Below are positions 1 through 52,929 of a stretch of DNA of 52,929 bases, piece by piece (the first letter of the stretch is position 1; each line of letters starts with the position of its first letter). The stretch is taken from the IMG/VR virus record IMGVR_UViG_3300046689_000296, positions 1 through 52,929 of that record. The stretch is one strand, 5' to 3'. The DNA comes from a virus. Below the pieces are notes generated by a model, which was not told the DNA's origin, searched no databases, and saw nothing but the letters and a program-made list of their open reading frames with translations. The position numbers and the translations under genes are program-made.

Positions 1-127
1 TGGTTGCAGTGGAATAGCTCGATCGGCGGCGGATCGTATGTGCTGATCGATTCGACCGGTGGGGCAGTCCAAGTCGCCACCGCCACGCAGAGCCAGCATG
101 CGCTTCAACTTGGGCAGGCCAATGGCC
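1..127. repeat. Terminal direct repeat, left copy (circular-contig overlap)
   Basis: These 127 bases are identical to 52803-52929. The reading frame of the tail-fibre gene continues without interruption when the two copies are merged. A perfect overlap of exactly 127 bp is what a de Bruijn assembler with k=127 leaves on a circular or circularly permuted molecule, so I read it as an assembly overlap and not as a biological terminal repeat. The genome unit is then 52,802 bp. Confidence 0.93.
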
Positions 128-504
128 TATATGCCGCGCTTGCAGGCCTTGCAACTCAAACGTTCAATGTAGCGCAGGGCACATTGAATACCTTGGCTGT
201 GCGTCTGGATCAGTTCCAAGGCACCGTTCTGGCGACCGGATATTTCTCTGTTCCGATGACTTCAGGCGTCTATCGAACGATCATTGTAAATTTCGGGTCG
301 GTTTCCGCGCCTGCGAACTCATCAGCGTCTTACACAATGGCGCAGACGTTCCCAAATGGCGCTTTAACTGCTATCGCAAGTCGTTTTGCCGGCGGATCGA
401 ACGCGGCGGTTAATGCGAACCCGAACGCGAACAAGAGCCAGATTACGATTCAGAACTATGGCACATCGACTGAACAGGTCGGATATATTTGCATTGGGTA
501 CTAA
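1..504 (+). CDS. Tail fibre/receptor-binding protein, C-terminal part (continues from 51924)
   Basis: An open frame enters at base 1 in phase with the gene starting at 51924 and ends at TAA 502-504. Joined across the overlap the protein is 460 residues. The C-terminal part is rich in Ala, Gly, Ser, Thr and Asn with no charged clusters, ending in ...EQVGYICIGY, as in phage fibre tips. It is followed one base later by a tail-fibre-assembly chaperone gene, the usual arrangement for side-tail fibres. Function is inferred from composition and position at the end of the baseplate operon; specificity for the host receptor cannot be read from sequence. Confidence 0.8.
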   Translation, partial: WLQWNSSIGGGSYVLIDSTGGAVQVATATQSQHALQLGQANGLYAALAGLATQTFNVAQGTLNTLAVRLDQFQGTVLATGYFSVPMTSGVYRTIIVNFGSVSAPANSSASYTMAQTFPNGALTAIASRFAGGSNAAVNANPNANKSQITIQNYGTSTEQVGYICIGY

Positions 505-505
505 C

Positions 506-910
506 ATGACACATTACTTTTCACCTTCAACAAGCGGCTTTTATAGCGACGCCATACACGATCAGCTTCCGGAAGACGCTGTTGAGATTTCGGGCGACCA
601 ATATGCAGAACTGCTGAACGGTGTGCAAAATGGACAGTTGATCGGGTTAGATGCAGACGGGGAGCCTAAAAATTTCGATCGGCCCGCGCCTACGGCCGAG
701 CAAGTTCTAGCGACCAACACTGCGCAGCGGACGACCATGATGCAGTCAGCAGCACAGGCGATTGCACCTTTACAGGACGCGGCAGATCTCGGAATAGCCA
801 GCGCTAGCGAACAGTCGTCCCTTGCAGCATGGAAGCAATATCGCGTTAGCCTAAGCCGTGTTGACCTTACGCAGCCGCATCCAGCATGGCCGACAGCCCC
901 GCAGACGTAG
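506..910 (+). CDS. Tail fibre assembly protein (Tfa-like chaperone)
   Basis: A 134-residue protein starts 1 bp after the fibre stop codon. The N-terminus MTHYFSPSTSGFYSDAIH and the segment Gly-Leu-Asp-Ala-Asp-Gly-Glu-Pro (near residue 48) fit the caudoviral tail-fibre-assembly family, in which such a loop precedes a helical C-terminal part. The C-terminal half here (AQRTTMMQSAAQAIAPLQDA...W..YRV.L...) is the typical helical segment of that family. Tfa proteins fold or trimerise the distal fibre encoded just upstream. The last 44 bp overlap convergently with the leftward gene ending at 867. I chose ATG 506 over in-frame upstream codons because those lie inside the fibre gene. Confidence 0.85.
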   Translation: MTHYFSPSTSGFYSDAIHDQLPEDAVEISGDQYAELLNGVQNGQLIGLDADGEPKNFDRPAPTAEQVLATNTAQRTTMMQSAAQAIAPLQDAADLGIASASEQSSLAAWKQYRVSLSRVDLTQPHPAWPTAPQT

Positions 911-1583
911 CCTGAAGATCTGTTTCGACGGGCGATGATCTAATTGGAAACAGATTATTCGCCCTTTCCAAAATAGAAGTCCATATTTTCAGAGAGATAT
1001 TATCGGCCTGTCCGTAATCAGCAAAACGGTCAATATACCCGACACAGAGTCGATCTCCTACTTGAGTCACGGTTCCAGGCTGCATGTATGGCTGAGACTC
1101 CGTAATCAAGAGAATCGTAGATCGACCGTATTGATCCAACGCATCTTGCAGACGCCTAATATGCTGCATCGGGCTATTTCCGTTTTTCTTGGCGACGTAA
1201 ATACGATTCCCAGACGCGATTCCCTCTTTGAACTTGCCAACTAGATAGCGCATTTTTTCTATCTCGCGGCAATAGATGTCGAATTGTTCCTCGTGCGTTC
1301 CGTTGAATACCCATGGTGAGGATTCTGTTTCCCTTGAGGAAAATATCTCCGTGTGGAAGCAGAGTTTGCACCCCTTGTCCTCCACCATGTTTGACCATGT
1401 CGGAACCAAATTTTCAAAACGATAAAACTGACTGAAATCGCCTTCGATCGTCTTTACGAGATCTGCGTAATCTGGAATAAAGGCCCACTTGAACAACCCG
1501 CCCGACTCCGACCCAAAGGCGCGCTGAACAAATCCGAACTCGCAATTGTCTCCAACACTTTCGAATCTTTCTATATAGCTCAT
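867..1583 (-). CDS. Hypothetical GDNCEFG-motif protein (DUF1796/papain-like family candidate)
   Basis: A 238-residue protein with the start chosen at 1583, behind a strong GGGGGAA ribosome site; an in-frame upstream ATG (1634) lacks one. Near the N-terminus it carries ESVGDNCEFGFVQRAFG, the Cys-centred motif of a family annotated in other bacteria as putative papain-like cysteine peptidase and often found near surface-polysaccharide genes. Other visible features are LFKWAF, a conserved-looking Cys-Lys-Leu-Cys-Phe-His segment and an IYVAKKN strand. It is the last gene of a leftward block of envelope/conversion candidates. Codon use looks less GC-biased than its neighbours, hinting at separate acquisition. 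The role is unknown; host-surface modification is a guess. Confidence 0.6.
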   Translation of the reverse strand: MSYIERFESVGDNCEFGFVQRAFGSESGGLFKWAFIPDYADLVKTIEGDFSQFYRFENLVPTWSNMVEDKGCKLCFHTEIFSSRETESSPWVFNGTHEEQFDIYCREIEKMRYLVGKFKEGIASGNRIYVAKKNGNSPMQHIRRLQDALDQYGRSTILLITESQPYMQPGTVTQVGDRLCVGYIDRFADYGQADNISLKIWTSILERANNLFPIRSSPVETDLQATSAGLSAMLDAAA

Positions 1584-1671
1584 GACTATTCCCCCGAGAG
1601 TTGCGATTATAAGGCCTCCCTGCGGAATTGTCATAACCGGACGTTTCCATCAGAACGAGCGCGCTGGTCCG

Positions 1672-2379
1672 TCAAAACTTAACCTTCACCTCCAGCATGT
1701 CCGCATCGTTCCACAGAGGCGGAACGCTTCGGCTTTCGCTGCTGACGCGCATGAAGTAATGCCGATAGGACAGCGTGAAGCGTCCGTTGCCGACCGACGC
1801 GCCGACAACCGGCGAGACTGACCAGAACGCGTCCGACAGATGCAGATTCTGCGGCGCTCCACTGCCGACAACTTGCCAACCGATGACGTCCTCTGACCAG
1901 CTATCGCGGTGGATGTACGCGCCGGCCTCCACGCCGACACGCACACCGCTAATCCAGTAATACGGCTCGACGGTCAGTGCAACGCCTTGGGATCGTCCAC
2001 TGCCAGTGAAGTACGCCTGTGGCACGTCGAAGGTCTTATGGTACTGATGCGAGTTCGCGTTGTAGTTCTCGTCCATCGGCGTGCATGCGCAAGACGCAGC
2101 TGCGCGCCCGAGATTCACGTATTCAGCATGCCAGTCGGCTCCCCACTTGCCGCGCGTGACGAGCGGGCCGGTCAGCCCAAGTGAGAATGCAGGCGGTTTG
2201 CTCGTCAGCTTGTTATCGCCGTTTGGCATGCCTTGCTGATACCAGCGGCCGTCCTGCGTCGTGTAGTGCGCAGCACCGATGCCGATCTCACCCTGCACAT
2301 AGTCGTTAATGTAGTCTGCGCGCGCTGAGGTCGCGGCGATTGCAAGAAGGGCCGCCAGTGCAAATTCTCGAGTATTCAT
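1672..2379 (-). CDS. Exported beta-barrel-like outer membrane protein
   Basis: A 235-residue protein with a clear signal peptide (MNTREFALAALLAIAATSARA, cleavage after ARA). The rest is made of alternating aromatic/polar strands (YVQGEIGIGAAHYTT, FTLSYRHYFMRVSS) ending in VKVKF; a terminal Phe is the hallmark of BamA-assembled outer-membrane barrels. ATG 2379 is chosen for its GGGGGATGAA ribosome site and because upstream codons would precede the signal peptide. It starts 1 bp from the stop of the 2381-3343 gene, so the two are co-transcribed leftward. Likely a lysogenic-conversion envelope protein; receptor masking is possible but not shown. Confidence 0.65.
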   Translation of the reverse strand: MNTREFALAALLAIAATSARADYINDYVQGEIGIGAAHYTTQDGRWYQQGMPNGDNKLTSKPPAFSLGLTGPLVTRGKWGADWHAEYVNLGRAAASCACTPMDENYNANSHQYHKTFDVPQAYFTGSGRSQGVALTVEPYYWISGVRVGVEAGAYIHRDSWSEDVIGWQVVGSGAPQNLHLSDAFWSVSPVVGASVGNGRFTLSYRHYFMRVSSESRSVPPLWNDADMLEVKVKF

Positions 2380-2380
2380 T

Positions 2381-3343
2381 TCATCCCCCGATGAGTGATT
2401 TAACGATCTGGCCGACCACATCGGCCTCGCGTTGAGCTTTGATGCTGTCCAGATAGGCGTCAGGCACCATGCAACTCGTCATGTGTGACTTCCAGCCCGG
2501 CATGTTGCTGATGTATTCGTATTGCTTGACGATCGGCACGTTGTAAGCAGTAGCCGCGTCGTCCATTGCCTGCACGTATGCGGCGAGCTGCGGATGATCG
2601 GAATCGCAGACCGGTCCAGATTCTTCAAGAACAGGCAGCTTTCCCGCTGCTCTCACAGCCACAACCCAATCGGCCAGGTACTGGCGGTAATCCGCGAGCG
2701 TTTCTCCGCCGAGCGCGTCATTAAGCGTGTGGCTCTCGATGACGATGTGCGCCGCCGACAACTTGATGCGATTGGCGAATGGGTCGCCGTTCCCATCCAT
2801 ACCGCGCAACTCGTTGTAGAGGCTGCTAGACGTGCCGCCAGTCGCATGACTGGAAACGGTGATGCCGGTGTCGTTGAACTGCTGCCGCAACAGCGCCTGA
2901 AGCGCGGTCGGCTCGTTTGGCGTGACCATCGACATGAAGCCGTACTGGTCAATGGCAAGGCCCGTTATCTGGTCATCGCCATAGACGTCAATGTTGACGA
3001 CCGGAGTCGATGCTGGCGCCGATGCGACCGGACTCGACGCCGGCGCAGGCGAGGACGCTGCAACGGGTGCTGACGCAGCCTGATCCGACGAGCTAGGCGC
3101 AGATGCAGGCTCAGCAGCAGATGCAGCGGACGCAGGGATCAGCGCTGGAGCGACCGTTTTCACTGTGGCAGGCTTCGCAGGCGATTCACCGCCGCCGCAA
3201 GCGGACAGCATCAGCGTTGCGCAGACCACGAACGCGCACGAAACAGATACCGTGACAGTATCCGACGCGGACAAAATTTTTCGCCTGCCAAGCATGGCGA
3301 GCCAGCTAAACCGGGTGTTTAACGTTGGTGTCGTGTGTTTCAT
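2381..3343 (-). CDS. Lipoprotein with degenerate SGNH/GDSL hydrolase-like domain
   Basis: A 320-residue protein. A basic segment (GRRK) and a hydrophobic stretch lead to the lipobox LMLSAC|GGG. A long Ala/Ser/Pro linker (about residues 55-115) precedes an SGNH-like domain. Block I reads YGDDQITG where GDS-x-T is expected, so the nucleophile Ser appears to be replaced. A Gly block (HATGGTSSSLYNEL) and a HTLND block with the Asn are present, and the Asp-x-x-His block is weak (VPDAYLD). It may be inactive or a divergent esterase. A start at 3343 has a GGAG site. One GATAC-N7-GTATC operator lies inside the signal-peptide codons (3246-3262) and another 44 bp upstream. Confidence 0.65.
   Translation of the reverse strand: MKHTTPTLNTRFSWLAMLGRRKILSASDTVTVSVSCAFVVCATLMLSACGGGESPAKPATVKTVAPALIPASAASAAEPASAPSSSDQAASAPVAASSPAPASSPVASAPASTPVVNIDVYGDDQITGLAIDQYGFMSMVTPNEPTALQALLRQQFNDTGITVSSHATGGTSSSLYNELRGMDGNGDPFANRIKLSAAHIVIESHTLNDALGGETLADYRQYLADWVVAVRAAGKLPVLEESGPVCDSDHPQLAAYVQAMDDAATAYNVPIVKQYEYISNMPGWKSHMTSCMVPDAYLDSIKAQREADVVGQIVKSLIGG
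3246..3262. promoter_or_regulatory. Operator-like palindrome inside CDS
   Basis: GATACCGTGACAGTATC: perfect GATAC and GTATC arms with a 7-bp spacer. It lies within the lipoprotein gene, encoding Asp-Thr-Val-Thr-Val-Ser of the signal region. As an intragenic site it may act as a road-block. Confidence 0.75.
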
Positions 3344-3386
3344 GGCGTTTGCTCCGTTCTGCGTTCGTTGTTATGACGATATGAAG

Positions 3387-3403
3387 GATACTAATGCGGT
3401 ATC
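3387..3403. promoter_or_regulatory. Operator-like palindrome in leftward promoter
   Basis: GATACTAATGCGGTATC. On the minus strand it lies between a -35-like TTGCGT (3413-3408) and a -10-like TATCCT (3390-3385), 17 bp apart. It is 44 bp upstream of the lipoprotein start, so it should control the leftward conversion block. Confidence 0.85.
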
Positions 3404-3437
3404 GCAAACGCAAGAAGTTTTTTGTATCGCAACCCCC

Positions 3438-3459
3438 AAGCCGCCTAGTGCGGCTTTTT
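3438..3459 (+). terminator. Intrinsic terminator before lysis cassette
   Basis: AAGCCGC-CTAGT-GCGGCTT followed by TTTTC, about 14 bp before the first lysis-cassette start codon. Confidence 0.8.
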
Positions 3460-3472
3460 CTTTGGAAGCCCG

Positions 3473-3739
3473 ATGGATCTCAACGTTTTGAACAGTTGGC
3501 TGCTCACGGCTGCCGGCGGCGCAGGAGTGGTCGTCTGGTGGCTATTCCGCACCGTTCACGCCCGCGTTGAGCGCGCAGAGACGGCGCTGGCTGAATTCAA
3601 GCTGCACTGTGCCGAGAATTTCGTCACGTCGAACACGCTTGAAAAGGCGCTCGACAACCTGAACAAGACGATCGGCGCGGTGTTCGCGAAGTTGGAGCGC
3701 ATCGAGGACAAGTTGGATCTCAAGGCGGACAAGCCATGA
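3473..3739 (+). CDS. Small membrane protein with coiled coil (lysis-cassette holin/accessory candidate)
   Basis: 88 residues. One transmembrane helix spans about residues 8-26 (WLLTAAGGAGVVVWWLF), followed by an Arg-rich turn and a predominantly helical, charged segment (ARVERAETALAEF...LERIEDKLDLKADKP) suited to a coiled coil. TTTGGAA precedes the start. The stop overlaps the endolysin start in an ATGA, so the two are translationally coupled. A single-TM protein next to an endolysin could be a holin, antiholin or lysis regulator; the 4958-5176 gene is the better holin. Confidence 0.6.
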   Translation: MDLNVLNSWLLTAAGGAGVVVWWLFRTVHARVERAETALAEFKLHCAENFVTSNTLEKALDNLNKTIGAVFAKLERIEDKLDLKADKP

Positions 3740-4386
3740 CCATCACGCCAGCACTGCTTCAGGTTGCATGTGGTGCCAGCGCTGCCAATGCCGCCAAGTA
3801 CGCGGCCCCCTTGCAAGCCGCATGCGATCGCTACTCGGTAAGCACGCCGTTGCGTATCGCTGCGTTTCTCTCGCAAGTGGGCCACGAGAGCGCAGGTCTG
3901 TCGGCATCGCAGGAGTCGTTCAACTACGGCGTGCCGGGCCTGATGGCGACGTGGCCGCGCAAGATGCCGTTCGCGCTGGCTAACACGCTCGGGCGGCAGC
4001 CCAATGAGCCGTTTGTGCCGGTCGCGCGCCAGCAGCGCATCGCGTCGATCGTGTACGCGAACCAGTACGGCAACGGCGACAGCATGACGGGCGACGGCTG
4101 GCGATACCGCGGCTCAGGTCTGATCCAGCTCACGTTTCACGACAACTTCGCTGCATTCGGACATGACATTTCGCTCGATCTGGTGACGGCGCCTGACAAG
4201 CTGCGCGCCGATCCCGCGCTGTGCGCTCTGTCGGCCGGCTGGTTTTGGGTCGAGCACGGCTGCAACACGCTGGCCGACGCTGGCGCATTCGACTCAATCA
4301 CGCGCCGGATCAATGGCCCCGCGATGAAAGGGAAGGGCGAGCGCGACGCGCTTTACGCCGCTGCAAAGAACGCGCTCGGCATCTGA
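3736..4386 (+). CDS. Endolysin, glycoside hydrolase family 19 (chitinase-like muramidase)
   Basis: 216 residues. The segment AAFLSQVGHESAG followed by ASQESFNYG gives the two glutamates (about E51 and E60) of the GH19 active site. RYRGSGLIQLTF and the C-terminal ITRRINGP segment are further family hallmarks. GH19 phage lysozymes cleave the glycan strands of peptidoglycan. No signal peptide or transmembrane start is visible, so export should depend on a holin. It overlaps the upstream membrane gene by 4 bp and is followed by an intrinsic terminator at 4432. Confidence 0.9.
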   Translation: MTITPALLQVACGASAANAAKYAAPLQAACDRYSVSTPLRIAAFLSQVGHESAGLSASQESFNYGVPGLMATWPRKMPFALANTLGRQPNEPFVPVARQQRIASIVYANQYGNGDSMTGDGWRYRGSGLIQLTFHDNFAAFGHDISLDLVTAPDKLRADPALCALSAGWFWVEHGCNTLADAGAFDSITRRINGPAMKGKGERDALYAAAKNALGI

Positions 4387-4431
4387 TCACCGGCGGCGCA
4401 GCCTCTTGCCGCCGGAATTGCTGTTCCACAA

Positions 4432-4453
4432 GCCGCCTCCGGGCGGTTTTTTT
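4432..4453 (+). terminator. Intrinsic terminator
   Basis: GCCGCC-TCC-GGGCGG hairpin followed by seven T. It lies 11 bp before the ATG of the next gene. Confidence 0.8.
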
Positions 4454-4463
4454 GCGCCCGCAC

Positions 4464-4949
4464 ATGACCGACGTTACCCAAATTCACGAAGAGAAAGAGA
4501 CGTTGACCGTCGCCGTCAACATCCCGGGCCACGAGCCGCGCAAGACGACGGCTCTATTCGAGCGCACGCGCAAGCAATTGATCGCGCGCGACGGCGGCCG
4601 GTGCTTCGTTTGCAACGCGACTGCGGAACAAAGCGGCCATCCGCTCGAGGCGCATCACCATCCGATCGAGCGCTCGTTCGCCGAAATGATCGATTGGGAC
4701 CGCTTCAAGCTCGACGCGCAAGCGGGCGTATGGGGCGCTGCAATAAAGGCGTTCGATTGGGACAACTTCACCGACTGGACGCAGTTTGTCGACGACATGA
4801 CCGTCAATGGCATGTTGCTCTGCAAGGCGCACCACATCGGGAAAGATGAGGGCATGCATGCGCTGCCTTTCCCCATCTGGATCGCGCAAAAGTACGGCAA
4901 AGAGGGCTACCAGTTCTCGGCCGCAGAAGTCATCCACCACGCAGCATAG
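4464..4949 (+). CDS. HNH-like zinc protein in lysis region
   Basis: 161 residues starting at ATG 4464, just after a terminator; the longer frame upstream only shadows the endolysin. It contains RCFVC (first Cys pair), LEAHHHPIE and LLCKAHHIGKDEG, which resemble the Cys-x-x-Cys, His-His and Cys/His positions of an HNH/treble-clef nuclease fold. The spacing between the blocks is unusually long, with a Trp/Asp-rich insertion (DWDRFKLDAQ...DNFTDWTQF). It may be an HNH endonuclease or a non-catalytic zinc protein. Its position between endolysin and holin is unusual and the function is unassigned. Confidence 0.6.
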   Translation: MTDVTQIHEEKETLTVAVNIPGHEPRKTTALFERTRKQLIARDGGRCFVCNATAEQSGHPLEAHHHPIERSFAEMIDWDRFKLDAQAGVWGAAIKAFDWDNFTDWTQFVDDMTVNGMLLCKAHHIGKDEGMHALPFPIWIAQKYGKEGYQFSAAEVIHHAA

Positions 4950-4957
4950 GAGCATTC

Positions 4958-5176
4958 ATGGCCCAAAATTCCGCAGTCATCACCGGCGGCGTCGCGATCT
5001 CGACAGCGACGCTCATGCCCGCAATTGAATGGGCGCTTGGCCTGGCATTTCATGTGCCGGTGCCCGCCAGCGTTTCGTCGCTCGTCGCCGGCGTGGTGGT
5101 GGCTGGCGCTCATGCTGCCATCAACTACGTGAACGCGCGTTTCGCTGCCAAGCAAGCCGCAACTCCCGCGCAGTAA
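4958..5176 (+). CDS. Putative holin
   Basis: 72 residues with two hydrophobic segments: about residues 8-30 (ITGGVAISTATLMPAIEWALG) and 38-56 (PASVSSLVAGVVVAGAHAAI), a short hairpin between them and a charged/polar C-terminus (NARFAAKQ). This is the size and topology of class II holins. It lies 8 bp after the HNH-like gene, behind an AGGAG site, and is followed by a lipoprotein gene. Holins form the membrane lesions that release the endolysin. Confidence 0.75.
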   Translation: MAQNSAVITGGVAISTATLMPAIEWALGLAFHVPVPASVSSLVAGVVVAGAHAAINYVNARFAAKQAATPAQ

Positions 5177-5215
5177 TCATCCCGCCGCGCCGCGGCACTC
5201 TCTGGACACAATCCC

Positions 5216-5668
5216 ATGAAGAAGATTCTCGCCGCTCTTGCGGCTGGCCTCGTTGCGCTCGCGCTCTCCGCATGCGCCGGCGCCCCGACGCTCACGTTCG
5301 CTCAGCAGGTAAGCATCGCATGCGGCGCTGCTAACGGCGAAATCGCCATCCTGAAGGGTGACGGCGTATTCACCGGCGGCGCTGAAAAGACGCTGACCGA
5401 TACCGTTCAGCCCGCAGTCGACAAGGTTTGCTCTGCCGGCGCGTCGGTCGCCAAACCGGACCTGCAGTCGGTCGTCAATGCGACGCTGCCGCTCGTCAAG
5501 TCGCTGGTGGACTCGTCGTCGCTGTCGCCTGACAAGATCAGGGCCGCCGACGCAGCGATTGATACTGGCGTGCTGGCGTTCAACATTGCGATCAGCCTCG
5601 CTCCTGCCGTCACGGCCACGGCGCCGGTTGCAGCATCGACGCCGCTCGCTGGTTCGCCGCTGCAATGA
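5216..5668 (+). CDS. Lipoprotein in lysis cassette
   Basis: 150 residues. A signal peptide (MKKILAALAAGLVALALSAC) ends in the lipobox LALSAC|AG. The mature part is an Ala/Val/Ser-rich, mostly helical domain with a second pair of cysteines (IACGAANGE and KVCSAG). The stop overlaps the next start in an ATGA. An outer-membrane lipoprotein after a holin could be an o-spanin, but it is longer than usual and no i-spanin with a long coiled coil is adjacent. A superinfection-exclusion lipoprotein is an alternative. Confidence 0.65.
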   Translation: MKKILAALAAGLVALALSACAGAPTLTFAQQVSIACGAANGEIAILKGDGVFTGGAEKTLTDTVQPAVDKVCSAGASVAKPDLQSVVNATLPLVKSLVDSSSLSPDKIRAADAAIDTGVLAFNIAISLAPAVTATAPVAASTPLAGSPLQ

Positions 5669-6045
5669 GCAAGTTCCTATCCGGCGACCTGGACGCGGAT
5701 CTGATCAAGGAGTCGCCGCCGACCTGGCGGCTGAATGAGTCGGTTGTCTACCAGTCCGACGTAGCAGGGCAGACGTTCACCGTGCCGGCCGGTTTTGTCA
5801 CCGACCTTGCGTCAGTGCCGCGCTGGCCTCTGGTCTACCTGCTGGCCGGCGGAGCAGCCAATCAGGCTAGCGTCGTCCATGATTTTCTGTACTCGACGCA
5901 CCTCGTCACGCGCGATGTCGCCGACGCTGTTTTGCGTGAGGCGTCGTTGCTGACTGGCGTTGCAGCGTGGCGCGCGGCCCTCATGTTCTACGGCGTGCGC
6001 GCTTTCGGATGGTCCCATTGGGGCAGCGGGGCGGCTGCCGCCTGA
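5665..6045 (+). CDS. DUF1353 family protein
   Basis: 126 residues. FTVPAGFVTDLASVPR and NQASVVHDFLY are the conserved blocks of the DUF1353 phage family, with the Asp and the His-Asp pair in the expected order. A hydrophobic C-terminal segment (WRAALMFYGVRAFGW) follows. DUF1353 proteins are common near phage lysis or tail genes, but their function is not established. The start codon overlaps the preceding lipoprotein stop. Confidence 0.8.
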   Translation: MSKFLSGDLDADLIKESPPTWRLNESVVYQSDVAGQTFTVPAGFVTDLASVPRWPLVYLLAGGAANQASVVHDFLYSTHLVTRDVADAVLREASLLTGVAAWRAALMFYGVRAFGWSHWGSGAAAA

Positions 6046-6046
6046 T

Positions 6047-6238
6047 CTATGCGGCGCTGGCTGCCTTCGTGGCGGTCAGCGCCCATACGAGCGACGCAAC
6101 CCAACCGATGAACGTCCAGCCAAGAAAGATGTTCAGCGCCACAATCGCACCGTAGTTGTGATGCCGGCGCGATCGCGCGACGAAAGTCGGAATGAAGTAG
6201 ATCAGCAGCGATACGATCAGCAGGATTATGGCGCTCAT
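6047..6238 (-). CDS. Superinfection immunity (Imm-like) membrane protein
   Basis: 63 residues with two transmembrane helices (IILLIVSLLIYFIPTFVA and AIVALNIFLGWTFIGWVASLVWAL). The RRHHNYGAI...NIFLGWTFIGW segment matches the small superinfection-immunity family that includes T4 Imm, which blocks DNA entry of a second phage at the inner membrane. It is convergent with the DUF1353 gene, with only 1 bp between the stops, and is the last gene of the leftward unit from 8308. Confidence 0.82.
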   Translation of the reverse strand: MSAIILLIVSLLIYFIPTFVARSRRHHNYGAIVALNIFLGWTFIGWVASLVWALTATKAASAA

Positions 6239-6263
6239 GTTTTCCCCGTATTTGGTCTTGTAG

Positions 6264-6515
6264 TTACTTGCCTAGCGCTTCGCGAACCGCTTCCGGTACG
6301 CCCGCATGTATTGGCAAGCCATCTTCGCGATAATCGACCATCTTGCCGATCTGTTCAAGTGCTCTTTGCCCCTTGATCGCCTTGTCGCGCCAGTAGTCGT
6401 GTCGCTCCTGCAATTCTTCGAGCGAGCGCACGTACTCGACGCGAGCTTCGATCAACTGGTCGTTGACCAGCTCGCAGCGCGAACTGAGCGGACATTCATG
6501 CTCTGGCGGCTTCAT
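6264..6515 (-). CDS. Hypothetical coiled-coil protein
   Basis: 83 residues, acidic and basic in alternation. ARVEYVRSLEELQERHDYWR and KAIKGQRALEQIGKMV suggest a helical hairpin or coiled coil. An N-terminal HECPLSSRC could bind metal. It lies between the Imm-like gene and a conserved small gene in the same leftward unit. No function recognised. Confidence 0.6.
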   Translation of the reverse strand: MKPPEHECPLSSRCELVNDQLIEARVEYVRSLEELQERHDYWRDKAIKGQRALEQIGKMVDYREDGLPIHAGVPEAVREALGK

Positions 6516-6521
6516 GGTGCA

Positions 6522-6848
6522 CTACGCAACAGTAGACGCCGTCAAGTCTGCCGGCTCTTCTTGTGGAAGCGTGATGGTGAAGTTGATTGTGCGTTCGACC
6601 GGCTCCACAAACTTGATCGTGTATCGCGGGGGCGCACTTGGTCCAACTGCACCGAGTGCGGCCAGCATGTCGATCCTGCACCCGTCTGTTATTTTCCTTC
6701 CTTCGAACGGTTCGATGGCACGCCGCACTGCGGCTAGGGTGTCCAGATAATCGCGCTCAAAGCGCCGTTTGTATGCGCGACGGCCGCGCGTGTTCATACG
6801 GTTCGATCTCGCAAATTTCTCAAAAAGCTTCCTGACTTCGCGTTTCAT
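6522..6848 (-). CDS. Hypothetical protein
   Basis: 108 residues from ATG 6848, chosen for the GGGGAGG ribosome site; upstream codons at 6878/6881 lack one. The N-terminus is very basic (KREVRKLFEKFARSNR...RRAYKRRFERDYLDT), which could bind nucleic acid. The C-terminal half (PPRYTIKFVEPVERTINFTITLP) reads as beta strands. No family recognised. It lies 6 bp upstream of the next gene. Confidence 0.55.
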   Translation of the reverse strand: MKREVRKLFEKFARSNRMNTRGRRAYKRRFERDYLDTLAAVRRAIEPFEGRKITDGCRIDMLAALGAVGPSAPPRYTIKFVEPVERTINFTITLPQEEPADLTASTVA

Positions 6849-6881
6849 CCCTGCCTCCCCGCGCCCATGAGCGCACATCAA

Positions 6882-7061
6882 TCAGCCCGCGTTATGCGGC
6901 GCGTCCTCATCATAAAACGTCAGCTTGAAGACAACTTTGCGCTTTGATATGTCGACAAACGAGTCGTGCGTCCATAGTTTGCCGTGTTTCTTGTCGCCGT
7001 AACTCTTGGCGAAGTAGGCGAGCACATCATCAAGCGACACTTCCTGATACAACGTTTCCAT
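6882..7061 (-). CDS. Small hypothetical protein (59 aa)
   Basis: METLYQEVSLDDVLAYFAKS begins a 59-residue protein with a balanced composition, including KLWTHDSFVDISKRKVVFKL and an acidic end. The ATG is preceded by GGAGAGGG. It fits the gap between neighbouring leftward genes exactly. No family recognised. Confidence 0.65.
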   Translation of the reverse strand: METLYQEVSLDDVLAYFAKSYGDKKHGKLWTHDSFVDISKRKVVFKLTFYDEDAPHNAG

Positions 7062-7089
7062 ACCCTCTCCTCTGTCATCCGGCAGCGCG

Positions 7090-7248
7090 TCAATCAGCCC
7101 GCACTAGTGGCGCGTCTCCGTACTCAATAATGGGTTTCGCGGCCGGCAACCGTCGAAGCCTGTGCTTGGCAAGCCGTGCATCAAATGTTTCGACTGCTCG
7201 CCTGATTTTCTGCCGCAAACGCCAGCGTGCTGAATTCCGTACTGTCAT
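7090..7248 (-). CDS. Small basic hypothetical protein (52 aa)
   Basis: It starts MTVRNSARWRLRQKIRRAVE and is strongly basic. The ribosome site GGGGGAAGG lies directly upstream. It sits between the ligase gene and the 59-residue gene in the same leftward unit. Nucleic-acid binding is possible from charge alone. Confidence 0.6.
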   Translation of the reverse strand: MTVRNSARWRLRQKIRRAVETFDARLAKHRLRRLPAAKPIIEYGDAPLVRAD

Positions 7249-7280
7249 CCTTCCCCCTGCCGGCTCTCGCCGCGCGTCGA

Positions 7281-7910
7281 TTACTTCCTACTCCATCCCA
7301 AAGCCGCCGGCCGTCCATATCCTTGGTACTTGATCTTCAACCAATCTCGCGATCGGCCCCGCTGATACGTTGAGTCCATCCGCTTTGCCACCATGCCCTC
7401 AAGGTCAAGGCTCTGAGCCTGCCCAAAGACAAAATCTCCCGCACCCTGTATTCCACTTGCGTAAATCAGCGTTCGCGTGTCGTCGAACGAGTCTCGCAGG
7501 CGTTCCTTGCGCGCTAGCAGTGGCAGGGCTCGCAAGTCCTCACCGCCGATCGATAGCGCGTCGAACACGTAGAGTCTGGCCGGGTCCGATCTTGCCGCGG
7601 CGCGGACGTTCTTCGGCGTCTTCGTGACTGCACGCTGGCGAAGCCGCTCAAATGACGATCGGCCGGTGTCATCGTCGACGGTCAGTTCCGCATCCCATAC
7701 GAAGTCGCCAGACACGCTTTCGACCGCTTGCACGACCTCGGGAAACGATCCGTTGAATAGGTTTCCATTGCGACTCCAAAGCTTCACATCCTCGCCGGCT
7801 TTGACGATCAGGCATCGAAATCCATCGTACTTGAGTTCGAACAGCCAGTCAGGATCGGAGAACGGTCGCGGGTGGAGTGTGGCGAGCATCAAATCAGACG
7901 CGTCAATCAC
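7281..7910 (-). CDS. ATP-dependent DNA ligase, adenylation domain only
   Basis: About 209 residues (start GTG 7910 overlapping the upstream stop; ATG 7889 also possible). FELKYDGFR supplies the motif I lysine (about K27), with WSRNG, VWDAELTV, YVFDALS, LEGMVAKR and DWLKIKY as the later nucleotidyltransferase motifs, in the order seen in LigD-type ligases. The protein ends about 10 residues after motif V, so the C-terminal OB-fold domain is missing. It may seal nicks weakly, need a partner, or be a remnant. The frame is otherwise intact. Confidence 0.82.
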   Translation of the reverse strand: MIDASDLMLATLHPRPFSDPDWLFELKYDGFRCLIVKAGEDVKLWSRNGNLFNGSFPEVVQAVESVSGDFVWDAELTVDDDTGRSSFERLRQRAVTKTPKNVRAAARSDPARLYVFDALSIGGEDLRALPLLARKERLRDSFDDTRTLIYASGIQGAGDFVFGQAQSLDLEGMVAKRMDSTYQRGRSRDWLKIKYQGYGRPAALGWSRK

Positions 7911-8091
7911 GGTAGCGAGACGTCCAAGCCCACGCAAGCGCCAGCTTCGCCCAAGCATCGTCTTTCGGACAGCCGGTGACGTCGCAGAAATGGTCGAAGT
8001 CATCCGACACAGTGTGTCCATGCTCATTCCGTTTCTCGGGATCGGGCAGCACGACTTCTAGAATCGCTTCAGCGTTGCGGTACTCGAACAT
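7903..8091 (-). CDS. Hypothetical protein upstream of ligase
   Basis: 62 residues from ATG 8091, chosen for an ideal AAGGAGGTGA ribosome site 5-7 bp away. MFEYRNAEAILEVVLPDPEK opens an acidic, helix-rich protein. Its stop overlaps the proposed GTG of the ligase, so the two are probably coupled. No family recognised. Confidence 0.6.
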   Translation of the reverse strand: MFEYRNAEAILEVVLPDPEKRNEHGHTVSDDFDHFCDVTGCPKDDAWAKLALAWAWTSRYRD

Positions 8092-8095
8092 GGCG

Positions 8096-8308
8096 TCACC
8101 TCCTTGTCCGCTCACCAGCAGGAATCGGACCTTCGTCGTCGGCGCCTATGGCACGAACCCAATGGACACAACCGCGCTTAGGCATTGCCTGCACATACGG
8201 CCTTCCCTCATGCATGCAGAGGATGACCGAGCCACCCGCGCGCCACTCCGCGAAGTGCTCGCAGCCGATGCAGTGGCGATCCGTCTCCGGCGCATTGAAC
8301 AGACCCAT
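8096..8308 (-). CDS. Small Cys-rich hypothetical protein
   Basis: 70 residues. The Cys/His pattern HCIGCEHF...LCMHEGRPY...GCVHW suggests a small zinc site. First gene of the leftward unit that starts beside attP. A weak operator-like half-site (GATAC at 8342) lies 34 bp upstream of its start. Function unknown. Confidence 0.6.
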   Translation of the reverse strand: MGLFNAPETDRHCIGCEHFAEWRAGGSVILCMHEGRPYVQAMPKRGCVHWVRAIGADDEGPIPAGERTRR

Positions 8309-8401
8309 GTCGACTGATTCCGATTAACGCTTCATAGTAACGATACCACAGCGGGATTGCAAAGCAAATACAAATTCTGCGTTGGTATTGGTGCACTCGG
8401 T

Positions 8402-8645
8402 ATGTACCAAGGCATTCCGGCTGAAATCCCTAGCCAGCAATGGCTTCAGGCGCATTTACTGCGCCAACTGTACCAAGTTGGAAGCGAGAGGGATCGAGTG
8501 CGGAGCGATGCGCGCCCAATGATTCGAGCGGCGTGAAAGAGGGTGCCTTTAAACTTCAGAGAGCAGATACAATTAAGCCGGCAACGGGTGCCGGCTTGCA
8601 TGTTTTCCTGCTGTATTTGATGCGACTGTACCAAATTCGTACCAA
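8402..8645. repeat. Putative integrase arm-type sites, left arm
   Basis: Repeats of a TGTACCA core: TATGTACCAAGG at 8401, AACTGTACCAAG at 8466, and the pair GACTGTACCAA/TTCGTACCAAT at 8624-8645. They flank the tRNA-derived core on its left. Matching copies lie to the right (8783-8808). Confidence 0.6.
8575..8597. terminator. 9-bp-stem hairpin, possible terminator
   Basis: AAGCCGGCA-ACGGG-TGCCGGCTT is a perfect 9-bp stem. It is followed on the plus strand by GCATGTTTT, a poor U-tract, so termination is uncertain. Confidence 0.4.
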
Positions 8646-8677
8646 TCGCCTTGAGATCCTTATTCTATAAGGCCGCT

Positions 8678-8695
8678 TGGTGCCCAGGAGAGGAC
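8678..8695. other. attP: attP core (tRNA 3'-end identity)
   Basis: TGGTGCCCAGGAGAGGAC. Its reverse complement reads exactly as a tRNA 3' end: two T-loop bases, T-stem CCTCT, acceptor strand CCTGGGC, discriminator A and CCA. It lies 142 bp before the integrase start and no other part of a tRNA is present. Integration into the 3' end of a host tRNA gene is the common strategy of tyrosine integrases. Confidence 0.8.
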
Positions 8696-8709
8696 GCTAA
8701 TCCGGTATC
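8693..8709. promoter_or_regulatory. Degenerate operator-like site next to attP core
   Basis: GACGCTAATCCGGTATC: right arm perfect, left arm with two mismatches, and the spacer almost identical to the 3387 site (TAATCCG versus TAATGCG). It overlaps the end of the attP core by 3 bp. Confidence 0.55.
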
Positions 8710-8746
8710 CGTTCGCCCCGAAACCCTGATGTAACCGTGATTTACG

Positions 8747-8763
8747 GATACTGTCATGGTATC
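8747..8763. promoter_or_regulatory. Operator-like palindrome upstream of integrase
   Basis: GATACTGTCATGGTATC, perfect arms, 75 bp before the integrase start. TATCAT at 8760-8765 could be a rightward -10. Confidence 0.8.
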
Positions 8764-8782
8764 ATTTGGTCAATTTAAGAGT

Positions 8783-8808
8783 GCGACTGTACCAGAACAT
8801 GTACCAGG
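8783..8808. repeat. Putative integrase arm-type sites, right arm
   Basis: GCGACTGTACCA and CATGTACCAGG, two copies of the TGTACCA core. The 12-mer GCGACTGTACCA also occurs at 8623 in the left arm. Confidence 0.6.
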
Positions 8809-8837
8809 TCGGTCGCCATACCAAAAGGAACCGAAAC

Positions 8838-9848
8838 GTGGCGACATACCAGAAACGCGGCGAGAGCTGGCGCGCAATCGTGCGCAAAGCTGGACACAAA
8901 CCGATCAGCGCGTCATTCAACACGAAACCGGAGGCGGTGGCGTGGGCGACGGCGACAGAGGCAAAACTGAACGAAGGCGGTCAGGTGGTCGACGACAACA
9001 CTGTCACCCTGCCAACCGTTGCCAGACTGCTGACCCGCTATGCGCTCGAGGTTAGCCCGACCAAGCGGGGCGAGCGGTGGGAGGTGATGCGACTCGAAAT
9101 GCTGGCGCGAAACTTCCCGGTGTTCCAGAAGCCGCTTTCTAGGTTCTCGCCGCAAGACGTCGCCGACTGGCGCGATGATCGGTTGCGCGTCGTTTCTGCG
9201 TCATCGGTCAATCGTGAACTTAACCTGATCTCGGCTGTTTTCACGACTTCGATCAAAGAATGGCGCATGCCGCTCAAGGAAAACCCGGTGCATCTGATCC
9301 GCCGGCCAAAAAGCGCGCGCCCGCGTAAGCGCCGGGTCGACAATACCGAAGTGCAGACGATCTGCAACGCGCTCGGTTGGGATATGAAAGCCACGCCGGA
9401 AATCTCAAAGCATCTGATCGCGTGGTCGTTCGCATTTGCCGTCGAGACAGCCATGCGCCGCGGCGAGATCCTGAACATCAGGCATCGCGACGTGAACATC
9501 GCAGAGCGCTATATCCATCTGCCACAGACCAAGAATGACGACGCGCGCAATGTGCCGCTGTCGTCGCGCGCGGTCGATCTGCTGTCGTTGCTCGCAAAGG
9601 GAAAGCCGGACGACCATCTGGTGCCGGTGAATGCTGGATCGTTCGACACGCTTTTCCGCGAGGCGAAAAAAAAGGTCGGCTTGACCGACCTACATTTTCA
9701 CGACTCACGCCGCGAAGCCGCGACGCGCATGTCTAAGTTGCTGCCGAACGTTTTAGAACTGTCGGCGGTGACAGGGCACAAGACCCTGAAGATGCTGCAA
9801 ATCTACTATGAGCCGAAGGCGACGGACATCGCCGCCAAGCTCGGCTAA
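8838..9848 (+). CDS. int: Tyrosine-family site-specific integrase
   Basis: 336 residues from GTG 8838, chosen for AAAAGGAA upstream and because MATYQKRGESWRAIVRKAG is the usual start of the Arm-binding domain. The core-binding domain spans about residues 60-150. The catalytic set is visible: Arg in ETAMRRGEIL, His-x-x-Arg in HDSRREAATR, His in VTGHKTLKML and the nucleophile Tyr in QIYY. It catalyses attP-attB recombination. Adjacent features are the tRNA-derived attP core (8678-8695), arm-site repeats and a convergent excisionase-like gene whose stop overlaps by 4 bp. Confidence 0.93.
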   Translation: MATYQKRGESWRAIVRKAGHKPISASFNTKPEAVAWATATEAKLNEGGQVVDDNTVTLPTVARLLTRYALEVSPTKRGERWEVMRLEMLARNFPVFQKPLSRFSPQDVADWRDDRLRVVSASSVNRELNLISAVFTTSIKEWRMPLKENPVHLIRRPKSARPRKRRVDNTEVQTICNALGWDMKATPEISKHLIAWSFAFAVETAMRRGEILNIRHRDVNIAERYIHLPQTKNDDARNVPLSSRAVDLLSLLAKGKPDDHLVPVNAGSFDTLFREAKKKVGLTDLHFHDSRREAATRMSKLLPNVLELSAVTGHKTLKMLQIYYEPKATDIAAKLG

Positions 9849-10072
9849 ACCACGGTGGGCGTCCTGCGCGGGCGCCCACGTTGCGCGGGCGCTGCCTGCG
9901 TGCTCTGCGCTATCACCCAATCCCTCACCACTGACGGAACCCAACGCGGCCGGCCAAGACCCGCGACGCGCGGCGGCAGGCTGGCCGGCTTCTTCGTGAC
10001 CATCGTTGCCACAGATGCCGGGCTGTAGCCTAAAAACTTAGCCAATTCCTTGTGCGTCCAGAGTTCTTCCAT
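9845..10072 (-). CDS. Excisionase-like HTH DNA-binding protein
   Basis: 75 residues from ATG 10072 (AGGGGAA upstream). MEELWTHKELAKFLGYSPAS is the start of a winged/MerR-like HTH used by AlpA/Xis-type recombination directionality factors. GRPRWVPSVVRDWV completes the wing. The basic tail (QRGRPRR) fits DNA binding. It is the last gene of the long leftward early unit and faces the integrase, so the two can be expressed oppositely in lysogeny and induction. Confidence 0.75.
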   Translation of the reverse strand: MEELWTHKELAKFLGYSPASVATMVTKKPASLPPRVAGLGRPRWVPSVVRDWVIAQSTQAAPAQRGRPRRTPTVV

Positions 10073-10073
10073 T

Positions 10074-10289
10074 CTAATTCCCCTGCTTTCCTGGTATGTT
10101 GCAAAGGTCGATCTCATCGGGCTTTAGATAAAGGAATGGAAAATATCTAATGCGGCCTTCCGGGTTATCTAGCTTTACCATGACGATTCCATGGTCCATC
10201 GTGCAGAGCACGGTGCACGCCTCGCCCTCCATCCATGGCCGATGCTTGACCGTAACTCGATCACCGGGACAAAATTTTCTATCGCTCAT
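10074..10289 (-). CDS. Hypothetical protein with KOW/SH3-like fold
   Basis: 71 residues. CPGDRVTVKHRPWMEGEACTV and GIVMVKLDNPEGRIRYFP read like a small beta-barrel (KOW/SH3-type) domain. It starts 2 bp upstream of the excisionase-like start and overlaps the upstream gene by 4 bp. Function unknown. Confidence 0.6.
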   Translation of the reverse strand: MSDRKFCPGDRVTVKHRPWMEGEACTVLCTMDHGIVMVKLDNPEGRIRYFPFLYLKPDEIDLCNIPGKQGN

Positions 10290-10831
10290 GTAGCAAGCCT
10301 CGGTCGGGAGTCAATCTGTGTTGCGGGACCAGCATTGATTGAAAATCGCTCTGTCGCCTGGCCGCGCTTGATTTGAACTGCCCTGCCAGCGTGAAGGCGC
10401 CGCGTATATTCAGCGCAGGCCCGCACATACTGACGCCGGCTAACGGTGTCGACCAGTTGCTCGAACAGTCCTATGCCGCCATTCATGGCTTGCAGCTCGT
10501 CGCCGGTCAGCACGAAGCGGCCGATCTCCTGGAAGCGCTCGCATACCGCGATCATCGCGTTTTGCATGGCATACAGCGGCTCGAGCCCGACATTGCGGTT
10601 GCCGGCCGTCTCACAGAGCACGATCGCAATATTGCCCGTGACGACAAGCGTGTCCCATTCGTTCTTAGTGCCAGTGCCGCGGGATAGGGCAAGCGCGGCC
10701 ATATGAACGCTTGTCAGCACCTCCAATTTTTCCTCGCCTTGCATCGGCTCGTCTGCGTTGAATAGCGTCGACACGATGTCTTTGGGCGCCACTAACTTGC
10801 GGGCCTTGCGCGGTTTGCGGTTGCTTGGCAT
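10286..10831 (-). CDS. Conserved phage hypothetical protein
   Basis: 181 residues. A basic N-terminus (MPSNRKPRKARKL) is followed by a helix-rich domain (TSVHMAALALSRGTGTKNEW, ...YAMQNAMIAVCERFQEIGR) and a basic tail. No catalytic motif seen. The ribosome site is GGAAAG. Its start is 1 bp from a possible 19-codon ORF. Confidence 0.6.
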   Translation of the reverse strand: MPSNRKPRKARKLVAPKDIVSTLFNADEPMQGEEKLEVLTSVHMAALALSRGTGTKNEWDTLVVTGNIAIVLCETAGNRNVGLEPLYAMQNAMIAVCERFQEIGRFVLTGDELQAMNGGIGLFEQLVDTVSRRQYVRACAEYTRRLHAGRAVQIKRGQATERFSINAGPATQIDSRPRLAT

Positions 10832-10832
10832 A

Positions 10833-10892
10833 TCACACTTTCCAGTTTGCGCGGGTCAACTCGATGACCCGCTTTGCTGCTGCTTCAATCAC
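10833..10892 (-). CDS. Possible 19-aa peptide ORF
   Basis: GTG start at 10892 with AAAAGGAA 8 bp upstream, giving a helical basic peptide (IEAAAKRVIELTRANWKV). It exactly fills the space between two genes. Too short for certainty. Confidence 0.3.
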   Translation of the reverse strand: MIEAAAKRVIELTRANWKV

Positions 10893-10896
10893 TTGC

Positions 10897-11151
10897 TTAT
10901 TCCTTTTGAGACAGGGCGTGGATAGCGCGATACAATGCCGACGCACAGGCTTCTGCTCCGTCTGACTTGCCTTCCATGTAGGTCGGGCTATCGCTAGTCC
11001 GGCGGCGTTTGTTGTAGTCCGTGCTGAGTTCGTCGCACGCCTTGGCCGCTTGCTCCAGCGCCGAGCGGTGGATTTCCCGGGCGAGTGCAAGTCCGCTGTA
11101 TGGCCCTACGCCGTACTTTGCGGCAATCGCAATCAGATCCTCGTCAGTCAT
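10897..11151 (-). CDS. Hypothetical protein
   Basis: 84 residues from ATG 11151; its start overlaps the upstream stop by 8 bp. MTDEDLIAIAAKYGVGPYSG opens a helical protein with ALEQAAKACDEL, a module common in small phage early proteins where the text ...A.EIHR.ALE.A... recurs. No function assigned. Confidence 0.6.
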   Translation of the reverse strand: MTDEDLIAIAAKYGVGPYSGLALAREIHRSALEQAAKACDELSTDYNKRRRTSDSPTYMEGKSDGAEACASALYRAIHALSQKE

Positions 11152-11848
11152 CCTTCTCTCCCGCTTTCTGTGACAGGGCGGCGATAGTGTCATTTATCGC
11201 TTGAGAAGCCGCCGACCGAAATGTTGCATGCGGCTTCAGGGCCTCGCATTGAGAATGGACGCGTTCCGCAATGTCCCACTTTTGCTTCGCCGTTAGGTCG
11301 CCACGAGCGTCGAGACGTGATTTGTGGAACGCCAGTGCGTAGTCGCGCATCTGATCCATCGTGTACAGCGCATCAGACGACTTCTCAAGAGCGGCGGTGG
11401 GAGCGGTGTAGACGACGCGCATTTCGTGCTTACCTTCAGAGGCACGCATCTCGGCCCATTCTTTTGTTGTGTCGACCCACGGCCGTCCTGCTGAACGAGT
11501 CTCCCGAAGCTGATAGATCGCCACCGCCTCTTTCCCTGCTGCCGCGAGTAGAGCGTCGCGCTCGGACTCAAGGGCGGTTATCTTAGATACCATCGCGGTA
11601 TAATCGCGGTCGCTGAATTTAGCGCCATGCAAACGATCAAGAGACGCTTGCAGTTCATCTCCGGTTGTGATCAGCATGGCGATGGCTTCATTGGAAGCAG
11701 CGACACGCGCTTCGAGTTCCGCGATCCTCGCGGCTTGCTGCTCGATCAGGTTTGCGGCATCGATCATCGGCTGCGAGCTTTGAAGATCGTCGCCGGCTTC
11801 CCATACCGCCACGTCGCGCCGGATTCGCTTAATCAGGTCTTCAACCAT
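11144..11848 (-). CDS. Hypothetical coiled-coil phage protein
   Basis: 234 residues from ATG 11848 (GGAGACAAATA upstream). Residues about 20-110 form a coiled coil (LIEQQAARIAELEARVAAS, ITALESERDALLAAAGKEA), followed by a mixed region with VYTAPTAALEKSSDALYTMDQ. Such leucine-repeat proteins are common, unassigned phage early genes. An almost perfect operator-like palindrome lies within it at 11586-11602. Confidence 0.6.
   Translation of the reverse strand: MVEDLIKRIRRDVAVWEAGDDLQSSQPMIDAANLIEQQAARIAELEARVAASNEAIAMLITTGDELQASLDRLHGAKFSDRDYTAMVSKITALESERDALLAAAGKEAVAIYQLRETRSAGRPWVDTTKEWAEMRASEGKHEMRVVYTAPTAALEKSSDALYTMDQMRDYALAFHKSRLDARGDLTAKQKWDIAERVHSQCEALKPHATFRSAASQAINDTIAALSQKAGEKDD
11586..11602. 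promoter_or_regulatory. Operator-like palindrome inside CDS
   Basis: GATACCATCGCGGTATA matches the dispersed operator at 9 of 10 arm positions and lies in the middle of an early gene with no obvious promoter. It could be a transcriptional road-block. Confidence 0.5.
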
Positions 11849-12086
11849 TATTTGTCTCCGTGGCGAGGGCGCGTATAGCTCTTGCGATGGCTTGGCCGGC
11901 GAGATTCGGCACGGTGCCGTCGTTATCCCAAATGCGAGCCGCTTCCTCAAGCGCCGAGCGGCGGGATGCCTGCCAGATGGCCCAGTACGTATTTGCGTCC
12001 TCGTCTGGATATGGCGTTTCGTGCGAATCTTCTGGAAGTTCAGCGAGCGCCTTTATCGCCGCCTCGAATTGTTCGCGCTCACTCAT
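11841..12086 (-). CDS. Hypothetical protein
   Basis: 81 residues from ATG 12086 (GGAGGGAAAC). [20 protein letters not shown] and TYWAIWQASRRSALEEAARI follow the pattern of small phage proteins with a W-x-A-[SR]-R motif after an acidic region. It overlaps both neighbours by 8 bp. Confidence 0.6.
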   Translation of the reverse strand: MSEREQFEAAIKALAELPEDSHETPYPDEDANTYWAIWQASRRSALEEAARIWDNDGTVPNLAGQAIARAIRALATETNNG

Positions 12087-13134
12087 GTTTCCCTCCGCTT
12101 GCTGGTTGCGCGGCGGCAACTCCTGCTCGATACCCCGCGCCAAAGCCGCGCTTGTTGTATGGGCAGTAGTCCGGTGCCTTCTCCCATACGGAATAGGCGT
12201 CTTCCGCCGATTGCGCAGTCAGCGCTGGCTGCGTTGCCGTCGATTGCGTGGACGCGGCGCGGACATTTGCCTCCACTGCCCGCGCAAACTTGGAAATGGT
12301 CGGATTAAGCGGGCAATCGAAGATTTGAGCACTCAGGCGCGCGAGCACGCTCACGTCGAGTTGCGCCCGCTCGTCCTGCTCGGCAGATTGCGCGGGCTGT
12401 TGCTCGGTTGCATACGCTGCACATGGTCCTTCGTGGCCTTTATCGCGCGTGCAGTACCATCCTTCTGGCGGCAAGTCGCATTGCGCCTTTCTTCCGGCGC
12501 GTATGAGTCCCGCGCATATCTTCGCGGCGCTCCGAAATAGTGAATTACGGCTTTGCTCCATGACTTCCTCGCACATAGTCGCGTTCGATTCACGCATCCA
12601 TGCGCACGCCGCACGCCAAGCCTTTTCCGTAATCGCGTTATTCCAGAAGCCGGAAGTCTTGAACCATGCTTCGAATGCTTGAATCTCACCCGCCACCGGC
12701 TCCGCTGCCACCTTTTCGGCGGTGAGAGCGGCGCGGGCTTGCATAATTCCAGCTTCCCAGCCCTTGCGGAACGTGAATTGATCCGCGTGTTCGGGGAACT
12801 CGAAATTTCGGCGGAATGCTTCCTCAAACGCTTCCCGCTCCCCAATCGCCCCATTGGCGCTGGCATTCTCGCCCGATAGAGTGAACAGGTGCCGGACGGC
12901 ATGTGTCACAGGACAAGCCTCGTTATGTGTGCCGCCTGTATCCACGCCACACGTACAGTCAGGCATTGCCCCATTGGCGGCGTCCTCACCGATAGGCTGA
13001 GCGTGGGCAGCGGCGCGTGCTTCGAGATCCTTGACGCGGGCGCGCAGCATTTCTATCTCGTCAGCGGCAATGTTCATCATCAAGCCATCGAACATTCGCA
13101 GCGTCGGAACGATGTCATTATTCGGATCGATCAT
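12079..13134 (-). CDS. Multi-module hypothetical phage protein
   Basis: 351 residues. In order: a helical N-terminus ([20 protein letters not shown]), a Cys/His segment ([10 protein letters not shown]...HNEACP), two copies of a FE.W...W.A...R-type helical module ([20 protein letters not shown] and [20 protein letters not shown]) and a Cys pair ([12 protein letters not shown]). The linkers [10 protein letters not shown] and ALTAEKVA recur in the 25621-26424 protein through 20- to 32-nt DNA repeats. It appears to be a mosaic of small modules. No enzymatic motif seen. The start overlaps the upstream stop as ATGA. Confidence 0.6.
12824..12855. repeat. 32-nt intragenomic repeat, copy A
   Basis: Identical to 26159-26190. 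It encodes the linker around [10 protein letters not shown] in two otherwise different early proteins. Confidence 0.85.
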
Positions 13135-14051
13135 TTCTTATCTCCCAAGCCGATAGGGCAAGGCGATACAGGGCAGTGCGCACAATAGCGGTGTGGCGCT
13201 GCATGAGGGCAGTCCCGAGCGTCCCTCGTCACTGCCTCGTCTGCTTGCTCATCGGCGCGCGGAAGGGGATATACGAGACTAAGTGCGCGCAGTTCGAACG
13301 CCGGGTTGCTGCTCAGTTCATTGGCATCCGCATGCGTGATGTTCGTCCAAAACGGCGAACCCACGTCTTTAACGCGGAGCTGCCATTGCTCGACGGCCTG
13401 CGGAGCGTCTGCTTGCTCGGCGTCACCGCACGATTGCGCGGGAGCGGTGGAAGCAGCGAGCACTTCGCGTGCGTATGCTGCCGCTGCTTTGCGAACGCCG
13501 TAGAGACCGCTCTGGCTCGCCATCAGTTCTAGTTGATCGTCCGTCAGCGGTACAGGACAGGCAGGCTTGCTTGCAAGCAGGGCGCGGAGTGCCGCTTTCT
13601 CCTGCTCCGCCGTTTCCAGCATTCCGCCTGAATCGAACGGGCCGCCGACAAGCGACCATGCCGACGCAAACACTTGCGCCTGCTCCATGATTGAATCGAT
13701 CTGTTGGTCAGTCATAGCCTCTCCAGCGATCTTTGTAGTGGTGGTATTCATGTCGGGATTTGGTTCGATGCCTGTCCCGTCGCACCGTACGCATCGACCC
13801 GGCGCGCAGTCATTGTCGCCACAACCTTTGCACTGGTAACACGGAACCGATCCGGCCTTTGAAGGAGGGGATTTACGGGCTTGCCATTCGTCAACCGTAA
13901 AGCCAAATTCGATCGTGCAAAGCGAGCAGTCTTGATTGCTGCACCATGCATACGTCACTGATTCGCACGGCGAAAATCCGTTGTCACTTTTGGCTTCTGA
14001 TCCGCAGAACGGGCACGGCTTAAGCTTCACTGCGTCTGTATCGGTATTCAT
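13131..14051 (-). CDS. Lar-like zinc-ribbon protein fused to a second module
   Basis: 306 residues. Residues 1-60 ([11 protein letters not shown]...AWCSNQDC...FTVDEWQAR) match the Lar/restriction-alleviation zinc-ribbon type. A DnaJ-like Cys cluster follows ([13 protein letters not shown]...RCVRCDGTG). From residue 101 a new segment begins ([20 protein letters not shown]) and the C-terminus carries [14 protein letters not shown]. The 15-bp sequence around the first start codon is repeated exactly 300 bp downstream at the second module start, which suggests an in-frame fusion of two genes. AAGGAACCCGAC precedes ATG 14051. Restriction alleviation is known for Lar; activity here is inferred. Confidence 0.65.
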
Positions 14052-14072
14052 GTCGGGTTCCTTGCGGGTGAG

Positions 14073-14666
14073 TCAGGCGGCGACTGGTGTTTGAATACGG
14101 CAGCGTCGCGCCAGCTCGACAAGCCATTTCGCCAACTCAACCGGCGTGTGCTCGCGCATGGAGTCGGGAATTTCGGGCCGTGAGCGGCGCTCTATCCCTT
14201 TTCGATGCAAGCTGGAGGCGACAACGTATTCAGCTTTGCCCAGCTTCATCGGCATCGCAGGCACGTCCGCCGGCGAGCAGCCGACGATATAAAGCAGCGT
14301 TGATTTCTCTGCCAGATGCCCAAACCAGTGTTGATGAATCGGTAGCGTCCAGCCACCAAACTCGTCAGGCGCGCCAATCATTCCGAGCTGCTGGTCCTGC
14401 CAAAGTCGCGACGCTGACGGGTGCTCCAGAACGCCGCCGAACTCGCGGATCTGTGCGACGGCCCAGCGGGCCAAGTCTTTTTCGTCAGGCCGCGGCTTTG
14501 CCATATGAGCGAGTCTTCCCCAAGCGCGGCAAGGCGGATGTGCAACGATGGGCGAGCCGCCAGGCCAGTTGCGGGCGTCGCGGTCTATGTCCCACACGTC
14601 GCAACCCGGTAACGTCTTGTAGACGCTGTCCTTGCGCGCGAACAGGACTGCAACGGTTGAACTCAT
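14073..14666 (-). CDS. Phage-conserved protein with HPPCRAWG motif
   Basis: 197 residues. AVLFARKDSVYKTLPGCDVW, then SPIVAHPPCRAWGRLAHM, GGVLEHPSASRLW and a C-terminal HRKGIERRSRPEIP...M.E.TP..LA. The Pro-Cys motif after a hydrophobic strand and the later GxLEHP segment resemble the layout of cytosine-C5 methyltransferase-fold proteins, but a complete set of MTase motifs is not visible. It is the first gene of a leftward unit after a leftward terminator at 14697. No operator copy is seen before it. Confidence 0.5.
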   Translation of the reverse strand: MSSTVAVLFARKDSVYKTLPGCDVWDIDRDARNWPGGSPIVAHPPCRAWGRLAHMAKPRPDEKDLARWAVAQIREFGGVLEHPSASRLWQDQQLGMIGAPDEFGGWTLPIHQHWFGHLAEKSTLLYIVGCSPADVPAMPMKLGKAEYVVASSLHRKGIERRSRPEIPDSMREHTPVELAKWLVELARRCRIQTPVAA

Positions 14667-14696
14667 ATTCCCTCGCCGGCATAGCCGAACAGTTGT

Positions 14697-14723
14697 AAAA
14701 AACGGGCGCTGACCGAGCCGCCC
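14697..14723 (-). terminator. Leftward intrinsic terminator
   Basis: Minus strand: GGGCG-GCTCGGTCAG-CGCCC followed by GTTTTTT. It ends the short unit carrying the 14762-15097 gene. Confidence 0.65.
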
Positions 14724-14761
14724 TAAGCACGCCGCGCTGTCTGCGCGGTTCGGGGTAAGCG

Positions 14762-15097
14762 TTATGCTGCCGCCGCGCTTGCGACCGGCTTGCGCGTGAT
14801 CGCTGGAATGCTGCCGATGCGAATGCTCACCTGGTCGTGGTTATCGCGCGCAAGGATGGCTGCGGTTGCCGCGATCAGGTTGTGCGTCAGTTGACTTGTC
14901 GGCGTGATAGAGCGCAGGTATGCGTCTGTTGCCTGAGCGAGCGCGCGGGCAAGTTGGTCTTGTTTCACCGTGCGGGTTCCGATGTGGCGCTTTGAGGCAG
15001 CCGCCCGGCGCGCAGTGACTGAGCACGCGCTTACACGAGCGGCCATGTTGGCGTTCGCTGGCGAGCGTAATAATGCTGAGAATTTCGTGTAGAGCAT
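14762..15097 (-). CDS. Basic hypothetical protein, single-gene operator-controlled unit
   Basis: 111 residues from ATG 15097, preceded by AAAAAGGAACGGAAACC. Ala/Arg-rich with ARVSACSVTARRAAASKRHI and LAQATDAYLRSITPTSQLTH; pI looks high. It is transcribed alone: an operator-promoter lies 52 bp upstream and a terminator downstream. No family recognised. Confidence 0.6.
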   Translation of the reverse strand: MLYTKFSALLRSPANANMAARVSACSVTARRAAASKRHIGTRTVKQDQLARALAQATDAYLRSITPTSQLTHNLIAATAAILARDNHDQVSIRIGSIPAITRKPVASAAAA

Positions 15098-15148
15098 GGT
15101 TTCCGTTCCTTTTTGTTGGTTTTGATCAAGTGCTGCTATGTGCGTAAC

Positions 15149-15165
15149 GATACCGCAACAGTATC
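15149..15165. promoter_or_regulatory. Operator-like palindrome in leftward promoter
   Basis: GATACCGCAACAGTATC. On the minus strand TTGCGT (15175-15170) and TATCGT (15152-15147) are 17 bp apart and the site fills the spacer. 52 bp upstream of ATG 15097. Confidence 0.88.
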
Positions 15166-15178
15166 CGTAACGCAATAC

Positions 15179-15538
15179 CTAATTTCGTGCTTTCATGCAA
15201 AGTTCACGGAAGCGCCGCTGTTCCGCGTCGTATCCGGCCAGGTTGGCGTGCATCCATGCTGGCGATGCACTACGTTTTGTCTTGCGTTCGATTGCCTCGC
15301 GTAAGGCGTCGCCTTCTAGCAAGGCATAGCGCACGCGTGATGTCGTCGCGTCGCGCCATACGATTCCCTTTGCGACGAGCGCATGCAGGGCATCGCGCAC
15401 GGCTGATCGCGGGCTTTCGTGGAGTAGGGCGCACACTTCGTCTTGCGTGTAGTGATACGCCGGGACCATTGCGCCGATCAGTTCTTCGTGAGCGACGGTT
15501 TCAGCTTGGCGTGAGCTGCTGATTGCGATGTTTTTCAT
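15179..15538 (-). CDS. Hypothetical winged-helix-like protein
   Basis: 119 residues. YHYTQDEVCALLHESPRSAV followed by RDALHALVAKGIVWRDATTSRVRYAL has the pattern of a winged HTH: helix, turn, recognition helix, then a beta wing. A basic helical tail (REAIERKTKR) follows. It may be a DNA-binding early regulator. Last gene of the unit starting at 19144. Confidence 0.55.
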   Translation of the reverse strand: MKNIAISSSRQAETVAHEELIGAMVPAYHYTQDEVCALLHESPRSAVRDALHALVAKGIVWRDATTSRVRYALLEGDALREAIERKTKRSASPAWMHANLAGYDAEQRRFRELCMKARN

Positions 15539-15813
15539 GCTTTGTCCGTTTTGCGCGCGGGGTAGGGGCGTACCTCGCCGTAGTAGGCCGTCACTTTCTT
15601 TCCGCGCCTAAGTGCGTCTTCGGCGATCGAATCACTCCATCCTGAGAGCATCGACGTCTCAATATCCGACCACTGAATCAGCGCTGCGATCGGCGTTTCT
15701 AGCTTCTTGCGCAGCGTCTGCACCTCAGCCTCAAGCGCTGCATAGTCGGAATGGCGCACGTATAAGCCATTGGGGCAGGGCGCCGAACTTGTGCCGAATC
15801 GTTGAACTGTCAT
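15535..15813 (-). CDS. Hypothetical protein
   Basis: 92 residues. DYAALEAEVQTLRKKLETPI is a short coiled coil. ATGA-type overlaps join it to both neighbours. No function recognised. Confidence 0.58.
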   Translation of the reverse strand: MTVQRFGTSSAPCPNGLYVRHSDYAALEAEVQTLRKKLETPIAALIQWSDIETSMLSGWSDSIAEDALRRGKKVTAYYGEVRPYPARKTDKA

Positions 15814-16016
15814 TTCGTCTCCATCTGATATGCCGCAACAGCCTTTCCAACGGCGGCGCCGATGGTCTCAGGGCTTGCGCCTTGCAAGGAGCCGAAAATC
15901 TTGACGGCCATGAATGCCGAGCCAGCGAATACGCAGATCGCCATCACTGCAACGAATGCAAACCAAACTTTGAAAAATGTGGGGATTCCATGCCCGCCAA
16001 AATCGTTGCGCTTCAT
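15810..16016 (-). CDS. Small single-pass membrane protein
   Basis: 68 residues from ATG 16016 (GGAGACAGT). One transmembrane segment (FFKVWFAFVAVMAICVFAGSAF) after a polar N-terminus (MKRNDFGGHGIPT). It overlaps neighbours by 4 bp on each side. Role unknown. Confidence 0.6.
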   Translation of the reverse strand: MKRNDFGGHGIPTFFKVWFAFVAVMAICVFAGSAFMAVKIFGSLQGASPETIGAAVGKAVAAYQMETK

Positions 16017-16459
16017 ACTGTCTCCATGTGTGGTTGTGCTGTACCCATCTTCATTGCGCGCGCCGGCTCCCATAGCTCATACGCGCGATCCCATGCTGCG
16101 AACTTTTCCTCGCGGGGCGCTTTGCCTTGGTCGAGCCATTGATGGCACCAGTGGCAGCCCGGCACAGTGCGCGAGTGGCTTGCTTTGAGGCCCATTCCTT
16201 TGCCGTCGCGTGACTGGTTGCTATGGCACGGCACAACGATGTCTGGGGATGCTTCGCCGCCACAGATGACGCGCAGATAGCAGGCTTCACCGCGGCATGC
16301 CTCCAGATACTTCGATCCCTCGGCGACGGTCGGCCGCTTCGGCGCGCGCTTCTTCATCGGCTTGCGCCCCAGTTCCTTCGTCGCGCTGCGAAAGCTGCTG
16401 AATGACGCGCCGGGCTTGCGAGCGAATGCGCTCGGCTTGAGTGGTGTTGATCGCTTCAT
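16013..16459 (-). CDS. YbcO/DUF1364-like HNH nuclease
   Basis: 148 residues. A basic N-terminal tail (KELGRKPMKKRAPKRPTV) precedes YLEACRGEACYLRVICGGEA and VPCHSNQSRDGKGMGLKASH, then VPGCHWCHQWLDQG. This is the Cys/His order of the DUF1364 (YbcO-type) ββα-metal nuclease family, common in lambdoid nin regions and thought to act in recombination. It sits with NinB and RusA here, consistent with that. ATG 16459 starts MKRSTPLKPSAF. Confidence 0.78.
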   Translation of the reverse strand: MKRSTPLKPSAFARKPGASFSSFRSATKELGRKPMKKRAPKRPTVAEGSKYLEACRGEACYLRVICGGEASPDIVVPCHSNQSRDGKGMGLKASHSRTVPGCHWCHQWLDQGKAPREEKFAAWDRAYELWEPARAMKMGTAQPHMETV

Positions 16460-16851
16460 CGCGCCCCCGCCAGCAATCCGGCAAACGGATGTGCTCGACC
16501 ATCGCAAGCAGTCCTACGCGCCTTGTATACGCCAGCGTATTTGCGGTAGTGACGAGCCGATGCCTGTTTGCGTGCATCGACCAGGTCCGGCTGCGGCTTG
16601 TCGCGCTTGTCGCCGGCCCGGTACACCGCGCCCCACAATCCGCTCTTGCCGACCATGCGGTGCCAGTCGCAGATGTAGACCTGCTTCGGCGTCTCGGCGC
16701 GCAACATGCGCAAATGGCGGCGCACGCCAGTCTCGGCGATGCCGACGAGCGCTTCGAGTTCCTTGGCGGTCAGCGCTTCCTGCTGGAGCAGTTCGAGGAT
16801 CTTGTTGCGCGTGGCGTGGCGCACGCTGTTGGCGTTGAGCTTGCCGGTCAT
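16456..16851 (-). CDS. Winged-helix DNA-binding protein
   Basis: 131 residues. RNKILELLQQEALTAKELEA followed by ETGVRRHLRMLRAE is a clear wHTH; the rest is basic (KASARHYRKYAGVYKARRT). It is placed between the YbcO-like and NinB genes with ATGA overlaps. A regulatory or nucleoid role is possible; not assigned. Confidence 0.6.
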   Translation of the reverse strand: MTGKLNANSVRHATRNKILELLQQEALTAKELEALVGIAETGVRRHLRMLRAETPKQVYICDWHRMVGKSGLWGAVYRAGDKRDKPQPDLVDARKQASARHYRKYAGVYKARRTACDGRAHPFAGLLAGAR

Positions 16852-17264
16852 GCTGCAAGTCCCTCCATGCCCGCATCAGCCGCGATCCTGATGTCATTGC
16901 CGGCACACCAAGCGAGTACGTATTCGATCAGGCTATTGAGGCGCTTGACGCCCATCTGGGCCGTCGATTCGCGGATATTGACCCACTCCCCCTCAAGGCC
17001 CGGAACCATGTCGGATCCAATGCCGGTCGCTACCGCATGCGCAGATACCATAAGAGTTTTCCACTGGACGGCCGTCAGGCTGCGCCCGCGGAAATCTGCC
17101 TGCTTGGCGATCTGCGTGAAAAGTGAATGAAGCAGTGCGTTCTGTTGGATTGTGCGGGTGCGTTCTTGCAGGATCAACACGTGACCGTCAGGCCGCTTGT
17201 GCACGGCATCGGCTGCCATGCGGCGATTGTGCGGCGTCAGGAAGATCGTTAATTTGTCGCTCAT
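16848..17264 (-). CDS. ninB: NinB-like recombination protein
   Basis: 138 residues from ATG 17264. HNRRMAADAVHKRPDGHVLI, then QQNALLHSLFTQIAKQADFRG, TAVQWKTLMVSAHAVATG and a final LNSLIEYVLAWCAGNDI are the conserved blocks of NinB/Orf proteins, which bind ssDNA and SSB and promote phage recombination. The start overlaps the rusA stop. SSB and a Sak4-like ATPase in the same region support a recombination module. Confidence 0.85.
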   Translation of the reverse strand: MSDKLTIFLTPHNRRMAADAVHKRPDGHVLILQERTRTIQQNALLHSLFTQIAKQADFRGRSLTAVQWKTLMVSAHAVATGIGSDMVPGLEGEWVNIRESTAQMGVKRLNSLIEYVLAWCAGNDIRIAADAGMEGLAA

Positions 17265-17638
17265 CACGCCCCCATCACCATGACACCGAGCCGACCGCCC
17301 TTGACGATCTCGCCGCGGCATACCAGCAGCTCGTCGATCTGCGAATCGTCGTCATAGACGCCCGCGTGCGTCAGCGCATCGAGCGCGGCTTTCACACGAT
17401 TGTCAATATCGGCAATGCGTCGATCGCGCATGCTCACATGCAGCGCCACGCATAACCGGGCGGCACCGAACTTGATGGCGTTGCGCTCTGCGACGATCTC
17501 GGCGACACGCTTGCGGAAGTCCTTGCCTTCCTTCGTGACATAGATGCCGCGCTGCGACTTCCTCCAATAGCAATTGATCGACGGCGGAAGTGGGAGGGTG
17601 AGGAACTGCGCAACGCCGGATAATGGATGGTCTGTCAT
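17264..17638 (-). CDS. rusA: RusA-like Holliday junction resolvase
   Basis: 124 residues. LPPSINCYWRKSQRGIYVTK is the N-terminal block; RRIADIDNRVKAALDALTHA with DDSQIDEL gives the conserved aspartates that bind the metal ion in RusA. Such enzymes cut four-way junctions made in phage recombination or replication. ATGA overlap with the methyltransferase gene. Confidence 0.9.
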   Translation of the reverse strand: MTDHPLSGVAQFLTLPLPPSINCYWRKSQRGIYVTKEGKDFRKRVAEIVAERNAIKFGAARLCVALHVSMRDRRIADIDNRVKAALDALTHAGVYDDDSQIDELLVCRGEIVKGGRLGVMVMGA

Positions 17639-18354
17639 GCCAGCAACCCCATCTGCTCATGCTTAGCTGGCGCAGGTGCGTCGAACAGCGAAACTTGGCG
17701 CTGTGCATCCTCTATGCGCTTGCAGGCGATTTCGAAGTACTTCGGCTCGCGCTCGATACCTGTGAACGAGCGGCCTAATCGCGTTGCTGCTACTCCGGTC
17801 GTACCCGATCCCATGAACGGGTCGATGATCGTTTCGGGCATTCCTGCCTGCTCGATGCACCACTGCATGACAGCGACCGGTTTCTGGGTCGGATGGACGC
17901 GCTGCACACCCTTTTCCTCGCCCGCGCGCAACATCCCATTCCAGAGATGGCGAAAAATTCGCACCGCCTTAGGGAGATTGGTCCATGCCAATTCGCAATC
18001 AGCAAAGTCAGTTGCGCCGTTCTGCTTGTCCCAGATCAGCCAGCAAGACGATGGCGGCATCGGGTAGTAGTTGCCGCCAAAAATTATTGCGATCTTCCCT
18101 GCCTGCAAAACGGCATCAAGCAACGCGCCATCAATAGGGCTTTGATCCCAATCAAATTGGCCGTAGTCGACCTGATCGGCCACCTGCTTTGATTTCCATG
18201 TGTCTTTGCGCTGCCGACCAGCGATCTTTTTGCTGCTTTCGGCAATCCCATACGGAGGATCAGTAATCACCGCATCCACCCGCTGCAGAGTCGGCAGGAT
18301 CTCGCGGCAGTCGCCTAAATACAGCGTTGCATCGCCGATGATTTCTTTTTTCAT
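17635..18354 (-). CDS. DNA methyltransferase (N6-adenine/N4-cytosine, β-class order)
   Basis: 239 residues. The catalytic DPPYG (VDAVITDPPYGIA) is near residue 33 and the SAM-binding FMGSGTTGVAATRLGR lies near the C-terminus, with HPTQKPVAVMQWCIEQAG between. Motif IV before motif I is the β-class arrangement. Probably protects phage DNA from host restriction or regulates genes; target sequence unknown. No partner endonuclease is adjacent, so it is an orphan. Confidence 0.9.
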   Translation of the reverse strand: MKKEIIGDATLYLGDCREILPTLQRVDAVITDPPYGIAESSKKIAGRQRKDTWKSKQVADQVDYGQFDWDQSPIDGALLDAVLQAGKIAIIFGGNYYPMPPSSCWLIWDKQNGATDFADCELAWTNLPKAVRIFRHLWNGMLRAGEEKGVQRVHPTQKPVAVMQWCIEQAGMPETIIDPFMGSGTTGVAATRLGRSFTGIEREPKYFEIACKRIEDAQRQVSLFDAPAPAKHEQMGLLA

Positions 18355-18533
18355 GCTTTTCGGTCGCTCCTAATAAACGCCCATAGCTCTTTCTTTGCCC
18401 GCTCAGCCGCTGCATCGCCGGCCGTCTGCCGCACGCGCTCGACAATCGCCTTGGCCTTGTCGAAATAGCCGCTTCGCCCGTCGCGCACTGCGGCGAGGAA
18501 GCGCGCTAAACAGTCGGCTTGCGTCAGCACCAT
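18351..18533 (-). CDS. Small hypothetical protein
   Basis: 60 residues: MVLTQADCLARFLAAVRDGR, then a helical basic part (KAKAIVERVRQTAGDAAAER). Overlaps the methyltransferase start by 4 bp. No family recognised. Confidence 0.6.
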   Translation of the reverse strand: MVLTQADCLARFLAAVRDGRSGYFDKAKAIVERVRQTAGDAAAERAKKELWAFIRSDRKA

Positions 18534-18637
18534 GGAATAGCCGCAAACGAAACGGTGCGCAGGATGTACCAGCAGCCATGATCCACAGAGCCGTACTCGC
18601 TGTAGGCGTCGAACTTGATGCGAATCATGGTGTGCAT
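18524..18637 (-). CDS. Small hypothetical protein (37 aa)
   Basis: Starts MHTMIRIKFDAYSEYGSVDH and ends in ...AAIPWC at a TGA inside the next gene (10-bp overlap). The ribosome site is weak. It fills the only gap between two early genes. Confidence 0.5.
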   Translation of the reverse strand: MHTMIRIKFDAYSEYGSVDHGCWYILRTVSFAAIPWC

Positions 18638-18649
18638 GGCGGGTCTCGG

Positions 18650-19144
18650 TTAAACGCGGATCTCTAGCCGATCCTTGACGATCAGCCGTGCGCCGGCGAT
18701 CTCTTGGCCTGCTTCTAGCGCCTTCTTGATCTCGGTCTTGTTCGGCTCGGTCTTGACGCGCATGTATTGCTGCGGCACGGCGTCGGCATCGACGACTTCG
18801 ACGGACTTGTCGCGGCCTTCGCGCAGGGCAATCGTCACCAGCGGGTTTTCGATGCGCAGGCGTTGCGCAGACTTCATGTTCTGTTGGAGGTAGCCTTCCA
18901 GGCGCTCAGCGCGCGCTTCCCACTTGCGTGCGCGCTCGACGATCTCAGCAGCCGCATCGCGCATCATCTTTGCGTTAGCGGCAATTTCGCGCGAGATCAG
19001 GGCGCAGCCGACAGCCTTCTTGTCGAAGTCCTCGGCGCAGCCTTCAAGCGTGTCCTCGATGGTCGTGTCGTCGAAACCTGCATCCATCAGGTCGTTGCGG
19101 ATTGCCAGCAGCTCGCCGGTCAACTGGTACAGTGGCGGGTTCAT
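18650..19144 (-). CDS. Siphovirus Gp157-like protein
   Basis: 164 residues from ATG 19144 (AAAAGGAACTGAA). LYQLTGELLAIRNDLMDAG, the central coiled coil (AANAKMMRDAAAEIVERARK) and KSAQRLRIENPLVTIALREG/VDADAVPQQYMRVK...DK.EIKKALEAGQ.I.GA are the conserved blocks of the Gp157 family, linked in streptococcal phage to resistance or recombination functions. First gene of an operator-controlled leftward unit. Confidence 0.8.
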   Translation of the reverse strand: MNPPLYQLTGELLAIRNDLMDAGFDDTTIEDTLEGCAEDFDKKAVGCALISREIAANAKMMRDAAAEIVERARKWEARAERLEGYLQQNMKSAQRLRIENPLVTIALREGRDKSVEVVDADAVPQQYMRVKTEPNKTEIKKALEAGQEIAGARLIVKDRLEIRV

Positions 19145-19192
19145 TTCAGTTCCTTTTGATTGTGTGTGCTGCGGTATCGGTGCATGCATAAA

Positions 19193-19209
19193 GATACCAT
19201 GACGGTATC
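19193..19209. promoter_or_regulatory. Operator-like palindrome in leftward promoter
   Basis: GATACCATGACGGTATC. Minus strand -10 TATCTT (19196-19191); the best -35 TTGACC (19221-19216) has a 19-bp spacer. 49 bp upstream of ATG 19144. A second half-site GTATC lies at 19174. Confidence 0.85.
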
Positions 19210-19217
19210 CTTAGCGG

Positions 19218-19460
19218 TCAAATTTTTTTACGCCGCAGGCCGCGCCATTCGAAGCCGCCTTCGCGGTCTGCCTCCCTGCTCGGTCGATGCTTGCACGACT
19301 CGGCACCGTGTGGCGTCTGCGCCGTGTATGACCAACGATTGCCGGTCCAGTAGCTGAACAGGCGAAAGATGGTCTTGCCGTTCGGCTTGCGGCGCACTTC
19401 GTACACGCCGATGTGCCGCGGCTTTATGCTCTTGTCGAACCAGTCTGTGAACTCTTGCAT
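19218..19460 (-). CDS. Hypothetical protein
   Basis: 80 residues. WFDKSIKPRHIGVYEVRRKP followed by IFRLFSYWTGNRWSYTAQTP resembles a small SH3-like beta fold seen in many phage early proteins (G-Y-E...W.G..W). Basic C-terminus. GGAG lies before ATG 19460. Last gene of the unit from 21491. Confidence 0.6.
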   Translation of the reverse strand: MQEFTDWFDKSIKPRHIGVYEVRRKPNGKTIFRLFSYWTGNRWSYTAQTPHGAESCKHRPSREADREGGFEWRGLRRKKI

Positions 19461-19478
19461 GTGAGGTCTCCTGGCTGA

Positions 19479-19496
19479 CGCCGGCCCGGGCCGGCG
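19479..19496. repeat. 18-bp perfect GC palindrome
   Basis: CGCCGGCCCGGGCCGGCG, self-complementary throughout, in the 48-bp gap between ssb and the 80-residue gene. No U-tract follows on either strand. Could be a pausing or attenuating hairpin. Confidence 0.6.
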
Positions 19497-19508
19497 ACGC
19501 GTTTCGCT

Positions 19509-20012
19509 TTAGATCAGCGACCACTTGGCGCGTGAATACGCCGGGCTGAATGGGATGTCGTCGTCCATTTCGTCAAATCCGCCTCCCTGCGGAACCGGGC
19601 GGCGTTCGCTGGCTTGGCCGTTCTGAGGCTGGCGCGGCTCCGATCGCTGCCCTCCCTTCGACTGTTCACCGCCATCGGCTCGACCGCCAAGCATCTTCAA
19701 TGACTCGACGACCACCTCGACGGAATACTTGTCGACGCCTGCCTGGTCTTGCCACTTGCGTGTGCGGATTCGGCCTTCGATGTAGACCGACGATCCCTTC
19801 TTCAGATACTCGGCCGCGATTTCAGCCAAGCGCCCGAACAGGTTGCAGCGATGCCATTCGGTGTGCTCCTTCTTCTCGCCGCTCGCCTTGTCTTTCCACG
19901 ACTCGGTAGTCGCGACGCGAATATTTGCTACAGCATCGCCGCTCGGCAGGTAGCGCACTTCGGGGTCTGCGCCGAGGTTGCCGATGATGATTAGCTTATT
20001 GACGGATGCCAT
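19509..20012 (-). CDS. ssb: Single-stranded DNA-binding protein
   Basis: 167 residues. [40 protein letters not shown] and [15 protein letters not shown] are the OB-fold blocks of bacterial SSB. A Gly/Gln-rich linker leads to MDDDIPF, the protein-interaction tip, but here the tip is followed by 12 more residues ([12 protein letters not shown]) and is not terminal. Co-transcribed with the Sak4-like ATPase, its usual partner in phage single-strand annealing or replication. Confidence 0.92.
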
Positions 20013-20015
20013 GGA

Positions 20016-20948
20016 TTACGCTCCTGCTGTTTCGGGGGTTTGTTGTGATTCGGTTGCCAGCTTTGCGGCGCGAGCTGCACGAGCGGCGTCGCGTGCTGCT
20101 TTGAACTCAGAGATAGCTTGCGTTGCATCGCCGATTTTGCTGCGCGGCAAATCGCCAACGGCCGCAATCTCGAACTTCTCGCAGAAGCGTTGCGCGGTCA
20201 GGCCGGAGTCGGCCATTGCGTTAAGCAAGTCGTCGCGCTCGGCCATTGAAACCTTCTGCGGCTGCTCGACGCCAGATTCGAGCCACGTCCGCAGTTCCTC
20301 GCCGGTATCCTTGCCGATCTTGAAATATCGGCCATCGAAAAGTGACGTGCGATCTTTGGTTGTGCTGGCAACGTGGCTTGCATCGATGTCAAGCATGACG
20401 GTGAACTCATATTCCATCCCGTCGCGCTGAATAGGCGCCATACCGACCTTCTTGGGAACCTGCTTGCCGCGGTCGTTCGTTTCGAGCACGTATTCCGTCT
20501 TCGAGCGCATCGTCGCGATGATGTGGCAGGGACTCTTGAGCATCGCCTCGACAAGCGAGTTATGCTCGGGCGTAATCGTGCGCCAAGCTGCATAACCATT
20601 CGCCTTGCCGCTATCTGCGATCTTGCCTTGCTTGTCGAGCAGGCCGCCATCACCCGCCCATGCGTGCGTCAGGCTGTCGATGATGATGGTTGTGTAGCCG
20701 GCCGCTTCGAACGCCTTGATTGCTTGCAGGTATTTCGGCACGGTGTAGGGTGCCTCGATGCCGATCACGTCGTATTCGCCCAGGTCCGCGTACAGATCGG
20801 CGGAGCCGTGTTCGGTGTCGATGATTCCGACCTTACCGCCGAGGCCGAAGGCCAAGAGCAGCGCGGAATACGTCTTGCCCGCTCCGCTCGGTGCTGCAAT
20901 GCCAAGCCTCAGTTTTGCTTTCTTGCGCTGCGCTTTCCGGATTTCCAT
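20016..20948 (-). CDS. Sak4-like RecA-family ATPase
   Basis: 310 residues from ATG 20948. Walker A GIAAPSGAGKTYSALLLAFG at about residue 17, Walker B TTIIIDSLTHAW, and HIIATMRSKTEYVLETNDRG as the L1/Q region. The C-terminus is Ala-rich with AARDAARAARAAKLATES. Size and motif order match the Sak4 recombinase family, which acts with SSB in phage homologous recombination. A short overlapping ORF covers its 5' end. Confidence 0.85.
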   Translation of the reverse strand: MEIRKAQRKKAKLRLGIAAPSGAGKTYSALLLAFGLGGKVGIIDTEHGSADLYADLGEYDVIGIEAPYTVPKYLQAIKAFEAAGYTTIIIDSLTHAWAGDGGLLDKQGKIADSGKANGYAAWRTITPEHNSLVEAMLKSPCHIIATMRSKTEYVLETNDRGKQVPKKVGMAPIQRDGMEYEFTVMLDIDASHVASTTKDRTSLFDGRYFKIGKDTGEELRTWLESGVEQPQKVSMAERDDLLNAMADSGLTAQRFCEKFEIAAVGDLPRSKIGDATQAISEFKAARDAARAARAAKLATESQQTPETAGA

Positions 20949-21036
20949 GGTGCTTCTCCCGTTGATGAAATTGGTACTGCTGCTGTTCTTCAAGCTCGGC
21001 TTGCCACTGCCAGCCGTCGTCGTCTGGCGCGTCCAT
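20833..21036 (-). CDS. Overlapping small ORF (67 aa)
   Basis: ATG 21036 follows the upstream stop directly (TAGATG) and has AAGGTGA 7 bp before it, a better site than many neighbours. MDAPDDDGWQWQAELEEQQQ opens a polar, Gln/Glu-rich protein. Its last 116 bp overlap the Sak4 gene in another frame. It may be real, or a coupling leader for Sak4. Confidence 0.45.
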   Translation of the reverse strand: MDAPDDDGWQWQAELEEQQQYQFHQREKHHGNPESAAQESKTEAWHCSTERSGQDVFRAALGLRPRR

Positions 21037-21273
21037 CTAGCTCACCTTGACGTGTAGGAAATGGCGGGCGATGTAGTGGGGCACGTGTCCGCTGCTGATC
21101 GCTACGCGGGGCTGAACACCGCGACGAGCGAGATCGGCTTTGGCTGCACGCTGGCGCTGCTCAGTGCGCGCGCAGAGTGCTTTGTATTGGCTGTCGATGA
21201 TCTCGGCTTGCGAGAGGCGCACATTCGTCTGGACGTGGCGCAGGTCATTCAGTGACTTGGCGATCAGTTGCAT
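21037..21273 (-). CDS. Hypothetical protein
   Basis: 78 residues from ATG 21273 (GGAGCCCGG). Helical and basic: LNDLRHVQTNVRLSQAEIID, then RTEQRQRAAKADLARRGVQ. Overlaps the gene upstream by 10 bp. No function recognised. Confidence 0.58.
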   Translation of the reverse strand: MQLIAKSLNDLRHVQTNVRLSQAEIIDSQYKALCARTEQRQRAAKADLARRGVQPRVAISSGHVPHYIARHFLHVKVS

Positions 21274-21491
21274 ACCGGGCTCCGGGAGAAAGTAAGTACG
21301 ATCATCACGGCGAGAGCCATCGAGCACGCGCCAGCAGAGAAAGCAAGAAACAGGTCGTTGACCTTGCATACGCTAGCTACTACGGTATCCGTAGAGTGCA
21401 AATTTTTTTCCGCGACGTCGGACTGACGCGGGCGGAAAATCGCTGCGGAGCATAATAATAACGCGGACTTCAGTTGCGATGCAGTGTTCAT
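21264..21491 (-). CDS. Small membrane protein with operator half-site in coding sequence
   Basis: 75 residues from ATG 21491. MNTASQLKSALLLCSAAIFR, a Thr/Val stretch (STDTVVAS) and a C-terminal transmembrane segment (LFLAFSAGACSMALAVMIVL). The STDTVV codons include TACGGATACCGTAG, an operator arm. First gene of an operator-controlled leftward unit (site at 21547, 56 bp upstream). Confidence 0.55.
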   Translation of the reverse strand: MNTASQLKSALLLCSAAIFRPRQSDVAEKNLHSTDTVVASVCKVNDLFLAFSAGACSMALAVMIVLTFSRSPVCN

Positions 21492-21546
21492 GGTGATTTC
21501 GTTCCGTTCGTGGTTTTGGTTTGTGTTTTGTCCTGCTGAGATGAAG

Positions 21547-21563
21547 GATACTAAAACGGTATC
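21547..21563. promoter_or_regulatory. Operator-like palindrome in leftward promoter
   Basis: GATACTAAAACGGTATC. Minus strand TTGCAC (21573-21568) and TATCCT (21550-21545) with a 17-bp spacer that contains most of the site. 56 bp upstream of ATG 21491. Confidence 0.88.
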
Positions 21564-21601
21564 CGTAGTGCAAGTGGTTTCGCGAAAAAATGTGCGGGTG
21601 C

Positions 21602-21802
21602 CTACAAACGCATCCACGTCTGATAGTCGGCTTCGCTCAGTCGATCACCTGGCAGCGCTGGCTTGGCATCTGGCTTGTGCGCGTCGCAATATTCGCGGCC
21701 TTCGTGCTGCCAATGCGCCTTCACGCGTGGGCCTAACTTGCGGCACACGCAGCAGTAGCGCCAGCCGCCGCGCTCGACCATCGCTTTCGTGATGCGATTC
21801 AT
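21602..21802 (-). CDS. Small zinc-finger-like protein
   Basis: 66 residues from ATG 21802 (AAGGAGCC). RYCCVCRKLGP...HWQHEGREYCDAHKPD gives a Cys-x2-Cys and a later Cys-x2-His, a likely zinc knuckle. Last gene of the leftward unit that starts at 23614. Function unknown. Confidence 0.6.
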   Translation of the reverse strand: MNRITKAMVERGGWRYCCVCRKLGPRVKAHWQHEGREYCDAHKPDAKPALPGDRLSEADYQTWMRL

Positions 21803-22194
21803 GCTGGCTCCTTCTTCATCGCTTGCACATGAGCCAGTGCCGCTTGTGCATGCTCGAGTTGGCGATTGAGGTGATGGATCTGCCATTCCTTGCGCGCAAT
21901 AAACGACTCGCGCGCTAGTTCCTCGGTCGGATAAGCCCACTTCTTGCGCGCATCGTTCAGAATGAAGCGCTCATGACCGAGGTAATCCTCGATCCAGCAG
22001 CCTTTAGGCGTGTTTCGCTTGATCTCGTAGTGGACAAGAAAGATCGTCACTTTGAGCGGGAGCCAGGACTCTTCTCGGTGCGCTTGCGACTCGTATCGGC
22101 ACAGACTGCCTAGCTTCCACCACGGCAGCGGTTCGCGCCCGCGTACACTGATTTGCGGCTCGTCGCTAGTCAGGATGTCAAAGTCCGCGCTCAT
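21799..22194 (-). CDS. Hypothetical protein
   Basis: 131 residues from ATG 22194 (overlapping the preceding stop as TGATG). SRPLPWW-like N-terminal strand region (EPLPWWKLGSLCRYESQAHR), a central LKVTIFLVHYEIKRNTPKGCW.EDYLGHERFILNDARKKWAYPT and a coiled-coil end (IHHLNRQLEHAQAALAHVQA). The central block recurs in many phage early proteins of unknown role. Confidence 0.62.
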   Translation of the reverse strand: MSADFDILTSDEPQISVRGREPLPWWKLGSLCRYESQAHREESWLPLKVTIFLVHYEIKRNTPKGCWIEDYLGHERFILNDARKKWAYPTEELARESFIARKEWQIHHLNRQLEHAQAALAHVQAMKKEPA

Positions 22195-22379
22195 CAATGA
22201 ACTCCTGTCGCATGAAAGGTGCGATGCGTCTGGCCGGCGATCTGTACGGATGCTTGCAGGGCAGAGGCGGATTCGATGCAGCGCGCAGCAATGTCGTGCG
22301 ATGCGCTGGCGTGCAGCGCGTCGGCGGCAGCTTTCAGCGCGGCGATTGCGTCGATGATCTTGTCAGGACTGACTTGCAT
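22194..22379 (-). CDS. Small helical hypothetical protein
   Basis: 61 residues from ATG 22379 (AGGGAGCC). MQVSPDKIIDAIAALKAAAD and ARCIESASALQASVQIAG form an amphipathic helical hairpin. No family recognised. Confidence 0.58.
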   Translation of the reverse strand: MQVSPDKIIDAIAALKAAADALHASASHDIAARCIESASALQASVQIAGQTHRTFHATGVH

Positions 22380-22726
22380 CACTGGCTCCCTTCGTGTTTC
22401 CAAGGCTGGTTGTAGTGCCGCGTCGAGTAGTCTGTAAGCATGATCGGCTCGCCGCGCTCAAAAATCCCGCTTCGCTCGCATTCCCGCGCACACCATTTGT
22501 TCATCTCGTGCGGGCCGCTCGGCTTGCCGTGTCCTCCTTCCCATGTGCCGGGTTGTGCCGGTGCGTCGCCTAGTTCGCCGTCCGCCAGCCACGCGACATC
22601 ATCTGGCTCGTTCTTGTCGAACTCGACATTCGGGCGGCTGCTGATACCCCATGCCTTATTGCATTGGCCATCGCAAGCGAGCGTGACATGACTGTCGAAC
22701 CAAAGGATCTGCTTTTGGTGGATCAC
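22379..22726 (-). CDS. Hypothetical protein, GTG start
   Basis: 115 residues; GTG 22726 overlaps the upstream stop (GTGA) behind GAGGTGAA. LACDGQCNKAWGISSRPNVE, then GTWEGGHGKPSGP...MNKWCARECERSG suggests two paired-Cys zinc sites. It belongs to a class of Cys-rich phage early proteins of unknown role. Confidence 0.62.
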   Translation of the reverse strand: MIHQKQILWFDSHVTLACDGQCNKAWGISSRPNVEFDKNEPDDVAWLADGELGDAPAQPGTWEGGHGKPSGPHEMNKWCARECERSGIFERGEPIMLTDYSTRHYNQPWKHEGSQ

Positions 22727-23019
22727 GCTTCACCTCGTGCTTTTGCGATTGCGGCGCGCGCATTGACTACCGGCGCAAGGAGCGCAGACGACGGCATGGC
22801 ATGCACGATGTTTTCGACGAGGATCGTCAGTGTTTTGAGTAGATCAGGAGCGGCGGCTATCAGGCGAGCATCAGCTTCCGTGCGGCACTTGATCCGCCCA
22901 GTCAGTACCTGTTGACCATCGCTTCCAATCAGCCAAGGTGCTCGCTGCTCCGGGTCATACTCGGCCCATACTTCGTCGTCCCATTCCCACGGCCCCGGCG
23001 TATGCTTGATCTCGCTCAT
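22723..23019 (-). CDS. TPGPW-family phage protein, copy 2
   Basis: 98 residues: KHTPGPWEWDDEVWAEYDPE, then EADARLIAAAPDLLKTLTIL and a helical ARAAIAKARGE end. The TPGPW...ARLIAAAPDLL pattern is widespread in phage early regions with no known function. It lies directly after a paralogue (23016-23315), so the pair arose by tandem duplication. Confidence 0.72.
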   Translation of the reverse strand: MSEIKHTPGPWEWDDEVWAEYDPEQRAPWLIGSDGQQVLTGRIKCRTEADARLIAAAPDLLKTLTILVENIVHAMPSSALLAPVVNARAAIAKARGEA

Positions 23020-23315
23020 TGCTCGCCCCTTGCTTTAGCCAGAGCAGCGCGGGCACGCACGAAGCCGCCTTTTCCGCCGATCCATTCGGTGTTTATGATC
23101 TCTTGCAGGGCTTCGTACAGGTCAGGAGCCGCAGCTATCAGCCTTGCATTTGCTTCGCGCTCTGTATCGCCTCCGCAACAAAAGATGTCCGCTATTTCTT
23201 CGCCGCCATACACCTCCCCACGCGGGCGAATGAATGCGAGACTTGCTCGGGTATCTTCGTCGGGATGGTCAAAGCAGACTTCCCACGGACCTTTCGTTAT
23301 TTGAATATCGCTCAT
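23016..23315 (-). CDS. TPGPW-family phage protein, copy 1
   Basis: 99 residues from ATG 23315. ITKGPWEVCFDHPDEDTRAS, a Cys pair (DIFCCGGDTEREANARLIAA), APDLYEALQEI and ARAALAKARGEQ. Same architecture as the next gene; the end ARAA[IL]AKARGE is nearly identical. ATGA overlap joins the two. Confidence 0.72.
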   Translation of the reverse strand: MSDIQITKGPWEVCFDHPDEDTRASLAFIRPRGEVYGGEEIADIFCCGGDTEREANARLIAAAPDLYEALQEIINTEWIGGKGGFVRARAALAKARGEQ

Positions 23316-23614
23316 CACTCACCTCCAGCCAGGCGGCGCTTAACGATGACTTCCTTCGCATCGGTCAGCAGCGTGTGAATCGTATGCAGGTCGTCTTTGT
23401 TGCCACGCGCCAAGGCGCTCATGAACGACTCGCGTTGCGGGCCGGTCAGCTCGACCAGCAGTTCCATCAGGTCGTCGAACGTGACCTCGCGCTCGACCTG
23501 CTCGCGGCGATCTTCTGCGGCCAGTGCTGCGTTGTCGGCTGCTTCGAGATCCCGGTCGCACAGCCAATTGCCGTATGCTTGCGTGCGGGAAACTAACTGC
23601 GGTACGTGGCTCAT
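23315..23614 (-). CDS. Hypothetical protein
   Basis: 99 residues, acidic: NWLCDRDLEAADNAALAAED, REVTFDDLMELLVELTGPQR and a basic end (EVIVKRRLAGGE). First gene of an operator-controlled leftward unit; AAGGACGGAATC precedes the ATG. No family recognised. Confidence 0.6.
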   Translation of the reverse strand: MSHVPQLVSRTQAYGNWLCDRDLEAADNAALAAEDRREQVEREVTFDDLMELLVELTGPQRESFMSALARGNKDDLHTIHTLLTDAKEVIVKRRLAGGE

Positions 23615-23671
23615 GATTCCGTCCTTGTTGTTTGGCTACGAATACTGCGGTGGTGTGTCGATGAATTGAAC

Positions 23672-23688
23672 GATACCAAAGTAGTATC
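23672..23688. promoter_or_regulatory. Operator-like palindrome in leftward promoter
   Basis: GATACCAAAGTAGTATC. Minus strand TTGCGC (23698-23693) and TATCGT (23675-23670), 17 bp apart. 58 bp upstream of ATG 23614. Confidence 0.88.
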
Positions 23689-23706
23689 CGTAGCGCAAGC
23701 GAAGAA

Positions 23707-24306
23707 TCACTGTTGCGTTTCTGCCTCACGCGGAATCCACGATCTGCGCTCGAACGCTGGCCGTAACTTCTCGTGCGCTGACTTGCGTAAATCCGCGATT
23801 GCTGGCGTCACCTTGGCGGCTGCTCGCGCGACTGTCTGCGGGTGGATGGCGCACTCGCGCGCAATGCGATTGAGGCTCCAGCAATAGCTTTCCCCAAACA
23901 CGAACTCTCGCGCGACTAGCATGCGAACCATCGTGCGATTGCGATGCGCTCCTTCGGCCAGGCATACAAGCCGCTCAACGCCCGCGTGACGCTCTCCGCG
24001 CTCTCCGCCATAGGTGGCATCCAGCAGGGCGCGCTGATCGAGCGAGAGGTGCGATTCAATGACGTCATGCACGTATTGCGCTTGTGCCTTCTTCTCGTGC
24101 ACGGAGAGCAACAGGGCGGCGCCGTCAGGTCCGGTATATTCCCCAATCTGCCCGATCTTGACGCCGGGCCGCGCGCGCCAGGTGTAGGCAAAGGACAATG
24201 CCGCGTCCATCGAGCGGAACATCGGCGCGCGACTGTCGTCTTCCGGCTTAGGAGTGCGAAGGGTGAGCCGGCCAAGCGAGCTTTCGTGTGCGGTGCATAC
24301 TTGCAT
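23707..24306 (-). CDS. HTH-containing phage protein
   Basis: 199 residues. The first 60 residues are a mixed domain (SMDAALSFAYTWRARPGVKI); ESHLSLDQRALLDATYGGER follows, and the C-terminal part SLNRIARECAIHPQTVARAA is a helix-turn-helix. The overall pattern resembles phage early/late switch or antiterminator-type regulators, but I cannot assign one. It is the last gene of the unit that starts at 26424. Confidence 0.6.
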   Translation of the reverse strand: MQVCTAHESSLGRLTLRTPKPEDDSRAPMFRSMDAALSFAYTWRARPGVKIGQIGEYTGPDGAALLLSVHEKKAQAQYVHDVIESHLSLDQRALLDATYGGERGERHAGVERLVCLAEGAHRNRTMVRMLVAREFVFGESYCWSLNRIARECAIHPQTVARAAAKVTPAIADLRKSAHEKLRPAFERRSWIPREAETQQ

Positions 24307-24318
24307 ATCGGTCCTTGG

Positions 24319-24618
24319 TCAGTGGAGCGGGGCGGAAAGCAGATCGGGAGCGGCCTGGACTGGCTTCACGAGCTGCCCGGTATGCGGGCAACGTCGTTTC
24401 GGCAACTCGATCACCAGGCCGTCGTCTTTCAGTTCGCCGATGCGGCCGCAAACACTCTGGATCGGATAGCCGAAAATCTTCGACAGGTCAGTGCGCGAAA
24501 ATGATGCAGTCGGGACCGTACGCAGGAAGTTGAGGATCGCGAGCCGTTGAACGGCTGCTGTGCCATCTTCTTTCTTTGCGAGGAAGGATAAGAACGACGT
24601 TTCGGCTTGTCCTCTCAT
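24319..24618 (-). CDS. Winged-helix protein
   Basis: 99 residues. ILNFLRTVPTASFSRTDLSK, then YPIQSVCGRIGELKDDGLVI is a winged HTH, followed by a Cys/His pair (PKRRCPHTGQLV). Lies between the HTH gene above and an SH3-like gene. Probably DNA-binding. Confidence 0.6.
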   Translation of the reverse strand: MRGQAETSFLSFLAKKEDGTAAVQRLAILNFLRTVPTASFSRTDLSKIFGYPIQSVCGRIGELKDDGLVIELPKRRCPHTGQLVKPVQAAPDLLSAPLH

Positions 24619-24917
24619 GCTGGCTCCTTGATGTCGTCAGTCACTTCGTCGTTGACAGGAACGCCGCTGATGGGGCGGAGCAATCTATCCATCACCACGC
24701 GTCGCTTTACGATTCGAAGAATCCCATCGTTGCTGCGCACCGGAAGCGACGATCCGGCGGACTCGACCACCCAGCCTGGTTCTGTGACTTCGTAACGTAT
24801 CCCGTCAACAGTCTCCATATGAACCGCAGAGCGCAAAACGGAAACTACCGACCCGACCATTTCTGGCGTAACAACTGCCCGAATCACGTAGGCCAGATCA
24901 CCAGGTTTGCAGTTCAT
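24615..24917 (-). CDS. Hypothetical SH3-like protein
   Basis: 100 residues. MNCKPGDLAYVIRAVVTPEM, VVSVLRSAVHMETVDGIRYE and a final acidic tail. The CKPGDLA.V pattern with short strands is common in small phage proteins of unknown role. ATGA overlap with the upstream gene. Confidence 0.65.
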   Translation of the reverse strand: MNCKPGDLAYVIRAVVTPEMVGSVVSVLRSAVHMETVDGIRYEVTEPGWVVESAGSSLPVRSNDGILRIVKRRVVMDRLLRPISGVPVNDEVTDDIKEPA

Positions 24918-25288
24918 TGCCCCACCCCCATGCGAACAATAGCGTTGACAGCGTTCAGCAGCGTCGGATCGACTTTCGGGAACCGGCGATTGTCGCGACG
25001 GTACTTTGCGTCGACCTCGGCTTCAGTCAGCTTCGGTCGCGGCGCCGGCGTCGGTCGCAGCGTGACGTTCTCGCCCTTGCCGATGACGTACCGGACAGCG
25101 CGGCGATAGCCGTTGTTGTCGATTGCGCGGAACTCCTGGTCGCGGCCCGGAACGCGCGCGCGGCGTAAGTATTCGTTGACAACCGATAATTCGCGCCCGA
25201 TGCCCTCAGATATTTCCTGCGCAGTGCGCGGCTTGCCGTCAGCCATCAGAGTGCGAATTAAGTCGGCAGTGAATACGCGTGTGGTCAT
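24914..25288 (-). CDS. HTH-type DNA-binding protein
   Basis: 124 residues. FTADLIRTLMADGKPRTAQE, ISEGIGRELSVVNEYLRRAR forms a wHTH; RRAVRYVIGKGENVTLRPTP and a Pro/basic linker follow, then a helical end (PTLLNAVNAIVRMGVG). Overlaps both neighbours by 4 bp. Could be a regulator of early transcription. Confidence 0.6.
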   Translation of the reverse strand: MTTRVFTADLIRTLMADGKPRTAQEISEGIGRELSVVNEYLRRARVPGRDQEFRAIDNNGYRRAVRYVIGKGENVTLRPTPAPRPKLTEAEVDAKYRRDNRRFPKVDPTLLNAVNAIVRMGVGQ

Positions 25289-25416
25289 GCTTGCTCCGCC
25301 ATGCAGGAAAGAGGGTGGGCGCCGTAGTAGAGGCGGAAGTGGCCGATTCCGAATGTGCCGAGTACGGCGAGCGCGAGCACGATTCCGCCGATGACAGAGA
25401 GGATGGTTTTAGTCAC
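25285..25416 (-). CDS. Small membrane peptide (43 aa), GTG start
   Basis: GTG 25416 overlaps the upstream stop (GTGA). TKTILSVIGGIVLALAVLGT is a transmembrane helix; the remainder (FRLYYGAHPLSCMAEQA) is short and polar. Typical of small phage membrane peptides. Confidence 0.55.
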   Translation of the reverse strand: MTKTILSVIGGIVLALAVLGTFGIGHFRLYYGAHPLSCMAEQA

Positions 25417-25628
25417 TCTGAATCTCCCAACAACTCGTATCCGCCGTGCTTGCCGTTGAAGCGTTCGCGTGACGCCCATGTTTTGCGGCCGAGCAATTTG
25501 CCGGTCATCGGATCGAACTTCGAAATGCAGACCTTCTGCCGCTCTCCATCGAGTGCGACGACAACGACTGTCCGCGAAAAGCGGCCGTCGCGCTCTTTCC
25601 ACTTCTGCCCGATCTTTACGTCAGTCAT
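25413..25628 (-). CDS. Hypothetical protein
   Basis: 71 residues: MTDVKIGQKWKERDGRFSRT, then VVVVALDGERQKVCIS and GRKTWASRERFNGKHGGYEL. A small beta fold with a basic C-terminus is likely. The family with WKERDGR...RTV.V is common in phage early genes; function unknown. Confidence 0.65.
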   Translation of the reverse strand: MTDVKIGQKWKERDGRFSRTVVVVALDGERQKVCISKFDPMTGKLLGRKTWASRERFNGKHGGYELLGDSE

Positions 25629-26424
25629 GGTCGGCTCCGCTTGCAGGTTGCGAAGCGGTCAGGATCGAGCGAAGGTCCGCTGAGATAACAACGCTGCCCA
25701 TCGACTCCGCTAGATTCGCGGCTGCCCGCACTGCCGCCAGTTGATCGAGGGTCAGCGTCAGCGCCGCCTGTGTCTGTGCTGGACGCGGGGCGATATAGCC
25801 GCTGTGCTTGTCCGCGTCGTAGTCGAGAATCCACGGCCGCTCCGGCAGTTCGCCGATGAGATAGCGAACGCAGTCCGCTTCGTATCGCACGCGGTCCGGA
25901 TATTCAGAACGGTCGATTGTGTGCCCCTCTGCTAGATCACCCTTGTGAAGGATCGCCGTCCAGTTCGTTTTGCCATTGCTTTCCGGCATCGCCCCGTACC
26001 ACACGGCCAGTTTCGGACCCGCCACCTTTTCGGCGGTGAGTGCGGCGCGGTTCATCGCGTAACGCACCAGTTCGATAGCCGCGCGTTGCGACTTAAAATC
26101 GATGTCCGTTCCGCGCATCTGAAGCCACTCGTGCCAGACGGCATGCGCATCGTCTGCATCAAACGCTTCCCGCTCCCCAATCGCCCCATTTGGCGGGCTA
26201 GATTGCGAACCCGCGTCGGCGACAAATTCGCAATTCGCGATGCAACTCTTCAATTCCGCCATCGCCAGGCGAATTTCTACGGCTGCCTGCATCGGATCGC
26301 ATGCGTTTTCCAGCCATTGAGCCGTGCATTCCATCGAAAAAAGCACGCCGTCGAACGCGCGTTTTTCACGACTACTGTATGTTTGTACAGCACTCCGACC
26401 TAATGATGCCTCGTTAGTGTTCAT
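25621..26424 (-). CDS. Mosaic hypothetical phage protein
   Basis: 267 residues. An N-terminal helical part (SMECTAQWLENACDPMQAAV), the linker [10 protein letters not shown], a HAVWHEWLQMRG module, ALTAEKVA, then a central AVWYGAMPESNGKTNWTAIL region and a helical end. Both linkers are encoded by DNA repeats shared with 12079-13134. First gene after an operator-like site at 26507. Function unknown. Confidence 0.6.
   Translation of the reverse strand: MNTNEASLGRSAVQTYSSREKRAFDGVLFSMECTAQWLENACDPMQAAVEIRLAMAELKSCIANCEFVADAGSQSSPPNGAIGEREAFDADDAHAVWHEWLQMRGTDIDFKSQRAAIELVRYAMNRAALTAEKVAGPKLAVWYGAMPESNGKTNWTAILHKGDLAEGHTIDRSEYPDRVRYEADCVRYLIGELPERPWILDYDADKHSGYIAPRPAQTQAALTLTLDQLAAVRAAANLAESMGSVVISADLRSILTASQPASGADHD
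26159..26190. repeat. 32-nt intragenomic repeat, copy B
   Basis: Identical to 12824-12855. A second shared block (GCCACCTTTTCGGCGGTGAG at 26021-26040) also occurs at 12707-12726. Confidence 0.85.
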
Positions 26425-26506
26425 TCTCAGTGCCTTTTTTTATTTGTTCATATGAAAGTTTTCTAGTCAATTTCGGACCTAGAAACCGATACCGTAAGTA
26501 TAAACG

Positions 26507-26523
26507 GATACCGCCACGGTATC
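26507..26523. promoter_or_regulatory. Operator-like palindrome
   Basis: GATACCGCCACGGTATC, 83 bp upstream of ATG 26424. A further GATAC half-site lies at 26488. Minus-strand TATACT nearer the gene may be the -10; the -35 is weak. Confidence 0.82.
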
Positions 26524-26545
26524 CATGTAATTCGCAAAAAATTGT

Positions 26546-27925
26546 TCAGTCCATTCCACGGCTGCGGCCTCGTGGGCGGTCGGGTTCGGATCGCTGCCCG
26601 AAGCCTTGACCGTGGGCCAGATCCTCGAAAAGCGTTCGCTCGCCGTGGAAAACCAGTCCGGTGATGCCCGTTTCGCCCTGGCGCTGCTTCGTGCAAATGA
26701 CCTCGCAAATCCCCTTGTCTGGCGAATCGGGGTTGTACACCTCGTCGCGGTACAGGAACAGGATCGTGTCGGCGTCGGCTTCGATGTCGCCGGAATCCTT
26801 CAGGTCAGACGAGAGAGGGCGCTTGTTCGGCCGTTCCTCGCACTTGCGTGAGAGCTGCGAGAGCAGAATGACGGGTATGTCCAGTTCCTTCGCGAGGTTC
26901 TTCAGACCTTTCGTCAATGCACCGATTTGCAGGTCGCGGCGTTCTTCGCTGCCGGTTGCCATCAGGCCGAGATAGTCGACAACGAGCAGCGAAAGACCGT
27001 GCTTGCGCTTGACCGCGCGCGCCTTGCTGCGCACCTCGAGCAGCGTCAGATTCGGTTGGTCGTCGAGGTATAGGTGCAGATCCTTGATGGCTCCGGCCGT
27101 CTCGGTGATGTGCGACCAATCGGGTTGTTTCAGGTTGGCAGGGTCGCGCAACTGCGCCATCGTCAGGCCGCTGATGGACGAAACGAGCCGTTGTTGAAGC
27201 TGCACATTCTTCATTTCCATCGACAGGAACAGGACCGGCATATCGCGCGCGACGTTCTTCGCGATGGTCAGCGAGAACGCGGTTTTGCCCATTGACGGAC
27301 GCGCCGCAACGATAACCAGATCGCCGCCATAGAAGCCGCCGCCGAGCTTGCGGTCCAGGTCAGTCAGGCCCGTAGGAACGGGTTTGATCAGGCCGTCAAT
27401 CTGCTGATCCATGTAGTTCAGATAATCGACGAGCGACTGGCCGGCGTGAACTGGCTCCGACTTGACGATCGCTTCGCCGAGCTTTTCGAGCTTGGCTGAT
27501 GCCTGGTCGATCAGGACGGCCGCGCTGTCAGGCGTTGCGCCGACAGAATCCTGAATCTCATGCGACAGCGCCAGCAGGCCGCGCTTCTGCGCACGGTCGC
27601 GCACGATCTCAGCGTAACGCGAAATGTTCGCCGCGCTAGGCGTGTTCTGCGATAAAGCGTTCAGGTACGCGAGGCCGCCGACATCGTTCGCGCGCCCCTT
27701 TGCTTGCAGGCGTTCGAACACGGTCATCATGTCCGCGCCAACGCTTGCAGAGATCAGGTCGACGATCTCCGAAAAGATCAGCCGGTGATCGGCGCGGAAA
27801 AAGTGTTCGGCTCGCAGATCGCCGAGTCGGTCGATAGCGTCGTTGTCGATCAGCAGGGCGCCAATGACGCTTTGCTCAGACTCCACGCTTTGCGGAATTG
27901 CCCGCTGCATATCGTTCGCTGTCAT
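26546..27925 (-). CDS. dnaB: Replicative DNA helicase
   Basis: 459 residues from ATG 27925 (AAGGAGGCGG). The N-terminal domain starts SVESEQSVIGALLIDNDAID; the RecA-like core has GGGFYGGDLVIVAARPSMGK (Walker A), VPVLFLSMEM, LLVVDYLGLM (Walker B), IPVILLSQLSRKCEERPNKR and a terminal GQ.R.EPDRPRGR tail. Full family length. Unwinds DNA at the fork; the adjacent O-like gene would load it. Overlaps that gene by 4 bp. Confidence 0.95.
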   Translation of the reverse strand: MTANDMQRAIPQSVESEQSVIGALLIDNDAIDRLGDLRAEHFFRADHRLIFSEIVDLISASVGADMMTVFERLQAKGRANDVGGLAYLNALSQNTPSAANISRYAEIVRDRAQKRGLLALSHEIQDSVGATPDSAAVLIDQASAKLEKLGEAIVKSEPVHAGQSLVDYLNYMDQQIDGLIKPVPTGLTDLDRKLGGGFYGGDLVIVAARPSMGKTAFSLTIAKNVARDMPVLFLSMEMKNVQLQQRLVSSISGLTMAQLRDPANLKQPDWSHITETAGAIKDLHLYLDDQPNLTLLEVRSKARAVKRKHGLSLLVVDYLGLMATGSEERRDLQIGALTKGLKNLAKELDIPVILLSQLSRKCEERPNKRPLSSDLKDSGDIEADADTILFLYRDEVYNPDSPDKGICEVICTKQRQGETGITGLVFHGERTLFEDLAHGQGFGQRSEPDRPRGRSRGMD

Positions 27926-28758
27926 GCTGCCGCCTCCTTGTTCTCGTAGTTGCCTTGGAGCACCTTGCCGAAGTTCTCCGACTTCATGAGCCAGCCCAGA
28001 TCGCAACTGGTCCACTTGCCATTGCGGCCAGTAAGAAAGTCGCTTTCAGACGCATAGCGAAAGAAGCGCTCAAAAAAATCGATGGCAGATGCCTCGTCAG
28101 TTGCATAGCGAGAGCCATCGCGCTTTTTGGCCGTCAAAACCCACTTCCACCGAGTTCGCATGGACTTTGCCCGTTCGCCGTCCCACGTTCGCGGGAACGG
28201 CAGAGTAGGCAAGTGTTGGGCGTACAGTGCGATCAGCCTTTGGTGCGGACAGTTCGGCAGGCCGTTCGGTAACTCGGAATCGGCGTCGCCGATGACAACA
28301 TCACCGTTAGGTGATGTATTAGGTTTATCTTCTCTTCTCTTCTCTTCTCTGGTCCGCTTTTCGTCCGCACTCGATGCGGACATTTCGACGACGTTGCTCT
28401 GTTCATCGTCGCTCCTGCGTGATTCGCGCTTACGAACGGTCTCCTGTGCGCGGCGCTTTGACGACTTCCCGTTGTGATCATCAAACCTAGGCATGACAAG
28501 GGTTTCGTCGCCTCCGCTCGAGATCCATCCAATGCTCAGCATGGCTTGTGTGAACCCAGGCCATCCAATGACGGCATCCATAGCGTCGCACGTGTATCCG
28601 TCCAGCACACCATCTTCGGAGTGAGCATCGAACACTGACCAGACCGCATGTAGTCCGCCAATCACGCGGAATTTGTCCGCACGCAATGCGGACATCATGC
28701 GGACAACCTTAGGGTGTGTTTGCAAGTCCATTCGCATTTTGATCCAATCTCCAGCCAT
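27922..28758 (-). CDS. Phage O-like replication initiator/helicase loader
   Basis: 278 residues. The N-terminal domain (MAGDWIKMRMDLQTHPKVVR, then GGLHAVWSVFDAHSEDGVLD) is a winged-helix origin-binding type found in phage O/replisome-organiser proteins. A low-complexity hinge follows (EKRTREEKRREDKPN), then a C-terminal domain (RWKWVLTAKKRDGSRYAT...DFFERFF..) like those contacting DnaB. Its own DNA contains two GTCCGCA-N5-TGCGGAC repeats and an AT-richer stretch, as in the λ O gene where the origin is intragenic. Confidence 0.82.
   Translation of the reverse strand: MAGDWIKMRMDLQTHPKVVRMMSALRADKFRVIGGLHAVWSVFDAHSEDGVLDGYTCDAMDAVIGWPGFTQAMLSIGWISSGGDETLVMPRFDDHNGKSSKRRAQETVRKRESRRSDDEQSNVVEMSASSADEKRTREEKRREDKPNTSPNGDVVIGDADSELPNGLPNCPHQRLIALYAQHLPTLPFPRTWDGERAKSMRTRWKWVLTAKKRDGSRYATDEASAIDFFERFFRYASESDFLTGRNGKWTSCDLGWLMKSENFGKVLQGNYENKEAAA
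28244..28704. other. ori: Candidate replication origin inside initiator gene
   Basis: Two inverted repeats with the same layout, GTCCGCACTCGATGCGGAC (28363-28381) and GTCCGCACGCAATGCGGAC (28675-28693), plus extra TGCGGAC copies at 28244 and 28698. Between 28298 and 28350 lie a perfect 8-bp hairpin (ACATCACC-GTTA-GGTGATGT) and an AT-richer CTTCT repeat tract. Iterons with inverted symmetry beside a melting region inside the initiator gene are the λ-type arrangement. Confidence 0.6.
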
Positions 28759-28761
28759 GAT

Positions 28762-28911
28762 TTACCTGCTACGGATCAACTGTTTTAGTGATTCGCAAAG
28801 CTTGTGGGCTTGCGCCTGCTTTGCGGCCTTGGTCTTGAGGTGCGCGATATTTCTGGCCATAGCCATCTGAAGATCGGCAATGGCCCGCGCGGGTACGCGG
28901 GCGTCGCTCAT
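28762..28911 (-). CDS. Small basic hypothetical protein (49 aa)
   Basis: MSDARVPARAIADLQMAMAR followed by a Lys/Ala/Gln-rich helix (HLKTKAAKQAQAHKL). The start overlaps the upstream stop as ATGA, and the initiator gene starts 3 bp after its stop. Likely a helical DNA- or protein-binding peptide of the replication unit. Confidence 0.65.
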   Translation of the reverse strand: MSDARVPARAIADLQMAMARNIAHLKTKAAKQAQAHKLCESLKQLIRSR

Positions 28912-29228
28912 TCGCTTTCCTGTTCGGTTTGTTCAAGCGGAACATCAGGCAGATTGGGGATTGCCTCGATCACGGCCGGGCCGCGCGCTTTGCCTACGAG
29001 CTTCGGCATTTCGTGGCGCAATCCGATCATGTCGATCACGGTCAGGTGCGGCTTGTTCGGTCCAACTAACTGCGCGCTGACTCGAGCGAATTCGAGCGCG
29101 CGCTTTTTGCCGACCACCTTGTGACCGTTGCGGATGTTGCTCCAGTAGATCGCGCCGATTCCGATCACGTCGAGCAACTGGTTGACGACCTTCGCCCCGT
29201 ATGCATCGTGAAATTCTTGTGCGTTCAA
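28908..29228 (-). CDS. Cro/CII-like early regulator, TTG start
   Basis: 106 residues from TTG 29228, chosen because AAAGGAG lies 8 bp upstream and no ATG fits. NAQEFHDAYGAKVVNQLLDV...GAIYWSNIRNGHKVVGKKRA has the helix-turn-helix spacing of Cro/YdaS-type phage regulators, with the recognition helix around YWSNIRNG. The C-terminal part is acidic. It is the first gene of the leftward replication unit and is divergent from the repressor-like gene, so it is the likely lytic-side regulator. Confidence 0.65.
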   Translation of the reverse strand: MNAQEFHDAYGAKVVNQLLDVIGIGAIYWSNIRNGHKVVGKKRALEFARVSAQLVGPNKPHLTVIDMIGLRHEMPKLVGKARGPAVIEAIPNLPDVPLEQTEQESE

Positions 29229-29275
29229 GTTATGGCTCCTTTGCCGGGTTATAATTGCACTACAGTATAGCATCG

Positions 29276-29292
29276 GATACCGTGACGGTTAG
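29276..29292. promoter_or_regulatory. Variant operator in immunity region
   Basis: GATACCGTGACGGTTAG: left arm and spacer perfect, right arm altered. 48 bp upstream of TTG 29228. Confidence 0.6.
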
Positions 29293-29327
29293 CGAGTTAC
29301 ACGAAATTTTGGCGGGAGATAACCCTA

Positions 29328-29447
29328 TGAACTTATTGAACAATGATGCTTTTACGGTTGCACTAAGCGCAGGAAACCTTCAAGATTCGAAGAACGGATG
29401 CCGCAATTTAATCGGGGTCGGCATCCGTCTAAGTGGCGTGCCTTGAC
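29328..29447 (+). CDS. Possible 39-aa leader ORF before repressor gene
   Basis: MNLLNNDAFTVALSAGNLQD is the first part of a 39-codon frame with GGGAG 9 bp upstream. It spans the 9-bp inverted repeat and ends 32 bp before the repressor ATG. It may be a translated leader; composition gives no function. Confidence 0.35.
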
Positions 29448-29478
29448 GCGCCCTATACGACTAAGGATTGGGAATCAC

Positions 29479-29916
29479 ATGGCTATCGAAACGATCGACG
29501 CAGTGCGCGCACGAAACTTCCACCTGCTTTTCGAGCAGTTCAAGGAGGGGGTGAGAAGGGATGACCCGACCGCGCCGGATCGGGGAATGCTGAGGCGCTT
29601 TGCCGCTCATCTGGAAATGAACCCCGTCTACCTGTCGAACCTGAACACAGGATCAAAGACGATCGGTTTGCGGACGGCGCGTGAGATCGAGGCCCGGTTG
29701 AAGCTGCCGGAGGGTTGGATGGACACCGACCACACCAACAACGAAGCGGAAATGAGCGATGACGATCTGGCGTTCCGCGACTCGGTGATGGCGATGTACC
29801 GGCAGGCGCCCGAGGCGTCGCGCGCGGCCGTTCTGCGGGTGCTCCAGGCGCTCGTTCTGGGTAAACCCATAGAGGACGTACTATCTACCGACAAATCGCG
29901 CAAGAAAGTGAATTAG
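29479..29916 (+). CDS. Lambda-repressor-like HTH transcriptional regulator (candidate immunity repressor)
   Basis: 145 residues. RNFHLLFEQFKEGVRRDD...RGMLRRFAAHLEMNPVYLSN and LNTGSKTIGLRTAREIEARL form an HTH_3-like domain in the first 80 residues. The remainder is short, acidic and helical with AVLRVLQALVLGKP as a possible dimerisation helix. There is no S24/LexA peptidase part, so induction by RecA cleavage is not expected. Position opposite the Cro-like gene makes it the best candidate to bind the GATAC-N7-GTATC operators. Confidence 0.65.
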   Translation: MAIETIDAVRARNFHLLFEQFKEGVRRDDPTAPDRGMLRRFAAHLEMNPVYLSNLNTGSKTIGLRTAREIEARLKLPEGWMDTDHTNNEAEMSDDDLAFRDSVMAMYRQAPEASRAAVLRVLQALVLGKPIEDVLSTDKSRKKVN

Positions 29917-29941
29917 ACTCGCGCAAACATTTGCGGATTGT

Positions 29942-29970
29942 TGCAAACACTGAAAATGTAAAATATTGTA
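29942..29970 (+). promoter_or_regulatory. Putative rightward promoter
   Basis: TTGCAA and TATTGT separated by 17 bp, downstream of the repressor gene and before the 30073 gene. Confidence 0.5.
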
Positions 29971-30072
29971 TCGAAACTTGTTGCGCGACCGGGACTGGTG
30001 CGGATACTCTTACATCACCGCGACGCCGTAGCGGGTAAAAAATACCGTGTTTGCAATTCAGAGGGGCTCCAA

Positions 30073-30267
30073 ATGACGAGTTTTGGCACTGCTGGCAGTA
30101 CAGAGAACAAAAATGCTGCCGCTGGTGTACTGGCAGAGGGCTTATGCAGCGAAGACGGCGAATATCAGGTCGCCGCCGCTGCAGCCGCCATCCCCGCGCA
30201 CATGCGCCGGGGGGTTCTGGCTCACTTGCGCGAGCTTATTTGCGCCGATACAACGCACACCGTTTAG
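30073..30267 (+). CDS. Small hypothetical protein
   Basis: 64 residues from ATG 30073 (GAGGGG). MTSFGTAGSTENKNAAAGVL, GLCSEDGEYQVAAAAAAIPA and a helical end (RRGVLAHLRELICAD). Rightward and terminated by the hairpin at 30432. By position it could be a CII- or antirepressor-like factor, but no motif supports this. Confidence 0.5.
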   Translation: MTSFGTAGSTENKNAAAGVLAEGLCSEDGEYQVAAAAAAIPAHMRRGVLAHLRELICADTTHTV

Positions 30268-30431
30268 GTATGCAAATATCGCTTGCGATACTGTGAAGGT
30301 TTTGCTAAGATTTGTCTAACATGTCGTTTTTGCGTCCAGCTTTGATGATGTGTTCATGTTGGTTCCGTTCGTAGATCCCCAGATCTACTTTCCGCTCCCT
30401 TCCAAGGTCGAGCGGCTTTTTATTCCTGCAG

Positions 30432-30462
30432 GCCGTCGCATGAGCAATCTGCGGCGGCTTTT
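30432..30462 (+). terminator. Rightward terminator
   Basis: GCCGTCGC...GCGGCGGC (8 bp with one G-U pair) followed by TTTT. Confidence 0.6.
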
Positions 30463-30556
30463 GCATTTCTGAGCCGGACCCTGGCGGTCTGTGGCATCGA
30501 CAAGCGCTTGTGCGATGTTGCGGTGGCGGTTCGATTCCGTTCTCGTCTGGCGTCAA

Positions 30557-30581
30557 ACAAAAAGCCAGCGCAAGGCTGGCT
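30557..30581 (-). terminator. Leftward terminator
   Basis: Minus strand AGCCAGC-CTTGC-GCTGGCT followed by TTTTGTTT. Ends the two-gene leftward unit from 30899. Confidence 0.82.
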
Positions 30582-30583
30582 CT

Positions 30584-30602
30584 CTGCGGTCTATAACCGC
30601 AG
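30584..30602. repeat. Hairpin next to leftward terminator
   Basis: CTGCGGT-CTATA-ACCGCAG, 7-bp stem. Confidence 0.5.
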
Positions 30603-30641
30603 CACAGGGTTCCGCTGACGGCGAGCCATCATGGCAGCCGC

Positions 30642-30734
30642 CTACGCGTTAATGATCTGCCGTTCTCGCCGGTCGGTTGGTGGGCTGTCGACCGGCTGAC
30701 GTAATAAGCGGTTGGGCAGGTTGATCGTGTTCAT
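30642..30734 (-). CDS. Small hypothetical protein (30 aa)
   Basis: MNTINLPNRLLRQPVDSPPT and a basic end. The leader AAAAGGAACGGAAGCC is nearly the same as that of the 15097 gene. Co-transcribed with 30771-30899. Confidence 0.5.
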   Translation of the reverse strand: MNTINLPNRLLRQPVDSPPTDRRERQIINA

Positions 30735-30770
30735 GGCTTCCGTTCCTTTTGGTTATTGCTTCGTGGTGAT

Positions 30771-30899
30771 TCAGTTGATGTCGGCGTCGCTATCTTCTGC
30801 GTCGTCGTCCAGCTCAGGCTCGCCATAGCTCTCGTCGCAGTAGCGAGCGGCAACCCGCGCAAGGTCGGATTCGCCTGCGGTGCTGAAAGCTGATTTCAT
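30771..30899 (-). CDS. Small acidic hypothetical protein (42 aa)
   Basis: MKSAFSTAGESDLARVAARY then a strongly acidic tail (PELDDDAEDSDAD). AGGAG lies before ATG 30899. Acidic peptides of this kind can act as DNA mimics or inhibitors, but no evidence beyond charge. Confidence 0.58.
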   Translation of the reverse strand: MKSAFSTAGESDLARVAARYCDESYGEPELDDDAEDSDADIN

Positions 30900-31035
30900 G
30901 GCGCACTCCTAATGATCCTGAGATACGTTGAAGAAGGCCCGCGGTGCTTCTGGTGCGCGCGACCGTTGAACGGCCTGCGCTGCTGCAATCCGCTCGACAA
31001 GCTGGATTAACTGTCAAGCCAGCATTTGATCGAAT

Positions 31036-31052
31036 GATGCCATAACAGTATC
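31036..31052. promoter_or_regulatory. Operator-like palindrome
   Basis: GATGCCATAACAGTATC, one arm mismatch. 137 bp upstream of ATG 30899. Confidence 0.7.
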
Positions 31053-31133
31053 GGACAGTGTGAGAAGTTTTCGTTACAAGTTGTATTCGTGGATACTGTT
31101 GCGCGCTTTGTGTTCGTTGGCGCACATTGCACG

Positions 31134-31150
31134 GATACCGGCACGGAATC
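31134..31150. promoter_or_regulatory. Operator-like palindrome
   Basis: GATACCGGCACGGAATC, one arm mismatch, 24 bp before the first rightward gene; TTGCAC lies just upstream as a possible rightward -35. Confidence 0.7.
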
Positions 31151-31173
31151 GATAGACGTTTAACGGAGGCCGC

Positions 31174-31317
31174 ATGAAGTTCGCTGCATGGGTGATGTGC
31201 TGGCCGCTGTTAGGCGCAATGTGGCTCGCTGCGACCGTTGGTGATGCGGCTGGTGACGTCGTGTATTACCTGGATGATCTGACCGACAGGCTGCTCGAAT
31301 ATTCGGAGGGCGAGTGA
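31174..31317 (+). CDS. Small membrane protein (47 aa)
   Basis: MKFAAWVMCWPLLGAMWLAA is one hydrophobic segment, then an acidic end (YYLDDLTDRLLEYSEGE). ACGGAGG lies before the ATG. First gene of the rightward series; its stop overlaps the next start. Confidence 0.65.
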   Translation: MKFAAWVMCWPLLGAMWLAATVGDAAGDVVYYLDDLTDRLLEYSEGE

Positions 31318-31514
31318 AGCTGACCGAAGCTATCGCTGTTGCTCGCCGCGTGATGATCGAGCATGCTGGGATCGAGGTATCGACCATTGAGATGCGCCCG
31401 CATGCGCAGCCGGTGAATCCCGACAACGTGCAGCAGACCGAAGCCGCGGCGGCTTACAACGCAATGTATGCGTTCACGTCGATGCTGAACACGATCGCGC
31501 CGGAGTCGGTATGA
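31314..31514 (+). CDS. Small hypothetical protein, GTG start
   Basis: 66 residues; GTG overlaps the previous stop (GTGA). KLTEAIAVARRVMIEHAGIE, RPHAQPVNPDNVQQTEAAAA. Helical, no family recognised. Confidence 0.6.
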   Translation: MKLTEAIAVARRVMIEHAGIEVSTIEMRPHAQPVNPDNVQQTEAAAAYNAMYAFTSMLNTIAPESV

Positions 31515-31729
31515 GCGCTGGCGCCACTGATCCGCACGACGACATCGACAAACTGTGCGACACGATCGCTGTGTTGATGCTCGCTCTGTGCGAGAACGAA
31601 TTGCTGGAGCTACCCGAAGATGCAGCCGACGCTGCGAACAAGCGTCTGCTGTCGCTGCAAGGCGAGAGCCAGGTCGATGTCATTAAGGCTGGCGTCGAGG
31701 TGCTGATGCGCAGCCGGGTAGTGCACTGA
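31511..31729 (+). CDS. Small hypothetical protein
   Basis: 72 residues. HDDIDKLCDTIAVLMLALCE, ELPEDAADAANKRLLSLQGE: acidic and helical. ATGA overlap with the previous gene. Confidence 0.6.
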   Translation: MSAGATDPHDDIDKLCDTIAVLMLALCENELLELPEDAADAANKRLLSLQGESQVDVIKAGVEVLMRSRVVH

Positions 31730-31746
31730 ACAATCAAGAGGCCCAA

Positions 31747-31917
31747 ATGGACAAGTTGCCGAAACCTGCGCTGATTGACGAAGAGACAGCGCGCGCCGTA
31801 AAGACTGTCAAGGTGGACGAGAACGCCAAGGGATTTGCCAAGGCGTTCGCGGACGCCGACGGGTTGGTTCGCTATCGGCGTCTTGATGCGCCGACTGAAG
31901 CGAGCATGACTCACTGA
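31747..31917 (+). CDS. Small hypothetical protein (56 aa)
   Basis: MDKLPKPALIDEETARAVKT, then KGFAKAFADADGLVRYRRLD. Hydrophilic. Precedes the tRNA-like region. Confidence 0.6.
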   Translation: MDKLPKPALIDEETARAVKTVKVDENAKGFAKAFADADGLVRYRRLDAPTEASMTH

Positions 31918-32118
31918 ATTCCCTGTGTGGGAATAGCGTCGCACGATGCTCCCCGCATCTGCGCGCAAGCAAAGGGACCGCTCAAGGCAGCTAACCGTCC
32001 AACGCCGGCTCTGTGCCGCGAGCGGGTCTCTACACCTTGACGCATGACGATCGCAACGCATGACGAACACCTGTCACCGAGCGGGAATGAGTTGGTCAAC
32101 AGCGGTCGCCATGCTTCA

Positions 32119-32191
32119 GGGTGGTAGCTCAGGGAGCAGGCCGGATTCCAAATCCGAGCCGAGCGAGGTTCGATTCCTTCGCTGCCCGCCA
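32119..32191 (+). tRNA. tRNA-Trp(CCA)-like, short D-arm (possibly degenerate)
   Basis: 73 nt ending in encoded GCCA. Acceptor GGGTGGT pairs with GCTGCCC using G-U wobbles. The D-stem GCTC/GAGC encloses only three bases. The anticodon loop TTCCAAA has U33 and A37 and reads CCA. T-arm CGAGG-TTCGATT-CCTTC has one C-C mismatch at its base. The missing D-loop bases make it unlike a standard tRNA; it may be functional but minimal, or a decayed copy. Confidence 0.6.
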
Positions 32192-32206
32192 ACGTTCAGG
32201 CCTCAA

Positions 32207-32515
32207 ATGAAGACATTCCCGATTCTGGAATCCTGTGTGAGGCGATGCCGCGAGCAGCACTTCGCATCGCCGCTGGTGGTCTCGTTCGATCTGGTCAAGC
32301 GTCACGAGAAGCAGGCGGTCGCGAATCATGGGCAAACCGTCGAGCGCTTGGCGGAACGCGGCGGCCTGTCGTGGCTGGAGCTTCTTCTCGTGCTGACCGA
32401 TATGCCGCTGTTCGGCGAATATGCAGGCAGGTTCAAGGGCAAGCAAGAGACAGAAATATTTGGAGTCGTGGCCATCATGTTGATGCACGACTTCAGTAGG
32501 GCCCACGCCCAATGA
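32207..32515 (+). CDS. Hypothetical protein near terminase
   Basis: 102 residues from ATG 32207. MKTFPILESCVRRCREQHFA, VSFDLVKRHEKQAVANHGQT, LAERGGLSWLELLLVLTDMP. Helical and neutral; no motif recognised. Placed between the tRNA-like gene and TerS. Confidence 0.62.
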   Translation: MKTFPILESCVRRCREQHFASPLVVSFDLVKRHEKQAVANHGQTVERLAERGGLSWLELLLVLTDMPLFGEYAGRFKGKQETEIFGVVAIMLMHDFSRAHAQ

Positions 32516-32748
32516 TTCCCCCGCGCTGCTCCCGGCTGATAGCTGTAAACCCTGCGAACTCTCCGCGCAGGCGAGGCCGGTGAGCGCGCACCTACAACCG
32601 ACTGCTTGCAGTCACGCGCCCGGCCGGCCAGTGGCGCGACGCATCACGAATAACCCCGGCAGGCCACGATAGAGCGTAAGCCGTTCCTCCCTGACCTCGG
32701 TCAGTTTCTGCGGCGCTAGGCGTGGTCAACCCATACACAGAGGATGAA
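32516..32748. other. Intergenic region
   Basis: No gene supported. Contains the palindrome GACTGC-TT-GCAGTC and GC-rich repeats near CCCGGCCGGCC. Its place just upstream of the terminase genes would suit packaging or late-promoter signals, but none is identified. Confidence 0.4.
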
Positions 32749-32892
32749 ATGGACATTGCATTCCATATTCCACAGTGGTTGCTTTGGACGCTCGCAGTAG
32801 GCGTAGGCATCCCCGCTGTGTGCGCGGTGATACTCCTTGCGCTGATTGGCGTCGCATTCATCAATTGCTTTCGCGACGGACTGTGGCGCTGA
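32749..32892 (+). CDS. Small membrane protein (47 aa)
   Basis: MDIAFHIPQWLLWTLAVGVG, then PAVCAVILLALIGVAFINCF: one long or two short hydrophobic helices. GAGG before the ATG. Lies between the hypothetical gene and TerS. Confidence 0.6.
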   Translation: MDIAFHIPQWLLWTLAVGVGIPAVCAVILLALIGVAFINCFRDGLWR

Positions 32893-32948
32893 GCAGGAAA
32901 CGCTAACACGCACCGAGCCGCAAGAAAAATTCACCTCAAAGGAACAGC

Positions 32949-33716
32949 ATGGCGCTGACAGACAAGCAGCGCCGCTTCGTGGACGAATACCTCATTGACC
33001 TGAACGCCACGCAAGCGGCAATCAGGGCAGGGTATAGCGAAAAGACCGCTCGATCCATCGCTGCTGAGAACCTTACTAAACCTGACGTAGCCGAATATCT
33101 GGCGAAACGTCGCGGTGAGATCGCTGGCAAGACGGCGATCACGCCTGAAGTCGTGCTTCAACGCTGGTGGGAACTGGCAAACGTCGACATCAACGAGATC
33201 GTCGAATACCGGCGCGACAACTGCCGCCACTGCTGGGGTGAGGATCACGAATACCAGTGGACGCATGGCGAGTTCGAGAAGGCTCAGCGCGACGCAGAGA
33301 GCGAAGGCAAGCCGGAACCGTCCTGTGCTGGCGGCTTCGGGTTCGTTGCGACTCGGGAGCCGAATCCTGAATGCCCGGAATGTGCGGGCGAAGGCCGCGG
33401 CAAGGTGCATGTGCATGACACGCGCCGATTGAAGGGCGCCGCGCGCAGGCTGTATGCCGGCGTGCATCAGGGCAAGGATGGGCTTAAGGCGCTGATTGAC
33501 GACCGCATGAAGGCGCTCGACAACGTGTCGCGCATCCTGGGCGTCTACAGCGACCGTCGAGACGATCCGATCAAGGCGCAGCAGGCCGAAAAGCTCCGCA
33601 TGGAGAACGAACTGTTGCGCAAGGACATGGATGAAGACGAAGAATCGCCGCCGGAGTCGCGCAAGTTCGTGATCGAGGTCCGCGACGCAAGGAAGCGCGA
33701 CGATGCCAAGTCTTAA
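32949..33716 (+). CDS. Terminase small subunit
   Basis: 255 residues. The N-terminus LTDKQRRFVDEYLIDLNATQ, AAIRAGYSEKTARSIAAENL is the DNA-binding HTH of the Terminase_2 family. A central zinc-like insertion (CRHCWGEDHEY and PECPECAGEGRG) and a helical oligomerisation part (LKALIDDRMKALDNVSRILG) follow. Selects the packaging site and hands DNA to TerL. Overlaps TerL by 14 bp. Confidence 0.88.
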   Translation: MALTDKQRRFVDEYLIDLNATQAAIRAGYSEKTARSIAAENLTKPDVAEYLAKRRGEIAGKTAITPEVVLQRWWELANVDINEIVEYRRDNCRHCWGEDHEYQWTHGEFEKAQRDAESEGKPEPSCAGGFGFVATREPNPECPECAGEGRGKVHVHDTRRLKGAARRLYAGVHQGKDGLKALIDDRMKALDNVSRILGVYSDRRDDPIKAQQAEKLRMENELLRKDMDEDEESPPESRKFVIEVRDARKRDDAKS

Positions 33717-34977
33717 CGTACCGCAGGCTCAGTTTCTGTCGATGGAACACAAGTTCCGTGCTTACGTTGCAGGCTTCGGCTCGGGCAAGACGTGGGTCGG
33801 CTGTGGCGGCCTGATGCAGCACTTCTGGGAATATCCGCGCATCAATGCCGGTTACTTCGCGCCGTCGTATCCGCAGATTCGCGACATTTTCTATCCGACC
33901 GTTGAGGAAGTCGCAGCCGATTGGGGCTTGAGCGTCAAGATCAACGAGTCGAACAAGGAAGTGCACGTATTCGAGGGGCGCAAGTCCCGCGGCACGATCA
34001 TCTGTCGCTCGATGGAGCGGCCGGATACGATCGTCGGCTTCAAGATTGGCAAGGCGCTGTGCGACGAGCTGGACGTCATGAAGGCCGAGAAGGCGCAGCA
34101 GGCGTGGCGCAAGATCATCGCCCGTATGCGCTACAAGGTGGACAACCTGAAGAACGGCGTCGATGTGACGACCACGCCGGAAGGGTTCCGCTTTGTGCAT
34201 AGCCAGTTCGTCAAGCAATTGAGCGAGAAGCCGGCGCTTGGCGACATGTACGGGCTGATTCAGGCCAGCACATACGACAACGAAGCGAACCTGCCAGACG
34301 ACTACATCGACTCGCTGTTCCAGTCGTATCCGCCGCAGCTGATCGACGCTTATTTGCGTGGTCAGTTTTGTAATCTGACGAGCGGCAGTGTCTACCCGAA
34401 CTTTGACCGCAAGCTGAATCACAGCGACGCCGAGATCAAGCCTGGCGAGCCGCTGCACATCGGGCTCGATTTCAACGTCCTAAGGATGGCTGCGGTGATC
34501 TACGTCATTCGTGACGGCAATCCGATCGCCGTCGAGGAACTGGTCGACGTGCGCGATACGCCTGACATGGCGAGGTTGATCGGTGAGCGCTGGCGCGACA
34601 ACGGCCACGCGATCACGATCTATCCCGATGCAAGCGGTCAGAACACCAGCAGCAAGAAAGCGTCCGAGTCGGACATATCCATTCTGAAGCAGGCCAAATT
34701 CACGATCAACGTTGGCAGCACGAACCCGGCTGTTAAAGACCGCGTGCTGTCGACGAATGCAATGCTGCTCAACGGGCAGGGCGTGCGCCGTATGAAGGTG
34801 AACACGCGGCGCTGCCCGAAGTTCACCGAAGGGCTTGAGCAACAAGCCTACGACGAGCGCGGCGAGCCAGACAAGTCGAGCGGCGTGGATCACGTCAACG
34901 ACGCCGGCACGTATCCGATCGTCCGCATGTATCCCATCGTGAAGCGTCAGACGACCGTCCGCCCGCTCCACATGTAA
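33703..34977 (+). CDS. terL: Terminase large subunit
   Basis: 424 residues. Walker A AGFGSGKTWVG near residue 25, the Walker B-like GKALCDELD and the coupling GVDVTTTPEGFRF. The RNase H-like nuclease domain starts HIGLDFNVLRMAA with later acidic IYPDASGQNTSS and GVDHVNDAGTY. Packages DNA into the prohead and cuts it at the end. Confidence 0.93.
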   Translation: MPSLNVPQAQFLSMEHKFRAYVAGFGSGKTWVGCGGLMQHFWEYPRINAGYFAPSYPQIRDIFYPTVEEVAADWGLSVKINESNKEVHVFEGRKSRGTIICRSMERPDTIVGFKIGKALCDELDVMKAEKAQQAWRKIIARMRYKVDNLKNGVDVTTTPEGFRFVHSQFVKQLSEKPALGDMYGLIQASTYDNEANLPDDYIDSLFQSYPPQLIDAYLRGQFCNLTSGSVYPNFDRKLNHSDAEIKPGEPLHIGLDFNVLRMAAVIYVIRDGNPIAVEELVDVRDTPDMARLIGERWRDNGHAITIYPDASGQNTSSKKASESDISILKQAKFTINVGSTNPAVKDRVLSTNAMLLNGQGVRRMKVNTRRCPKFTEGLEQQAYDERGEPDKSSGVDHVNDAGTYPIVRMYPIVKRQTTVRPLHM

Positions 34978-34989
34978 CCGAACACACAC

Positions 34990-36390
34990 ATGACGACAAC
35001 AGTGCGCGACCAGTCCGCCGCAGTGGAAGCGATGGCCGAGAACTGGCCGATCGTCGACGCACTGCTCGGCGGCACGCCGGCCATGCGCAAGGCTGGCAAG
35101 ACCTATTTACCGCAGTGGCCCGGCGAGTCCGGCGAAGCATACAAGGCGCGCAAGGATACGGCCACGCTGTTTCCTGCATTCCCTCGCACGGTAGAGGTGC
35201 TGGCCGGCAAGCCATTTAGCAAGCCCGTCACGCTGACCGACGATGTGCCCGCGCGCATCAAGGAATGGTGCGACACGGACATCGATCTGCAAGGGCGCAA
35301 CCTGCACGCGTTCGCTGCGAGTCTGTCAGAGGAAGCGCTGTCGCACGGCATCACCGGCATTCTGGTCGACTGCCCGCCAGCGCAAGGCATTCGGACGCAA
35401 GCACAGGAAAACGCCGCGGGCATCCGGCCGTATTGGGTGCATATCCACGCTGGCAACATTCTCGGCTGGCGCTCGAAGCGCATCAACGGCGCGGAAGTGT
35501 TCACGCAGTTGCGATTGCTCGAGCAGGTCATCGAGGACGACGGCGAGTTCGGCGAAAAGATGGTCGAACAGGTGCGCGTGCTGACGCCGGGTGCATGGGC
35601 GACTTACCGCGAGTCGGAGAAGCCCGATCCGAAGACCGGCAAGCCCGAATGGATTTTGCATGAGGACGGCGTTACGACGCTTGACGTGATCCCGTTCGTG
35701 CCGATCTACGGCCGGCGCACCGGATTCATGACCGCGGTCCCGCCGCTGCTCGAACTGGCGCACATGAACGTCGAGCATTGGCAGAGCAAGAGCGACCAGC
35801 AGACGATTCTGCACGTCGCGCGCGTACCTATTCTGTTCGGCAAGGGGCTGGACGGTCAGCCGGTGATCGTCGGCGCTGGCTCGATGGTCACGGTCGATTC
35901 AGATAAGGCAGATCTGAAGTACGTCGAGCACTCTGGAGCAGCTATCGAAGCAGGGCGGCTTTCGCTGCTCGATCTCGAAGATCGCATGCGCCAGGTCGGT
36001 GCCGAACTGCTCGTCATCAAGCCGGGCAAGACGACCGTCGCACAGACCGTCGCCGAGAACGAAGCAGGCATGTGCGCGCTGCAACGCCTGATCGAAGACG
36101 TTGAAGACGGTATCGACGCCGCGCTAGACCTGACAGCGAAATGGATCAAGGAAGCGAAGGGCGGCAACGTTCAGATCTTCAAGGACTTCGGCGTTGCAAC
36201 GCTGGCCGAGGCATCGATCGATCTGCTGCGTGACATGAACGTCGATGGCACGTTCTCCGACGAGTCGCTGTTCAACGAAGCGAAGCGCCGCGGCTACATC
36301 AGCCCCGAAACGACGTGGGATGACGAGAAAGTGCGCATCAAGGCCAACGTGAAGAAGGCCGAACTAGGCGCGGTCGGTATCACTGACTGA
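34990..36390 (+). CDS. Portal protein (DUF4055-type)
   Basis: 466 residues. AGKTYLPQWPGESGEAYKAR, ATLFPAFPRTVEVLAGKPFS, then a SHGITGILVDCPPA segment and later HMNVEHWQSKSDQQTILHVA, AAIEAGRLSLLDLEDRMRQV, TVAQTVAENEAGMCALQRLI. These blocks are those of DUF4055 portal-like proteins. Position after TerL and before scaffold supports it. No good ribosome site before ATG 34990, so translation may depend on coupling to terL. Confidence 0.87.
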   Translation: MTTTVRDQSAAVEAMAENWPIVDALLGGTPAMRKAGKTYLPQWPGESGEAYKARKDTATLFPAFPRTVEVLAGKPFSKPVTLTDDVPARIKEWCDTDIDLQGRNLHAFAASLSEEALSHGITGILVDCPPAQGIRTQAQENAAGIRPYWVHIHAGNILGWRSKRINGAEVFTQLRLLEQVIEDDGEFGEKMVEQVRVLTPGAWATYRESEKPDPKTGKPEWILHEDGVTTLDVIPFVPIYGRRTGFMTAVPPLLELAHMNVEHWQSKSDQQTILHVARVPILFGKGLDGQPVIVGAGSMVTVDSDKADLKYVEHSGAAIEAGRLSLLDLEDRMRQVGAELLVIKPGKTTVAQTVAENEAGMCALQRLIEDVEDGIDAALDLTAKWIKEAKGGNVQIFKDFGVATLAEASIDLLRDMNVDGTFSDESLFNEAKRRGYISPETTWDDEKVRIKANVKKAELGAVGITD

Positions 36391-36413
36391 CGCCGCGAAT
36401 ACACAGTCTACCG

Positions 36414-36443
36414 GCCGCACAGCTAACCCTGTGCGGCTTTTTT
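36414..36443 (+). terminator. Intrinsic terminator after portal
   Basis: GCCGCACAG-CTAACC-CTGTGCGGC followed by TTTTTT. Confidence 0.85.
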
Positions 36444-36515
36444 ATTGCCGGTTCCTCGGATGAGGGTCGGTGCAAATCACGGCCGGATGGCCTAACAGCT
36501 CGGGTTGGATGACCT

Positions 36516-37271
36516 ATGAAACTCAAACTGAACGATGACGGATTCGCTGTAGTGCAAGACGGCAAGCCGGTGTATGTGAATGACGAAGGCAAGGAGATCG
36601 CTTTCGACGTCGCAGGCACGGTGCAAACCATCTCGCGTCTGAACGGCGAAGCGAAGCAGCACCGCGAACGCGCAGAAGCGGCCGAGAAGATTGCCAAGGC
36701 ATTCGAAGGCATCACGGACGCAGCAGCAGCACGCAAGGCGCTCGAAACCGTTGCCAATCTCGATGCAAAGAAACTCGTCGACGCCGGCGAGATCGAGAAA
36801 GTGCGCTCGGAGGCTATCAAGGCCGTCGAGGACAAGTATGCGCCGATCGTTGCCGAACGCGACACGCTTCAGCAGTCGCTCGTCAACGAGAAGGTCGGCG
36901 GCAGCTTTGCTCGTTCGAAGCTCATCGCGGAAAAGCTCGCGATTCCGGCTGACCTCGTGCAAGCGCGCTTTGGCGATGCGTTCAAGCTGGAAGGCAATGA
37001 AGTCGTCGCCTATGACAAGTCCGGCAACAAGCTTTTCAGCCCGAGCAATCCCGGCAAGGTCGCGTCGTTCGACGAAGCGCTCGAACTCATCATCGATCAG
37101 TACCCGTATCGCGATTCGATCCTCAAGAGCACCGGCGCATCTGGCGGCGGCGCATCGGGTGGATCGGGTGGCGGCTCTGGCGGCAAAACCATCACTCGCG
37201 CTGCTTACGACGCTCTGCCGCCTCATCAACAGGCGCAGACCGCTCGAAGCGGTGTGACGATCACTGATTAA
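36516..37271 (+). CDS. Scaffold protein
   Basis: 251 residues. The middle (residues 40-130) is a long charged coiled coil (AKQHRERAEAAEKIAKAFEG, EIEKVRSEAIKAVEDKYAPI), followed by GDAFKLEGNEVVAYDKSGNK and a Gly/Ser linker (GGGASGGSGGGSGG). It lies between portal and capsid genes. Typical of DUF6651-like head scaffolds, which guide capsid assembly and leave the prohead. Confidence 0.8.
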   Translation: MKLKLNDDGFAVVQDGKPVYVNDEGKEIAFDVAGTVQTISRLNGEAKQHRERAEAAEKIAKAFEGITDAAAARKALETVANLDAKKLVDAGEIEKVRSEAIKAVEDKYAPIVAERDTLQQSLVNEKVGGSFARSKLIAEKLAIPADLVQARFGDAFKLEGNEVVAYDKSGNKLFSPSNPGKVASFDEALELIIDQYPYRDSILKSTGASGGGASGGSGGGSGGKTITRAAYDALPPHQQAQTARSGVTITD

Positions 37272-37285
37272 TTTAGGAGCCTTCC

Positions 37286-38416
37286 TTGGCTAACACGCTT
37301 ACCGCTCTCATCCCCGACCTGTATGCATCGCTCGACGTTGTGTCGCGCGAACTGGTCGGTTTCATCCCGGCAGTCACGCTCGATCCTCAAGTCGCTCGTG
37401 CTGCGGTCGGTGAAAACGTTCGTTCGTTCGTGGCGCCGGCTTCGACTGCCGAAGACGTGACGCCGGGCCAATTGCCGCCCGATGACGGTGACCAGAACAT
37501 CGGGAACCAGGTGATCACGATCACCAAGTCGCGCATGGTCCCGTTCCGCTGGACCGGTGAAGAACAGAAGGGCGTGAATCACGGCCCTGGCTACACCGGC
37601 ATCCGCGCGAACCAGATCGCGCAGGCAATGCGGACGCTGGTGAACGAAATGGAAACCGACGTCGGCACGCTGGTGTATCAGGCTTCGCGTGCGACGGGCA
37701 CGGCTGGCAGCACGCCGTTCGCTTCGACGCTCGGCGATCCGGCGCAAGCGCGCAAGATCCTGTCGGATAACGGCGCTCCGCTGTCCGACATGCAACTGGT
37801 CATCGATACCACGGCCGGCGCGAACCTCCGCACCCTCGCTCAGTTGACGAAGGCCAACGAAGCAGGCACGACTGAACTGCGCGCACAAGGTACGCTGCTC
37901 GAACTCAGCGGCTTCATGGTTCGCGAATCGGCTGGCGTCCCGATCCACACGTCCGGCACTGGCGCAAGCTATGTGCTCAACGGCGCACACGCGAAGGGCG
38001 CAACGACCATCAACGTTCAGACAGGCACCGGCACGGTCGTCGCTGGTGATGTCGTGACGTTCAACGGCGACACGCGCAAATACGTCGTGACGTCGCCCCT
38101 CTCGGCTGGCTCGTTCACGATCGCCGCGCCTGGCCTGCAACAGGCGCTGCTGACCGGCGCTGCTGTGACCGTTGGCGCTGCCTACACCGGCAACGCAGCG
38201 TTCTCGCGCAACGCATTCGTGCTCGCAACTCGCCTGCCGGCGCTGCCGGAAGAAGGCGACATGGCCGATGACCGCACGACGATCGTCGACGAGCGCAGCG
38301 GCCTCGCGTTCGAGGTGGCGATGTACAAGCAATACCGCCGCGTTCGCTACGAAATCGCGATCGCGTGGGGTAAGCAGAACATCAAGCCGGAACACTCGGC
38401 CATTCTGCTCGGCTAA
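37286..38416 (+). CDS. Major capsid protein (P22 coat-like), TTG start
   Basis: 376 residues from TTG 37286 behind TTAGGAGCC. NTLTALIPDLYASLDVVSRE, LVGFIPAVTLDPQVARAAVG, then GPGYTGIRANQIAQAMRTLV and ATGTAGSTPFASTLGDPAQA match the P22 gp5 coat family layout. An internal segment (NGAHAKGATTINVQTGTGTV...FNGDTRKYVVTS) is the Ig-like insertion found in that family. Followed by an intrinsic terminator. Confidence 0.88.
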   Translation: MANTLTALIPDLYASLDVVSRELVGFIPAVTLDPQVARAAVGENVRSFVAPASTAEDVTPGQLPPDDGDQNIGNQVITITKSRMVPFRWTGEEQKGVNHGPGYTGIRANQIAQAMRTLVNEMETDVGTLVYQASRATGTAGSTPFASTLGDPAQARKILSDNGAPLSDMQLVIDTTAGANLRTLAQLTKANEAGTTELRAQGTLLELSGFMVRESAGVPIHTSGTGASYVLNGAHAKGATTINVQTGTGTVVAGDVVTFNGDTRKYVVTSPLSAGSFTIAAPGLQQALLTGAAVTVGAAYTGNAAFSRNAFVLATRLPALPEEGDMADDRTTIVDERSGLAFEVAMYKQYRRVRYEIAIAWGKQNIKPEHSAILLG

Positions 38417-38427
38417 TTGCGCCGGGG

Positions 38428-38458
38428 CGGCCCGCTGAAGTACTGGCGGGCCGTTTTT
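38428..38458 (+). terminator. Intrinsic terminator after capsid gene
   Basis: CGGCCCGC-TGAAGTACTG-GCGGGCCG then TTTTT; 14 bp before the next ATG. Confidence 0.85.
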
Positions 38459-38471
38459 CATTGGAGAAAGC

Positions 38472-38633
38472 ATGGCACGCCCCAAGAAAGAGGCAGACAC
38501 GCCGACGAATGACGGCGACATCGCATATGTCGAGATGAAGCGCGACGCGGAACTCTATCCCGAGCCGCACACCGCGCAGGTTCACCCCGACGAAGTTGAA
38601 AACTACCGCCCGGGCGGTTGGGAGATCGCATAA
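38472..38633 (+). CDS. Small hypothetical head protein (53 aa)
   Basis: MARPKKEADTPTNDGDIAYV, ending in a VHPDEVENYRPGGWEIA segment. TTGGAGAAAG lies before the ATG and the stop abuts the next start (TAAATG). Resembles small charged proteins found after capsid genes whose C-terminal pattern ...V.NY...GW... is conserved. Confidence 0.65.
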   Translation: MARPKKEADTPTNDGDIAYVEMKRDAELYPEPHTAQVHPDEVENYRPGGWEIA

Positions 38634-39029
38634 ATGCTGACCGCTCAGCAACAGGCCGACGTTCGGCGCTTTGCCGGTTATCCGATGCTGGGCGATACGG
38701 TCACAGATGACTCGCGGGACTTCGCTTACGGCTGGGTGTCGCCGGGCGTCTGGCAGACGCTGACGCACCGGCTAGCGAGTATGCGACCGGAAGAAGAATC
38801 CGTGCTCATCACCACTTACCTGACGCCGCTTTACACGCTGGAAACGGCGATTTACGGCGCCGGCGCGAATCTGGACACCGATCAGGCCGCGGTATGGACG
38901 CGAAACAAGACGGAAGTCGCTGATCGGGCAAAGTTGTTCGACCAGTGGCGTCGCCGCATGTGCTATTTCATCGGCATTGCGCCTGGCCCGTCGCTCGGCA
39001 ATGGCGGCTCGCAAGTGATTCGGGGCTGA
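38634..39029 (+). CDS. Head-tail connector protein (adaptor-like)
   Basis: 131 residues. LTAQQQADVRRFAGYPMLGD, WQTLTHRLASMRPEEESVLI and TYLTPLYTLETAIYGAGANL are helical segments as in gp4/gp6-type connectors. Placed immediately after the capsid gene pair. Would join portal to tail. Role is by position and helical pattern. Confidence 0.65.
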   Translation: MLTAQQQADVRRFAGYPMLGDTVTDDSRDFAYGWVSPGVWQTLTHRLASMRPEEESVLITTYLTPLYTLETAIYGAGANLDTDQAAVWTRNKTEVADRAKLFDQWRRRMCYFIGIAPGPSLGNGGSQVIRG

Positions 39030-39030
39030 T

Positions 39031-39675
39031 ATGGACGGCACGAAGGCACAGACCCTCGTATATCGGGGCTACGCAATCGCGGCATCGAAGCTCGGCACCG
39101 CATACAGCCAGTATCGCCCCACATCAGCCGATCTGACCGGCCTCGCGCCGATCTCGACGTCATTGCTCGCCAGTTTCAACGCTGAAGACATGACGTACAG
39201 CCGGCCGAACAAGTACGCGAAGCCGACATGGTACGCGCTGGTCGACGGCACGCAAACGCAGGTAGGCGACTACCTGATGGGCGCGGCCGGTACGTTCTTC
39301 ATCGCTGCGCAACAGCCGTTGCTGCCGATCCTCGCTGTCGAGTGCAATCGCACGCTGTCGTTTGCACGGCCGCAGACGCAGGCGCAATTCGGCGCGGTGG
39401 CGAACTACGAAGGCAACACGCCGACGACGCAAACGCCGCTCGCAACGGGCTGGCATGCGTCGGTGCTGCAGGGCACGAAGGGCGAAAAGAACGAAGTCGG
39501 CTTGCCGAGCGATGTTCGCACGCCGTGGTGGGCGATCCTTTTGCCCGAGATTCCCGGCGTAACGCTGCAGTCAGGCGATCTCGTGTCCGATGACATCGGG
39601 CGGCGCTACATTCTGTCGAGCGTCGAATTGACTGACCTCGGCTATCGATGCACTGCGATGCAGGCACAGGCTTGA
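39031..39675 (+). CDS. Structural protein, head-completion candidate
   Basis: 214 residues. LVYRGYAIAASKLGTAYSQY, SRPNKYAKPTWYALVDGTQT, QVGDYLMGAAGTFFIAAQQP and LQSGDLVSDDIGRRYILSSV. The last segment resembles a stopper/ligand-binding beta barrel. Follows the connector by 1 bp. Function by position. Confidence 0.6.
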   Translation: MDGTKAQTLVYRGYAIAASKLGTAYSQYRPTSADLTGLAPISTSLLASFNAEDMTYSRPNKYAKPTWYALVDGTQTQVGDYLMGAAGTFFIAAQQPLLPILAVECNRTLSFARPQTQAQFGAVANYEGNTPTTQTPLATGWHASVLQGTKGEKNEVGLPSDVRTPWWAILLPEIPGVTLQSGDLVSDDIGRRYILSSVELTDLGYRCTAMQAQA

Positions 39676-39676
39676 T

Positions 39677-40522
39677 ATGGCGGATATTTCAGAAGTTCAG
39701 AGCGTTCTAGTCGGCCTCATCGCCGGTGCGCTGTATCCAAACGGCACGGCTCAGCCGTCGACGGTCGGCGCTGGCTGCAAAGTCGGCTCGGGCTGGCCGA
39801 GTAAGCCTCAACTCGACGCAGACCTAGCCGCAGGCATTGTCAACGTGTCGGTGTACCCCACATCGCTCGAGCACAAGACATCCCGCCACATGCAGGGATG
39901 GCAGCAGATCAACCACAACGCGCCAACGGTCACGCTGACCGGTGCGGGGCTGGCGATCACGGTAGGCGGCACGCTGCCTGCAACGTACTTCGCGCAGAAC
40001 GTCGCAGTGCTGATCGGTGGCAACGCCTATACGTACACCGTGCAGCAGAGCGACACGCTGACGACGATCGCAAGCGCGCTCGCCGCGATGATCGCCGCGG
40101 ACTATGCCGGCACGACGTCGAGCGGCCCGGTTATCACGCTGCCTGCCGCATCGCCGCAATACACGCTGCGCACTGGCGGCACGGCGACGATGGGGAAAGA
40201 GGTCAAGCGCCAGTCGCGTGTCGTTCGCATCGTCATCTGGGCGCCGACACCGGCATTGCGCGATGCAGTCGCCAAGGTGCTCGACCCGATGCTCGCGCAG
40301 ATCAATTTTCTGACGCTGCCTGACGGATTCGCCGGGCGGCTTCTGTATCACCACTCAGACCTGGTTGACTTGCAGGAGAAGGCGAACTTGTATCGCCGCG
40401 ACCTGTGTTACTCGGTCGAGTATCCGACGACGATCACGCAGCAGGCAACAGACGTCGTTGTGACGCAGACCAACCAGATCGAGCCGACAACCGGCGCGGT
40501 CATCAAGACCACTATCTACTAG
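39677..40522 (+). CDS. Structural/tail-completion protein
   Basis: 281 residues. MADISEVQSVLVGLIAGALY, PQLDADLAAGIVNVSVYPTS, then a beta-rich middle (TVTLTGAGLAITVGGTLPAT) and a C-terminal ALRDAVAKVLDPMLAQINFL, YSVEYPTTITQQATDVVVTQ. The middle insertion looks like the Ig-like structural module found in the sheath protein too (TLTALYTGTIGNTLTAAI). Possibly tail terminator. Confidence 0.6.
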   Translation: MADISEVQSVLVGLIAGALYPNGTAQPSTVGAGCKVGSGWPSKPQLDADLAAGIVNVSVYPTSLEHKTSRHMQGWQQINHNAPTVTLTGAGLAITVGGTLPATYFAQNVAVLIGGNAYTYTVQQSDTLTTIASALAAMIAADYAGTTSSGPVITLPAASPQYTLRTGGTATMGKEVKRQSRVVRIVIWAPTPALRDAVAKVLDPMLAQINFLTLPDGFAGRLLYHHSDLVDLQEKANLYRRDLCYSVEYPTTITQQATDVVVTQTNQIEPTTGAVIKTTIY

Positions 40523-40530
40523 GAGCCGTC

Positions 40531-40692
40531 ATGGCTGACAAACAGGCTGCCGCGAAGGCAGATTTCGCGCTCGTCGTGATCCATCCGTTCGGCGACTACG
40601 AGCGCGGCGCGCGCATCGAGGATGCAGACGAAGTTGCGAAGGTTCTGGCGGGGGAAAACGCCTCGCACTGCAACCGCGTCGCCGCGCAGTAA
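40531..40692 (+). CDS. Small hypothetical protein (53 aa)
   Basis: MADKQAAAKADFALVVIHPF, GDYERGARIEDADEVAKVLA. A TAGGAG site precedes the ATG. Resembles the short proteins often found before the tail sheath gene. No function known. Confidence 0.65.
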   Translation: MADKQAAAKADFALVVIHPFGDYERGARIEDADEVAKVLAGENASHCNRVAAQ

Positions 40693-40712
40693 TCCACCAT
40701 CAACGCTGAAAG

Positions 40713-40739
40713 AGCCGCCTCCGGGCGGCTTTTTCTTTT
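40713..40739 (+). terminator. Intrinsic terminator before tail sheath gene
   Basis: AGCCGCC-TCCG-GGCGGCT then TTTTCTTTT; 12 bp upstream of the sheath ATG. Confidence 0.85.
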
Positions 40740-40751
40740 GGAGCTTCACGC

Positions 40752-42311
40752 ATGCCTATTTATCAGAGTGGGGCGCTCAATGTTAGCGCGCTCAACGCGC
40801 CGGGCGTCTACCTGCAAATCCAGCCGCCGCCGCCGATCATCAACGGCGTGGCGACCAACCTGCTCGGCCTTGTCGGCGTCGGCTCGTGGGGTCCGGTCAA
40901 CAGCGCAACGCTGATTGGCTCTGGCAACGATCAGGCCAACTGGCTCGGCTCGCCCCAGGTTCGCAAGTATGACCTGTCGACCGCCGTGCAAGTCGCGCTT
41001 GCCGCTGGCTCGAACGCGATCATGTACGTGCGCGTCACGGACGGCACCGACATCGCTGCATCGTGTCTCGTCAAAGACACCGCAGGCACCGTTACGGGCC
41101 TGACGCTGACCGCGCTCTACACCGGCACGATCGGCAATACGCTCACCGCGGCGATCACGACCGGCACGGCGCCGTCGAGCTTCAAGCTCACGCTCACGCG
41201 CCCCGGCTTCACTCCGGAAGTGTTCGACAACGTGACGGGTACTGGCGCGGCGCTGTGGACCGCATTCGCAAGCGCAGTGAACAACGGCCTGTCCGGAGTC
41301 CGCGGCCCGTCGCAATTGTTCGTGGCAACGGTCGGATCGTCCACCGCGGCACCGGGCACGTCGGCTACGTTCACGGCAACGGGCGGCACTGACGGCACCG
41401 CAAGCATCACTGATGCGGCGCTGCTCGGCACTGACGGCACCAGCACGACGCGCAAGGGCATGTATGCGCTGCGCAGCTCAGGCGTGCAGGTCGCAACTCT
41501 CGTCGATCACACCGACTCGACCGCATGGGGTTCGATTGCATCGTTCGCACTGAACGAAGGCATCTACTTCGGCGTGCAAGGCCCGGCTGGCGCGTCGTAT
41601 TCGACCGTCTCCACCAGCCTGAACACGGCCGGCGCTGATACCTACGCGCTGAAGGTGTTCGTCGGCGACTGGATCTACTGGCAGGACGGCACGAACAACG
41701 TGCAACGCCTGCTCGGCCCGACGACCTTCTGGGCGCCGAAGCAGGCCGCAATGGCTCCGCACCTGTCGAGCCTGAACGACGCCATGTTCGGTATCGCCAG
41801 CACGCAGCGCGTCTCGCAGAAGAACGCCTACAGCATGGCAGAAATCGGCCAGGTCGCAACGTCGCGACTCGATGTCATCACGAACAACTCGCCGGGCGGC
41901 AATTACTTTGCCTGCCAGACCGGACGCAACGCATCAAGCAACGCAGCGATCTGCGGCGACAACTACACGCGCATGACGAATTACCTTGCGCTCACGTTGG
42001 CTGCTGCATTCGGCTATGTCATCGGCAAGCCGCAGACGGACACGCTGCGCAATGAGGCGAAATCGGCGATCCAGTCGTTCCTCGGCAACCTGTGGAACAT
42101 CGGCTACATCGGCGACGTGAACAACCCGCAGGCGGTGCCGTACACGGTCGTGCTCGACAGCACGAACAACACCGATCAGGCGGTTGCAAACGGCTACATG
42201 ACGGCAAACGTCGCGGTCAAGTACCTGTCGATCGTCTTCTACTTCGTCATCAACCTGCAAGGCGGCCAGACGGTCACGATCAAGTCGTCGAGCAGCGTGT
42301 CGGCAGGCTAA
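40752..42311 (+). CDS. Tail sheath protein
   Basis: 519 residues. NAPGVYLQIQPPPPIINGVA, NLLGLVGVGSWGPVNSATLI is the N-terminal block of contractile tail sheaths; an Ig-like insertion (TGLTLTALYTGTIGNTLTAA) follows. The C-terminal half has RNEAKSAIQSFLGNLWNIGY and ANVAVKYLSIVFYFVINLQG, the end of sheath domains that embrace the tube. This gene is the main reason to call the particle a myovirus. Confidence 0.92.
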   Translation: MPIYQSGALNVSALNAPGVYLQIQPPPPIINGVATNLLGLVGVGSWGPVNSATLIGSGNDQANWLGSPQVRKYDLSTAVQVALAAGSNAIMYVRVTDGTDIAASCLVKDTAGTVTGLTLTALYTGTIGNTLTAAITTGTAPSSFKLTLTRPGFTPEVFDNVTGTGAALWTAFASAVNNGLSGVRGPSQLFVATVGSSTAAPGTSATFTATGGTDGTASITDAALLGTDGTSTTRKGMYALRSSGVQVATLVDHTDSTAWGSIASFALNEGIYFGVQGPAGASYSTVSTSLNTAGADTYALKVFVGDWIYWQDGTNNVQRLLGPTTFWAPKQAAMAPHLSSLNDAMFGIASTQRVSQKNAYSMAEIGQVATSRLDVITNNSPGGNYFACQTGRNASSNAAICGDNYTRMTNYLALTLAAAFGYVIGKPQTDTLRNEAKSAIQSFLGNLWNIGYIGDVNNPQAVPYTVVLDSTNNTDQAVANGYMTANVAVKYLSIVFYFVINLQGGQTVTIKSSSSVSAG

Positions 42312-42333
42312 GCCGCACTCATTAACAGCACAC

Positions 42334-42360
42334 AAGGCGCTCTCGGGCGCCTTTTCTTTT
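42334..42360 (+). terminator. Intrinsic terminator after sheath gene
   Basis: AAGGCGC-TCTCG-GGCGCCTT then TTCTTTTT. Confidence 0.82.
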
Positions 42361-42375
42361 TCATAGGTGCGACTC

Positions 42376-42807
42376 ATGCCTGTAAATGGCTTTAACGTAG
42401 GCCGCGACTACGCGGTGAACGTCCAGACGCCGAGCGGCCCGCTGCAATTCAACCTCGTGACGAAGTTCACGAAGAAGCAAGACCTGATCGACAAGAAGAT
42501 CAAGGGATTGGACGGCCGCACGCGTCACGTCGTGTTCCCGGACGGCTGGAATGGCACGTTCGAGATCGAGCGGCAAGACAGCACGGTCGACGACTTCTTC
42601 GCGGCACAAGAAGCGGCGTATTACGCCGGCCAGAACCAGCTCAGTTCGACGATCACTGAAACGATCACAGAAGTGAGCGGCGCAATCACGCAATACCAGT
42701 ACACGAACGTGATTCTGAAGTTCCCGAATCCGGGTGATGCCGCCGGCGACGAGACGGTGAAGATGACCGTCGACTGGCTAGCTGAACGCCGCGTCAAGTT
42801 GGCGTAA
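42376..42807 (+). CDS. Tail tube protein
   Basis: 143 residues from ATG 42376. NGFNVGRDYAVNVQTPSGPL, LVTKFTKKQDLIDKKIKGLD, RHVVFPDGWNGTFEIERQDS and YTNVILKFPNPGDAAGDETV. Such beta-sandwich proteins make up the contractile tail tube. Directly after the sheath, as in most myoviruses. Confidence 0.85.
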   Translation: MPVNGFNVGRDYAVNVQTPSGPLQFNLVTKFTKKQDLIDKKIKGLDGRTRHVVFPDGWNGTFEIERQDSTVDDFFAAQEAAYYAGQNQLSSTITETITEVSGAITQYQYTNVILKFPNPGDAAGDETVKMTVDWLAERRVKLA

Positions 42808-42812
42808 GCAGC

Positions 42813-42836
42813 GCGGCCGGCGACAAATCCGGCCGC
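42813..42836. repeat. Perfect hairpin without U-tract
   Basis: GCGGCCGG-CGACAAAT-CCGGCCGC, 8-bp stem between tube and chaperone genes. Confidence 0.6.
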
Positions 42837-42863
42837 ATCCCGAATAACCTCACCTAAAAACTC

Positions 42864-43247
42864 ATGGCGAAACTAACTGTCAAGCAGCAGGAAGCAGGCG
42901 ACACGCCGAGCGCCGCGATCGTCAAGCAGGCTGCTCAACGTGTCGTAGTCGAATCGGCCAACGGGCACACCATCGCGCTCCAGAAACCCGGCGTCCTGGC
43001 GCAATTTCGCCTCGTGAAAATCCTCGGCAAGTCCGCGGAGAACACGGTCTATGTGCAGATGGTTCTGCCGATGACGTATGTCGTAGAGATCGACGGCGTG
43101 CCGGTGAATCAGCCGAACAGCGAGCGCGAGATCGAGGCGCTAATCACGCGCCTGGACGAAGAAGGCGTCGCCGCGGTAATGCAGGGCGTGTCGGAGAACT
43201 TCGGCGCGCAAAGCGCTGATGACGTGCGAGACGAAATAAAAAACTAG
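42864..43247 (+). CDS. Tail assembly chaperone, 0-frame product (G-like)
   Basis: 127 residues. KPGVLAQFRLVKILGKSAEN, MVLPMTYVVEIDGVPVNQPN, LDEEGVAAVMQGVSENFGAQ. The 3' end GAAATAAAAAACTAG contains the slippery heptamer A-AAA-AAC at 43238-43244, in the frame required for -1 shifting (ATA AAA AAC). Lies between tube and tape-measure genes, the usual place of a G/GT pair. Confidence 0.85.
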   Translation: MAKLTVKQQEAGDTPSAAIVKQAAQRVVVESANGHTIALQKPGVLAQFRLVKILGKSAENTVYVQMVLPMTYVVEIDGVPVNQPNSEREIEALITRLDEEGVAAVMQGVSENFGAQSADDVRDEIKN

Positions 43248-43426
43248 TCCGGTCGGTTCCGATCAGCGAAGCGCTCTGGCTGGTGAAAAACGGCGTCCCG
43301 TTCGACGTTGCGTTCGCTCTTGACGATGCGACGCGCGCAGCGTTCGCAATCAAGTTCTCGGAATTCGAAGGGCACAAGTTCAACTTCGAGAATATGGCAT
43401 TTGACGATCCACCGAAACCATCATGA
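43244..43426 (+). CDS. Tail assembly chaperone, -1 frame extension (T-like; GT fusion)
   Basis: No good start codon lies in this frame at its 5' end. After a -1 slip at 43238-43244 translation continues LVRSVPISEALWLVKNGVPF, ending at TGA 43424-43426, which overlaps the next ATG. The fusion would be about 187 residues. The second part has SEFEGHKFNFENMAFDDP, a pattern seen in T-domain extensions. Chaperones of this type coat the tape measure before tube polymerisation. Confidence 0.8.
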   Translation, partial: LVRSVPISEALWLVKNGVPFDVAFALDDATRAAFAIKFSEFEGHKFNFENMAFDDPPKPS

Positions 43427-43914
43427 GCGAATTCACCAGTCTCGGGCAGTTCGCGCGGCACCTTGCCACGCTCGAAGTCGCAGTGGCGCTTGAATTGCGC
43501 CGCGGGCTTGATGAGGTGGCGACGGCCGTGCGCGACAAGGCGAAAGACGAAATCGGCTCGTATCAGGCCGCAATCGGACCTTTCCCGGCCTGGGCAAAAC
43601 TCGCTGAATCTACGGTCGAAGATCGCGCAGCAAAAGGATACTCGCCCGATGAGCCGCTGTTGCGGACGGGTGAAATGCGCGATTCGATCGGGAAGGATGT
43701 TTCTGGCCTTGAGGCGACTATCGGCTCGACGAGCGACATCGCCGTCTATCAGGAACTCGGGACCGACAAGATCCCGCCGCGCCCTTTCCTTGGGCCGGCT
43801 GTGCTGCATAACGAAGCGCTGATAAAGCGCATCCTCGGCAAAGCATTCGTTGCCGGGTTGTTGGGGCGGGGCAACTTGCCGCCTTCGCTCGGATATGACA
43901 CGAAGATCGACTAG
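43423..43914 (+). CDS. HK97 gp10-like tail-completion/morphogenesis protein
   Basis: 163 residues. ELRRGLDEVATAVRDKAKDE, FPAWAKLAESTVEDRAAKGY, SPDEPLLRTGEMRDSIGKDV and GTDKIPPRPFLGPAVLHNEA are the blocks of gp10-like proteins, which complete tails at the head junction. In most phages it precedes the sheath, so its place after the chaperone is unusual. ATGA-type overlap with the frameshift product. Confidence 0.75.
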   Translation: MSEFTSLGQFARHLATLEVAVALELRRGLDEVATAVRDKAKDEIGSYQAAIGPFPAWAKLAESTVEDRAAKGYSPDEPLLRTGEMRDSIGKDVSGLEATIGSTSDIAVYQELGTDKIPPRPFLGPAVLHNEALIKRILGKAFVAGLLGRGNLPPSLGYDTKID

Positions 43915-44153
43915 CCGGTAATGAGCGACCAGGCAATCAGGCATAGCAGTGCAAGCACGATGCCGCCGATTGCGAGGCCGCCAAGGCTTATCAGGATGGT
44001 GTCGACACGGCTCCAGAACGGCATCGCATGAGCGAATCGAATCGGCGCCCGCAACTTGCCGGCGTCAGTAGTCGCCCGTATCGACGGGTACTGGACGGAA
44101 TCAAAGCGATCCGCCGCCCACTCATGCAGGCGATATTTAAGAGAGCGTTTCAT
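43911..44153 (-). CDS. Antisense small membrane protein inside the tail operon
   Basis: 80 residues from ATG 44153. MKRSLKYRLHEWAADRFDSV, then a long hydrophobic helix (TILISLGGLAIGGIVLALLC). It is on the strand opposite to all neighbours. The start codon overlaps the tape-measure start base by base (CATG), the stop overlaps the gp10-like stop, and GAAGG is the ribosome site. No promoter recognised. The only gene that explains this 238-bp gap; membrane topology suggests a moron such as an exclusion protein. Confidence 0.6.
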   Translation of the reverse strand: MKRSLKYRLHEWAADRFDSVQYPSIRATTDAGKLRAPIRFAHAMPFWSRVDTILISLGGLAIGGIVLALLCLIAWSLITG

Positions 44154-46035
44154 GTTCGAAGCCTTCAAAATCGGCGTCAAAATTAGCCTGATCAACCATG
44201 CCGCATTGGGCTTGGCTGCACTCGGCAAAGATTTCATGCGCACGGAGGCGCAGGCTGCTGCACTCCAGAAGCGTATCGATAGTATCAACAAACAGGCCAT
44301 GAAGGGCGGCTTGATGCTTGGTCTCGGTGCGGGCATCGCCGGAATGCTCAAAGGCCCGTATGAGCAAGCCAAGAAGCTAGAGCAGGAGCGCCAGAAGTTT
44401 GCTGCGCTGAACCTGTCTTCTTCAGATAATGCCCAGGCGTTCGCTCAGGCGCAGATGCTGGCGCACAAGAACTTAGGTTCGACCATAGCAGACAATATCA
44501 GCCTGATCCGCGATCTGCATACGGCCTTTGGTGATCTGCCGCACGCAATTGGCATGTCTGAGGACTTCCAGAAGTTCTCCATCATGGCGCGCGTGCAGAA
44601 CGACGGCAAGCCAGTAGAAGGGCTCGTCTACAACGCCGTGAAGGCGCTCGAGCACCGCGGCGACCGTCTGACTCAGCATCCTGATGCGATGCGCGACGAA
44701 CTGGCGCGCATGTCTCAGGTGTACACCGGATCGGGCGGAAAGGTTTCGCCAAGCGACTTCTTCCATGCGTCGCAGACCGGCAAGATGGCGTACACCATGT
44801 ACGACAAGGACTTTTTGTATGGTCCTTTCGCTGCATACATGCAGGCCAAGAGCGGGCCGACTGCCGGCACGTCTGGCATGACGGCGTTTAGCTCGCTCGT
44901 CGGCGGCCACATGGATAACAAGGCAAAAGGCTTCCTCGCCTCGCTCGGCTTGCTGCAGATCGGTGTCAGCCCTGATCAAGTCAAACTGATCAACGAGTCG
45001 ATCAACAAGCTGCCTCTCAGCGCGAAGGAAAAGGCGAATCTTCGAAAGGCTGAGATGCCCGTCACTGGCGGGCTGCGGTCAGACCTCATTTCGCAGTTCT
45101 CGCATCGCCCGGATCAGTTTGTACAAAACGTGCTGGCGCCTGCTATCCGCAAGCGGTACGGCATGGATCTGAGCAATGAGCAGGTCGCGGAAATGCTGGC
45201 GTCGAAGTTCAACCGCTCGACCGGCGACTTCCTCGGCGAATTGATCGTCAACGGGATGAAGTTCGCGAAAGACTCGAAGATTTTCGGCAACGCCAAGGAC
45301 TATTCGAGCGGCTATCAGCAGTACATCAAGTCACCTGAAGGTGCGGAGATTGCAGCTGAAGCAGCGTGGACCAACTTTCTCGCCTTGTTCGGCTCTGTGT
45401 ATCTGCCGGTCATCACCGGCGGCCTGCTGAAGCTGGCTGGCGCACTCGATAGCCTGTCGCAAATGGTGGAGAAGCATCCGGCCATTTTCCGGGCGTTGTC
45501 GTATGCGCTGATCGGCCTGTCGGGCGCGCTGATGTTCCGCGGCACGGTGCTGATATTGACTGCGGCGCTGCGCGGGCTCGGTCTCGCGATGACCATGCAG
45601 GCTGCCGGCGGGGTAGTTAGATTGGCGCGCATCACGGCGATGATCGGCGGCGCAAGCAAGTTCTCGCTGTTCGGCGCTATCGGCATGCTGGCTAATCCCA
45701 TCGGCATTGCGGTGCTTGCTATCGGCACGTTGGCCGCGGCTATCTACGCGTTCCGGCCGATCAGCCAGTCTGAAGTCGACGGCGTAAAGACTGACGGCGG
45801 CGTCAAGTTGTCGGCCGGCGCACAGGCGCGCATCGATGCTGGCGCGCTCGGCAACGGCCCGAACGTGCGCACCGGCGGCGGCGCTCCCAACGTGACCGTT
45901 CACGCGGTCATGGACGGCACACCGATTCACACGAAGGTCGTCAATACCATCGTGCGCAAGACAAGTTCATCGCTCGGAACCGGCTTCTTCGACCCGAACG
46001 CCTCGCCGATCAACCAATTCGTAACCGGACACTGA
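44152..46035 (+). CDS. Tape measure protein
   Basis: 627 residues from ATG 44152; upstream codons lie over the antisense gene. A helical N-terminus (MFEAFKIGVKISLINHAALG, then FMRTEAQAAALQKRIDSINK), Gly-rich hydrophobic segments (AGLMLGLGAGIAGMLKGPYE; GSVYLPVITGGLLKLAGALD), and a C-terminal IAVLAIGTLAAAIYAFRPIS. Length sets the tail length; at roughly 1.5 Å per residue about 94 nm is expected. Confidence 0.88.
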   Translation: MFEAFKIGVKISLINHAALGLAALGKDFMRTEAQAAALQKRIDSINKQAMKGGLMLGLGAGIAGMLKGPYEQAKKLEQERQKFAALNLSSSDNAQAFAQAQMLAHKNLGSTIADNISLIRDLHTAFGDLPHAIGMSEDFQKFSIMARVQNDGKPVEGLVYNAVKALEHRGDRLTQHPDAMRDELARMSQVYTGSGGKVSPSDFFHASQTGKMAYTMYDKDFLYGPFAAYMQAKSGPTAGTSGMTAFSSLVGGHMDNKAKGFLASLGLLQIGVSPDQVKLINESINKLPLSAKEKANLRKAEMPVTGGLRSDLISQFSHRPDQFVQNVLAPAIRKRYGMDLSNEQVAEMLASKFNRSTGDFLGELIVNGMKFAKDSKIFGNAKDYSSGYQQYIKSPEGAEIAAEAAWTNFLALFGSVYLPVITGGLLKLAGALDSLSQMVEKHPAIFRALSYALIGLSGALMFRGTVLILTAALRGLGLAMTMQAAGGVVRLARITAMIGGASKFSLFGAIGMLANPIGIAVLAIGTLAAAIYAFRPISQSEVDGVKTDGGVKLSAGAQARIDAGALGNGPNVRTGGGAPNVTVHAVMDGTPIHTKVVNTIVRKTSSSLGTGFFDPNASPINQFVTGH

Positions 46036-46036
46036 T

Positions 46037-46999
46037 ATGGCTGTAGTTTTGCAGCTCGGCGACTTCACGTTTTCCGAGTACGAAATCCCCGAGCGCATCA
46101 CTATGGTGACGGCTATCCGCACCGTCGTCCGAAAGATGGTCGGCGGTGCGCGCAACGTCAACATGATGGGCTACGACCCGGCGCCGCTTGAGTGGTCCGG
46201 GATGCTGCTCGGCTCCAATGCGCTTGACCGCGCGCGCACGCTCAAGCAGATGGCGCTCGCGCAGAAGATGCTGACGCTGACCTTCAGCGAATACAGCTAC
46301 GCGGTCGTCATCAGCGAGTTTGTCGAGGACTTTCAGCGCGAGTACGAGATTTACTATCGCATTCGCCTGGAAATCGTCGCCGACAACGCCGCGCAGGGGC
46401 CGAACGCGGCACCCGGCATCAACGGCGTGATTGGGGCTGATGTCACCAAGGCTTCCGGTTTGGCGTCGTCCATTGGCAATTCTGGACTCTCATCTGTCAT
46501 CGGCACACTCAAGAGCGCGACTGCGGCCGTTTCAGATTTTGCGACGGCTACCAAGGCCACGCTTCAAACCGTGCTAACGCCGCTCGCAGAAGCGCAGGCG
46601 CAAGTTAAAACCCTGATTGCGGCCGGCGAGAACACGCTGCAAAGCGTCGCGACTGTCGGTGGCCTGCTACCTAACAATCCGATCGCGCAACAGGTGTCGC
46701 GCCTGTCGAATCAAGTCAACACGATGACGCAGCAGCCTCAATTGCTGCAGCTACAAGGCGTTTTGTCGCGCGTCAGTACGAACATCGGCCAGATCGGTTC
46801 TGCATCCAAGACGATCACTGTCGTGGGCGGCAACCTGTACGACCTCGCAGCCAAGTATTACAAAAATGCGACCGGATGGGTGAGCCTTTCAAAGGCGAAT
46901 CCGTCGCTCGGCGGCGATCCGAACATCAGCGGCACGCAGAACATCGCTCTGCCGGCAACGAATACCGCGGCATCTTCAGACGGAGTACCTAATGCCTAG
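46037..46999 (+). CDS. Baseplate/DNA-circularisation-like protein with LysM-like end
   Basis: 320 residues. LGDFTFSEYEIPERITMVTA (N-terminal, gp53-like), then ARTLKQMALAQKMLTLTFSE, a long Ala/Ser/Thr helical centre and a C-terminal TITVVGGNLYDLAAKYYKNA, TGWVSLSKANPS, close to a LysM repeat used to bind glycans. Baseplate wedge role inferred. Confidence 0.78.
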   Translation: MAVVLQLGDFTFSEYEIPERITMVTAIRTVVRKMVGGARNVNMMGYDPAPLEWSGMLLGSNALDRARTLKQMALAQKMLTLTFSEYSYAVVISEFVEDFQREYEIYYRIRLEIVADNAAQGPNAAPGINGVIGADVTKASGLASSIGNSGLSSVIGTLKSATAAVSDFATATKATLQTVLTPLAEAQAQVKTLIAAGENTLQSVATVGGLLPNNPIAQQVSRLSNQVNTMTQQPQLLQLQGVLSRVSTNIGQIGSASKTITVVGGNLYDLAAKYYKNATGWVSLSKANPSLGGDPNISGTQNIALPATNTAASSDGVPNA

Positions 47000-48161
47000 T
47001 GCTGATCGCATTCTCGTGACACAGCCTGCCGGATTGGTGACTGTGCCGCGAGGTGCGGTCACGCTCGGCACTTCGCTATCCGACCAAATGACGCTGTGTA
47101 CCGCATGGCTCGATTGGGAAGTGGAAAACAACGCGCTTTCGTCTGCGGACACGTTTTCCATCCGGTTCGCGGGTTCGTCACTGCCGCCAGCTACTGACGT
47201 GAACTGGTTCAGCGGCCAGAAAGACATGTTCGTCGAGATATTCGCGGGCTTTCCCGAGGACTACGACTATTTCACGCCGCAGGATCTGAAGAAGCTCATC
47301 TTCGGGCAGGTCGATACGATCGACTACGACATAGCAAGCGACACAGTGACCGTGCACGGCCGGGATCTGACGCGCGTTTTCATCGATACCAAGACGACCG
47401 AGAAGTTCCAGAACCAGACGTCGAGCCAGATCGCAACGACGCTCGCGAAGCGCCGCGGACTGACGCCGCAAGTGACCGCCACCAAGACAAAAGCCGGCGC
47501 TTACTACGACATCGAGCACGTCAACCTGATGGATGAGCGCACGGAGTGGGACATCCTCTCATTTCTCGCGCAGCAGGAAGGCTTCATCGTTACCGTGAAG
47601 GACAAGACGCTGTATTTCGGGCCGCCACCGGCCGCCGATTCTGCGCCTTACCCGATCGTCTGGACGCAGGTCAATCCGACGCAGCTTGACTATCGAGCGA
47701 TGGCCGGCAACGTCGAGGACATGCAGTTTCAGCGCACGCTAACGGTCTCGCGCGGCGTGACGGTCATCGTTCGGTCGTGGAATGACAAGAACCAGTACGG
47801 TTTCAACGCCACATATCCGCCGAAGAAGGTCGGCAGCTTGCAGCCCGGCCAGGCGACGACGGCCGGCGGCGGCCAGGTGTTCACGTTTTTCTATCCGAAC
47901 ATCGACAAGCAGCGCGCGCTTCAGATCGCACAGCAGAAATACGACCTGATCGTTGCGCACGAGATGAAGTTCTCATGCCGCATTCCGGGCGACGTGACGC
48001 TGAATGCGCAGACGGTCATTCAGGTGTCTGGCACCGGCACGGCATTCGACCAGACGTATTACCCGTCGCAGATCGTGCGCCGCATGTCGTTCGACGGCGG
48101 CTTTGAGATGACCGTACACGGCAAGAACCACGCTGCAACCTCACAGGCGGTCCCGCTCTGA
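46992..48161 (+). CDS. Baseplate hub protein (gpD/gp27-like)
   Basis: 389 residues. TAWLDWEVENNALSSADTFS, KLIFGQVDTIDYDIASDTVT, VHGRDLTRVFIDTKT is the first hub domain; DILSFLAQQEGFIVTVKDKT and YDLIVAHEMKFSCRIPGDVT follow. These are phage late-control D/hub landmarks. Forms the central hub to which the spike is attached. Overlaps the previous gene by 8 bp. Confidence 0.85.
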   Translation: MPSADRILVTQPAGLVTVPRGAVTLGTSLSDQMTLCTAWLDWEVENNALSSADTFSIRFAGSSLPPATDVNWFSGQKDMFVEIFAGFPEDYDYFTPQDLKKLIFGQVDTIDYDIASDTVTVHGRDLTRVFIDTKTTEKFQNQTSSQIATTLAKRRGLTPQVTATKTKAGAYYDIEHVNLMDERTEWDILSFLAQQEGFIVTVKDKTLYFGPPPAADSAPYPIVWTQVNPTQLDYRAMAGNVEDMQFQRTLTVSRGVTVIVRSWNDKNQYGFNATYPPKKVGSLQPGQATTAGGGQVFTFFYPNIDKQRALQIAQQKYDLIVAHEMKFSCRIPGDVTLNAQTVIQVSGTGTAFDQTYYPSQIVRRMSFDGGFEMTVHGKNHAATSQAVPL

Positions 48162-48829
48162 TGAATTACCACGAACTAGCGAACACCATGCGCTCGCATG
48201 CGGAGGCGGCTGCCGGCCGCATTCCCAAGCCGCGCATGGCGCAGATCAGCAGCTACAACGCGTCGACGCACTCGGTCAAGGTCACGTTTCAGGGCGTTGG
48301 CGACTCGGATTACACCGAAACCGGCTGGATTCCGCTCGGCGCGGTAGGTGTGGGAAATGGCTTCGGCGTGCTGACGGCACCGAACATTGGCGACATGGTG
48401 ATGGTGTCGTTTTCTGACGGATCGAACGCAGCACCGAAGATCGTTGGGCGGTTTTTCTCGAACGTGAACGTGCCGCCGGCGGTGCCGGCCGGTGAGACGT
48501 GGATCGTTCACAAGGCAGGGTCGTCGCTGAAGTTTGGCAATGACGGCACTGTAAAGCTGGTGACGGCATCAGATCTGAGCGCCACCGTAGGCGGCAGCAT
48601 GAGCGCGAACGTCACTGGCGCGGCATCAGTCACGTCTGCGTCGTCGGCATCGATTACGGCTCCAGCGATCACGCTAGGCGCGAGCGGGCAAAGCCTGCTT
48701 CAGTTCGTCACCTCGGCGTTCATGTCGCTCTTCAACGGGCACACGCACAACGAAACCGGATCTGTAACGCAGGCGCCCAATCAGCAGATGGGCAGCGGCC
48801 ACATGACATCAACGGTAAAGGGCGGCTAA
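48161..48829 (+). CDS. Baseplate spike protein (gpV-like)
   Basis: 222 residues. ISSYNASTHSVKVTFQGVGD and NGFGVLTAPNIGDMVMVSFS, IVGRFFSNVNVPPAVPAGET form the OB-fold part; a beta-helical SATVGGSMSANVTGAASVTS repeat follows. The end HTHNETGSVTQAPNQQMGSG has the His-x-His metal-binding tip pattern. Pierces the host membrane. Confidence 0.87.
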   Translation: MNYHELANTMRSHAEAAAGRIPKPRMAQISSYNASTHSVKVTFQGVGDSDYTETGWIPLGAVGVGNGFGVLTAPNIGDMVMVSFSDGSNAAPKIVGRFFSNVNVPPAVPAGETWIVHKAGSSLKFGNDGTVKLVTASDLSATVGGSMSANVTGAASVTSASSASITAPAITLGASGQSLLQFVTSAFMSLFNGHTHNETGSVTQAPNQQMGSGHMTSTVKGG

Positions 48830-49230
48830 TGCCGGATCTCAATCATTTCTGGTCGAACGACCTGTCGATTGCTGCAAACGGCGATCTGTCGGTCGCCGAA
48901 GACGACACGCTCGCGCAACAGGAACTGCTCCGCGCGCTGATGACGAACCCGCAGCTAGCCGACTCGGCCGGCAACCCGATAGCCTCGCCAGATTACACCT
49001 GGCACGCAGACTTCGGCGCTGGCATTCCGCGGCGCATCGGCAAGACGCTGAACACGTCAGAGCTGCGCGGCACGATTCAATCGACGATCAAGACGATTGC
49101 AGGCATCGCCGCATCCCCGACGCCGGTTGTCACGGTAACGCCGTTCAACAACGGCGCCGCGGTGACGATCCAGTATGCCGACGCCGTGACGGGCCAGGTA
49201 TCGACCCTCTCATTCGACATAAACCAATAA
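48829..49230 (+). CDS. Baseplate wedge protein (gp25/gpW-like)
   Basis: 133 residues. SNDLSIAANGDLSVAEDDTL, LAQQELLRALMTNPQLADSA, YTWHADFGAGIPRRIGKTLN. The WHADFGAGIP... motif is the core of the gp25-like wedge fold; the protein links spike and sheath initiation. Confidence 0.83.
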   Translation: MPDLNHFWSNDLSIAANGDLSVAEDDTLAQQELLRALMTNPQLADSAGNPIASPDYTWHADFGAGIPRRIGKTLNTSELRGTIQSTIKTIAGIAASPTPVVTVTPFNNGAAVTIQYADAVTGQVSTLSFDINQ

Positions 49231-50361
49231 ATGGCAAACGTACAGACGCAATCGCTGACGCAGATGCTTCAAAACTTTGCGTCTACGGTGCAGGGTTCGG
49301 TGACGTCCGCGATCCTGAACTTCAACATCGGCACGGTGTTTCGCGCGCTCGGCGAGGCAGTGTCAGGAATCGCGCTTTGGCTGCAGGGCATGATCCTGCA
49401 AATGCTCGCGCTCACGCGCGCGTCGACGTCGACAGGATCGGATCTCGATTCGTGGTTTGCTGACTTCGGCTTTGCGCGACTGGCTGCGTCGTATGCGACC
49501 GGCACGGTGACGTTCTCGCGCTTCACGCCAACGTCGCAGGCGGTAGTTCCGGTCGGCACTGTCGTTCAGACGACGGATGGCACGCAGCAATTCACAGTCA
49601 ACACCGACACGACGAACCCTGCATACAGTGCGGCGCTCGGCGGCTATGTGCTGGCGGCAGGCACGGCAAGCCTCAGCGTCACGGTGACAGCCGTAACGGC
49701 CGGCACCGGCGGCAATGTGCTCGCTGGCACGATCTCGCAACTGTCGCAGTCGGTCCCCGGCGTCGATACGGTGACGAATGCCGCAGCCTTCACAAACGCG
49801 GTTGACGCGGAGACGGACACCAACGCACTCGCGCGCTTCCAATCGTGGCTACTGAGCCTGTCGAAGGCGACGAAAGCAGCTATCGGCAATGCGATCACGT
49901 CGCTGCAGCAGGGTCTGACATACACGATCACCGAGAATTACACCTACGGCGGCGTCTACCAGCCAGGCTATTTCTATACGGTGGTCGACGACGGCTCGGG
50001 CGTGCCATCTGACACGCTGGTTTCGACCGTCTACAACGCGATCGACGCAGTGCGGCCATTCACGAGCACGTTCGACGTGAAGAAGCCGATCGTCGTGACT
50101 GCAGCCGTCGCAATGGCGATCACCACGGCAGCCGGCTACACGCACAGCACCGTCGCGGCGCTGGTTCAAACCGCGCTTCAGAACTACATCAACACGCTGC
50201 CGCTCGGCAGTTCGCTGGCTTACTCGCGCCTCGCGCAGGTCGCGTATGACGCCTCGCCCGGCGTGACGAACGTCACAGGTGTGACGCTGAACGGTGGAAC
50301 GTCCGATGTGACCGCCGATGCAAAAACTGTCGTGAAAGCGGCAACTATCACGGTGACCTAA
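49231..50361 (+). CDS. Baseplate J-like protein
   Basis: 376 residues. FRALGEAVSGIALWLQGMIL, DLDSWFADFGFARLAASYAT, VPVGTVVQTTDGTQQFTVNT and TVTAVTAGTGGNVLAGTISQ. NAVDAETDTNALARFQSWLL matches the GG-DAESDE.R.R baseplate J motif region. C-terminus ends in NVTGVTLNGGTSDVTADAKT. Wedge ring component. Confidence 0.9.
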   Translation: MANVQTQSLTQMLQNFASTVQGSVTSAILNFNIGTVFRALGEAVSGIALWLQGMILQMLALTRASTSTGSDLDSWFADFGFARLAASYATGTVTFSRFTPTSQAVVPVGTVVQTTDGTQQFTVNTDTTNPAYSAALGGYVLAAGTASLSVTVTAVTAGTGGNVLAGTISQLSQSVPGVDTVTNAAAFTNAVDAETDTNALARFQSWLLSLSKATKAAIGNAITSLQQGLTYTITENYTYGGVYQPGYFYTVVDDGSGVPSDTLVSTVYNAIDAVRPFTSTFDVKKPIVVTAAVAMAITTAAGYTHSTVAALVQTALQNYINTLPLGSSLAYSRLAQVAYDASPGVTNVTGVTLNGGTSDVTADAKTVVKAATITVT

Positions 50362-51026
50362 TGGCGACTGGCGATCAGCAGGACATGTTGGGGCGCTTGC
50401 AAGCGCTCCTGCCGCGCGGCTGGTTCGGCGATGCACCGCCAATCCTGACGGCGCTGCTGACAGGCTTCGCGGCCATCTTCGCGAACGTCTACGCGGTGCT
50501 TTCATACGCGCGGCTCCAGTTGCGCATTGCGACGGCGACGGACGGCTGGCTCGACATCATATCGGCCGACTTCTTCGGCACGACTCTGCCGCGCAAGACT
50601 GGCGAGAGCGACACCGCGTTTCGCAACCGGATCACGGTGAACCTGTTCCGCGAACGCGCGACGCGCAAGGCAGTCGTGCAAGTGCTGACGACGCTGACAG
50701 GGCGCGCGCCGCTCATCGTGGAGCCGCGCCGGCCGCTCGATACTGGCGGCTATGGCATCCCAACGACCGGCTACGGAATCAACGGCGCTTACGGTTCGCT
50801 GTTGCACCAGTATCAGGCGTTCGTGACTGCGTACCGGCCATCTGGAACGGGAATCCCGTTCGTCGCTGGCTACGGCAGTTCGCCATCGGGATACAGCACC
50901 GCGTCGCGCGGAGAGTACGCAGACCTGAGTCAGGTTCAGCAGTCGGTCACAGACGCCGACATATTCGCCGCCGTGGCATCTGTTATTCCCGCTGCGACCA
51001 TAGTTTGGATGAGAATTTCGTCGTAA
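50361..51026 (+). CDS. Tail protein I/YmfQ-like baseplate protein
   Basis: 221 residues. DMLGRLQALLPRGWFGDAPP, TDGWLDIISADFFGTTLPRK, ESDTAFRNRITVNLFRERAT match DUF2313/gpI-type small tail proteins. Gly/Tyr-rich end (DTGGYGIPTTGYGINGAYGS). Start overlaps the J-like stop. Links wedge and fibre. Confidence 0.8.
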   Translation: MATGDQQDMLGRLQALLPRGWFGDAPPILTALLTGFAAIFANVYAVLSYARLQLRIATATDGWLDIISADFFGTTLPRKTGESDTAFRNRITVNLFRERATRKAVVQVLTTLTGRAPLIVEPRRPLDTGGYGIPTTGYGINGAYGSLLHQYQAFVTAYRPSGTGIPFVAGYGSSPSGYSTASRGEYADLSQVQQSVTDADIFAAVASVIPAATIVWMRISS

Positions 51027-51088
51027 AATAGCGGAAGCCCCGGCGTGCTGGTAACACGTGCGGGGCTCCCTAACCACCATCCGCTATT
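51027..51088 (+). ncRNA. Structured RNA element before HNH gene (putative pseudoknot)
   Basis: Outer stem AATAGCGGA (51027-51035) pairs with TCCGCTATT (51080-51088). Inside, AGCCCCG (51036-51042) pairs with CGGGGCT (51061-51067) and GCGTG with CACGT, leaving loop CTGGTAA. TGGT of the loop can pair with ACCA at 51073-51076, forming a pseudoknot. The ribosome site of the HNH gene follows directly. Function unknown; may regulate translation of the nuclease. Confidence 0.65.
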
Positions 51089-51099
51089 GGGAGCGAACG

Positions 51100-51867
51100 A
51101 TGGCTGACCAAGATATTAACACGCGTGTCTGCACGCGCTGTGAAACGGATAAGCCGTTCTCGGAGTTCAACAAGAAGAAGGGCGGGAAACACGGTCTTCA
51201 ACCTGTATGCAGGGACTGCCAAAAGGTGAACCACAAGGCATGGCGAGAAGCCAATCCTGAGAAGCGAAAAGAAGACATGCGGCGATGGTATGTCGCTAAT
51301 CGAGATACGGTTCTGAAAAGGCAGCGAGAGGCATATCCATCGATTCGTGATGCAGTGAATTCGAAGCGTCGCGATGACTATCGGGATGACCCGTCTATCC
51401 GGGAAGGCGTATATGCTTGGCGTGAGCAAAACATGGACAAGTTCCGTGGTCATTGCCGCCAGTACTACCGCGCAAATGCCGAGGCTGTAAAGCTTCGGTC
51501 AAAGACGTGGCGCTCTAAAAATGGCCCGATAGTCAGGGCTATGCAGCGCTCGTGGGGTGAGCGCAATAAGGATTTGAAGCGCAGCATTCAGCGCGCGGCA
51601 TCCAGCAGAAGGCGTGCGCGCAAGAATATGGCTGACGGCTCGTACTCGCACCGCGACGTCGAGCTTCTTCTGAAGGCTCAAAAGTGGAAGTGCGCTTGTT
51701 GCCGCCAATCGGTTAAGCGTCGGTATCACGTCGATCATGTGATGCCGCTGGCTCTTGGCGGATCGAACCATCCACATAACCTGCAGATTCTTTGCCCGGA
51801 CTGCAACCTGCGTAAAAGCGCGAAACACCCAATTGATTTCATGCAGCAAAGAGGATTTTTGCTGTAG
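51100..51867 (+). CDS. Free-standing HNH homing endonuclease
   Basis: 255 residues from ATG 51100. The N-terminus has a zinc site (RVCTRCETDKPFSEF...VCRDCQK), followed by a long basic region with repeated KR/WR-type helices, and a C-terminal HNH domain: KWKCACCRQSVKRRYHVDHV, MPLALGGSNHPHNLQILCPD, CNLRKSAKH, with the CxxC/His-Asp-His/Asn/His set. It breaks the tail operon between baseplate and fibre genes, as homing nucleases do. A structured RNA precedes it and a terminator follows. Confidence 0.9.
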   Translation: MADQDINTRVCTRCETDKPFSEFNKKKGGKHGLQPVCRDCQKVNHKAWREANPEKRKEDMRRWYVANRDTVLKRQREAYPSIRDAVNSKRRDDYRDDPSIREGVYAWREQNMDKFRGHCRQYYRANAEAVKLRSKTWRSKNGPIVRAMQRSWGERNKDLKRSIQRAASSRRRARKNMADGSYSHRDVELLLKAQKWKCACCRQSVKRRYHVDHVMPLALGGSNHPHNLQILCPDCNLRKSAKHPIDFMQQRGFLL

Positions 51868-51886
51868 CAACCACCAATTCGAAACC

Positions 51887-51912
51887 AAGCCCGCCGCGTG
51901 CGGGCTTTTTTT
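51887..51912 (+). terminator. Intrinsic terminator before tail fibre gene
   Basis: AAGCCCG-CCGCGTG-CGGGCTT followed by TTTTT; the fibre ATG is 12 bp downstream. Confidence 0.85.
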
Positions 51913-51923
51913 ATGGCTAAAGC

Positions 51924-52929
51924 ATGAAACGACAAACCGTCTACGCTGGTCAAGTCCCTTTGGAAACCGATTTGCTACTGACGGGGAAGAATGTCCTGAC
52001 AGCGATCGGTCACGTGCTGCAAGACATGCTCGGCACCTCGACGCTGTTCTCGGGTCTCGCCTGCGTGCCGACTGCGCCGGCTGGCATGACGGTCAACGTC
52101 AACCCGGGCCGCGCTTACTCGCTGCAAGCGATCGACACTGGCGCATGGTCGTCGCTGAGTGCCGACGCGCACCAGATCATGAAGCAAGGCATTCTGCTCG
52201 ACGCGCAGAACTTCTCGTGCCCCGCGCCGGGAACGGCTGGCTTCTCGATCAACTACCTGATCCAAGGCGCGTTTCAAGAGGTCGACACTGGATCGGCTGT
52301 GCTGCCTTACTACAACGCGTCGAACCCGTCGCAAGCATACAACGGGCCGAACGGCACCGGCACGTCACAGACGACCGCGCGCGACAACACAGTTCAGCTT
52401 CAGGTGAAGGCTGGCGTCGCAGCCACGACCGGCTCGCAGATCACGCCGACGCCTGACGCCGGCTTCAATGGCTTGTGGGTCGTCACGGTGCCGTTTGGCG
52501 CGTCGACCATCACGTCGGCCAACATCAGCCAGTACAGCGGCGCACCTTTCCTGACGGCAAGCCTGCTGTCGATGATCCAGCAGAGCGGCCTGTACGCGGT
52601 TGCGACCGGTACGGCAAACGCGCACGTCGCTGCATTCAGCCCGCCGATCACGACGCGCACTGACGGCATGGTGCTGCGATATAAGGCACCGGCCGCAAAC
52701 ACTGGCGCGCTGACGTTCAACGATGGACTCGGCGCAGTTGCCGTAGTCGGTGCTGCTCACGCGGCGCTGCAAGGCGGCGAAACCGCGGTCAACGGCGATG
52801 TGTGGTTGCAGTGGAATAGCTCGATCGGCGGCGGATCGTATGTGCTGATCGATTCGACCGGTGGGGCAGTCCAAGTCGCCACCGCCACGCAGAGCCAGCA
52901 TGCGCTTCAACTTGGGCAGGCCAATGGCC
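51924..52929 (+). CDS. Tail fibre/receptor-binding protein, N-terminal part (continues at base 1)
   Basis: Starts MKRQTVYAGQVPLETDLLLT and runs open to the window end; 293 codons to the junction plus 167 codons (with stop) at 1-504 give 460 residues. QVPLETDLLLTGKNVLTAIG is typical of the baseplate-attaching start of fibres. A middle FSINYLIQGAFQEVDTGSAV region resembles fibre proteins of Burkholderia-type phages. Truncation is by the linear window only. Confidence 0.82.
   Translation, partial: MKRQTVYAGQVPLETDLLLTGKNVLTAIGHVLQDMLGTSTLFSGLACVPTAPAGMTVNVNPGRAYSLQAIDTGAWSSLSADAHQIMKQGILLDAQNFSCPAPGTAGFSINYLIQGAFQEVDTGSAVLPYYNASNPSQAYNGPNGTGTSQTTARDNTVQLQVKAGVAATTGSQITPTPDAGFNGLWVVTVPFGASTITSANISQYSGAPFLTASLLSMIQQSGLYAVATGTANAHVAAFSPPITTRTDGMVLRYKAPAANTGALTFNDGLGAVAVVGAAHAALQGGETAVNGDVWLQWNSSIGGGSYVLIDSTGGAVQVATATQSQHALQLGQANG
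52803..52929. repeat. Terminal direct repeat, right copy
   Basis: Exact copy of bases 1-127. See the left copy. Confidence 0.93.

What the first reader, a model, noticed from the sequence alone, without database searches (positions are those of the whole stretch)
43911..44153. Antisense membrane gene embedded in the tail operon
An 80-residue single-pass protein is encoded opposite to the late genes. Its start and stop each overlap neighbouring start and stop codons, so it fits exactly. Late transcription would produce its antisense, suggesting expression in the prophage state.
Basis: partly seen in the sequence, partly recalled or inferred. Interest (0 to 1): 0.65.

Follow-up and report, generated by a model that had tools for sequence, protein, structure and literature searches.

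The report
Conserved antisense membrane gene beside tape-measure gene
A small membrane-protein gene sits backwards inside the tail-building genes of this temperate phage and is kept at that spot, always backwards, in dozens of very different relatives, so it is a real gene, most likely one that a resident prophage uses to stop related phages from injecting their DNA.

Summary
The 80-codon minus-strand ORF exactly fills the gap between the neck gene and the tape-measure gene (TMP), sharing CTAG at the stops and CATG at the starts. It is under strong purifying selection (dN/dS about 0.14; no other frame behaves so). It belongs to an unnamed family: 67-92 residues, N-terminal motif R..EW.AD....VQYP, one C-terminal transmembrane helix, predicted cytoplasmic N-terminus. 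Of 80 viral contigs found through the neck protein alone, 56 carry a recognisable member and 9 a similar antisense membrane ORF at this spot; 8 lack it, neck abutting TMP; no sense counterpart was found. Prophages in Ralstonia-family genomes carry it at the same junction. No Pfam, NCBIfam or PDB match. Best reading: a prophage-expressed 'reverse moron' that blocks DNA injection by related phages, like HK97 gp15 (next to TMP) or P22 SieA (antisense, next to its target gene 16), though homologous to neither. Expression and exclusion are inferred: no clear promoter was found in the window, and co-variation does not single out TMP. The arrangement is known in kind; the family and its near-obligate antisense placement look new.

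The parts
43911..44153 (-). small membrane-protein gene (80 aa), the finding
44085..44132 (-). family motif, residues 8-23 RLHEWAADRFDSVQYP; end of the predicted N-terminal helix (5-16) followed by conserved VQYP
   Evidence: alignments A3, A4; model
43935..43997 (-). transmembrane segment, residues 53-73 (predicted helix 46-79), short C-terminal tail
43911..43914 (.). CTAG shared by the two convergent stop codons
44151..44154 (.). CATG shared by the two divergent start codons
   Evidence: same overlap in 41 of 63 members
44162..44166 (-). GAAGG, likely ribosome-binding site, inside TMP codons 4-5
   Evidence: sequence
44260..44310 (-). TMP codons 37-53 with the highest synonymous conservation in TMP (0.88 against a TMP mean of 0.60); candidate location of the small gene's promoter or operator (suggestive only)
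43423..43914 (+). neck / tail-completion gene (phrog_26), flank
44152..46035 (+). tape-measure gene (phrog_28), flank and proposed target
8766..9848 (+). tyrosine integrase (phrog_1): the phage is temperate by gene content

Best explanation
The ORF is a true gene of a family with no entry in the libraries searched: a reverse-oriented moron of contractile-tailed temperate phages of Burkholderiaceae and relatives (shown by conservation and context). It makes a small inner-membrane protein with a conserved, cytoplasm-facing N-terminal helix and motif and a C-terminal transmembrane helix (predicted). Most likely it is transcribed in the lysogen from a promoter lying inside the 5' part of the tape-measure gene, and its protein blocks genome injection by related phages at the inner membrane, where the tape measure or another injected component meets its host partner (inferred). 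When the late operon is switched on, opposing transcription and the complementary RNA would silence it, so the phage's own progeny are not hindered (inferred).
For: Purifying selection on the minus frame only. Same place and orientation in all 33 loci first examined (some near-duplicates) although flanking proteins fall to 24-60% identity. In 80 contigs found through the neck protein: 56 antisense family members, 9 antisense related or similar ORFs, no sense counterpart, and 8 without the gene with neck joined to TMP, so it is an accessory insertion at one spot. Prophages in bacterial genomes carry it at the same junction. Integrase in the window. Predicted single-pass, with more positive charge on the N-terminal flank in 58 of 63 members. 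Several loci pair the membrane ORF with a signal-peptide ORF on the same strand (L130, L136, L141, L148, L149, L157, L160, L161, L165), pointing to work at the inner membrane and periplasm. Distances of the small protein track chaperone, neck and TMP, including TMP's far end, but not tube or gpD. [quoted passage not shown] P22 sieA, antisense and directly beside gene 16, in which escape mutations arise (PMC10883804).
Against: No expression data. No sigma-70 match in 43700-44500. Coupling with TMP is not distinguishable from coupling with the adjacent neck gene (bootstrap interval of the difference spans 0), and in some close relatives TMP differs much more than the small protein (L005: TMP 82%, small 99%). 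One genome holds two 99.97% identical copies of the region 50.7 kb apart, which does not suggest strong self-exclusion, though duplication or assembly could explain it. No sequence relation to gp15 or SieA. In genome G232 two members lie divergently, away from any recognisable neck or TMP gene, so the family is not strictly tied to TMP.
Confidence: 0.5

Rival explanations
1. A lysogenic-conversion moron with another benefit: the protein alters host envelope physiology or blocks unrelated phages (for example by masking a host inner-membrane protein), not specifically injection by related phages.
For: Accessory gene at a tolerated insertion spot; signal-peptide partners and other cargo at the same spot, such as Arc-type repressors in L143 and L158; two members outside the tail context in G232; coupling with TMP is not specific.
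Against: Near-exclusive placement beside TMP over very large divergence suggests a relation to tail or injection function; a general fitness gene could sit anywhere.
Confidence: 0.25
2. A lytic-cycle factor made from the minus strand: a membrane protein, or a transcript complementary to the TMP start, that tunes late expression, tape-measure amount or tail assembly.
For: The gene's leader must run through the start of TMP, so its transcript is complementary to the TMP start; TMP codons 37-53 are unusually conserved at synonymous sites.
Against: Selection is on the protein (dN/dS about 0.14), so RNA alone cannot explain it; 8 of 80 relatives and phage phiKX1 do without the gene, so it is not needed for tail assembly.
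Confidence: 0.15
3. A chance open frame in GC-rich DNA with no protein product.
For: Many long antisense ORFs occur in this window.
Against: Frame and protein conserved across dozens of relatives down to about 25% identity, third-position-biased change, near-invariant motif.
Confidence: 0.01

Closest known systems
HK97 gp15 moron (superinfection exclusion)
   Same: Small predicted membrane protein encoded directly beside the tape-measure gene; accessory; acts against DNA injection.
   Different: gp15 is in sense orientation and followed by an annotated putative terminator, has its hydrophobic stretch at the N-terminus, belongs to a phage with a non-contractile tail, and has no sequence relation (hhalign probability about 1%).
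P22 SieA
   Same: Inner-membrane, prophage-expressed, encoded antisense within the late region directly beside gene 16, a gene in which escape mutations arise.
   Different: SieA is 164 aa, lies in a larger immunity region with spacing and an annotated promoter, belongs to a short-tailed phage; no sequence relation.
HK97 gp23 'reverse moron'
   Same: Moron on the strand opposite to the tail genes.
   Different: Other site (between tail genes I and J), with an annotated terminator; sequence relation not tested.
SNIPE membrane nuclease
   Same: Membrane-located defence associated with tape-measure proteins at injection (PMC13190303).
   Different: SNIPE is a nuclease with a DUF4041 domain; the present protein is too small for an enzyme domain, and PADLOC gave only a marginal hit of one member (E 0.0065) to a generic '2TM' effector model.

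Membership tests
Moron (accessory gene inserted between conserved phage genes) | Present in some relatives and absent in others at the same junction | tested here: met
   56+9 of 80 with, 8 of 80 with neck joined to TMP; phiKX1 annotation leaves no room for it
Moron (accessory gene inserted between conserved phage genes) | Own promoter and terminator, expressed in the lysogen | tested here: inconclusive
   No promoter-like site and one chance-level terminator-like site in 43700-44500; modest family-wide promoter excess; no expression data
HK97 gp15 family | Sequence similarity to gp15 | tested here: not met
   hhalign probability 0.96%
HK97 gp15 family | Small membrane protein encoded next to TMP | tested here: met
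P22 SieA family | Sequence similarity to SieA | tested here: not met
   hhalign probability 0.3%
Superinfection-exclusion proteins | Blocks infection or DNA injection when expressed | not testable with these tools
   needs a cloned copy and challenge phages
Pfam / NCBIfam / PHROGs / PDB families | Significant match | tested here: not met
   12 members (A3) against Pfam, PHROGs and NCBIfam: nothing convincing, best PHROG E 0.0018 for one member; profile A4 (32 members) against PDB sequences: none

The most novel reading that the evidence does not exclude
A dedicated exclusion locus in which the prophage's injection-blocking membrane protein is encoded on the back of the operon of the injection machinery it targets, so that late transcription itself switches the immunity off; its N-terminal recognition part and its periplasmic partner are exchanged while site, orientation and membrane anchor are kept.
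Probability: 0.3. Interest if true: 0.7.

Novelty: new variant of a known kind. Interest (0 to 1): 0.55.

Why it matters
It adds an unannotated protein family carried by most members of a large group of contractile-tailed phages that has almost no isolated representative in the phage records searched. Antisense genes of this size are easily dropped in annotation. If the exclusion reading is right, orientation against the late operon can itself act as the switch that confines an immunity gene to the lysogen, tape-measure-associated exclusion extends to contractile tails, and natural presence/absence and exchanged N-terminal parts give a ready comparative set to map what is recognised.

Tried and rejected
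Chance ORF: rejected by dN/dS and simulations. RNA-only function: rejected as the sole explanation by selection on the protein. Homology to gp15, SieA, known families, viral or PDB entries: none (the viral fold search of a two-helix model had a best E of 4.9 and is uninformative). Known isolated phages: no match to the small protein or to the DNA of the region in 50,697 records; only phiKX1/phiKX2 share the neck protein over most of its length with contractile-tail context (39%), and phiKX1's annotation leaves no room for the gene. Specific co-evolution with TMP: an early set of 40 suggested TMP above neck, but the set of 37 with bootstrap did not separate them, so it is not claimed. Promoter: no sigma-70 match in the window; the first family-wide comparison used other TMP stretches as controls, which may differ in composition, so the shuffle-based one is used. 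The idea that TMP begins MFEA(Y/F)K because of the antisense ribosome site was dropped: loci without the gene have the same TMP start. Distribution: in a phylum-wide sample of 398 only the reference genome itself matched, with few candidates scored per genome, so absence is soft.

Full report
Observation. The minus-strand ORF 43911-44153 encodes MKRSLKYRLHEWAADRFDSVQYPSIRATTDAGKLRAPIRFAHAMPFWSRVDTILISLGGLAIGGIVLALLCLIAWSLITG. It fills the space between a neck/tail-completion gene (phrog_26, 43423-43914) and the tape-measure gene (phrog_28, 44152-46035) of a contractile-tail operon (sheath 40752-42311 and others). The convergent stops share CTAG, the divergent starts share CATG.

Is it a gene? 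A scan of viral contigs with the protein gave 18 relatives at 46-100% identity; with alignments, 31 and then 46. In eight window-like sequences the minus frame has no stop, variable sites fall mostly on third positions (27/14/57), and summed dN over summed dS is 0.14; every other frame has a stop in at least one relative and ratios of 0.31-3.2. Randomly mutating the window sequence by the observed number of differences kept the frame open in 10-15% of runs but never kept as many residues as observed. The gene is real and protein-coding.

Family anatomy. Aligned members share a short N-terminal helix with R..EW.AD and then VQYP, a variable linker, often a juxtamembrane MP...R, and one C-terminal transmembrane helix. 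AlphaFold (32-sequence alignment, mean pLDDT 84, pTM 0.45) gives helices 5-16 and 46-79. In 63 members (67-92 aa) none has a second strong hydrophobic segment, and the 20 residues before the hydrophobic core are more positive than the tail after it in 58, which predicts a cytoplasmic N-terminus. A second class without the EW/VQYP motif but with a similar membrane half (L129, L135, L144, L154, L141, L148, L160, L161, L165) occupies the same spot; profile-profile comparison links the two (probability 96.7%), although similarity of membrane segments can be partly compositional.

Context. In all 33 loci first examined (some near-duplicates) the gene lies on the strand opposite to the tail genes, between neck and TMP where the contig reaches, while neck, TMP, sheath and others fall to 24-60% identity. 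To avoid choosing loci by the gene itself I collected 80 loci by the neck protein: 56 have an antisense family member, 9 an antisense membrane ORF of class 2 or similar, 8 have neck directly followed by TMP, 6 are otherwise, and 1 contig ends too early. Of the 6, L144 has a class-2 ORF in antisense next to TMP, L143 and L158 have antisense Arc-type repressor ORFs, and L164 looks joined. The only membrane ORF in sense inside such a gap is a 113-aa one in L144. Many loci are related, so these are not independent events. The palindromic fit of the window is frequent but not universal: CATG start overlap in 41 of 63, 4-nt stop overlap in 35, both in 25. In bacterial genomes, a sample of 300 from the family of Ralstonia sp. 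TCR112 gave 12 genomes with 14 hits: ten hits (nine genomes; one of them, in G010, a frame of only 48 codons) lie at the neck-TMP junction with both neighbours recognised, an eleventh (G268) has neck and TMP beside it on a longer stretch, two form a divergent pair elsewhere in G232, and one (G118) is a spurious hit in a long ORF. In a phylum-wide sample only the reference genome matched.

Mechanism. Shown: a conserved, protein-coding, accessory gene, antisense to late genes, in a phage with an integrase. Predicted: inner membrane, N-terminus in the cytoplasm. Inferred: expression in the lysogen and a block of injection. In the antisense position late transcription runs over the gene in the wrong direction, so it is best expressed when the late operon is silent. 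Its promoter would have to lie within TMP. No sigma-70 consensus match was found in 43700-44500; across 42 members the best upstream promoter-like score exceeds dinucleotide shuffles by 1.4 bits on average (Wilcoxon p 2e-5, members not independent); and TMP codons 37-53 (44260-44310) have the highest synonymous conservation of TMP (0.88 against 0.60 overall), although some sheath windows are as high. This is suggestive only.

Target. Pairwise distances of the small protein correlate with those of chaperone, neck and TMP (rho 0.31-0.43), weakly with the gene after TMP (0.16), and not with tube or gpD; TMP's C-terminal part is coupled more strongly than the gene just after it (bootstrap interval 0.03 to 0.45), but TMP and neck cannot be separated. 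So the gene travels with the chaperone-neck-TMP block; specificity for TMP is not shown.

Comparison. HK97 gp15 lies directly before TMP, and HK97 also has an annotated 'reverse moron', gp23. P22 sieA is antisense and directly beside gene 16; SieA is an inner-membrane injection blocker with escape mutations in genes 16 and 20 (PMC10883804). On this reading the present family works like these but is homologous to neither of the two tested. SNIPE shows that tape measures are within reach of a membrane-bound defence during injection (PMC13190303).

Verdict. Real and conserved; ordinary in being a moron, unusual in the tightness of its antisense fit and in its retention at one junction over great divergence. 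Function not shown. Interest 0.55; new variant of a known kind.

Noticed in passing
L007 1942-2600; L031 5346-6002: A homing-endonuclease-like ORF (GIY-YIG and NUMOD3 in L031) is inserted between the small gene and TMP and recreates the CATG overlap with the small gene's start.
   Followed up: partly
neck-TMP junction of L130, L136, L141, L148, L149, L157, L160, L161, L165: A second antisense ORF with a signal-peptide-like start, of several unrelated kinds, accompanies the membrane ORF; three tested had no Pfam match.
   Followed up: partly
L143 (neck end +59 to +394), L158 (neck end +15 to +464): Antisense Arc-type ribbon-helix-helix repressor ORFs occupy the same junction, recalling the immI region of P22.
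   Followed up: partly
window 43238-43426: Slippery AAAAAAC just before the stop of the 127-aa ORF and an open -1 frame up to the neck gene: a probable programmed -1 frameshift of a tail-assembly chaperone.
   Followed up: partly
L188 8593-9164 (G232:C145): Two divergent members of the family in a region without recognisable neck or TMP genes.
   Followed up: partly
G146:C1 about 1285688 and 1336428 (L176, L186): Two 99.97% identical copies of the region 50.7 kb apart, perhaps a tandem prophage.
   Followed up: no
window 44260-44310: Peak of synonymous conservation in TMP codons 37-53, including the palindrome TATCGATA.
   Followed up: partly
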